Below, in pieces: positions 1-38,681 of a stretch of DNA of 38,681 bases. Position numbers and translations under genes: made by a program. The first letter of the stretch is position 1. The number at the start of each line of letters is the position of its first letter. Origin of the DNA: Candidatus Methanofrustulum fimipullorum (GTDB lineage: Archaea > Halobacteriota > Methanosarcinia > Methanosarcinales > Methanosarcinaceae); the NCBI GenBank assembly GCA_012518265.1, contig JAAYST010000069.1, positions 1 through 38,681 of the forward strand, given 5' to 3'. Below the pieces are notes generated by a model that searched no databases, was not told where the DNA came from, and was given only the letters and a program-made list of their open reading frames with translations.

Positions 1-87
1 AAGAAGATATAAAAAATATAAAAAGAGAAGGTATAAAAATGAGAATGATAATATAATGAAATAGATATTATTATGAATAATAGATAT

Positions 88-97
88 TATAAAAAGA
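88..97 (+). promoter_or_regulatory. TATA-like box of the first peptidase gene, possibly leaderless
   Basis: The sequence TTATAAAAAG is centred about 24 bases before the ATG at 116. That is the usual archaeal distance from TATA box to transcription start, so the transcript may begin at or next to the start codon. No purine-rich Shine-Dalgarno sequence is visible between the box and the ATG, which fits leaderless initiation. The rest of the first 115 bases is AT-rich and shows nothing else. Weak call, because AT-rich DNA gives many such matches. Confidence 0.3.
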
Positions 98-115
98 TAA
101 TTCAACGGTTAAAAC

Positions 116-2809
116 ATGTTTAAAAAGAACAAATCGAATAAAAAAACAATTGTTTTTTTAACTATTGCGTTTATTTTTTTTACCGGTGTTGTTTCCGGTT
201 TCGAGCAAACGGATAAAATCGATTCGGATGAAACATACGAAAAAATCAATGTGATTTATCGCAAGTATGACTTGGCAAGATATGATCTGCCACCGTATTT
301 TTGGGTTCACGAAGAAAACGGAACCGAGTTTGAAATTTTAGCCGGTGAAATTATTACGGATGTTATAACCGATCCTTACGATATTGAAAAACCGTTATAT
401 GAAAAAGAATATGAAAAGAAATATAAAAACGAAAAAAAATATAATTCAAATTTGCCGGAAAAATACGATTTAAGGGATTCCGGATTAATTACTGATGTAA
501 AAGATCAGGAAGACTCATCCGATTGTTGGGCGTTTTCGATTATCGGGGCAATTGAATCGAATGTTTTAAAAAACGGATTTGAGAATTATCCTTATATGGG
601 AGAATATCCCGATTTTTCAGAAAAGCATCTCGTCAGATTTACGCAAAACAATTTTGAATATGAAAAAAAAGACAGATATTATAACCAAATGTTGCCGGAC
701 GAAGGCGCTTTTTGGTGGGAAGGCGTATCCACGTTAATAAACGGAAACGGACCGTCGGTTGAGTTGGGAAATGAATATTATAAATATAACAACTCTAATA
801 ACTCTAACAACACCGACGATTACGATGACCCTCTCGATTATATAGATTTTGACGATTTGGGAGATTACGAATTTGATGAGTTTTCCGGTACATTTTTCGA
901 AGAGTTTTTCGAAATATTTTTTGACGAATTTTTGAATGCGTTTTTTTACGGGCTTTCAAATATGTATTTTGGAATCACGGAGAATTCCAAGTATGGCGAT
1001 TTTAATTTTGACAGTTTAAAAGATTCTGTTGATTTTAATGATTTAAAAGATTCCGTTGATTTTGACGATTTAAAAGATTCTGTTGATTTCGATGATTTAA
1101 ACGATTTTGTCGATTTAAAAGACTCTATTGATTTTGATGATTTAAACGATTTTGTTGATTTTGTCGATTCCCGTAATTTTGATGATTCCGATGATTTGAA
1201 GATTTCGGAACATGAAAAATATATTTCGTATGCGCATGTAACGGACGTTTTTGAGGTTCCGTCTTATAAAACCGATGAAATTAAAGAAATGATTATGAAG
1301 TACGGTGCCGGTGTTTTTTCGTTTTATTCGGGAGAGGAAGAAACGGAGTCAAACGGAAAGACGGTATACTATCAAACTTACGGAAATCGTGTGCTTGCGG
1401 ACCATATGGTCGTTTTGGCCGGCTGGGATGATAATTTTCCGAAGGAAAAATTTGAAAATAAAAATGTAAAATATGACGGTGCGTGGCTTGTAAGAAACAG
1501 TTGGGGAAACTATTGGGGAAACGACGGATATTTTTGGATTTCATATGAAGAGCCGTCTCTTTGCGAATTTGTGTTTTTTAATACAACGAACCCGAATATG
1601 TTTGATTTCGTATATAAGCATGACAGCATAATATTTAGTTCCGCAATTGCGGATAAAAAATCCGAAAAAACAGTTGTTGCAAATGTATATGAAGCAAAAG
1701 AATCTGAAAAAATAAAAGCCGTTTCTTTTTATACATTAAATGGAAATGTAAAATATAATATTAAAATTTATAAAAATTTTGAAAATGTAGGCGAAGTTGT
1801 TCCGGATTCAGGAGAACTTTTAACCGAAATTGACGGAGAAAGTAAATATTCGGGTTATAAAACCGTATATTTGGAAGATGAAATATATTTAAAGTACGGC
1901 GACGTTTTTTCCGTAGTGTTAGAAATGCAATCGGAAAATGAAAATACATATATTCCGATTGAAGGAAGAGACGCTATTTATAAATCGAATACGGGTTTCA
2001 GTTTTTATAAAAGCGGTGGCACTTGGTATGATTTGTCGGAAGAAGGATTGAATAATGCATTCATTCATGTAAAAGTAGAAAATAAAGGATATAATTACAA
2101 AAAAGATTTAATCAAACTTCTTATAGATAAAAAAAATGCAATAGAAAGTATAAAACACTTGGATTTGAAATTAAAATATGCAGGAGAATCTGAAAATTAC
2201 GAATTCCTTATAAATTATGCAAACTTTTTGATTAATGAAGAAGGAAAAATGGGAGAAAGAAAAGCGGGAGAATGGGTGACGGAAGAAGGAAATCAGAATT
2301 TGAAAAAATCTGTTGAAATAAAAAATACGATTCGACAGATTGATGCAATTTATGAAAAAATTAGTCCTGCGGAATATGAAATTAATTATATTTCCAATTT
2401 CCCGAAAGGCTTTGAAGTTAAGAATGAAACGATTCCTGACAGTAAAACCGTGAAATCTTTTGAAAAATATAATACTGAAGAGGAAAATCCGAAAGTGGAC
2501 AGACACGTGTTTATCGGCTGGAGCCTTTTAGAAAATACGTCGTATATTTATCCGGACCCGGTAACCGAAATTGTCGTAACTCAGGATTTGGATTTTTATG
2601 CACTTTGGGGAAAAATTCCCGATTTGAACAAGGATTCCGAAATTAATTACAAAGATTTGCTGATACTGATAAAGTATCATATTGAAGTCGAATGGCTCGA
2701 ATTTAAAAGTTTTAATGAATTGGCAAATACGGGAGCAGATATAAATAAAGACGGATTTATAAATATGTCTGACGTAACATTGATGATAAAATATTTATTA
2801 AACTTTTAA
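116..2809 (+). CDS. Secreted papain-family (C1A) cysteine peptidase with lectin-like region and dockerin-like tail
   Basis: An 897-residue exported protein. Residues 1-29 form a basic, hydrophobic signal peptide. The C1A peptidase core shows the oxyanion Gln131, catalytic Cys137 (SDCWAFS), His430 (DHMVVLAGWDD) and Asn461 (RNSWGNYWG), in papain order. About 290 residues separate Cys and His, because an acidic Asp/Asn/Ser insert of repeated DFDDLKDSV-type units (about residues 298-362) is lodged inside the catalytic domain. A beta-rich region of the kind found after archaeal C1A domains (lectin-like) follows, then an InlB/Flg_new-like repeat (about 780-830, ending FYALWG). Two dockerin-type calcium loops begin at Asp836 (DLNKDSEINYKDL) and Asp875 (DINKDGFINMSDV). 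Likely role: surface or secreted proteolysis, anchored through the dockerin. The helicase gene starts 35 bases downstream. The family assignment is secure; substrate and partner are unknown. Confidence 0.9.
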   Translation: MFKKNKSNKKTIVFLTIAFIFFTGVVSGFEQTDKIDSDETYEKINVIYRKYDLARYDLPPYFWVHEENGTEFEILAGEIITDVITDPYDIEKPLYEKEYEKKYKNEKKYNSNLPEKYDLRDSGLITDVKDQEDSSDCWAFSIIGAIESNVLKNGFENYPYMGEYPDFSEKHLVRFTQNNFEYEKKDRYYNQMLPDEGAFWWEGVSTLINGNGPSVELGNEYYKYNNSNNSNNTDDYDDPLDYIDFDDLGDYEFDEFSGTFFEEFFEIFFDEFLNAFFYGLSNMYFGITENSKYGDFNFDSLKDSVDFNDLKDSVDFDDLKDSVDFDDLNDFVDLKDSIDFDDLNDFVDFVDSRNFDDSDDLKISEHEKYISYAHVTDVFEVPSYKTDEIKEMIMKYGAGVFSFYSGEEETESNGKTVYYQTYGNRVLADHMVVLAGWDDNFPKEKFENKNVKYDGAWLVRNSWGNYWGNDGYFWISYEEPSLCEFVFFNTTNPNMFDFVYKHDSIIFSSAIADKKSEKTVVANVYEAKESEKIKAVSFYTLNGNVKYNIKIYKNFENVGEVVPDSGELLTEIDGESKYSGYKTVYLEDEIYLKYGDVFSVVLEMQSENENTYIPIEGRDAIYKSNTGFSFYKSGGTWYDLSEEGLNNAFIHVKVENKGYNYKKDLIKLLIDKKNAIESIKHLDLKLKYAGESENYEFLINYANFLINEEGKMGERKAGEWVTEEGNQNLKKSVEIKNTIRQIDAIYEKISPAEYEINYISNFPKGFEVKNETIPDSKTVKSFEKYNTEEENPKVDRHVFIGWSLLENTSYIYPDPVTEIVVTQDLDFYALWGKIPDLNKDSEINYKDLLILIKYHIEVEWLEFKSFNELANTGADINKDGFINMSDVTLMIKYLLNF
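1009..1200 (+). repeat. Degenerate acidic coding repeat inside peptidase 1
   Basis: Units of about 27-30 bases encoding variants of D-F-D-D-L-K-D-S-V are repeated about seven times. They sit between the catalytic Cys and His of the peptidase. The repeat is strongly acidic and predicted disordered, possibly calcium-binding or a surface spacer. The second C1A peptidase at 11946 lacks it. Confidence 0.7.
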
Positions 2810-2844
2810 TGTTATAATTATTAAAATTGAAAAGGAAAAACAGC

Positions 2845-5800
2845 ATGGCGGATATAAAAAAGGAACTTGAGGCCCTTCGTGAAAAATTGCTTGATCTTTC
2901 TCTAAATAACAATCTTTTAAATTATTCCGTTTCAAAGAAACGTACAATCGAAATATTAAATGATTCGGTATCGGATATTTACAATACGCTTGTTGTCGAT
3001 AATAAAAGTATGCGGTTTAGATCTGCGGACTTTGAAGATAAAAAAGACAATTACATTTATACAAAATACGAACAAGACGAAATTGAAGATGTTTTGTTTT
3101 ATGTAAGAAATCAGGCACAAACCGTTTTTGAAGAACAGGGCTACCCCACATTGTTTATGGCGATAGGATTTTTGGAATGGAACGATTTTTCCGGCTCTAA
3201 AAGAGACCTCTCATCGCCTTTAATACTTGTTCCGATACGGCTTAACAGAACGGGAATGAGAAGAATTTATTCTGTTGAATGGACAGGAAACGAGTTGTCC
3301 GTATCGATCACTTTGAAAGCGAAAATGGCCGAGATGGGAATAGAAATTCCGGAATTTGAAAATCAGGAAAACAAAAAAGGAATTGAAGAGTATTTCAAAA
3401 GTGTTGAAGAAAATATAAAACAAAACACTAAATGTTCTGACTGGAAAGTAAAAAGAACGGCTTGTATTGACTTTTTTAATTTTAAAAAATTTGTAATGTA
3501 TAAAGATTTGGATCCGAATATTTGGCCGGAAGGTGAAGGGCCGGAAACGCACCCGCTTATAAAAAAGTTGTTGGATCCGGATCAAACGGAAGATGACGGA
3601 TTTTTAGAAAGCGATGTAGATAAAAAATTAACTTCCGCCGATGTGTATCATATCGTTGATGCCGATTCGTCTCAAATTGCAGTAATCGAAGACGTAAAAG
3701 CGGGAAGGAATTTGGTCGTTGAAGGGCCACCGGGAACAGGAAAATCGCAGACGATTACAAATTTAATTGCGGAACTCTTGGGCCAAAATAAAAGTGTTTT
3801 GTTCGTTTCTGAAAAAATGGCGGCTTTGCAAGTTGTAAAGCAAAGGCTGGATACGGTGGGGCTTGGGAGTTTGTGTCTTGAAATACACAGTAATAAAGCG
3901 CAAAAAAAAGAGCTCTTAAACGAACTTGAAAAAACGCTTAATGCGCCGAAGCCGCCTGAGAAAAATTTCAAACACGTATTTGACGAGTTAGAAAACATAA
4001 AGTATGAATTAAATGAATATGCCCGTTCTCTTAGAGAAAAAATCGGCCCGTCAAATCAGTCCGTATATGAAATTTATGGAATGAGAGAAAATATTGCAAG
4101 GTATTTTAAACACAACGGAAGAGTTATGCAAACCGTTACGATTGAAAATCCGGAAAAGTGGACCGTTGACGATTTGACGAATTCAAAAGCGTGCCTTGAG
4201 AGAATGGCGGGCGCTTACGAAATTTTAAAGACGATAAAAAATAATCCGTGGAACGGATGTGAGCCGGGAATAATTCTTCCGCCCGACATTATAAAAATAA
4301 GAGAAAAAATGTCGGCTCTTGAATTTGAAAGAGAAAATCTGTTTAAATCTTTTGGAAATATTGTCAAACAAACGGGACTTTCTATGCCGGAAAGTGTAGC
4401 GGATACAAAAAGCATGCTTGTACGAGCACTTTATTTGTCAAGTTTTCCGAAAATTGAATCTGCAGTTTTAAATAATAAAGATTGGATTAAACAAACGAAG
4501 ATTCCAAATGCGCTTATTGAAAAGTCGAAAAAATATGTCGGTTTGAAAGAGTATATAAACAGCACATTTTCACAAAATATTGAAAAAGCAGATTTGGATA
4601 CTTTCCTAAAAAAATCGTCTAAGTTTACAAGAATTTTTGATTCCGAATTTAAAAATATAAAAGAAGAAATTGAAAGCTGTTACATCATAAAAAAGAAAAG
4701 AAAAAATTCAGAGATAAAATCCGATGTGAAGCTGTATATTGAACATGTTGAGCTGAAAAATGAAATTGAAAATGAAAACAAAAACGGAATTTACTTTTTC
4801 GGATCTGATTGGGACAATATAAAATATGAACCGGAAGAGCTTCAAAGAATTGCAGAGTGCATAAAGTCGTTTAACGAAATAAACGCTAAAAGCAAAAAAA
4901 GCGGAAATTATGAATTCTCCGATATCGTTGTTTTGAAAATCGAGCACGGAATCGATAGAGAAAAGGTAGTTGACGCTGTTGAAGATCTAGAAATCCGCAT
5001 GCGAAATTTGGAACAAAATCTGTCCGGACTTTCTGAAAAACTCGGAATTCCCAAAAATTTGATTTTCGAAGAAGATATGACGATTCGAAAAGATGTAAAA
5101 TATGACGATTTGTCGAATAAAATTAAGGGTTGGAACGAGTCGCTTGAAGAGCTCGTTTTATGGAGCAGATACAGAGCCGACAGGGCCGAGTGTTTGAAAA
5201 GCGTTGCAAAGCCTTTCGTTGAAATCATAGACAACGACCTTGTTTTGCCGGAAGATATTATTCCGACTTTTAAAGGAAATTATGCAGATTCGATGTTAAG
5301 ATATGCGTTTAGGGAAGAAAGAAGTCTTTCAACGTTTATTTGTGAAGTTCATGAAAATAAAATAAAGAAATTTATAGAATACGATAAAGATATTTTGAGT
5401 AAAAATCGTGAGCGTTTGAGAATACAAGGGTATGAGAATTTACCGAAAATGACAACGGGAGTCATTAGAGATTCTGAAAAAGGAATTTTATTAAACGAGT
5501 TTAATAAAAAACGCGGACATATGCCTATAAGAAAATTGATGCTAAACGCCGGCGGTTTAATTCAAAAAATAAAACCTTGTTTTATGATGAGTCCATTGTC
5601 GATTGCTCAATATTTGGACCCGAAAACGTCAAGGTTTGATGTAATTATATTCGACGAAGCAAGTCAAGTAAGACCGGAAGATGCGTTGGGCGCACTTCTT
5701 AGAGGAAAACAGGTCGTGGTTATGGGCGACTCAAAACAACTTCCACCGACTACGTTTTTTGAAAATATGTTTGCAAACGACGAGTATATCGAAGATGATA

Positions 5801-8334
5801 TTTATACCGACATGGAAAGCGTATTAAATATGTGTAAAAGAAGTTTTCCTCACAAAACTCTTCTTTGGCACTACAGAAGTCGTCACGAGTCTTTAATTGA
5901 AGTTTCGAATCGAGAATTTTATTCTGACAGATTATATGTTTATCCGTCTCCATACCATGACGATTTGAACATGGGACTTCATCTAAATTACAATCCCGAT
6001 ACGATTTACGACAGAGGAAAAACGGGTGTAAACCGTGAAGAAGCAAGAATCGTTGCACATGAAGTCGTAAGACATTTCATACGTTTCCCGGAAAAAACAT
6101 TGGGTGTCGGAACTTTTAATACAAAACAACAGCAAGCAATCCAATATGAAATTGAAAAGCTGATTCGTGAAAGTCCCGGTTTTGAGAAGTATTTAGTTAA
6201 CGACAAAGGCGAAAACTTTTTTGTAAAAAACATTGAAACGATACAGGGTGACGAAAGAGATGTCATTTTCATAAGCATCGGTTTCGGATTTGACCAAAAC
6301 GGAAAAATGTCGAATAATTTCGGTCCGATAAACAAAGAAGGCGGAGAAAGGCGTCTTAACGTTTTATTTACGCGAGCAAGAGAGAAATGTGTAATCTTTT
6401 CAAATTTCAGAGCAATTGACATGTCAATTAATGAAACGTCGCCTGCCGGCCTCGTTATTTTATCAAAGTTTTTAAGACATGCGGAATTTAGAACGAACAA
6501 TTTAGATGCAATTACAGACGGAACTTCATTTCCAAAAGATTCGTTTGAAAATGCCGTTTTGGAATTTTTAAAAGAAAACGGACATATAATTCATACAAAG
6601 ATAGGGTGTGCCGGTTATCGAATCGACATGGCGCTTGAAAGCAAAAAAAATCCGGGATACTTTTATTTGGGCGTTGAATGTGACGGCCCGCAGTATCATT
6701 CGTCTGAAGTTGCAAGAGACAGAGACAGACTCAGAAAGCAAGTTTTGGAAGGTTTGGGCTGGAACTTATACCGTGTTTGGTCGACCGAGTGGTATATGAG
6801 TCCTGAAAAATGTAAAAGAGATTTGCTCAAAGCAATTGAAGAAGCAAAAGAAAAAGCCAAAAACATAAAAATCGAAAACGAAAAAATAAACGATAAAGAC
6901 AAATATAAAAAAGGAAAAGACCAAAAAACAACGGAAACCGAAGCAGACGAAACCGAAGCCGTTGAAAAAATGAAAAAGATATTGGAAGCGGCCGACCTGT
7001 CCAAAGAAAAAATTATGGGAAAAAGAGAAAAAGAACTGAAAGTTATTGAACAAAAAGAAGAAAAGGAAAAAGAAGCGGAAAGAAAAGAAGAAGAAAAAAG
7101 AGAAATGGAAGAACTCGAAAAAGAATTAAAATATAGAGATATAAAAATAAGAGAAGAAAAAGAACAAAAAGAAAGGGAACAAAGAGAAAGAGAACAAAAA
7201 GAAAGGGAACAAAAAGAAAGGGAACAAAAAGAAAGAGAACAAAAAGAAAGGGAACAAAGAGAAAGAGAACAAAAAGAAAGGGAACAAAGGGAAAGAGAGC
7301 AAAAAGAAAGGGAACTAAGAGAAAGAGAACAAAAAGAAAGGGAACTAATAGAAAGAGAACAGAAAGAAAGAGAGCAAAGGGAAATAGAACAAAAAGAAAG
7401 GGAACTAAGAGAAAGAGAACAAAAAGAAAGAGAGCAAAGAGAAAGAGAACAGAAAGAAAGAGAGCAAAGGGAAAGAGAACTAAGAGAAAGAGAGCAAAAA
7501 GAAAGAGAAAAGGAACAAAGGGAAATAGAACAAAAGGAAAATGAGAAAAAGGAAAGAAAGCAAAAGATTCAAAGAGAAAATGACTTTGACTCAAGAAGTG
7601 AAGAAACGAGTCGAGGACATGAAAATCTTATTGAATTCGAACGAGATTTAGATCTTAATCATGAATTTGAGTATGAGTATAATGGAACGGACGAACAAGG
7701 TTCCGGCGATGGTGGAGACTATCAATATAGAAGAGTTCACGGAATTCCGACTTATGACGATCTTATGAATATCGATTCGATGCTTGAAAACGGAGTTCCC
7801 GATTATGAAAAGTATGAAGATTTGAAATTGCCTTCGACCGAAAATTTATCGGAAGTTCCGAGACACACACTTGAGCATGAAATTGTAGATTTGGTTAAAT
7901 TTGAAGGACCCGTTCACAAAGAAAGAGTTATAAAAGCGATAAAAGACAAATGCGATATTAAACGAATGACCAAAGATACAAGAGAAATGATAATTCGGGA
8001 AATTTCGATGGCGGAAATGTCAGGTTATATTTACATTCGCGGAAACATAATTTGGCCGCCGTACAAAAAACAAATAATTGCAAGAAAAAGAGAAGGCGAT
8101 TTATTAAATATCGACCATATTTCCGAACAAGAAATTTTCCAAATGGCAATTTACGTTTTAACAACCCAATTTTCAATGCCGAAAGACAGTTTATTAAAAC
8201 AAATATCAGTTGAATTCGGGTTTAAAGTATTAAGAGAAAACATAAGAAACAGAATTGAAAATGTAGTCGACAGAGCAATCGAAAACAAATATATCGTAAT
8301 TTTGCCGAACGGAAAATTGTATTTGGAAGAATAA
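2845..8334 (+). CDS. DUF4011-type SF1 helicase fused to a Vsr/MTES_1575-like nuclease and a DUF3320 domain
   Basis: A very large protein (1829 residues). The N-terminus matches the DUF4011 start of these helicases (LREKLLDLSLNNNLLNY). The SF1 (Upf1-like, COG1112-type) helicase has Walker A GPPGTGKS at 294-301, Walker B FDEASQ at 936-941, GDSKQLPP at 961-968, then HYRSRH, a TIQGDERD motif and LNVLFTRAREK. A PD-(D/E)xK nuclease of the MTES_1575/Vsr type follows, with Glu1235, Asp1261 and the E-C-D at 1278-1280. Residues 1440-1554 are 23 exact five-residue repeats E-(Q/L)-(K/R)-E-R. The tail (about 1673-1735, HEIVDLVKFEGPVHKERV) matches DUF3320. The reading frame is open from a TTG at 2827, but AAAGGA at 2831-2836 lies 8 bases before ATG 2845, so I use that ATG. 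Probable nucleic-acid processing enzyme; similar architectures occur in anti-mobile-element defence, but no partner gene is present here. Confidence 0.88.
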   Translation: MADIKKELEALREKLLDLSLNNNLLNYSVSKKRTIEILNDSVSDIYNTLVVDNKSMRFRSADFEDKKDNYIYTKYEQDEIEDVLFYVRNQAQTVFEEQGYPTLFMAIGFLEWNDFSGSKRDLSSPLILVPIRLNRTGMRRIYSVEWTGNELSVSITLKAKMAEMGIEIPEFENQENKKGIEEYFKSVEENIKQNTKCSDWKVKRTACIDFFNFKKFVMYKDLDPNIWPEGEGPETHPLIKKLLDPDQTEDDGFLESDVDKKLTSADVYHIVDADSSQIAVIEDVKAGRNLVVEGPPGTGKSQTITNLIAELLGQNKSVLFVSEKMAALQVVKQRLDTVGLGSLCLEIHSNKAQKKELLNELEKTLNAPKPPEKNFKHVFDELENIKYELNEYARSLREKIGPSNQSVYEIYGMRENIARYFKHNGRVMQTVTIENPEKWTVDDLTNSKACLERMAGAYEILKTIKNNPWNGCEPGIILPPDIIKIREKMSALEFERENLFKSFGNIVKQTGLSMPESVADTKSMLVRALYLSSFPKIESAVLNNKDWIKQTKIPNALIEKSKKYVGLKEYINSTFSQNIEKADLDTFLKKSSKFTRIFDSEFKNIKEEIESCYIIKKKRKNSEIKSDVKLYIEHVELKNEIENENKNGIYFFGSDWDNIKYEPEELQRIAECIKSFNEINAKSKKSGNYEFSDIVVLKIEHGIDREKVVDAVEDLEIRMRNLEQNLSGLSEKLGIPKNLIFEEDMTIRKDVKYDDLSNKIKGWNESLEELVLWSRYRADRAECLKSVAKPFVEIIDNDLVLPEDIIPTFKGNYADSMLRYAFREERSLSTFICEVHENKIKKFIEYDKDILSKNRERLRIQGYENLPKMTTGVIRDSEKGILLNEFNKKRGHMPIRKLMLNAGGLIQKIKPCFMMSPLSIAQYLDPKTSRFDVIIFDEASQVRPEDALGALLRGKQVVVMGDSKQLPPTTFFENMFANDEYIEDDIYTDMESVLNMCKRSFPHKTLLWHYRSRHESLIEVSNREFYSDRLYVYPSPYHDDLNMGLHLNYNPDTIYDRGKTGVNREEARIVAHEVVRHFIRFPEKTLGVGTFNTKQQQAIQYEIEKLIRESPGFEKYLVNDKGENFFVKNIETIQGDERDVIFISIGFGFDQNGKMSNNFGPINKEGGERRLNVLFTRAREKCVIFSNFRAIDMSINETSPAGLVILSKFLRHAEFRTNNLDAITDGTSFPKDSFENAVLEFLKENGHIIHTKIGCAGYRIDMALESKKNPGYFYLGVECDGPQYHSSEVARDRDRLRKQVLEGLGWNLYRVWSTEWYMSPEKCKRDLLKAIEEAKEKAKNIKIENEKINDKDKYKKGKDQKTTETEADETEAVEKMKKILEAADLSKEKIMGKREKELKVIEQKEEKEKEAERKEEEKREMEELEKELKYRDIKIREEKEQKEREQREREQKEREQKEREQKEREQKEREQREREQKEREQREREQKERELREREQKERELIEREQKEREQREIEQKERELREREQKEREQREREQKEREQRERELREREQKEREKEQREIEQKENEKKERKQKIQRENDFDSRSEETSRGHENLIEFERDLDLNHEFEYEYNGTDEQGSGDGGDYQYRRVHGIPTYDDLMNIDSMLENGVPDYEKYEDLKLPSTENLSEVPRHTLEHEIVDLVKFEGPVHKERVIKAIKDKCDIKRMTKDTREMIIREISMAEMSGYIYIRGNIIWPPYKKQIIARKREGDLLNIDHISEQEIFQMAIYVLTTQFSMPKDSLLKQISVEFGFKVLRENIRNRIENVVDRAIENKYIVILPNGKLYLEE
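7162..7506 (+). repeat. 15-base minisatellite, 23 uninterrupted units, encoding an E-Q-K-E-R helix
   Basis: Twenty-three consecutive 15-base units follow the pattern GAACAAAAAGAAAGG/A, with codon-level variants such as CTA for CAA and AGA or AGG for AAA. All keep the frame and encode E-Q/L-K/R-E-R. The flanks (about 7020-7161 and 7507-7570) are also Glu/Lys/Arg-rich. A period of five is not a coiled-coil heptad; the pattern resembles ER/K single alpha-helices. The tract links the nuclease domain to DUF3320. Confidence 0.92.
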
Positions 8335-8381
8335 CTAATATAAAAACTTTGCCTTTTTAAAAAAATAAAAACGTATAAATA

Positions 8382-8391
8382 GGGGGGGGGG
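8382..8391 (+). repeat. G10 homopolymer, intergenic
   Basis: Ten consecutive G lie between the helicase stop (8334) and the ATG at 8495, in otherwise AT-rich DNA. The tract is about 104 bases upstream of the small membrane-anchored protein. It is one of only two such G runs in the window; the other is at 10441. It lies in no convincing coding frame, so if its length varies it would change promoter or leader spacing. The surrounding 160-base gap otherwise holds AT-rich sequence with stops in all frames. Confidence 0.85.
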
Positions 8392-8494
8392 ACGTAGAGA
8401 ATAACATACGAGTCCAATTAAACTAAAAATTAATTTGGACGGAAATAATATAAGCATAAATGCTAAAATAAATAACATAAAAGGAATGAATTAA

Positions 8495-8911
8495 ATGAAA
8501 CAAAAGAAAAAAGCAATAATTTTGTTAGCTGTTGTAGCTTTACTATTTTTATTTCTCGTTTCCCCGTATGTTTTGCAAATAATATTTACAGGAAGTCCTG
8601 TAAAAGATTCTGTCAAAATAAAAAACTATGACAGCGAAACTCATAGTGTGTCAATTGAAATGTTTGATTTAAACGATAAATTGGTATTTAAAGAAAATTA
8701 TACGCTTAAACCGAACGAATCCGTTTCAAAAGAGAAAAGTTTTTTTGAAAAGTATACTCTGAAAACAAAAAAATACAATATGAAGGTTGTATTGGATGAC
8801 AAAATTATAGAAAGAAACCCGGTTTACATGGGATGGACCGACAATGCAATCGTAGATATATATTGGAAACAAGATATACCGATAAGAATCAATACAGTTA
8901 CATACAATTAA
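8495..8911 (+). CDS. Small membrane-anchored extracytoplasmic protein, unknown family
   Basis: A 138-residue protein with a basic start (MKQKKK) and one hydrophobic helix at about residues 7-30, then a hydrophilic domain of about 105 residues outside the membrane. That domain alternates short hydrophobic and polar stretches (for example VSIEMFDLNDKLVFKENYTL) as expected of a beta-sandwich. No Cys for lipidation and no catalytic motif is visible. AAGGA at 8481-8485 lies 9 bases before the ATG. A G10 tract sits about 104 bases upstream. T-rich runs after the stop (about 8938-8960) may end transcription, converging with the membrane-protein gene on the other strand. I do not recognise the family. 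Confidence 0.7.
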   Translation: MKQKKKAIILLAVVALLFLFLVSPYVLQIIFTGSPVKDSVKIKNYDSETHSVSIEMFDLNDKLVFKENYTLKPNESVSKEKSFFEKYTLKTKKYNMKVVLDDKIIERNPVYMGWTDNAIVDIYWKQDIPIRINTVTYN

Positions 8912-8986
8912 ACCGAAGGAATCATTTTACCGAGCTGTTTTTTATTGCATTTTTTTGTAGCCTATTTTATAAATTTTTATAAATTT

Positions 8987-10417
8987 TCATAAATTTTCAA
9001 CCTCAGTCTTTGCTTTTTTGCAAACCGAAATACTTTTTATATATTTCAATAAAAGGTATATTCCGTAAATAAAAGTTAAAACAAATCCAAGGATTATTAA
9101 AAAAATCATTGCGGAGTCTGCAATTGTTCCGATAAAAACCGTGAAATCCCGGCCCGTATCCATATCATATTTAAAATTGAAATGGTTAAATGATTTATTG
9201 AAATTTGATGCAAATTGATAAATTGGAGAAATAAACGTAAGCAATATTAATAAAAATACGGTCAAAATAATTCCGCCCGACTTTCTTCCAGTATAATTCA
9301 TTGCAAAAAGACCGACACAAAACAGGTACAAAAGGAACGGGAAAATAAATGCTCCGTATTTAAACATTTTTTCGGATTTTGTTGTTAAGAAATAAATAAG
9401 ATAAAAAACACAACTTAAAATTAAAATTATCGACAATATTTTGTAATACGTTTTTTCATTATTTGATAAGCCCGGTTTTAAAATAAGGTAAGAAAATATT
9501 CCAAAAATTGAAAAATAAAATAAAGGGAATAAAATAACAATTAAATAAAACATCTCATTTTTGCCTAAACTAAGTGTGTTTAATATTTCAGAAAATGATG
9601 GGTTCCCGACCAAATAGCTTGCAAGTAGGAAAAATAATAAAAAGAATAACGGAAACAAAACAAAATAAAGAGAGAGTAAAAGATTTGTTCGGCCGTTTTT
9701 ATAGGTATATATTGATTCTTTTTGTCCATTTTTACCATCTTCTTTTTCAACATTTTCCAAGTAAACGCTTTCTGACTCAACAAATATAGAAACCGCATCT
9801 TTTGCTGACGATTTAATTGAATTTCCATAAATTACTAATTTAAGACCTTCGATAAAAAATATAATTCCAAAGAAAACAAAAAACAAAAATAAAAAGGGAT
9901 AAAATAAAATTCCGAAAACAGGTATAAATAAAAAAGGAACTAAAAGCGTTTGAGAAAATAATTCTGAAAACAAACCTAACTGTTTCGAAAGAATTGCAAT
10001 TAATAAAAACAAAAAGCAAAAGCCAAATATTAATAAAAAGGCTTTAGGAACTAATGATATTTTTTTATAAGCCTTTATAATTTGTTTTGGAAAAACAAAT
10101 AACGACGGATTTGCAAAAAACAATATAAAAGTTATAGTGCTTAATACCAAATAGAAATCAAATTGGAATAAATTGTCTGAAAATTCAAAAACGCCGGGTT
10201 TTATAATAGACAAAACAATAAGAGCGGTCGAAATAAATAAAAGAATGAATTTAAAAGAGGCTTTTTTAAAATTATTTCCATGTTGAGATTTTTCAAACTT
10301 TTGAGAATTTTCAGATTGCTCGGATTTTTTTAATTGTTCGGAAGTTTTAGAAAAATCATATCCCTTTTTAAAAAACAAAAAAGATACAAATAAAGCACCC
10401 AGACACGGCAATATCAA
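8987..10417 (-). CDS. Polytopic membrane protein, main part of a frameshifted gene
   Basis: A 476-residue reading frame with about ten hydrophobic segments, a short charged loop near residues 22-50 (Ser/Glu/Lys/Gln-rich) and no recognised motif. It has no ATG: the first usable codon is TTG at 10417, with no ribosome-binding site. The frame is open further upstream through the C10 tract (minus strand of 10441-10450), where the upstream frame starting at 10610 stops instead. With nine C instead of ten the two join into one protein of 540 residues with another membrane helix at the front. I therefore regard this as the downstream part of a single gene that is out of frame in this sequence. Function unknown; possible transporter or sensor. 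Confidence 0.7.
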   Translation of the reverse strand: MILPCLGALFVSFLFFKKGYDFSKTSEQLKKSEQSENSQKFEKSQHGNNFKKASFKFILLFISTALIVLSIIKPGVFEFSDNLFQFDFYLVLSTITFILFFANPSLFVFPKQIIKAYKKISLVPKAFLLIFGFCFLFLLIAILSKQLGLFSELFSQTLLVPFLFIPVFGILFYPFLFLFFVFFGIIFFIEGLKLVIYGNSIKSSAKDAVSIFVESESVYLENVEKEDGKNGQKESIYTYKNGRTNLLLSLYFVLFPLFFLLFFLLASYLVGNPSFSEILNTLSLGKNEMFYLIVILFPLFYFSIFGIFSYLILKPGLSNNEKTYYKILSIILILSCVFYLIYFLTTKSEKMFKYGAFIFPFLLYLFCVGLFAMNYTGRKSGGIILTVFLLILLTFISPIYQFASNFNKSFNHFNFKYDMDTGRDFTVFIGTIADSAMIFLIILGFVLTFIYGIYLLLKYIKSISVCKKAKTEVENL

Positions 10418-10424
10418 AATAAAC

Positions 10425-10610
10425 TCAAAAATTAAAGTTTGGGGGGGGGGAAGGAACGATAAAATAAAAAACTTGATTTAAACTCCAAAATATATAAAAA
10501 AAGAAAGAAATAGAAATGAAAATTAGAGATAGTCCGATTCCTCTTATTTCCAAATCAGAAAATTTCAAATTTGAAAAATCCAAATCTGAAAAATCATTTT
10601 TTTGATGCAT
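10425..10610 (-). CDS. N-terminal part of the frameshifted membrane protein
   Basis: A 61-residue frame starting at ATG 10610, with GGAG 10 bases before it. It has a short polar head repeating D-F/L-S-D/N-L, a membrane helix (GIGLSLIFISISFFFYIFWS), then a Pro run made by the C10 tract and an early TGA stop. Removing one C continues the frame as PPQTLIFEFILILPCLGALF straight into the 476-residue frame downstream. Read as it stands it would be a one-helix peptide. It carries the start signals the downstream frame lacks, so it is most likely the true beginning of that gene. Confidence 0.6.
   Translation of the reverse strand: MHQKNDFSDLDFSNLKFSDLEIRGIGLSLIFISISFFFYIFWSLNQVFYFIVPSPPPNFNF
10441..10450 (-). 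repeat. C10 homopolymer at the frameshift point of the membrane protein
   Basis: Ten G on the plus strand (C10 in the coding sense) at the exact place where the frame starting at 10610 breaks. Nine C restore a 541-codon gene. Such tracts are classical slipped-strand contingency sites and also classical sequencing-error sites; the sequence alone cannot separate the two. Confidence 0.9.
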
Positions 10611-10660
10611 TTTTATAAAACTCCATTTTGAACTTTTTGAAATTATTATAACATTTAAAT

Positions 10661-10690
10661 ATGTTGTATAATGTTGTATAATGTTGTATA
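10661..10690 (-). repeat. Three tandem 10-base repeats upstream of the membrane-protein gene
   Basis: Three perfect copies of ATGTTGTATA (plus strand) lie 51-80 bases upstream of the ATG at 10610. The period is close to one helical turn, so the copies present the same DNA face. They fall in the promoter region of the minus-strand gene and could be repeated regulator or TATA-like sites. A similar three-copy 10-base repeat stands before the dihydrouridine synthase gene (37641-37670). Confidence 0.75.
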
Positions 10691-10779
10691 AAAGAGTTCT
10701 GTTTTCTGTTATATGAAAGAGTTTGTTTTAAAAACCTTTATTACTTTTATCACCGGTTTTTAAAATATCCCTATTTACA

Positions 10780-10823
10780 TTTTTGATTTTTTTGATTTTT
10801 TAAAAAATCAAAAAAATCAAAAA
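10780..10823 (-). terminator. Perfect 44-base palindrome at the end of the radical SAM gene
   Basis: A 22-base arm at 10780-10801 (built on TTTTTGA and TTTTTTTGA) is followed directly by its exact reverse complement at 10802-10823. The stop codon of the radical SAM gene (10817-10819) lies inside the right arm. In the minus-strand transcript this gives an AU-rich hairpin ending in U runs, a likely terminator. It may also act as a cruciform or on both strands. Confidence 0.55.
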
Positions 10824-11734
10824 ACTCCTGCTCGTTTAAGTCCTGCTTTTTTTGCGATATCTAAAGCGAGATTGTATTCTTCTTTTGTTATTTGTCTTCC
10901 TAAAACAGAATGGTTTAAAACTTTAAAGTGTGGCCTGTATTGATCCATAATGTTTACATACGTATTTTTTGAAATTTTTTCGGAAATAAATTCCATGACC
11001 TTTTCTGTGCCGGCTTTGTTTTCCGGTAAAACTAAATGTCTTACGAGTAAACCGCGTTTTGCAATTTTATTTTCAATTACCAGGTCTCCTACTTGTCTGT
11101 GCATTTCTTTTACGGCGGAAAAGTTTGCCTGCGTATAATCGGAAATGTGTAAAAATTCGGATGCGTCATCCGATTTTCCGAATTTCATGTCGGGCAGGTA
11201 AATGTCTACTACATTGTTTAAAACTTGAAGAGTTTCTACAGAGTCGTAGCCTCCTGTATTGTAAACTATTGGAATTTCAAGTCCGCGATTTACCGCGGCT
11301 CTAATTGCTTTTAATATGTTGAAAACGAAATGCGTAGGTGTAACTAAGTTTATGTTGTGACATCCTTCGTTTTGAAGGGATAAAAATATTGATGCAAGTT
11401 GCAAATCGGAGACAACATGGCCTTTGTTTAAATGAGCAATTTCATAGTTTTGACAAAAATCGCATTTCAAATTGCAACTTGAAAAAAAGACGGTACCGGA
11501 CCCGTTCATCCCTACAAGTGGCGATTCTTCCCCGAAATGAGGACCGAAACCGGAGATTTTTGAAATAGAACTCATTTGACAAAAACCGTTGTCGGAAGGG
11601 GATTTAAGTCTTAAAGCTTTACAACGTCTTTCACAAAGAATGCAAGGAGAAGTAAGCTCACTTGCACGACTAATATTTTCCGACCATTCGCAATCGGAAA
11701 GCGTCATATAAACGGGATATTTTGAACTTGACAT
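10817..11734 (-). CDS. Radical SAM protein, PflX/COG1313-like
   Basis: A 305-residue enzyme with the radical SAM cluster motif C-x3-C-x2-C at Cys87, Cys91 and Cys94 (SSCNLKCDFCQNYEIAH). The N-terminus has a second cysteine set (CILCERRC...GFC), as in PflX-type proteins. Further signatures are GEESPLVG-GSGTVFF, HNINLVTPTHF, YNTGGYD, DIYLPDMKF, RGLLVRHLVLP and NIMDQYRPH. The family is related to pyruvate formate-lyase activating enzymes; its substrate is not known. The frame is open upstream to 12064, but that stretch is the translated divergent promoter and overlaps the peptidase gene. ATG 11734 begins the conserved region; ATG 11707 is an alternative. It is divergent from the peptidase at 11946. 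Confidence 0.85.
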   Translation of the reverse strand: MSSSKYPVYMTLSDCEWSENISRASELTSPCILCERRCKALRLKSPSDNGFCQMSSISKISGFGPHFGEESPLVGMNGSGTVFFSSCNLKCDFCQNYEIAHLNKGHVVSDLQLASIFLSLQNEGCHNINLVTPTHFVFNILKAIRAAVNRGLEIPIVYNTGGYDSVETLQVLNNVVDIYLPDMKFGKSDDASEFLHISDYTQANFSAVKEMHRQVGDLVIENKIAKRGLLVRHLVLPENKAGTEKVMEFISEKISKNTYVNIMDQYRPHFKVLNHSVLGRQITKEEYNLALDIAKKAGLKRAGVF

Positions 11735-11756
11735 GCTAAAAACCGGAAACTGTATA

Positions 11757-11816
11757 GAAATAAGATTAGAAATAAAATTAGAAATAAGATTAGAAATAAG
11801 ATTAGAAATAAAATTA
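11757..11816. repeat. Five tandem 12-base repeats in a divergent promoter region
   Basis: Five contiguous units of GAAATAAGATTA, in which one position alternates between G (units 1, 3, 4) and A (units 2, 5). The array lies between the radical SAM start (11734) and the second peptidase (11946). Copy-number change would alter spacing to the radical SAM promoter by 12 bases per unit. Confidence 0.85.
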
Positions 11817-11890
11817 ATAATAAAAGTATAAAATGCACAGAATGAAATATATATATTATGAAAAGACTTTACAACATATTTACATTTCGA

Positions 11891-11900
11891 ATTTATAAAG
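11891..11900 (+). promoter_or_regulatory. TATA-like box of the second peptidase gene
   Basis: ATTTATAAAG lies about 50 bases before ATG 11946. Initiation about 25 bases downstream would leave a leader of about 25 bases, which contains the ribosome-binding sequence GAGGAG at 11936-11941, 4 bases before the ATG. The leader size and the paired signals make this one of the better promoter candidates in the window. Confidence 0.4.
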
Positions 11901-11945
11901 ACAGATATTAGAAATAGAGAGAAACAAAACAATAAGAGGAGTAAT

Positions 11946-14255
11946 ATGTATAAAAAAGCGATTACATTATTGCTTTGTGCTGCTATAATAATTGTATCGG
12001 CCACACCTGTTTTATCAGGAGAAAATGAAAACAGGGAATACGGGGAAAACGAAGGAAATACCAAAAATTATAGAATGCTTAAAGAAAAATTGGACAGCAT
12101 GCCGCGTCTTAAGTTGACTCAAAAATCCAATTTTGGAGTAAATAAATACGAATGGGTATATAAAAACGGAACCGTTTTTGAAAACGTTACTCTTGGCGAA
12201 AATGAAAATGAAAACAATCTTGATGAAAATGAAAACAAAAATGAAATAAACGATGAAATAAACAGTTTAATTAAAGATAAAAGTGAAGCACCTAAAAGTA
12301 AAAGTACGTATATAAAAGCAAGGGTTTTTATGCCGACCGTATATGATATGAGAAAAGAAAATCTTATTACCGAAACGGAAGACCAAGGCGATGACGGGAC
12401 GTGTTGGGCGTATTCTACTTCAAGTGCAATCAGTTCCGTAATTCTTAAAAACGGCTTGGAAAATTATATACCGATTTCGGATGAAGAATTATTAAATCTT
12501 ACTGATAAAGAAAAGCTGAAACTTGCAGATATTTCGGAAAGCCATATGGTTTGGTTTACGAAGAAAACGATAACGGACAATAGAAGTGATGGAACTTTCG
12601 GAGACGGAATATATCACGAAGACCCGTGGAACGACGGTGCAACGGATCTTGAAACCGCAAATTCTTTAACGAGATGGTGCGGACCAAAATTTGAAGATGA
12701 AAGCGAACAGTTGGACGAATCCGATTCGGAATGGGATGTTTATCCGGAATCTATGAGGTATATTTCAGAATGTCTAGTTCAGGAAATTCGAGAAATTTAT
12801 AAACCGACTAAAAATGATATAAAAGAAGAACTGTTTTTGAGAGGTTCCGGAACTATAACATATATTTCGGACTCGGACGGATATTATGATGCGCTAAACG
12901 GTGACAAAACATATTATCTGCCATATGAGTCAGATAATTGGGATGCATTTCACCGTGTTGTTTTAATCGGTTGGGACGATAATTATCCGGTCGAGAATTT
13001 TAAAGTGAGACCTAAAAGACCGGGTGCCTGGCTTGCAAAAAACAGCTGGGGAAAAGACTGGGGAGATGAGGGTTGTTTTTGGATTTCTTATGAAGAAAAA
13101 TCTTTGCAAGATTTTTTATGCTACGGAGTCGTTCCTCGTGAAACTTTTGATAAAAATTATCAATACGACGGAAACGGATATAATTATTTTTACGAGGAAG
13201 GAAAAGGACTTCCGGTAATAGGAGCAAATGTGTTTAAAGCCGACGGATACGAAATATTAAAAGCGGTATCGTTTCATACAACACAACCGAATACGTATTA
13301 CAATGTAAAAATTTATGTAAATCCCGATTTAAAAAACGAAGTGCCAATAGGAAAAATATTGGAGTGCGAAACTTCTGGGTTTATAAAACACAAAGGTTAT
13401 TATACGATACCCATTGAAGAAGTTTACTTGGAAAAAGGGGACTATTTCTCAGTTGTATTGACCCAAATATGTGAAACGGATACAGCTTCTCTTTGCGGAG
13501 AAGACGAAAATACAATACATTCATCGAAAGAAAATCAAAGTTTTTTGTATTACAATAAAGAATGGGTGGATTTAAACAAAATAGGTTATAACAACATTTG
13601 CATAAAAGCTTTTACAAAAGTAGACGACTACAACACTCTACATGCCAAATATAGAGAACTTGAATTTGAAGCGGACAGATTTGTAAAAAATCTGTTGGAA
13701 TTTTGTGATACGGAAGAAGAAAAAAATCAGTGCATAAACATAAGAAACTCCGTATACGAAATGACGGGAAACTATATGATTACATATTCGGAAACTGAAA
13801 ATTATAGAAACTACTTGAGAGGATTAAACGACATAATTGAGCCGAAATACTACAAAATAAATTACGAGCCAAATGTACTCTACGGATTGGTAGAATGCCC
13901 TAAAAATGAAACTGTTGAGTTTGGAGAGTTTTTTAGCCCGAAACCACCCATAAAAAAAGAAAACGGAATCGGTTTTCTGGGATGGTCGGCTCACGACACA
14001 TATAACCCTCACAATATAAATTATGAAATGTACATAACACAAAACTATACATTGTATCCCGTCATGTTTTATTTAACAGATTTAAACAACGATGAAGAAA
14101 GCAACATAGTCGATGTTATAATTTTATTGCAATATGTCTCAGGCATAGGAGACTACGCAGGCATCTCGGAAGAATATATGGCGGAATATGTGGATTTCAA
14201 CGGAGACGGATGCGTAAATATAATAGACGTAATTCTTTATCTGAAGAATATATAA
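11946..14255 (+). CDS. Secreted papain-family (C1A) cysteine peptidase with dockerin-like tail
   Basis: A 769-residue paralogue of the peptidase at 116. The signal peptide spans about residues 1-25 (KKAITLLLCAAIIIVSATPV). An Asn/Glu-rich stretch follows (about 27-115). The catalytic residues are Gln147, Cys153 (GTCWAYST), His336 (FHRVVLIGWDD) and Asn366 (KNSWGKDWG). A beta-rich lectin-like region lies at about 410-560, a helical segment next, and an InlB/Flg_new-like repeat at about 640-705. Two dockerin calcium loops start at Asp712 (DLNNDEESNIVDV) and Asp750 (DFNGDGCVNIIDV). The Cys-His distance is about 110 residues shorter than in the first peptidase, because the acidic repeat is missing. 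A strong hairpin terminator follows the stop. Presumably it is secreted and cell-surface or complex bound; substrate unknown. Confidence 0.92.
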   Translation: MYKKAITLLLCAAIIIVSATPVLSGENENREYGENEGNTKNYRMLKEKLDSMPRLKLTQKSNFGVNKYEWVYKNGTVFENVTLGENENENNLDENENKNEINDEINSLIKDKSEAPKSKSTYIKARVFMPTVYDMRKENLITETEDQGDDGTCWAYSTSSAISSVILKNGLENYIPISDEELLNLTDKEKLKLADISESHMVWFTKKTITDNRSDGTFGDGIYHEDPWNDGATDLETANSLTRWCGPKFEDESEQLDESDSEWDVYPESMRYISECLVQEIREIYKPTKNDIKEELFLRGSGTITYISDSDGYYDALNGDKTYYLPYESDNWDAFHRVVLIGWDDNYPVENFKVRPKRPGAWLAKNSWGKDWGDEGCFWISYEEKSLQDFLCYGVVPRETFDKNYQYDGNGYNYFYEEGKGLPVIGANVFKADGYEILKAVSFHTTQPNTYYNVKIYVNPDLKNEVPIGKILECETSGFIKHKGYYTIPIEEVYLEKGDYFSVVLTQICETDTASLCGEDENTIHSSKENQSFLYYNKEWVDLNKIGYNNICIKAFTKVDDYNTLHAKYRELEFEADRFVKNLLEFCDTEEEKNQCINIRNSVYEMTGNYMITYSETENYRNYLRGLNDIIEPKYYKINYEPNVLYGLVECPKNETVEFGEFFSPKPPIKKENGIGFLGWSAHDTYNPHNINYEMYITQNYTLYPVMFYLTDLNNDEESNIVDVIILLQYVSGIGDYAGISEEYMAEYVDFNGDGCVNIIDVILYLKNI

Positions 14256-14260
14256 GAATA

Positions 14261-14300
14261 CAAATGAAAATATTCGAAGAATATTTTCATTTGTTTTTTT
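14261..14300 (+). terminator. Hairpin with T-run after the second peptidase
   Basis: A perfect 15-base-pair stem, with arms 14261-14275 and 14279-14293, has a 3-base GAA loop and is followed by seven T (14294-14300). It begins 5 bases after the stop codon. The T-rich tail continues to about 14357 with a duplicated TTAGTATTAATTTTTT. Nog1 converges from the other side. Confidence 0.75.
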
Positions 14301-14365
14301 CATTGTTGCTTTTAGTTAATTTTTTAGTATTAATTTTTTAGTATTAATTTTTTTAGAACCTTTTT

Positions 14366-15361
14366 TTAATATAAATCTCTTAGTTTTTCCGGAATTCCCG
14401 GCGGTTTCGGTTTTGGAAGCATGTTTATGAGTTTCATTAAAATTTCTTCCGTTCCGGTTCCATCGAGAGTTGACATTATATACTCTACTCCGGAAATTTC
14501 GGAAAAGTCGTCTCTGTCCGATTTGTTTGCAACGATTATTATCGGAAGTTCTATATTTTGTTCTATATCTTTTGCCAAATTTAACTGATCTTCCACTAAA
14601 TAACCGCAGCTTTGGCTAGGGTCAATTATGAACAAAACGACCGCATCAAGTCTGGTTAAAGCCGTTATTGCCTGAAGTTCGATTTCGTTTCTCTCAAATA
14701 TTGGACGGTCGAGCAATCCGGGTGTGTCGAGAATTTGATACCTTAATTTTTCGTGTTCGAAATGTCCGACCAAAAGTCCTTTCGTTGTGAAAGGATATGT
14801 TGAAATTTCCGGTTTTGCTGTTGAAACTAAAGAGACGAAACTCGATTTGCCGACATTTGGAAAACCCGCTACAATAATTGTAGGCTCTTCTTTTACATCG
14901 GGAAGTTTTCGCAATTTGTTTCTTGCTTCATTTAAAAATTCCAAATCTTTTTCAACCGAATAAACAACGGAACTGATTCTACCCATCGCTTCTCTTCTAA
15001 TTGAATCCGGATCTTGAGATTTTCTTAATCTTCCGACAAAATCACGGGACAGAGAATGAATTTTGGAAGCCGCCCAATCAATTTGACCAAGCGACTTTTT
15101 AAGTTCGTCAATTCCGACTAAAATATCGACAAGATCTGCATAAAATAAAGAAATCGAATCCAAATTCGGATACATCCTTACGATATTTTTCATATTGTCC
15201 GTTAAAATATTGGCCGACGTCAAAACCATCGACTCGTTTGCATCCCGCCTGGATGCAGGTCCCGTTATTTCTTTTCCCATCATGGCACGAGTTCCGCGAC
15301 TAAAAGCTTTATCAAGCAATTCCTGGGATGTCGGAACCGTTTTTAATTTTTCAAAATACAT
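14366..15361 (-). CDS. Nog1-like GTP-binding protein
   Basis: A 331-residue GTPase of the archaeal NOG1 family, which is associated with large-subunit ribosome assembly in eukaryotes. The helical N-terminal domain (about 1-160) is typical of Nog1. The G domain has G1 GFPNVGKSS (166-174), G3 DTPG (212-215) and G4 NKSD (279-282), with a G5-like STLDG. The frame also opens at a GTG at 15370, but AGGTGA lies just before ATG 15361 with about 8 bases spacing, which makes that ATG the likely start. It follows SecY and the ribosomal operon on the same strand after a 427-base gap containing several hairpins, so it is probably transcribed separately. Confidence 0.88.
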   Translation of the reverse strand: MYFEKLKTVPTSQELLDKAFSRGTRAMMGKEITGPASRRDANESMVLTSANILTDNMKNIVRMYPNLDSISLFYADLVDILVGIDELKKSLGQIDWAASKIHSLSRDFVGRLRKSQDPDSIRREAMGRISSVVYSVEKDLEFLNEARNKLRKLPDVKEEPTIIVAGFPNVGKSSFVSLVSTAKPEISTYPFTTKGLLVGHFEHEKLRYQILDTPGLLDRPIFERNEIELQAITALTRLDAVVLFIIDPSQSCGYLVEDQLNLAKDIEQNIELPIIIVANKSDRDDFSEISGVEYIMSTLDGTGTEEILMKLINMLPKPKPPGIPEKLRDLY

Positions 15362-15411
15362 AAAAATCACCTACGCTATGAAAAAGACTTATGAATATAT
15401 TTATATTTGTA

Positions 15412-15447
15412 TTTAAATTTGCGGTTTTTCAAAACCGCAAATTTAAA
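15412..15447 (-). other. 17-base-pair inverted repeat upstream of nog1
   Basis: Arms 15412-15428 and 15431-15447 (core TTTGCGG/CCGCAAA) are perfectly complementary around two bases. The repeat lies 50-86 bases upstream of the nog1 ATG and downstream of secY on the same strand. It could be a leader hairpin of nog1, an operator, or a late terminator of the preceding operon. Between it and the next hairpin (15448-15678) the DNA is nearly pure A with CAAAAA and TCAAAAA interruptions and holds no gene. Confidence 0.6.
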
Positions 15448-15678
15448 GGAAACCGGGAAATGAATTTTGTAGAAAGATAAAAAACGGGAGAAATGTCGGT
15501 TTAAAAATAATAAAATGTCGGTTTAATTTCGGATTAAAAAACGCCGATATTAGAAACAAATCTTAAAAAATATAAAAAAAATCAAAAATAAAAAAATCAA
15601 AAAAAAAATCAAAAAAAACCAAAAAAATAAAAAAATCAAAAAAACCAAAAATAAAAAAAAAATCAAAAATAAAAAAAG

Positions 15679-15703
15679 AAACCGGCTCCAACGGAGCCGG
15701 TTT
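15679..15703 (-). terminator. GC-rich hairpin between secY and nog1
   Basis: An 11-base-pair perfect stem (AAACCGGCTCC with GGAGCCGGTTT) has a 3-base loop, and on the minus strand is followed by TTCTTTTTTT. It is a second terminator-like structure behind secY, about 55 bases after the first. Confidence 0.6.
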
Positions 15704-15759
15704 TGAAAATCAATCTATGACAGATTTTCAAGTATTATTTTCAATTATAAAAAAGTCTT

Positions 15760-15786
15760 AAAAAAATCGGCGAAGCCGATTTTTTT
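15760..15786 (-). terminator. Terminator of the ribosomal protein-secY operon
   Basis: A stem of 7 A/T plus TCGGC/GCCGA pairs around a 3-base loop begins 2 bases after the secY stop and ends in a T-run on the minus strand. Position and form fit the end of the long operon. Confidence 0.7.
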
Positions 15787-15788
15787 CT

Positions 15789-17252
15789 TTAATCCGTTCC
15801 CAGGAAGGACCTGAGCATCGGATGCATTTCCGACAATTGTTCTTTTGCAAGTTCTTCATACAATCTGTATACGATACTTACGGTCAAAAGCAAACCTGTT
15901 CCGCCTGCGTATCCTACAGTTCCCAAAAGGCTTGAAAACAGTGTTAAAAGTCCTATGAATACACCGCCTATTATTGTTACTTTAGGAATGTACCTTTGCA
16001 TAACTTTTTCAATTGAACCTATGTTTCTTCTGAATCCAGGAACTTGCATTCCCGACCTGAATATTTTTTCTGCTGTTGATTTTGCACCCATTCCGGTCGT
16101 TTCCACCCAGAACAAAGCAAACAGAGCACCGCCTACAACCAACATAAACGCATCAATTCCGATGTGAAGGATTATTTGCCAAGTTGCAGGAGCTGCAACG
16201 CCCATCGCACCGAAGTTTTGTGCAACAAGTGAAGGAATCCAGTCGGAGGGACCGTTTATCGGTGATAAATAATACATTATCCCGTTTACAGGTGTAGAGC
16301 CTACAAATTCTCCCAATACATATATTCCTCTGCTTGAAAGAATTGTTCCTATCAATTGAATGTTGGCCTGAAGTGCACGAACAAGAATCATGGGCAAAAC
16401 TGAAGCGTAAATCAATTTTACTGGGAATTTTCCTCTTGCACCTTTAACTGCCGAGTGAGAAAGCGGAATTTCAATTCTTACACTCTCTACATAAACGACT
16501 GCAAGGAAAATGATTACTGTGCTTATAAGCGACAAAAGGCCGGCATTTATCAAAATGTACATTATTCCGTTTGAAAACAACTCGCCTTCCATAATTAAAT
16601 TGATCCATTTCGGAATCAAACCGATTGGAAGTCCATCGCTGCCCGGAAGCCAGTTAATAAGACCGGTTATAATCTGTTGAGAAACCCCGGCTACAATGAA
16701 AAGACTGATACCGGAACCGATTCCCCATTTGGAAATAACTTCATCCATGAACATTATTAAAATACCGCCTATTACAATCTGAATGAACAGAAGTAATGTA
16801 ATGACGGCAGGACTTACGCCGAGCAATTGAGCCAAGTTTGCGTCGGGAGTTATAAACCCTAACAACTGCGGCAAAGTTTCAAGAACTATCATAACTAAAA
16901 CTAAAAACTTTTGCGCACCTTGGAAATATGCCTGATCTTGAGGATTTGACAAATCAAGTTTTACGATTCCGCCTCCAACAAGAAGTTGCAAAATGATAGA
17001 TGCGGTGACTATCGGACCAATACCTAAAACTATTATTGACCCGGTCGCTCCCGCAAAGAAAGCGCGATATGCTTCAAAAAGATCGATCGATTCTGCAGAC
17101 ATTCCGAAAAGCGGCACGTTTGATAAAATGAAATAAAGTGCCAAAATCGCAAGAGTCCAAAAGACTTTCGTCTTAAAAGGCAATTGTTTTTCGGGCTTCG
17201 AAACAGCAGGCAGTCTGCTAAAAAAGGGTTCCATTACACTTCTAAAACTCAT
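15789..17252 (-). CDS. secY: Preprotein translocase subunit SecY (Sec61 alpha)
   Basis: The 487-residue central channel subunit of the Sec translocon, which moves or inserts most exported proteins across the cytoplasmic membrane. The archaeal N-terminus (EPFFSRLPAVSKPEKQLPFKTK) precedes about ten membrane helices. The plug region after helix 1 (PLFGMS) and the first channel-lining helices (GATGSIIVLGIGPIVTASI) are visible. The ATG at 17252 gives the usual archaeal start; ATG 17234 is an alternative. It follows uL15 after 153 AT-rich bases that could hold a separate promoter. The signal peptides of the dockerin proteins in this window would use this channel. Confidence 0.97.
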   Translation of the reverse strand: MSFRSVMEPFFSRLPAVSKPEKQLPFKTKVFWTLAILALYFILSNVPLFGMSAESIDLFEAYRAFFAGATGSIIVLGIGPIVTASIILQLLVGGGIVKLDLSNPQDQAYFQGAQKFLVLVMIVLETLPQLLGFITPDANLAQLLGVSPAVITLLLFIQIVIGGILIMFMDEVISKWGIGSGISLFIVAGVSQQIITGLINWLPGSDGLPIGLIPKWINLIMEGELFSNGIMYILINAGLLSLISTVIIFLAVVYVESVRIEIPLSHSAVKGARGKFPVKLIYASVLPMILVRALQANIQLIGTILSSRGIYVLGEFVGSTPVNGIMYYLSPINGPSDWIPSLVAQNFGAMGVAAPATWQIILHIGIDAFMLVVGGALFALFWVETTGMGAKSTAEKIFRSGMQVPGFRRNIGSIEKVMQRYIPKVTIIGGVFIGLLTLFSSLLGTVGYAGGTGLLLTVSIVYRLYEELAKEQLSEMHPMLRSFLGTD

Positions 17253-17405
17253 ATAAATACCCGACTAAAATTTAAGTAAAACTGCAAAAACTTTTAAGTT
17301 TTAAAATTTTAAATTTTTTTTATTTAGATTTTTAAAATTTTTAAAAAGTTCCTTAAAAGTTTCTGCAGAACAAATTAAAAGGCATTGAAAATTCGAATAT
17401 TAAAA

Positions 17406-17864
17406 TTATTCGAATTCTTCATCACCGGAGACTATACATTCTCCACCGGCCGCTTCTATTTTTTCAATGGCCGATGCGGAGAATTCCGATGCCGTGACAC
17501 GAATTTTATTCGATACGTATCCCGAGCCAAGAACTTTGTCAATTCCTATACTGTCAAGATCGACAATGTATATATCGTCTTCTTTAGATATATAATCTGC
17601 TTCCGCTTCACAAAGGAACGAAACAAGTTCGTCAAGCTCGCCGACATTTACGACTGAAACGTGGCGGACTGCAGATTGAGGTAATGTAAATCCTTTTTCG
17701 ATATAACCTTTTCTGTAGCCCCCTTTCATCGCACGAACAAAATGGTGTTTGTTGGAACCAGCACGACCGCGACCTCCGCGATTTCCTGCACCGCGTCTGT
17801 TTTTGTGAGTACCGCCGCCACAAGTTCTCGAACCTCTGTATTTTTTCGTATTGATATGTGCCAT
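17406..17864 (-). CDS. rpl15: Large-subunit ribosomal protein uL15
   Basis: A 152-residue uL15 recognised by the conserved basic, glycine-rich N-terminus [20 protein letters not shown], which threads into 23S rRNA. ATG 17864 is chosen because GAGGTG lies 7 bases upstream and the conserved sequence starts there. An in-frame ATG at 17879 would overlap the uL30 stop and add five residues. It is the last ribosomal gene of the operon before secY. Confidence 0.96.
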
Positions 17865-17875
17865 TTTGATACACC

Positions 17876-18337
17876 TCATCTCATTTTATGAAGAAGAACT
17901 GAGATATCTTCTCCGTGATTTCCTAAAACACCGCCTTGCTGAACTGTTCTTTTAATTCCTGCATGGCCTTTTCTCGGCGGGTGCAATCTGAAGACAGGTT
18001 TTAACAACGGCACATCTTTAATCGAAACGTCTCCGTTGGAAATAGCTTCCGCCAACGATCCGAAATCGCTGTATTCCGTGTTTTCGGAAATATATTCGTT
18101 TGTAAGTCTTTCTCCGCCTTCAAGTCTTCCTCTGTTTTCAAGCAATGCTGCAATTTGTTCAGAGCCGACTTGACCGTAAGCGATGTAATCTTTAGATTTT
18201 AAAATCATTCCTTTGTAAACATCGTTTTCCGGCAAAAGCACACAGTGATTGACTTTGTGGAGACGAAGCATTTTTAACGTATCCTCAATTTCTTTTCTGA
18301 CTTTTGCGGATCCGCGTATACGAATTACGGCGTACAT
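17876..18337 (-). CDS. rpl30: Large-subunit ribosomal protein uL30
   Basis: A 153-residue archaeal-length uL30, much longer than the bacterial form of about 60. It has the N-terminal fold [17 protein letters not shown] and the archaeal tail [15 protein letters not shown]. Its ATG overlaps the uS5 stop by one base (TAATG), so translation is probably coupled. Confidence 0.96.
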
Positions 18338-18963
18338 TACGATACACCTCCGGTTTTCGGTTTTCTCATCGTATTGATATTGTCAAGTGCTACAAGCGTT
18401 GCTTTTGCAAAGTTTAAAGTCGTTCTTGTAGTTCCGAAAGTCTGTGTCCAAACGTCTCTAATGCCTGCTTTTTCCAACACTTTTTTAGCTGTGTCGGCCG
18501 CTGCAATTCCAAGACCTCTTGGAGCCGGAATGAGTGTAACAGTTACACTTCCTACTTTGCCGCTTACTTCATAAGGAACCGTATGCTCTTTTCCGCATGC
18601 ACATTCCCATGAACCGCAACCTCTTTGAATCTTTTTGATGTCGAGTTTTGCAGCCGCAATCGCTTTTTTAATAGCGTTTCCGACTTGAACGTCTTTTCCT
18701 TGACCAACGCCAACAAAACCGTCACCGTTTCCGATAATTACGGTTGCTCTAAACTTTACACGACGACCCGAGTCGGTCATCCTTTGAACCATGTTTATGT
18801 CCAATACTTCGTCTGTTAAATCCGGAAGTAAAATATCAACGATTTCAGGTTCTCTTAAAGGAAAACGGGATGCTAAAGCTTCATCCATAGTCGTAATTTC
18901 CCCGCTTGCAACAAGCTCTCCGAGTCTTGTTCTTGGGGTCCACTCATCACCTAAATATGCCAT
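18337..18963 (-). CDS. rps5: Small-subunit ribosomal protein uS5
   Basis: A 208-residue uS5 with the double-stranded RNA-binding-like part ([19 protein letters not shown]) and the archaeal cysteine stretch [16 protein letters not shown], followed by [16 protein letters not shown]. The protein helps decoding fidelity in the small subunit. AGGTGAT precedes the ATG. It ends on the uL30 start codon. Confidence 0.97.
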
Positions 18964-18969
18964 TTATGA

Positions 18970-19488
18970 TCACCTGTACTCCGCAATTATATTTTCCTTG
19001 GCCGTTTCAAAAACGGACGAGATATCTCTATCATTGTATTCGGCGGAATCTTTACCGCTTATGCGTTCATCCGACGGGAAAACTGACGAATCGTGCGGAA
19101 CATCCACACCTGAGTCGACAATTCCTTTCAATGCGGCATAAATTCTGGAACCGTGCGTAGATGAATGAAGACCTATGTCCGCAATTCCTTCTTCGTATCC
19201 GCTTTTAAGACATCTGTAACCGAAAAGAAGTCCGGTCAAATATGCTGCTGTTGTATTTCCGGTCGGCCCCGTATATCCGAATTTCCCAAGCTCGGTCGAG
19301 ATGGCTGAAACATATGTTACATCGCCGACCGGAGTTGGGGCTATAAGCTGGATTTGGGTGTTTCTTGTGCTTTTGCGCACAACTATTCGGTCCCTCTTTG
19401 AAATGATTAGAGAAAGACGGGTGTGGTAATTGGTTTTCCCTTCTTTTCTTCTTCTCATGGGAACCTTATATCTTGGTCCTGTTGCCAT
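18970..19488 (-). CDS. rpl18: Large-subunit ribosomal protein uL18
   Basis: A 172-residue archaeal uL18, the 5S rRNA-binding protein. It shows [19 protein letters not shown] at the N-terminus and the conserved ITGL-type core ([18 protein letters not shown]). GAGGAG precedes the ATG. It is separated from eL19 by 99 AT-rich bases, one of the two largest gaps between ribosomal genes. Confidence 0.96.
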
Positions 19489-19587
19489 AACTAGCTCCTC
19501 AACTTAAATTATTTAATTTAAACCTGTAAATAAAAAATATTAATTTTTTTGTATTTTATATTTTAAGATTTTTATTTAAGAACTTTA

Positions 19588-20034
19588 TCATTCTTTGTTT
19601 AAAGCATCGATTTGCGCTTTAAGGTGTGCTACGTTTCTGAATTCTCCGCCTTTTGCTTTTCTGTAGAATTTGCAATAGACGGTTTTGTCAATGGTTCCGT
19701 CTGCACGGCACTCTTTTAAATACTTTCTTTGAGCTCTGATTTTTTTCATCCATTGCTCTTTGCTGTTTGTACGAGCGCCTTTTGCTCCTTTTCTGGAACC
19801 GTGGCCTTTTCTGTGACCGTATTTTCGTTTTGCATCCAAAACTCTGGCACGACCGCGGCTTACGCCTTTTACGCGCTTTTCTTTGATCACGCCTTCATTT
19901 ATAAGATCGCGGATATCTTCACGAGTAATTGCACCTGAGATTTGTTCGGACGCTTCCGGATTCATCCAGACACGACCAAGACCGCAATCCAAAACTTTGG
20001 CTGCAAGTTTTTTCTGGTTTAAAAGATTAGCCAT
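19588..20034 (-). CDS. rpl19e: Large-subunit ribosomal protein eL19
   Basis: A 148-residue eL19, found only in archaea and eukaryotes. Diagnostic parts are [21 protein letters not shown], the basic [20 protein letters not shown] and the helical C-terminus. It contacts 23S rRNA and helps bridge the subunits. AAAGGAGTGA before the ATG overlaps the eL32 stop. Confidence 0.97.
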
Positions 20035-20039
20035 TCAAA

Positions 20040-20471
20040 TCACTCCTTTTTGGACGGGTTTAAAACCTTAATACCAAATTCGGCCGCTCTTTCTTCAATC
20101 ATTGCTTTTTTACGAGCACCAACCTTTGAACCGATACGAATTGCTTCATATTCCGAGTCAACCAAAACGAGTTCATCCGGATTGTGAATAAGAATTTCGT
20201 CATATCCCGAAGGATGAAGACCTCTTACTGCAACCGGAGTTCTGTATCCGACTTTAACGGTCGGACCTTTGCTTACGATTCCTCGTCTTTGTTTACTTTG
20301 AAGTCCTCTCGGTCTTCTCCAGCTCGGACTTAAGCGTTTGAAAGCCGTATAGCAGTATCTGTTGAATGCAGGCTTCTTTCTTTTTTGAACTTTGCGGACA
20401 TTGAAAAGACGGCGAAATTCAGAAGACTGTTCCGAAGAAACTTCATATTCTATTGAATTTTCATCACTCAT
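20040..20471 (-). CDS. rpl32e: Large-subunit ribosomal protein eL32
   Basis: A 143-residue eL32, an archaeal-eukaryotic large-subunit protein. A variable acidic head (about 1-20) precedes the conserved [14 protein letters not shown] and [11 protein letters not shown] segments. It lies between uL6 and eL19 in the standard archaeal order. Confidence 0.96.
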
Positions 20472-20481
20472 TTAAATCACC

Positions 20482-21006
20482 TCATTTCTCCACAACATAA
20501 ATTCCGTCTTGGAATACACGCGGATCAAATCTTTTAATTCTGCATCTCTGTTCGATATTTGCCGTTGTTTGACCGACATCTTCTTTATTGATTCCGGAAA
20601 CGGTAACGGTATTTCCGCTGATTTTAACTTCTGTATCCCCAACAATTTTTGCGATACGATCAGCTTTTTCACCAAGGAAATTTCCGATAATAAATTTTTT
20701 GCCGTCAACTTTAGTCTGCATCGGAAAGTGAGAATATACAATCGTCATTTTGTATTCGAAACCGCTTGTGACACCCACAATCATATTATTCATATGAGAT
20801 GCAAAAGTTCCGACCATCGATTTATATTTGCGTTTCGAAGACGATGTGTCTATAACAATTGAATCGGGATGAACTTCGACATCGATTCCGGGATAGTAAA
20901 ACTCCCTTGTAAGTTCTCCTTTGGGCCCTTTGACTTTCATTATATGATTTTCATATGAAACGGTTACATCCGGCAAAATCTCTACTGTTTTTTGAAATTC
21001 CGACAT
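20482..21006 (-). CDS. rpl6: Large-subunit ribosomal protein uL6
   Basis: A 174-residue uL6 with the duplicated fold of this protein near the sarcin-ricin loop. It is recognised by VKGPKGELTREF and the second-repeat GINKEDVGQTTANIEQRCRI. The eL32 gene starts 11 bases downstream. Confidence 0.96.
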   Translation of the reverse strand: MSEFQKTVEILPDVTVSYENHIMKVKGPKGELTREFYYPGIDVEVHPDSIVIDTSSSKRKYKSMVGTFASHMNNMIVGVTSGFEYKMTIVYSHFPMQTKVDGKKFIIGNFLGEKADRIAKIVGDTEVKISGNTVTVSGINKEDVGQTTANIEQRCRIKRFDPRVFQDGIYVVEK

Positions 21007-21031
21007 TTAAATCACCTAAATCAACCTAAAA

Positions 21032-21424
21032 TCAATACACGTAAGCCAAAAGTTCTCCACCTACATTCATTTCAATAGCTTCCGCGTGAGATATGACACC
21101 TTTTGAAGTAGTCAAAATCAAAACACCGAAGTTTTTTGCAGGCAGGAAAGACTTTTCCCACTTTTCAATATCTTTTACAGAAACGGCATATCTCGGTTTT
21201 ACAGCACCGCAGACGTTTATTGAGCCGGACAACATAACTTCATAGAGTCCGCCTTTTCCGTCATCGATATATTCAAACGATGAAATATATCCGTTTTGTT
21301 TCATTACATTTAAAACATTACCTATAATCTTTGATGCCGGACGGACAACACACATCGGTTTTCCGACATTTTCGGCATTTTTAATAGTCGATAATGCATT
21401 AGCGAGAGGATCTAACAATACCAT
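21032..21424 (-). CDS. rps8: Small-subunit ribosomal protein uS8
   Basis: A 130-residue uS8, a primary 16S rRNA binder. It has [18 protein letters not shown] at the N-terminus and the conserved C-terminal STSKGVISH-like segment ([13 protein letters not shown]). The ATG is 10 bases past the uS14 stop. Confidence 0.96.
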
Positions 21425-21433
21425 AATAATACC

Positions 21434-21586
21434 TCAGCTGAACTTATTAAAGCCCATTTTCGGAGCGACTTCGCGGAAACAGTGTCTGCACAAGTATATT
21501 CCGTACTTTCGTACGATAGCCTGTTTTCTTCCGCAGCGTTTACATTCGCTTGCGCCTCTTCCGAATCTTTTTTTAGTCTGTACCAT
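21434..21586 (-). CDS. rps14: Small-subunit ribosomal protein uS14, zinc-binding form
   Basis: A 50-residue uS14 with four zinc ligands, Cys15, Cys18, Cys33 and Cys36 (CKRC...CRHC), and the C-terminus [17 protein letters not shown] 21586 is chosen because GGAGGTC lies just upstream and the conserved protein begins there. The frame extends to 21640 inside the uL5 gene, but that extension is not conserved. The uL5 stop ends two bases before the ATG. Confidence 0.95.
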
Positions 21587-21587
21587 T

Positions 21588-22109
21588 TTAAATGACCTCC
21601 ACGTTGTAGTTGTCTTCGAAGAAACTAATTGCTTCTTCACGAGTCATCCTGTGACTTCCCGGTATTTTTCTTCTGGCGATGCGCCTTTTGGCAATCCTTG
21701 CACCCGGTCTTTTAAGAACGGCAACTACGTCCATTCCGAAAACACCGATGTTCGGATCATATTTCATACCCGGAAAATCCGTATGCTCTTCAATACCGAA
21801 GGAGACATTTCCTGTGGCATCAAACTGGGAGCTGTTAAGAGTATTACCGATAATCTGAAGACTTGTTTCGAGGAAATTCTTCGCATTTTCTCCTCTCAAA
21901 GTAACTTTGCATCCGATCGGCTCTTTTTTACGAATACCGAATGCAGGTGCAGTCATTTTCGCGAATGCTCTAATGACTTTCTGCCCGGTAATTTGTTCGA
22001 GTATGTTTTCTGCATCAACCAAGTGTTGGCCGCTTTCTCCAACACCCATATGGACAACTACCTTATCAACTTTAGGAGATCTCATCGGGTTTTTTTCCGA
22101 ATTTGTCAT
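21588..22109 (-). CDS. rpl5: Large-subunit ribosomal protein uL5
   Basis: A 173-residue uL5, which binds 5S rRNA and touches the P-site tRNA. It shows [14 protein letters not shown], the [17 protein letters not shown] segment and the C-terminal [11 protein letters not shown]. It lies between eS4 and uS14 in the standard archaeal order. Confidence 0.96.
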
Positions 22110-22113
22110 AAGT

Positions 22114-22821
22114 TTATTCTCCCTGTGTTTCTATTTCAGGACTGTCCTCACCGATTACAAAAACATAGTTTTCAATAGTTTCGTATTCCTTACCAGAATT
22201 TTCGGAAGTAACCAAAACCATGTTGTTTTTTGAACTTCGAATGATTGCTATATCCTTTATTCGTCCTACATCTCCGTTGTGACGACCGCCGGTAATCATT
22301 ACAAGATTTCCGATCTTATATTCATACTTTTCAAGAATTTCCTTTTCAGGAACTGAAAGTTTGAGAGTATCTTTCGTCTTGTAATCGTTTGAACCGAGGA
22401 TATTTGTTCCGTCATTTAGGTTCAGTTGGACAAGACCGCCTTTTACGGTAGTCTTATTAAGAACTTTACAAAGTTTCCATTTTGCATCTTCTTTGCTTAT
22501 TGGATTTAAGTAAAGACGACCTTTGGAATCTTGTAAAACACGATAATATCGGTCTTCGTCGGGAATTGATACCACGTCGAATAAACCGACCGGAAACTTC
22601 AGACTTTTTCTGACTTTTCCGTCTACTAATATTTTACCTTCCGACAGTACACGAACTGCTTCTTTTGCAGTATCTACTACTTTTAACAAGTCTCTAATAA
22701 CTAATATAAGAGGGATACTGCTTTTCTTGTTGTGCGGACCGGGTGCTGTAGCCGTTACCCATTTGTTAGTTTTCTTGGGAACTCTTCGACCTGTAGGCAT
22801 TGACATTCTTTTTTGGTGCAT
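22114..22821 (-). CDS. rps4e: Small-subunit ribosomal protein eS4
   Basis: A 235-residue eS4, the archaeal-eukaryotic S4e with an S4 RNA-binding domain and a KOW motif. It has MHQKRMSMP at the start, the S4 domain [18 protein letters not shown], and the KOW-like [11 protein letters not shown] near the C-terminus. It ends 5 bases before uL5. Confidence 0.96.
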
Positions 22822-22826
22822 TCAAA

Positions 22827-23189
22827 TCACTCCTTGTTTCCTCTAATTGCAGCTTCTCTTTTTTTATCCTTCAATTCAAGTTTCGTAATTCTTACATTTG
22901 AAGGGGAAACCGGTCTTAAAATCTCTGTTCCGTCTACTTTTGTAACGATTACGCCTTGAATCGTGATACACATTCTTTTAAGATCAACCGATTCTACACG
23001 ACCCGAAACGCCTGCAAAGTCTCCTCGCATGACAGTTACTGTGTCACCGACAACGACCGGAGCGCTTCTTGTGTTGTATTTAGCTGAAAGTTCGGGACTG
23101 AGTCTTGCACCCATAAATTTTTGGCGAGTATGAAGGGGCGCGTTAAATCTCGCTTTTCTTTGTTTTCTTGGTTGTTTAGATTTAAACAT
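22827..23189 (-). CDS. rpl24: Large-subunit ribosomal protein uL24
   Basis: A 120-residue uL24, an early assembly protein of the large subunit. It has a basic N-terminal tail ([19 protein letters not shown]) and a KOW motif ([18 protein letters not shown]). Archaeal-type length. Confidence 0.96.
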
Positions 23190-23201
23190 AAATTATCCAC
23201 C

Positions 23202-23600
23202 TCAGATAACAATGGAAGCGGTTGTTCCTATTCTCGGAAATCTTTCCGCCGCCTCTTTGGCAACCGGACCTTTAATATCCGTTCCTTTAGGAACTCCTGA
23301 CTCGTCTACGATTACAACTGCGTTGTCTTCAAATGAAACGCGGAGACCGTCCGGTCTTCTAATACTTTTCTTTTGACGAATAATAACTGCGGTCGTAATT
23401 TGTTTTCTCATCTCAGGCGTTCCTTTTTTAACGGATACGTAACAAATGTCGCCAACACCTGCTTTCGGGTATCTGTTTTTGACACCTCTGTATCTTTTAA
23501 CCGAAATTATTTGAACAACTTTTGCGCCTGTATTATCTACACAATCCAATAAAGCACCGGTATTTAATGCACGCGGAACGTTTGAGCGAATTCCCTTCAT
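23202..23600 (-). CDS. rpl14: Large-subunit ribosomal protein uL14
   Basis: A 132-residue uL14 with [19 protein letters not shown] and [18 protein letters not shown]. It forms part of an inter-subunit bridge. Its ATG overlaps the uS17 stop by four bases (ATGA), a sign of coupled translation. Confidence 0.97.
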
Positions 23601-23929
23601 TCGGAAGCCCCCTCAACTTTTACAACGACAAACGACTTTGTTTTGCTTAAGGGACGACATTCGGTAATAGTTACGACGTCGCCTTGTTTTGCATTTAAAC
23701 ATGGCGGGTTGTGTGCGTGCATTACGGTACGACGCTTTTCGTATCTGTTATATTTTGTAACCGTTGCTTGGTGTTGCCTTTCGATTACAACTGTTTTATC
23801 CATTTTGCTGCTTATCACGGTTCCGATAAGTGTTTGTCCGCGAACGGACAATTTACCGTGAAAAGGGCAATTTATATCATTACATTCATGTTCCGGTAAA
23901 GGAACATTTAATCCGATATCTTTTGACAT
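23597..23929 (-). CDS. rps17: Small-subunit ribosomal protein uS17
   Basis: A 110-residue archaeal uS17 with the OB-fold core [17 protein letters not shown] and the N-terminal C-x4-CPFHG segment typical of archaea. It binds helices in the 5' domain of 16S rRNA. It overlaps uL14 by four bases. Confidence 0.96.
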
Positions 23930-23939
23930 AACTGAAGCC

Positions 23940-24278
23940 TCAATTTCTGAATTTTCTTAAATTTTTTATCCTGTTTATCCGATTTTGGGGTTGTGAGAGC
24001 AATATATTTCCTTGTATTGTAACGGATATGCGGCCTGTTTCCGAGTTTTCCGGGAGTTTGAATGTGAATTCAGTCCCGGACTTCGGAACTGTTCTCAAGA
24101 AACCGGAAACTGTTTCGATTTGTAACGTATTTTTAGTCTCGTCAACGACGACACCGGACAAATCATTAAACGAAGGATCTTTAGGTCGTTTCGCACAAAC
24201 AAAAAGACCGATGAGCTCGTGAAACGGCAAAATTTCAGGAGTTATCGAAATTTCATTTCCGTTTTCATTAACATTCAT
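23940..24278 (-). CDS. rnp1: Ribonuclease P protein component 1 (Rpp29/Pop4 homologue)
   Basis: A 112-residue homologue of Rpp29, a protein cofactor of archaeal RNase P, which trims the 5' ends of tRNA precursors. The Sm-like core is seen in [48 protein letters not shown] and the basic tail. It sits between uL29 and uS17, its usual place in archaeal operons. No eIF1-like SUI1 gene, sometimes found beside it, fits in the 58-base gap upstream. GGAGGT precedes the ATG. Confidence 0.92.
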
Positions 24279-24336
24279 TTAAAAACCTCCGTTACGATTT
24301 ATCATTATTACAAATATAGTCCAATTTACTATCTAA

Positions 24337-24546
24337 TTATCTGATTCCTGATTGTGTTTCTGTTTGAATTGTTTTTATTCGTGCAATTGTTTTTTTAATT
24401 TCATTAATGCGACCGGGGTTTTCAGGTGCACCGCCGGCTGCCGTTAATGCTCTTTCACGAACAAGCTCGTTTTTGAGCTTTTTCAATTCGTCGTTTCTTT
24501 CGTTTTTTGACATTTTACGAATATCATTTGTACGAAGGATTGCCAT
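24337..24546 (-). CDS. rpl29: Large-subunit ribosomal protein uL29
   Basis: A 69-residue, two-helix uL29 at the exit of the peptide tunnel, with [20 protein letters not shown] and the conserved ELVRERA. ATG 24546 is chosen because AGGAGA lies upstream and the uS3 stop is 2 bases away. The frame extends to 24585 inside uS3, but that is not conserved. Confidence 0.94.
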
Positions 24547-24548
24547 AA

Positions 24549-25463
24549 TTACTTCTCCTTGTGAACTCTGGCCATTGGATGCCAATAATCGTAGTTATCA
24601 TGTTTGTGCTGCCAAACGCCGTCAACGAGTCTTCTAACTTCATTGTCTTCGGAATCTTCGACTACAATAATGTCGGATTCGTCGCCTGTTGAAGTTTCGG
24701 CCTCGACTTCTGATACATCGTCTGCATCTTCTTCGTATGCTTTTTGTTCTGCTTCGGCTTCAACCGTTTCAGCTTTTACTTCATCCGAATCAATTTCTTC
24801 TGCGACAACCGCTTCAGCTTCAACTTCCGTTTCAGCGCCAACTGTTTCGGATTCCGCTTCAGGTGATACGATGTTTTCCATTTCAAACGCGTCAGGGAGA
24901 ACGGCACCCGGAGGTACAATTCTTACTTGACAGCCAATTGTTCCGAGTTTTTTAACCGCAACTGCGTAACCGACATCAACGATTTCGCTTGACGGGTGTC
25001 CGGAGTGTTTTATGTATCCGTCGATAAACTTCTCAACACGTGATCTTGCACCGGTAAGTTTTCCGGAAATTACAATTTCACAGCCGAGCGCACCTGATGC
25101 CATTATAGCACGAAGTGTGTTTGTTCCCGCTTTTCTGAAATACCAGCCTCTTTCAATCGATGTTGCAAGGCGGTTTGCCATAATTTGCGCGTTCAATTCG
25201 GACTTTTTAATTTCCTGTGCGTTTATTTGCGGATTATCGATTTCGAATTTTTCACCGATATCTCTGGTTAATTTTCGGATAACTTTTCCGGCACGACCGA
25301 TTACCATTCCCGGTTTTTCCGCATAAACGGTAATTTGTGTACCCATCGGAGTACGGCTTATATCCATTCCGCCATATCCCGAACGACCGAGTTCTTCTGC
25401 GAAAAACTCATCCAAAGATGACTTTGTATAACCTTCTTTTACAAACTTCTTTTCAACAGACAT
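24549..25463 (-). CDS. rps3: Small-subunit ribosomal protein uS3 with long acidic C-terminal extension
   Basis: A 304-residue uS3. Residues 1 to about 195 are the KH domain and C-terminal fold ([31 protein letters not shown]). After that comes an extension of about 105 residues rich in Glu, Ala and Val (about 200-280), ending in an aromatic, His-rich tail ([17 protein letters not shown]). Acidic extensions occur in uS3 of some methanogens; their role is not known. The conserved part is certain; the tail is unusual in composition. Confidence 0.95.
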
Positions 25464-25465
25464 GA

Positions 25466-25918
25466 TTATTGCACCTCGCTTAAAATCATTTCAATATTTA
25501 CTGTTGTCGTGTTTTTAGGAGATGCTCGTCCGCGAGCTCTTGGGTACATTCCGCGAATAACCCTTCCTCTGTTTGCACGAGTTGAGGAAATGTACATTCT
25601 TGACGGTTCAAGTCCTTTGTACTCGGCGTTGTTTTCAGCATTTCTAAGAAGCTTTAAAACTTCGGCCGCCGCAAGGACAGGATATCCGCCTGCTGCCATC
25701 CCTTTTCTGTGTGCCGTTTTATCATTATGTCTTTTGTACGGAACAGCTTGTTCCATTTTTACTACCTGTTCCAAAAAAGATCTTGCTTCATCGACTTTCA
25801 TGCCTTTTATGTGATGGCATATTTCTCTTGTCTTTTTAAACGAGATATGTAATTCCGAGGCCATCGCTTTTGATTCCGTATCTTTGTCTGACGGCATTGC
25901 ATAATTTAATCTTCCCAT
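25466..25918 (-). CDS. rpl22: Large-subunit ribosomal protein uL22
   Basis: A 150-residue archaeal uL22, which lines the peptide exit tunnel. It has [20 protein letters not shown] and the conserved C-terminal [17 protein letters not shown] beta-hairpin region. GAGGTG precedes the ATG. Confidence 0.96.
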
Positions 25919-25929
25919 AAATTAACACC

Positions 25930-26340
25930 TCATTTCAACGGAACGAATTTGCTCGATCTGGTTGCACCGACTCCTGCGCTTCCGTGGTTTACACGTCCGC
26001 GTGTAGGAGCGAATTCGCCGATTCTGTGACCGACCATTTCGGGTTGCAACGAAACGTTTACGAATTTTTGTCCGTTGTATACCGATATGGATTTTCCGAT
26101 CATTTCAGGAAGAATCAAAAGCGAACGGTTGTGCGTTCTGACCGATTTTCCGGCTTTCATATCATCGAGAATTTTTTGTTGAAGATCAGAAAATCCTCTT
26201 TTAAGCGTTCTTCTGTCACGTGAAGGAAGAAGTTCAGCAAATTCTTCTATTGAGAGTTTCTGAAGCTCAGCAATTGTTTTGCCTCTGTAAGTATATTCTC
26301 CCTTACGTTTGGGTAATCTTGTGTTTACATTTCTTGCCAT
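25930..26340 (-). CDS. rps19: Small-subunit ribosomal protein uS19
   Basis: A 136-residue archaeal uS19 with an N-terminal extension of about 60 residues. The conserved core is [32 protein letters not shown] and a basic end. It lies in the head of the small subunit near the A site. Confidence 0.96.
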
Positions 26341-26358
26341 ATTTACTTCACCTCATCC

Positions 26359-27075
26359 TCAGCGTTTCTTACCCGTCCTTCTTGCGGCGATGTGACCTAC
26401 TTTTGCACCCGGAGGAGCGTTTCTGCTTACAGTTGTTCCTCTGCTCGGATGTTGTCTGTTACCTCCACCGAAGGGGTGATCTCTCGGGTTCATTGCAACT
26501 GCTCTGACACGAGGGTAACGGGTTGCTCTAACTTTCATTTTATAAAATCTCTTTCCGGCTTTTAGGAAAGGTTTTTCTGTACGACCGCCGCCTGCAACGA
26601 TTCCTATTGTTGCACGGCAGTTCGGATTAAACCATTTCAAAGCGCCTGATGCCATTTGAACTGAAGTTCTGTCTTCTTCGTGTGCCACAACGGTTGCGTA
26701 AGTTCCGGTTGAACGAACGAATTTTCCGCCGTCCATCGGTCTTCCTTCTAAATTGCACACTTGAACCCCTTCCGGAATTTTGTAGAGAGGAAGAATATTA
26801 CCGCTCTTAATTTCGGCATCGGGTCCGCACATTACATCTGCTCCGACAGAAATTCCTTCTGTCGCAACAAGATATTGCTGCTCTCCGTCTTCGAATCTGA
26901 CTTTAATAATCGGAGCCGCTCTTGCCGGGTCGTGTTCAATGTCGATTACTTTTGCAACAATTGTATCTTCCAAGGAAGATTTCGGGTGCATAAGTTCCGC
27001 TTTATACTTATGAGAAGGTGCTCTGAATTTCGGGGAGCCTTTACCTCTTCTTTGTGAAATAATACGTTTTCCCAT
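26359..27075 (-). CDS. rpl2: Large-subunit ribosomal protein uL2
   Basis: A 238-residue uL2, needed for peptidyl-transferase centre structure and subunit association. It has the N-terminal [19 protein letters not shown] and the highly conserved [17 protein letters not shown], whose His lies near the catalytic centre. Confidence 0.98.
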
Positions 27076-27084
27076 AAAACCACC

Positions 27085-27336
27085 TCATGCAAGTCCCAGT
27101 CTGGTTGCAATTTCGTGTGCGGCATCAGACTTTTTAAATGTAATTATTGCTTTTTTAAGACCGTTCATAGTCGTCATTGTATTAACGGAAGCGACTTCAA
27201 ATCCGTAAAGATCTTCAATGTCTTTTTTGATTTGCTTTTTGTTTGCTCTGAAATCGACAATAACTTGGAGCTTGCCTTCTTCCATTAAATTCATTGCTTT
27301 TTCTGTAATAAACGGATATTGTACTACATCCTTCAT
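27085..27336 (-). CDS. rpl23: Large-subunit ribosomal protein uL23
   Basis: An 83-residue uL23 at the tunnel exit, a docking site for the signal recognition particle and the translocon. It shows [21 protein letters not shown] and [18 protein letters not shown]. The start ATG overlaps the uL4 stop (ATGA). Confidence 0.96.
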
Positions 27337-28100
27337 TCAAAACCACCTCTGTTAAGAGCTTCTATTGCGGATTTGGTCCAAACTGTCAAGCGACCTGCGT
27401 GTGTTCCGGGTGCGAGCAATTCGGCGTTCAAATTGTAAACGGTAGAAACGTCAACACCGGGCAAGTTTCTTGCGGCCAACATTGCTGCGCATTCTGATCC
27501 TGTTACAACGAGAATACTCTTTTTGTGTTTGTATTTACGTCCTCTTGTTTTTCCGCGTCCTGCACGTATTTTGCGTCCGTGTTTTGCACGAAGAATGTCG
27601 TCGTAAACGCCTACCGCTTTTAAGAAAGCAACGACGTCTTTTGTTTTGTTTAGATTTTCAAATGCATCTTCCGCAACTACCGGGAAGCAGTCTCCACCGA
27701 AAATATGACCTCTCATAATTACGAGATCTTCGTTTGCGGTTGCCGCAATTGCGGATCTTATTGCCAAACGTCTTTCTTTTTTGTTAATTTTCTCGGTATA
27801 ATCTTTTTCGGGTTTTGGAGGATGTGCACGTCTTCCGCCGACAGCCGACGGGATACGAGCCGCTTTTGAGCTGTTTACGATACGGGGAACGTGTGATGCG
27901 CCGCGACCTGAACCCCAGCCTCTGGCTGACGTTTGCATTCCTGCGTAAAGGGTCGGGCCGTAGGGTTGTCTTCTTGCCGCTTGGGCTGAATGGACCGCTC
28001 TTTTAATCAAATCCGGGCGGTAAGATTCCAAAAATACCGGCGGCAATTCTATATCGTCTATTGCGTTTCCGGACAAATCAAAAACTTTAGTTTTAATCAT
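27333..28100 (-). CDS. rpl4: Large-subunit ribosomal protein uL4
   Basis: A 255-residue archaeal uL4, whose long basic loop reaches into the exit tunnel. It has [18 protein letters not shown], the loop [19 protein letters not shown] and the conserved C-terminal [18 protein letters not shown]. It overlaps uL23 by four bases. Confidence 0.97.
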
Positions 28101-28108
28101 GTTTCATC

Positions 28109-29122
28109 TCACCCCTGCTGCGATTGCACGTTTACGTGAAGAATCTTCGGCTCTCCAAGCGGTGCTTTTTTGTATCTGATCGGGTCGCGTATTCTGATAA
28201 GACGTTTTGACGGGCCGGGGACGCTTCCTTTAATAAGGATATAATCGCCGCTTACTTCTCCGTAATTTATAATTCCGCCTTTCGGTGTGATTTCAGAACC
28301 GTCTGTTCCGATTTTCAAAATTCTTTTGTTGTATTCCGTTCTTTGGTGATATCCGGTTTGACCGAGCTGCGGTGTAATCCAAAATACGCGGCGTACACCA
28401 CGAGGTCCCAAGTTTCCGATTTGACGAAGACTTCCCTGTCTTGAGTGTTTGTTTTTCATCTTTTGGATACCCCATCTTTTTACCGGACCTTGTGTTCCTT
28501 TACCTGTAGTAATTGCTGCCGTATCTACAACATCTCCGACTTTGAATATGTCGGAAAATGAGACGGATTGTCCGAGAATAGATTTTGCGTATTCGAATTT
28601 TGCGGAAACATCAGTTCCGCTGATTCCCGATTCCATTACATCGGGGACCTTTTTGGGAAGCGCCGAAACTTCTTTTGGAGAAGTGTATGTAATAACTTTT
28701 ATATCGGTTACGTTTCCGCTTTCGATAAGCGCTTCGATTTCACTAAATCTTTCTTCTTGTTTGTCAGATTTCGGAACAGTCAATCTTCTTGAGAGTTCCT
28801 TTTGGAAATTGCTTGCCCAAACTTCAGTTCCTGCTTCTTCGCCGAAAGGCGTTTTAACATAAGCACGAATTGCTGCAACATGGATTGCCGGCGTTTCTAT
28901 AATAGTTACCGGAACCGAAATTTCCGCACCTGCAGTTAAGCTTTTCTTGGCATCGTCGATCATAATTACATGAGTCATGCCAGCTTTATAACCTGCAAAC
29001 GACTGCAATTTCGGCTGTCCTTCTTGTTGTGGCCAAGAGTTGAATCTTGGAATATGGCTGCTTGCTCTTTTCCGCGGACTGAAACCTCTAGACCCTCTAA
29101 CCGGTCTGTGAATCTTTGCCAT
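28109..29122 (-). CDS. rpl3: Large-subunit ribosomal protein uL3, first gene of the operon
   Basis: A 337-residue archaeal uL3 recognised by [35 protein letters not shown] and [22 protein letters not shown]. It is an early assembly protein whose finger nears the peptidyl-transferase centre. It opens the 24-gene run that ends with secY. GGAG lies about 7 bases before the ATG. Upstream is a gene-free, repeat-rich stretch of 1.28 kb. Confidence 0.97.
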
Positions 29123-29190
29123 TTTTTTACTCCTGAATTGTTATCATATCTACCGGGAGTAAAAACAACTGATAAAAAAATGTCAGTAAC

Positions 29191-29201
29191 AATAAAATAT
29201 A
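29191..29201 (-). promoter_or_regulatory. TATA-like promoter of the ribosomal operon
   Basis: On the minus strand, TATATTTTATT lies about 70-80 bases before the uL3 ATG, preceded by GTGG. Transcription would start near 29170 and leave a leader of about 45 bases containing the ribosome-binding site. The spacing is reasonable, but AT-rich DNA makes this uncertain. Confidence 0.35.
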
Positions 29202-29258
29202 CCACACCAAAAAACAAAAACACATGAATAAAATAAAACGTTTGAAAACGAAATCAAA

Positions 29259-29432
29259 TAAATCAATCAAACAATCAAACAATCAATGAATCAATCAAAC
29301 AATCAAACAATCAATGAATCAATCAAACAATCAATGAATGAATAAATAATTAAATGAATGATTAAATGAATCAATCAAACAATCAAATATCAAACAAATG
29401 AATGAATGAATCAAACAATGAATGAATCAAAG
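29259..29432. repeat. Tetranucleotide-based tandem repeat (AATC/AAAC/AATG)
   Basis: Two exact 28-base units (29261-29288 and 29289-29316) are followed by a 20-base shortened unit (29317-29336) and a degenerate continuation of AATG, AATC and AAAC tetramers to about 29432. It lies directly upstream of the ribosomal operon promoter and contains no open frame of note. Confidence 0.85.
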
Positions 29433-29439
29433 ATTAAAG

Positions 29440-29800
29440 TTGAAACGCAAATTAAGAACGCAATGTTCATTAACTTAAACGTTAGAGGCACAAAATTGAA
29501 AAATCGGAAAAACCGAAATTAATTTAATGCATTAACTTTACAATTTATTCATGCCGTTAATTGGCGAATATTTACTTATCGACTACGAAAACACTAACAT
29601 TTTTGCACTCCCGAAAAATCGGGACGGGCATTCTTGAATTGGCCCAAGCACATTATGTTGTTCCTACAATTCTCACCGGATAATTATTTACCGCCATACC
29701 TTCAAAACTCGCCGATTTTATTTTGCGAATATTAATTAAAGATACAGCTTGTAAAGTAACTGTTGAAAGTGAGTAAACATATATAAAGGTTTCCTAAAAA
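29440..29800. other. Higher-complexity intergenic island, no gene recognised
   Basis: Between two repeat blocks lies a stretch of normal base complexity. It holds small hairpins (CCCGA/TCGGG at about 29613-29626, CGGAAAAACCG at about 29506) and a 46-codon open frame on the minus strand (29653-29793, ending AVNNYPVRIVGTT) with no start codon before an internal Met. I see no tRNA or rRNA and cannot name a protein. It may be a decayed gene or a structured RNA. Confidence 0.4.
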
Positions 29801-29872
29801 TCCTAAAATTTGGATTGAAATAGAGAATAAAACAAAAAAACAACGGAAATTAATAAGAATAAAACGGAACTA

Positions 29873-30220
29873 CCGTTAAAATCCTAAAAATGAATAAAAC
29901 GAATCCCGGGAAAATCCTAAGAAGGTGCCGCACCGCAAAAAATAAAAAACGCAGCAGCCGTTAAAATCTTAAAAAATAAAAAACGCAGCAACCGTTAAAA
30001 TCCTAAAAATAATAAAACGTAGCAACTGTTAAAATCCTAAAAATTAGAAAAACAAACCCTGGAAAAATCCTAAGAAGGCGCCGCGCCGCAAAAAAAAACG
30101 AAACAACCGTTAAAATCTCAAAAAGAATAAAACGAAACAACCGTTAAAATCTCAAAAAGAATAAAACGAAACAACCGTTAAAATCCTAAAAAAGAATAAA
30201 ACGTGGCAACCGTTAAAATC
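29873..30220. repeat. 34-base tandem repeat array with a GC-rich interruption
   Basis: The core CCGTTAAAATC (one copy CTGTT) occurs at 29873, 29958, 29992, 30026, 30107, 30141, 30175 and 30210. Steps are 34 or 35 bases inside blocks, with two jumps of about 81-85. Each jump is filled by a related element, GGAAAA(A)TCCTAAGAAGG followed by GCCGC-rich sequence and poly-A (about 29909-29945 and 30058-30100). The array therefore has two higher-order blocks of about 150 bases. Units join directly with no unique spacers, so it is not CRISPR. Confidence 0.85.
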
Positions 30221-30327
30221 CAAGTTTGGAGAGTAAGAATAAAATAACAAAAAAGAATAAAAAACAGAAATGAAAATGAAAATAAAATGAGGAGAAAAAG
30301 AAAATGAAAAAGAAAAAAAGCCCGGGT

Positions 30328-30351
30328 AAAAATTTGCGTTCGCAAATTTTT
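30328..30351 (-). terminator. Second terminator-like hairpin behind the dockerin gene
   Basis: An 11-base-pair stem (AAAAATTTGCG with CGCAAATTTTT) is followed on the minus strand by CCCGGGC and a T-run. It lies about 50 bases beyond the first hairpin. Confidence 0.6.
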
Positions 30352-30366
30352 ATTTAAAAATTGTTG

Positions 30367-30394
30367 AAAAAACGGCGCAAAGCGCCGATTTTTT
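30367..30394 (-). terminator. Terminator of the dockerin gene
   Basis: CGGCGC-AAA-GCGCCG (30373-30387) is flanked by A and T runs. On the minus strand the hairpin starts about 14 bases after the stop at 30401 and ends in TTTTTT. Confidence 0.7.
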
Positions 30395-30400
30395 GTTTTC

Positions 30401-30775
30401 TCAAACGGATTTGAGATAAATAATTACATCTACGATATCGACTTTTCCGTCACCGTCAAGGTCTGCTCCTTTGGCAACCATTTCTTCGTTTGAAAGATTA
30501 CCGAAAACACCAACCTTTGATGTATATTGCAAAAGAACGATAACATCTCTTATACTCGCCGGTTTATCGTCTTCGATGAGTTTCGGCAATGCTTTGTATT
30601 GTGCTCTAAGAGTAAAATTCTTATTGACGACAAAAACATTACCAACCGGTTTTCCGTTAGAAGTCCAACATTCAAATAAGTAGCCGCGTTTGTACGAGTG
30701 ATCAAAATTTTCAGGAATTCTAAACACGTTTCCGCTTTCAACGGAATACCTGTCCAATTCTTTGTTGCCGTTCAT
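30401..30775 (-). CDS. InlB-like repeat plus dockerin tail, C-terminal part of a frameshifted surface protein
   Basis: The frame from ATG 30775 gives 124 residues, but it is open upstream through the Pro-Thr/Ser linker to about 30935. It holds an InlB/Flg_new-like repeat (KRGYLFECWTSNGKPVG...LRAQYKAL) and a dockerin pair: a degenerate first half (IEDDKPASIRDVIVLLQY) and a canonical second loop DLDGDGKVDIVDVIIYLKSV. The tail closely resembles that of the peptidase at 11946. It has no signal peptide of its own. Joined to the frame upstream by restoring one base, it makes a 475-residue secreted protein. As it stands, the dockerin is uncoupled from the exported domain. Confidence 0.75.
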   Translation of the reverse strand: MNGNKELDRYSVESGNVFRIPENFDHSYKRGYLFECWTSNGKPVGNVFVVNKNFTLRAQYKALPKLIEDDKPASIRDVIVLLQYTSKVGVFGNLSNEEMVAKGADLDGDGKVDIVDVIIYLKSV

Positions 30776-30837
30776 GAATTTTACTGCAAATTTAACCGGA
30801 ACTACAGGTTCTGAAGGTTCTGTTGGAATTGTGGGAA

Positions 30838-31827
30838 TTACAGGGTCAACAGGACCTGTAGGAATTGGAGTTGGAGTGGGGGTTGGAGACGGGGAAGGAG
30901 TTGGGGTTGGAGTAGGAGTTGGAGACGGGGAAGGTGTGGGGTTGGAGACGGGGAAGGAGTTGGGGTGGGAGTTGGAGATGAAGAATCAAAGTATACATAT
31001 ACAACTTTTGGGTGATCCCAGTCGCCGGATATCGTTATATAGCCTTCCGGAATGGAGGGCATAAATTTAATTGCTTGTTGATATGCGCCTCCGCTGAGAT
31101 CGATGTCAAGTTTTCCTGTTCCTCGAAGATAAAGATTGTCAACGCCGTTTACGATTCGGTCGTAAGGGGATTTGCATTTCACGAAAATCTTTGCTTCCGA
31201 TGTGTCCATCATTGTCAAATTCCCTATACCGCATGCGGATTTGGTTGATGTTTCGGAGCCATATACATTGGAAATGAGTTTTGCATCGTTTTTCAATGTA
31301 AGATGGTCTGCACCGCATGCTTTACCGGAATAAATGTTGTTTACGTTTATTTTCAATGTAATGTCGCTTACGTGAACATTGTTGGACAAGGCTTTAAACC
31401 ATTTTGTTGTCAGATTTAATTCCGTCCCGGGATTTCCGCTTATGTTAACATTTTTAAAAAAAAGCAAGTCTTTGGAAACAATAAAACAATTTATGCAACT
31501 TGACCTGCCTAGACTAATACTGCTGTTACTTTTTACAAAAATGTCGAGATCGTCAGGTTTGCTGCTTATACTTTGTATGGGTCCGCTGTTGTAACCGTCA
31601 AGTATAAGTCTTTTGTTGACGCGGTCATATGACATGCCGTCGGGAAATACGGTTGAAGAATCTGTTAAATCAAAGACTTCCCATTCTCCTCCTCGAATAT
31701 ATACTCTAATACTTTCTGCTTTAGCCGCTTGCGCTTTGCCCATGGCGAAGCCGGACAAAAAAACGCCAAGCAAAAGCATTAGAACAAGGGAAAAGAATAA
31801 TGCTCTTTTTATATCGAATTTTGCCAT
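30838..31827 (-). CDS. Secreted beta-helix-like protein, N-terminal part of a frameshifted dockerin protein
   Basis: The signal peptide covers about residues 1-35 (FFSLVLMLLLGVFLSGFAMG). Residues about 38-280 form short repeated strands rich in Asn, Gly, Ser and Leu (DLDIFVKSNSSISLG, DHLTLKNDAKLIS, LYLRGTGKLDIDLSG), as in parallel beta-helix carbohydrate-active or adhesive domains. Then comes a linker SSSPTPTPTPSPSPTP. Near 30935 the frame slips: the last 32 residues (HLPRLQLLLQ...) are the linker read out of frame. The correct frame continues as Pro-Thr/Ser and leads into the dockerin fragment at 30401-30775. GGTGA precedes the ATG. The gene is flanked by two tandem arrays. Function inferred as surface binding; no enzyme motif seen. 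Confidence 0.75.
   Translation of the reverse strand: MAKFDIKRALFFSLVLMLLLGVFLSGFAMGKAQAAKAESIRVYIRGGEWEVFDLTDSSTVFPDGMSYDRVNKRLILDGYNSGPIQSISSKPDDLDIFVKSNSSISLGRSSCINCFIVSKDLLFFKNVNISGNPGTELNLTTKWFKALSNNVHVSDITLKINVNNIYSGKACGADHLTLKNDAKLISNVYGSETSTKSACGIGNLTMMDTSEAKIFVKCKSPYDRIVNGVDNLYLRGTGKLDIDLSGGAYQQAIKFMPSIPEGYITISGDWDHPKVVYVYFDSSSPTPTPTPSPSPTPHLPRLQLLLQPQLLPRLQPPLQLQFLQVLLTL
30868..30980 (-). repeat. Pro-Thr/Ser linker minisatellite containing the frameshift
   Basis: The plus-strand sequence repeats GGAGACGGGGAAGGAGTTGG-type units of about 23, 30 and 36 bases. The middle copy (about 30931-30945) reads GGTGTGGGG where its neighbours read GGAGTTGGGG, one base shorter. That missing base splits the gene. 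In frame the repeat encodes P-T-P-T-P-S-P-S. Confidence 0.85.
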
Positions 31828-32016
31828 TTAGTGTCACCGATTTGTTTAAATTAAAATCATGAAAATGATTAAAAATAATTAAAAATTAAAGAATAAAATT
31901 AAAAAATATTAAAAAATAAAATAGAAAACTCAAAAGCTATAATTTAAACTAATAATATAAATTATTATCGGAAAAACAGGAAAAAATAAACAAAAAAAAA
32001 ATAAAAGAAAAAACAT

Positions 32017-32598
32017 GGCAGCTTTTGAGTTCTTGGTGTCAATGGTACGACCTGGCAGCTTTTGAATTCTTAAGTCAAAGATACGACCCCGCAGCTTTTG
32101 AGTTCTTAGTGTCAAAGGTACGACCTGGAAGCTTTTGAGTTCTTAAGTCAATGATACGACCCGGCAGCTTTTGAGTTCTTAAGTCAATGATACGACCTGG
32201 CAACTTTTGAATTCTTAGTGTCAATGATACGACCCGGCAGCCTTTGAATTCTTAGTGTCAAAGGTACGACCCGGCAGCCTTTGAATTCTTAGTGACAATG
32301 ATACGACCCGGCAGCTTTTGAATTCTTAAGTCAAAGGTACGACCTGGAAGCTTTTGAATTCTTAAGTCAAAGGTACGACCTGGAAGCTTTTGAATTCTTA
32401 AGTCAAAGGTACGACCCGGCAGCCTTTGAATTCTTAGTGTCAATGATACGACCCGGCAGCCTTTGAATTCTTAGTGTCAATGGTACGACCTGGCAGCTTT
32501 TGAATTCTTAAGTCAATGATACGACCCCGCAGCTTTTGAATTCTTAAGTCAATGATACGACCTGGCTTCCTTTGAATTCTTAAGTCAATGATACGCCG
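32017..32598. repeat. Sixteen-unit 36/37-base direct tandem array
   Basis: Units begin at 32017, 32054, 32090, 32127, 32163, 32199, 32236, 32273, 32310, 32346, 32382, 32418, 32455, 32492, 32528 and 32564. Each runs GGCAGCTTTTGAATTC, then TTAAGTCAA (36-base units) or TTAGTGTCAA (37-base units), then TGATACGACC or AGGTACGACC. No unique spacer separates them. The core TTGAATTCTTAAGTCAA has imperfect dyad symmetry (TTGAnTT-nnn-AAnTCAA), as in protein-binding sites. The array lies between atwA and the dockerin gene and ends in a hairpin at 32588. The sequence from 31828 to 32016 is AT-rich and otherwise empty. Confidence 0.95.
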
Positions 32599-32615
32599 TT
32601 GCTACGGCGTATCAT
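32588..32615. other. Hairpin capping the 36/37-base array
   Basis: ATGATACGCCGT and ACGGCGTATCAT form a perfect 12-base-pair stem (extendable to 14) around the 4-base loop TGCT. The left arm includes the last TGATACG of unit 16, so the array merges into the hairpin. Confidence 0.75.
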
Positions 32616-33058
32616 TTCCATTAAAAAATAAACGAGTCACGAAAAAAACAAACAAAAAACAAACAAAAAAAGAAAAGAAAAAATCAAAAAAATGTAAAAA
32701 AATGTAAAAAAAGAAAAAAAAAGAAAATAAAAAATGTATTTAAAAAGGTAGTCAACCATAATAGTTATGGTTGACGAATTATTGAATTTCTGCCCTGATA
32801 AATAATAGATGTGAAACTATGATTAATAACTTTTTTCCGAAATGTTCGTGGGCTGTTGAATCAATATAACCGTTTTTAAATTACATAGGAGAATTGAAAC
32901 GTTTTAAAAATAATAAACGATATAAAGATATAAATCAATTATTATTTAAAAACTTAGTCAAACATACTAAAAGTACGAGTGACGTTTCATTGATTATTCG
33001 TTACATAATCAACGGTTAAGAATAATACCTATTTTTATATATAACTCCCCTTTTATAA
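32616..33058. other. Gene-free stretch between the array and atwA
   Basis: The left part (about 32626-32745) is almost pure A on the plus strand. Then comes the atwA hairpin (32751-32775). The remaining 280 bases are AT-rich with no open frame, RNA gene or repeat that I can recognise. Confidence 0.5.
32751..32775 (-). terminator. Candidate terminator downstream of atwA
   Basis: An 11-base-pair perfect stem (GTCAACCATAA with TTATGGTTGAC) around TAG is followed on the minus strand by CTTTTTAAATACATTTTTT and more T-rich sequence. It is about 285 bases past the atwA stop, so the transcript would have a long 3' tail. Confidence 0.55.
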
Positions 33059-34825
33059 TCACAAATCAAAATCATTTAACAAATAAACGGCTTTACTTTT
33101 TTGGATTAATTTGTCACAGACTTCTGTCGGGTCCCCGTCCATTACGAGATTTCCTCTGTCAATTAAAAGTGCTCTGTGAGCCACTTCTTTTACAAAGTTC
33201 ATGTGGTGACTTACAAGAACAATCGTTGTATTGAATACTTTGTTTATTTTTTTAAGGGCGTTTGTAACGTCTCTAAGCGTTATCGGGTCCAAGTCTCCGA
33301 AAGGTTCGTCCAAAAATAAATATTTGGGAGAAGTTGCAAGGCTTAAAGCAATAAATGCGCGAACGTGTTCTCCGCCGCTTATTTCTGTCGGTTTTCGGTC
33401 AAGAATGTCCAAAGGCAAATTCAATGCGTTAAAAACGGGAACGGCATAACTGTCTACGTCTTCGAAAGGAATCGACGGGAAAAGTTCATTAAAGATTTCA
33501 TCAGGAATACCAAGTTCGTTCATAACTTGGTCTTTTTCTGCCGTTGCCATATCGGGAAGTCTGTATATAATATCTAAAGCTTCCGAGGAAATTCCTAAGC
33601 TTTCAGCTTTGGCTTTGGCGTTGTCGACTGCTTCTTTTCGTTTCATACTGATCCTAAAACGAATCTGGTCACGAACTGTAGAGTTGACCGACATCGAAAA
33701 TTCCTGATTCATAATACTTATAATACTTCTTAAATAGATTCTTCGTTCGTTGTAATCAGATATGTTTATCCATTCGCCTTCTTCTTTTTCTCCTTTTTCT
33801 TCTTTGCCTTCTCCTTTTTCTTCTTTTCCTTTTTCAAGGTAAAGATAAACAACACGACCTTCGGTCGGCGCAATCAAACCTTCCATCATTTTCATGATAG
33901 TAGTTTTTCCGGCGCCTGAGCTTCCGATTAGAGAAACGATTTGCCCGTCGTACACATCAAAACTCATGTTTTCGATATTCAAAACTTCGCCGACCCGAAT
34001 CAAAGCATATCTTTTTGATATGTTTTCTACTCGAACTGTTTCTTTTAAAACGGGAATTTCGGAAAGCGGCTCTTTTGGTGCAATGTCTTTTAAGAAAAGA
34101 GTAAGAACTTCGTCAGGACTTCCGTCTTTTACGATTTTTCCGTCTTCCAAAAACAGAACCCTATCAGCAATATATTTGTGGATTTCAGGGAGGTGAGATA
34201 CAACAATTATCGGAATATTCAATTCGTCTTTTAAGCGTTTTATAACGTCTAAAACTTCCTGTTTAGTGTCAGGACCGGTCATTGTTACAGGCTCGTCTAA
34301 AAGCAAAACTTTAGGATGTGCGGCAATTTGCCGAGCTAAAACAAGTCTCTGTTTTTCGCCGCCGCTTAACTGGTCGGTTGAATGGAGCGCTTTTTCTTCA
34401 AGCCCTACCATCTTTAAAATTTCCATTGCTTCCTTGTAAAGACCTTCGTAGGAGTGATGCGTTTTCAAAGGCAACGCTTCAACTCCCGCATTTTTGAAAT
34501 TAAGCCTTCGGATAATATTTTCAATCGCAGGACCGCCCCATAGACCGAAATTTCTTTGCAAATGAATTGCAGTCATACTTTTTAGAGTTCTGCCCTCGCT
34601 TTCCCAATTCTCAGGAGTTACAATCTCATCGCAAATTTCAATCGAACCGCTGTCAAACGGAACAACACCTCTTAAAATTTTAAGAAGTGTAGATTTCCCG
34701 GAACCGCTTTTCCCGGTGATGCCAACGATTTCGGGCTTTGTTATTTCAAAGCTGACGCCGTCCAAAACTTTATTTTTATAATTTTCGCTTCGGTACTCTT
34801 TAACTATATTTGAAACCTTTAACAT
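33059..34825 (-). CDS. atwA: Methyl-coenzyme M reductase activation component A2, double ABC ATPase
   Basis: A 588-residue soluble protein with two ABC ATPase cassettes and no membrane helix. Cassette 1 has Walker A GKSGSGKS (38-45), signature LSGGE (153-157) and Walker B LLLDEP with Asp177. Cassette 2 has Walker A GSSGAGKT (301-308), signature SGGEH (483-487) and FLDEP with Asp506. The GLWGGPAIENIIRRL segment after cassette-1 Walker A is typical of component A2, which drives ATP-dependent reductive activation of methyl-coenzyme M reductase in methanogens. A Lys/Glu/Gly-rich loop (about 327-349) interrupts cassette 2. ATG 34825 is preferred over ATG 34834 because AAGGA lies 8 bases before it. 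It is the best single sign that the host is a methanogen. Confidence 0.87.
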   Translation of the reverse strand: MLKVSNIVKEYRSENYKNKVLDGVSFEITKPEIVGITGKSGSGKSTLLKILRGVVPFDSGSIEICDEIVTPENWESEGRTLKSMTAIHLQRNFGLWGGPAIENIIRRLNFKNAGVEALPLKTHHSYEGLYKEAMEILKMVGLEEKALHSTDQLSGGEKQRLVLARQIAAHPKVLLLDEPVTMTGPDTKQEVLDVIKRLKDELNIPIIVVSHLPEIHKYIADRVLFLEDGKIVKDGSPDEVLTLFLKDIAPKEPLSEIPVLKETVRVENISKRYALIRVGEVLNIENMSFDVYDGQIVSLIGSSGAGKTTIMKMMEGLIAPTEGRVVYLYLEKGKEEKGEGKEEKGEKEEGEWINISDYNERRIYLRSIISIMNQEFSMSVNSTVRDQIRFRISMKRKEAVDNAKAKAESLGISSEALDIIYRLPDMATAEKDQVMNELGIPDEIFNELFPSIPFEDVDSYAVPVFNALNLPLDILDRKPTEISGGEHVRAFIALSLATSPKYLFLDEPFGDLDPITLRDVTNALKKINKVFNTTIVLVSHHMNFVKEVAHRALLIDRGNLVMDGDPTEVCDKLIQKSKAVYLLNDFDL

Positions 34826-35055
34826 AAAATTCATCCTTAAATTATTAAATTGTAAGGAATTCTTTTAATATAAAAGATATTGCTTAATTTGAACAAATAT
34901 TAATAATAAAAAGCTATATGTTGTAGTTTAACAATTAATAAAACAAATAATAAAACAATCCGACAAACAATAGTAACAATATAAATAGTTTAACAAATAA
35001 CATTTGTAACAAATCAACGATTAATTTAAAATAAAATTCTTAATAAATCAAAGAT

Positions 35056-35098
35056 TAGTGTAAAATATCAGTAGTGTAAAAGTAGTGTAAAATATCAG
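35056..35098 (+). promoter_or_regulatory. Duplicated promoter-like element of the DHH gene
   Basis: TAGTGTAAAATATCAG occurs exactly twice (35056-35071 and 35083-35098) with a partial third copy between them (35072-35082). The TAAAATAT core of the nearer copy is centred about 27 bases before ATG 35119, where a TATA box for a leaderless transcript would lie. No Shine-Dalgarno sequence precedes the ATG. The 293-base divergent gap to atwA shows nothing else. Confidence 0.45.
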
Positions 35099-35118
35099 AT
35101 TTCTCGGGGCAAACATTA

Positions 35119-36441
35119 ATGGATTCGGCTTATGAAATGATGACTTCAAAGGCAAGAGATATTGCAAAGTATATAGAACAAAACGATTTTTGCCGAATAT
35201 TCTCACACAACGACGGAGACGGAATAACGAGCGCTTCTATATTAACGGAAGCTTTTTTGAGAAAAGGGATAAAGTTTCAAGTGTCGTTTATTCCGAAACT
35301 CGACGAAAATATAATAGAATATCACAAAGAGAGTTTTGATGAAGAAACTCCGATTATTTTTTGTGATATAGGCAGCAGCCAATGGAATGTAATTAAAGAT
35401 TTAAAAAATCCGATTATTATATTGGATCATCATAAATATAAAGAAACGCCCGAGACCGAATACTTTTTAAATCCTGAAACGTACGGAATTTCAGGATCAG
35501 ACCACATGTGTGCCGCATGTGTTGCGTATTTAGTTGCAAAAGAAATGAGTAAAGAAAATATTGACTTGTCGGTGTTGGCGCTTGTCGGAATTGAAAGCGA
35601 CAGACAAAAAATGGAACATATTAATGCGGAAATATTAAAAGATGCGGAAAAAAGCGGCGAAATTGAAATCAGAAAAGGGCTTAGAATCGGAAACGGCCTT
35701 TTGAAAGATATTTTCATGACATACACCGACCCGTATTTGGAAATTACCGGAGACGAACAAAAAATTGATAAATTTTTAAAAGAAAACGGATTAGACGGAA
35801 AAAAAGCGGAAGATCTCAATAAATCGGAAATGGAAAAACTGACAAAACTGGTCGTTGAAGAATTGGAACAAAAAAATTGTACAGAAGGAATAAAAGCGGT
35901 TGTAGGAGACACCGTTTTATTTAAAAATCACATGATTCAAAACATTCACGACTTTTCGTATATAATAAACAGTTGTGCAAATTACAGCGATTTCGGAATT
36001 GCGGTTTCCGTCTGCCTCAACGACAAAAGCGTAACGAACGAAGCAATTAATTATTTCAAAAAGAGCCAAGCAACAGTTGTAAAAGACATGCAAACTGTAA
36101 AACCGCTCGTTAAAAAAATGGAAAATATAAATTATGTGCACGCAAAAGACCTGCATACCGCAGGCGAAATCGCCTCAATTCACGTCAGATATATTATGCC
36201 TGAAAAACCGTTTATTTGCATGAACGAAAAAGACGGAAGCATAAGAATTTCGGGAAGAGGAACGCACGCCCTCGTAAATGACGGACTTGATTTGGCCGAA
36301 GCGTTCAGAATTTCAGCCGACTTTGTCGGCGGAAACGGAGGCGGACATAAAATATCGGCAGGAACGGCAATTCCTATCGGAAAAGAAAAAGAATTCTTAA
36401 CGAAAATGGATGAAATCGTGGGAAAACAAATTAAAAATTAA
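35119..36441 (+). CDS. DHH/DHHA1 phosphoesterase, archaeal RecJ-like
   Basis: A 440-residue protein of the DHH superfamily. The metal-binding motifs are SHNDGDG (His30, Asp32, Asp34), CDIGSS (Asp83), DHH (103-105), a later Asp in GIESDRQ, and the DHHA1 substrate motif GGNGGGH ending at His410. Archaeal members include RecJ-like nucleases and the GINS-associated nuclease GAN, and others act on small nucleotides. The length and a single DHH-DHHA1 core fit the RecJ-like group, but substrate cannot be read from sequence. It converges with the dihydrouridine synthase; the 65 bases between are A-rich. Confidence 0.85.
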   Translation: MDSAYEMMTSKARDIAKYIEQNDFCRIFSHNDGDGITSASILTEAFLRKGIKFQVSFIPKLDENIIEYHKESFDEETPIIFCDIGSSQWNVIKDLKNPIIILDHHKYKETPETEYFLNPETYGISGSDHMCAACVAYLVAKEMSKENIDLSVLALVGIESDRQKMEHINAEILKDAEKSGEIEIRKGLRIGNGLLKDIFMTYTDPYLEITGDEQKIDKFLKENGLDGKKAEDLNKSEMEKLTKLVVEELEQKNCTEGIKAVVGDTVLFKNHMIQNIHDFSYIINSCANYSDFGIAVSVCLNDKSVTNEAINYFKKSQATVVKDMQTVKPLVKKMENINYVHAKDLHTAGEIASIHVRYIMPEKPFICMNEKDGSIRISGRGTHALVNDGLDLAEAFRISADFVGGNGGGHKISAGTAIPIGKEKEFLTKMDEIVGKQIKN

Positions 36442-36506
36442 AAAAAAATAAAATAAAAAAAAACAAAATCAAAAACAAAAAATCAGAAAAGTAAAAATAC
36501 AAAAAA

Positions 36507-37625
36507 TCACAAGTAACGTTCGTCAAGAATTTCAATTATTTTTTTTGAAAGAATGATTCGGTCTTCCACCAACGCATCAATATCGTTTAACGGAACTTTT
36601 ATATTTTTATGCAAATCGTTGATTTGCAATCTCAATTTGCATGAGTCCGGAAATCCTTTTGTAAACCATTGGGCGTGAGCCTTGATGTTTATGCGGGAAT
36701 ACAAATTATTTTTTTCAATCAATTTGCAATATAATTTAAAATCGGAAATACGTTGCTCAATTTCAGTTTGATCAAGCACGTTTTTAAAAATCGTTGAATT
36801 TATCTGCTTTAGTTCGCTGAACTGTTCAAGGTTTCCGGTTTTTTCTGTTGATCTTTTCGAGTTAATATTTTCTTTAAATTCTTCCGGGCCGATATTTTGC
36901 CAATCGATTCCCAGTTTTTCCGCTGTTTTGAAAAATCGTTTCATTTTAAAAAATATAAAAGGATTCCCAATTGTTGCTCGACCGATCATGATATTCGATG
37001 TGCCGGTTTCGTTTATTAAAGAAAGTGCTCCAAGTCCGTCAAAAACATTTCCGTTTGCAATGACCGGAATCGAAAGTGAGGATACGATTTCTCTTATTTG
37101 TTTTGTGTTGCATGTGCCGGAATAAAACATTTCTCTTGTTCGGCCGTGAACGGCAAGTGAAGAAATACCGGCGCACTCAAGCGATTTTGCAAACGAAACC
37201 GTCTTTTCTGAGTTTTCAAAAATACGAATTTTTGCGCTGACCGGCGTTTTTAAAACGGAACAGACATCGGAAATAATTTGTGACGCAAGCTTTTCATCGT
37301 TCATAAGTGAAGCGCCGCAGCCGCTTCTCATAATTCTTGGAGAGGGGCAGCCCATATTAATATCGATTACGGAAGGAGAAAACATGTCTTCCAAAATCTC
37401 TGCCGCTTTTGAAATGCTTTTCGAGTTATTTCCCGAAATTTGAATTCCGTACGGTTTTTTAGTAATTGAAAATCCGGCGTCATTTGCAAAGCTGTCGCCG
37501 TAAAGCAATCCGTCGGAATTTATCATTTCAGTAAAAGTGAAGTCGGCGCCGTGCATTTCAAAAAGAGCGCGGCATGCAGGATTTGTAACGTCTGCCATCG
37601 GTGCCGAAAATATTTGTGGGAGCAT
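36507..37625 (-). CDS. tRNA-dihydrouridine synthase (Dus family)
   Basis: A 372-residue FMN-dependent enzyme that reduces uridines in tRNA to dihydrouridine. The TIM barrel starts with FSAPMADVTN. The catalytic Cys93 is in INMGCPSP; next come the SAKIRI segment, AVHGRTREMFYSG, VIANGNV and the FMN-binding MIGRATIGNPFIF. The C-terminal helical domain (about 250-372) includes an unusual Asn/Glu/Lys-rich insertion (about 240-275). It lies 46 bases behind purC on the same strand, probably one transcript; that gap holds three 10-base repeats. Site specificity is not predictable. Confidence 0.9.
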   Translation of the reverse strand: MLPQIFSAPMADVTNPACRALFEMHGADFTFTEMINSDGLLYGDSFANDAGFSITKKPYGIQISGNNSKSISKAAEILEDMFSPSVIDINMGCPSPRIMRSGCGASLMNDEKLASQIISDVCSVLKTPVSAKIRIFENSEKTVSFAKSLECAGISSLAVHGRTREMFYSGTCNTKQIREIVSSLSIPVIANGNVFDGLGALSLINETGTSNIMIGRATIGNPFIFFKMKRFFKTAEKLGIDWQNIGPEEFKENINSKRSTEKTGNLEQFSELKQINSTIFKNVLDQTEIEQRISDFKLYCKLIEKNNLYSRINIKAHAQWFTKGFPDSCKLRLQINDLHKNIKVPLNDIDALVEDRIILSKKIIEILDERYL

Positions 37626-37640
37626 TAAAACCGATTTGTA

Positions 37641-37670
37641 ATTATTTACAATTATTTAGAATTATTTACA
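37641..37670 (-). repeat. Three tandem 10-base repeats between purC and the Dus gene
   Basis: ATTATTTACA occurs three times in a row (the middle copy ends in GA), filling the gap between the purC stop and the Dus ATG. The period matches that of the repeats at 10661-10690, but the sequence differs. Confidence 0.75.
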
Positions 37671-37671
37671 A

Positions 37672-38355
37672 TTAATTTAAAAATTTCTTTTCGATTGAAA
37701 GCGGTTCAACGTATTTTCCGTTTTCATAAACGCGCATATTTCCGCCTGAGATTTCATCGATCAGCATTATTTCGCCGTTTTTAGGATTTTTCCCGAATTC
37801 CAATTTTATGTCGTACAATTCCAAACCGTGTTTTTCCAGCTCGTCGAAAACGATTTTAGATATTTTCTTAGTCAAATCGACCAAAGTTCGATATTCTTCG
37901 CGTGACATAATATTTAGCATAAACAAACCGTCTTCGGAAATCACAGGATCGCCGCGCTCGTCGTCTTTAAGCGTAAACTCGACAAAAAAATCAAGCGGCT
38001 GTCCTTCTTTTGCGTACATTGCGTATCTTCTTAAGAAACTTCCGACCGCTTTGAATCTGCAAATTATTTCAATCCCTTTTCCGAATTGTTCGGCAGGCAA
38101 AACTGTCATCGTTTTATTTGAAAAATCGGAAGAAACAAAATGAGTAGGTATATTTTTCTCTTTAAAAATTTCAAAGAAATGAGTAGTTAACTTAAGAGCG
38201 GAAAGGCCGGAACCTTCAAGCGTTAGACCGACCGTGTTTGCACCCGGGTCAAAAACACCGTCAGTTCCCGTTACATCGTCTTTGAATTCAAGCAATAAAT
38301 TTCCGTCTGAAAGTTTATAAACATTCTTAGTTTTTCCGACATAAAGTAATTCCAC
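37672..38355 (-). CDS. purC: SAICAR synthetase (phosphoribosylaminoimidazole-succinocarboxamide synthase)
   Basis: The 227-residue short-form PurC. It joins aspartate to CAIR with ATP to give SAICAR in purine biosynthesis. Motifs: YVGKTKNVY at the N-terminus (ATP site), ICRFKAVGSFLRRY, ELYDIKLEFG and LIDEISGGNMRV. The start is GTG at 38355, supported by GAGG about 8 bases upstream and by the conserved N-terminus. It is probably cotranscribed with the Dus gene. Confidence 0.93.
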   Translation of the reverse strand: MELLYVGKTKNVYKLSDGNLLLEFKDDVTGTDGVFDPGANTVGLTLEGSGLSALKLTTHFFEIFKEKNIPTHFVSSDFSNKTMTVLPAEQFGKGIEIICRFKAVGSFLRRYAMYAKEGQPLDFFVEFTLKDDERGDPVISEDGLFMLNIMSREEYRTLVDLTKKISKIVFDELEKHGLELYDIKLEFGKNPKNGEIMLIDEISGGNMRVYENGKYVEPLSIEKKFLN

Positions 38356-38580
38356 GATTAAAACCTCAAAAATAAAATGGACATAAAAATTACATAAATA
38401 ATATAAAACAATAATGCTAACAACAAAAGGATGAAAACAAGTTTATAAACAAATATATCAACCAATATATTAACAAACATATTCACTAGTTATGTAAATG
38501 ATGGTATAAAACTGTTTTTTAAAAAATTGGACAAAATGAAAAAATGAAAAAATGAAAAAAAGAACAAAAAATAAAAAAAG

Positions 38581-38604
38581 AATTGCCGGCACAAACCGGC
38601 AATT
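38581..38604 (-). terminator. Hairpin terminator for the gene cut at the right edge
   Basis: AATTGCCGG and CCGGCAATT pair around CACAAA, followed on the minus strand by CTTTTTT. It starts about 20 bases after the stop codon at 38624. Between it and purC (38356-38580) the DNA is AT-rich with no gene. Confidence 0.7.
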
Positions 38605-38623
38605 GGCATTTAGAATCGGATTC

Positions 38624-38681
38624 TTACAATCCTCTCTTTCTCGACCCGTAAAAAATCGCTCCGACCACCAGCACCACGAAC
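38624..38681 (-). CDS. Partial gene: C-terminal membrane-anchor-like tail
   Basis: The minus strand from 38680 reads FVVLVVGAIFYGSRKRGL and stops at 38624. A hydrophobic stretch followed by a short Arg/Lys tail is the usual end of a surface protein held by one C-terminal helix (as in archaeal sorting signals) or of any membrane protein. A terminator hairpin directly behind it supports this frame. Only 18 residues are visible, so nothing more can be said. Confidence 0.45.
   Translation of the reverse strand, partial: FVVLVVGAIFYGSRKRGL

Follow-up and report, generated by a model that had tools for sequence, protein, structure and literature searches.

In host-associated bacteria, switching driven by slippage is a classic form of bet-hedging; the closest known counterparts of the locus described here include the poly-C/poly-G contingency genes of Helicobacter pylori and Campylobacter. 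The phase-variation system of the archaeal virus phiCh1 depends on a recombinase that inverts DNA, and not on slippage. This virus system is cited in PMC8371274, and a variable G-repeat in the leader of H. pylori tlpB is described in PMC8295292. Programmed frameshifting on poly-A occurs in a magnesium-chelatase gene cluster, which includes Methanococcus and Methanocaldococcus (PMC3711429). A survey of 99 prokaryotes, 18 of them archaea, found an excess of poly-A/T tracts and a general deficit of poly-C/G runs (PMC2831843). In a 2025 review, mapping slippage-driven switching across the archaea was still a task for the future (PMC11868660). A search of the open literature found nothing published on phase variation by slippage in methanogens, which is weak evidence as most subscription journals lay outside the scope of the search. 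The mechanism itself is of a known kind that is hardly reported in archaea.

The locus lies in a 38,681-nucleotide stretch of DNA, hereafter the window, from Candidatus Methanofrustulum fimipullorum, and consists of a membrane-protein gene split at a run of ten C, with a run of ten G close by. It resembles the contingency genes of H. pylori and Campylobacter in having a long C/G run near the 5’-end of a gene for a membrane protein, a G+C-poor genome, similar run lengths and a frame that is broken by one base more or less. It differs from them in its archaeal host, in the one or two tracts per genome against dozens, in the presumptive nature of its switching, and in that the searches found no orthologue of it. 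The G10 tract is like the tlpB repeat (PMC8295292) in being a non-coding G run that precedes the start codon of an envelope-type gene, and unlike it in following an archaeal TATA box. With phiCh1 (PMC8371274) the locus would share its setting in archaea and the reversible variation of proteins related to the surface, the candidate mechanism here being slippage rather than inversion. The magnesium-chelatase cluster likewise has a homopolymer at the frame break and methanogen members, but its runs are of A, are conserved across genera and act on expression without a change in the DNA (PMC3711429). The two adjacent tracts thus offer a concrete place to ask whether archaea use the slippage device towards hosts or viruses.

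The SecY encoded in the window is 82% identical to that of a Methanosarcinaceae genome from water-buffalo rumen and 79% to that of Methanimicrococcus blatticola, the nearest named relatives. These identities indicate a relative of gut methanogens and bear out the preliminary description, which had taken the organism for a methanogen. The source assembly is a draft, fragmented into 108 contigs and with a completeness of 81%, and the G+C content around the split gene is about 26%.

The split gene comprises the following features.

10425 to 10610, minus strand: upstream frame of 61 codons, with ATG at 10610, a GGAG Shine-Dalgarno sequence, one predicted membrane helix and a TGA at 10425 after the C10 tract
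10441 to 10450, minus strand: C10 tract at the junction of both frames, which nine C join and ten or eleven C do not
8987 to 10477, minus strand: long frame, open back through the C10 tract, with no ATG before residue 353 of the joined protein

The preliminary description had an ATG frame with a ribosome-binding site that crosses one helix, enters the C10 run and stops, and a long frame that is open back through the same run; both frames were found as described. The two overlap by 53 nt, the only stretch of the gene where loss of one base fuses them, and the C10 tract lies inside this overlap. Read in silico with nine C, the codons TCC CCC CCC CAA ACT lead into a joined product of 540 residues, in agreement with the fusion proposed earlier. 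With ten C the reading is TCC CCC CCC CCA AAC TTT AAT TTT TGA and yields 61 aa, and with eleven C it is TCC CCC CCC CCC AAA CTT TAA, an early stop, so that in these readings a change of one unit in the tract switches between the full-length and the truncated product. The long frame is free of stops across about 480 codons. An ATG with a Shine-Dalgarno sequence is found only in the short upstream frame. The earlier statement that the long frame has no start of its own holds for ATG codons and needs amendment for others, since a TTG at 10417 opens a 476-aa ORF, for which a convincing Shine-Dalgarno sequence is absent.

Codon usage, scored as log-likelihoods trained on the other genes of the window, speaks for the ATG frame ahead of the tract and for the long frame beyond it. 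Before the C10 the ATG frame scores +8.1 and the other frames +1.8 and -6.2; after it the long frame scores +76 and the others about -28, the first 100 nt past the tract being indecisive. A perfect 10-bp tandem repeat (ATGTTGTATA, 3.1 copies) at 10661-10691 abuts the probable TATA-like box of the split gene on its upstream side and is possibly variable too.

A hydropathy scan of the joined protein gave 13 segments of 19 residues, that is about 13 predicted membrane helices. The C10 tract encodes an uncharged loop between helices 1 and 2, and the loop after that is rich in K/R, as expected for the intracellular side. The predicted helix and charge pattern fits a single protein. A single-sequence fold, predicted without relatives, was all-helical with low confidence (pLDDT 49.5). 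The joined protein matched no known family in Pfam, NCBIfam, PHROGs or PADLOC, and searches of GTDB-220 contigs, IMG/VR, 186 genomes of the order and 394 genomes of the phylum returned nothing beyond weak hydrophobic matches. The long part likewise had no credible relative in these libraries and genome sets, nor did viral contigs contain the same junction with another tract length.

The whole assembly (1,513,574 bases) contains only two C/G runs of at least eight bases. Both are exactly ten long and both fall in the window, 2.06 kb apart. Runs of seven bases number six in the assembly and runs of eight or nine are absent; in the window the longest C or G run, the two G10 of the forward strand aside, is of five. 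Markov models of order 1-4 derived from the window predict 0.002-0.24 C/G runs of at least ten in 1.51 Mb, depending on the order, against the two found, and the chance that two randomly placed tracts fall within 2.06 kb of each other is about 0.003, a post hoc figure. The two tracts are clearly not background. Longer than chance would give, one in a reading frame and one at a probable promoter, they have the character of the repeat tracts of contingency loci. A/T runs of similar length are common, and no flanking sequence is common to the two tracts.

The surroundings of the second tract are as follows.

2827 to 8334, plus strand: anti-phage type helicase-nuclease gene (DUF4011, AAA, MTES_1575), as context
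8374 to 8381, plus strand: TATAAATA box, probable promoter of the 138-aa gene, as judged from octamer over-representation and position
8382 to 8391, plus strand: G10 tract, candidate promoter-type repeat, directly after the TATA box
8495 to 8911, plus strand: convergent neighbour gene for a membrane-anchored 138-aa protein, predicted to consist of an N-terminal helix and a beta sandwich, from a family that is widespread in the order

The TATAAATA octamer occurs 10 times in the window against 3.05 expected. The G10 tract is about 100 nt upstream of the 138-aa gene, which points towards the membrane-protein gene. In archaea the transcript begins some 25 nt beyond the TATA box, and the tract would accordingly occupy the spacer that precedes the start site. 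A search of 60 relatives, at the permissive E threshold of 0.1, gave matches to the 138-aa protein in 27. Its fold, predicted with nine homologues (pLDDT 79), is an N-terminal helix followed by a beta sandwich, and comparison with solved structures gave generic matches only (PepT2 extracellular domain, transthyretin). None of the nine homologous genes has a C/G run of at least six within 200 nt upstream, and the G10 is therefore a local feature.

The product of the helicase-nuclease gene scores against PADLOC PDC-S37, and against NCBIfam ProA and Hhe below the curated cut-off. On the other side, a radical-SAM gene has 47-48% identity to another family of the order versus 32-36% to its own family, so that the block around the split gene may be accessory DNA.

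Long C/G tracts were surveyed by scanning 112 genomes of the family for C9 and C11, and some 55 of the tracts were read. No clear second split gene was found among them; the tracts were located at insertion-sequence-like ends, in in-frame coding sequence of G+C-richer genomes, at contig ends or in intergenic DNA. A methanogen-wide poly-C contingency system was accordingly set aside, and the case is confined to one locus. Most of the longest tracts come from one genus (g5), in which a repeated C(n)A(n) motif stands beside an ORF of 350-390 codons. In loci L069-L078 and L080 the motif reads C(n)A(n), or G(n) after T(n), where n ranges from 11 to 16; the adjoining ORF has about 350-390 codons, and each genome contains several copies of the motif that differ in tract length. 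It is probably an insertion-sequence end whose tract length varies between copies. The tracts of the window were considered as ends of the same kind and rejected, for their flanks differ and no transposase-like ORF of about 380-390 codons is adjacent. A few intergenic tracts of the family are near TATA-like boxes (L118, L086, L121). In L118 (G046:C76), from another genus, a C10 at 3007-3016 of the locus follows a TATAAAAT box and precedes the start codon (ATG) of a lipoprotein-like gene, a suggestive case of what is possibly a second promoter-type tract in the family. In the genome studied here, a lipoprotein-like gene has a G7 (L228, G000:C91, 2699-2705) shortly before its probable ATG, where the run may serve as a ribosome-binding site.

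The explanation given the best chance, just above even, is that the split gene is a slipped-strand (simple-sequence-repeat) contingency locus caught in the OFF state. The C10 tract would gain or lose a C by replication slippage; with nine C (or six, or twelve) the ATG frame would continue into the 540-residue polytopic membrane protein (ON), and with ten or eleven, the former being the state of the assembly, a peptide of about 60 residues would result (OFF). The G10, placed after the TATA box and ahead of the expected start site, would through the same process alter transcription of the convergent gene. This reading is economical, as it accounts for where the tract lies and how long it is, for the otherwise clean long frame and for the twin tract, and it is strengthened by the genome-wide rarity of such tracts and by the second one at the neighbour’s promoter. 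The phase-variable locus proposed in the preliminary description is thus upheld in its anatomy, with the reversible change of length, and its effect on expression, as the presumptive part. Against it speak the homologues of the 138-aa gene, which do not have the tract, and the family genomes, in which no clear split-gene tract was seen; a second frame break in the window, also in a repeat, counts against it as well. A wider reading, held only tentatively and rather doubtful as a whole, makes the locus a two-gene, two-tract module beside the anti-phage helicase gene, in which the C10 switches translation of the membrane protein and the G10 the promoter of the convergent gene. The two genes might then have a joint function, conceivably with a surface or phage-related role. 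If this is true, a methanogenic archaeon would possess a module for phase variation by slippage.

Three other explanations each account for part of the data, and none of them for the twin tract. In the first, which appears unlikely, the consensus or assembly is miscounted, so that the true tract is C9, the gene is intact and the OFF state is an artefact, the tract being slippage-prone all the same. The fragmented state of the draft, the known fall of consensus errors in homopolymers and the other frame break in the window agree with this. However, the frames of the ribosomal-protein genes (about 12 kb) and of other long conserved genes of the window are intact, and with A/T runs of similar length so common a gross indel error is unlikely; a miscount also leaves the neighbouring position of the only two ten-base C/G runs unexplained.

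A fixed frameshift is somewhat less probable again. Here an accessory gene would have been inactivated recently at a chance or expanded tract and would be decaying, with no switching back, as might suit a gene for which no relatives were found, in DNA of low G+C content next to a radical-SAM gene that looks foreign, as in accessory DNA. Against such decay, no further lesion has accumulated across the long frame, the break sits at the most reversible site possible and the second tract has no explanation.

Programmed recoding is a distinctly improbable alternative, according to which RNA polymerase or ribosomes slip on the C10 in a fixed fraction of events, so that some full-length protein is always made from unchanged DNA. 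Homopolymers of eight or more do favour slippage, and the idea is to be taken seriously because poly-A frameshifting has been measured for the gene cluster that includes methanogens, but the documented cases are mainly A/T runs (PMC3711429). Moreover, the promoter-side G10 has no role in recoding, and the homologue search found no gene in which a slippery site could be conserved. Two separate overlapping genes, a 61-aa peptide and a 476-aa protein begun at the TTG of 10417, are very improbable, since that codon is present but has no good ribosome-binding site, the next ATG is about 290 codons on and the overlap falls on sequence of the rarest type in the genome.

Loss of mismatch repair was considered as a cause of tract instability and rejected, both MutS and MutL being present. 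MutS (G000 contig C99, L102) is encoded in one open frame and contains an insertion of about 43 Ser/Thr/Pro residues, placed after the Walker B region and ahead of the ATPase motif conserved next in line (FATHYHQ), that is absent from the same-genus relative. This insertion is odd, is no proof of a defect, and could bear on mismatch repair and repeat stability. With both proteins present, slippage need not be frequent, a point that counts against the contingency reading.

Other repeats were observed in the window. Low-complexity charged inserts, namely REQKEREQ repeats in the helicase (7154-7509) and KEEKGE repeats in an ABC ATPase (33773-33835), suggest that coding DNA of this genome commonly undergoes expansion of repeats. 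The second frame break is in a secreted protein gene (30401-31827, minus strand), inside a Pro/Thr repeat at 30860-30977 with a 36-bp period; the frame shifts by one base within the repeat and a dockerin-like end is in the other frame. Because the 36-bp unit is a multiple of three, slippage of whole units would not switch this gene, and a sequencing error or decay is as likely an explanation of its frame break as switching. Last, positions 32017-32595 contain an intergenic array of 36-bp repeats, about 16 copies that are 88% alike.
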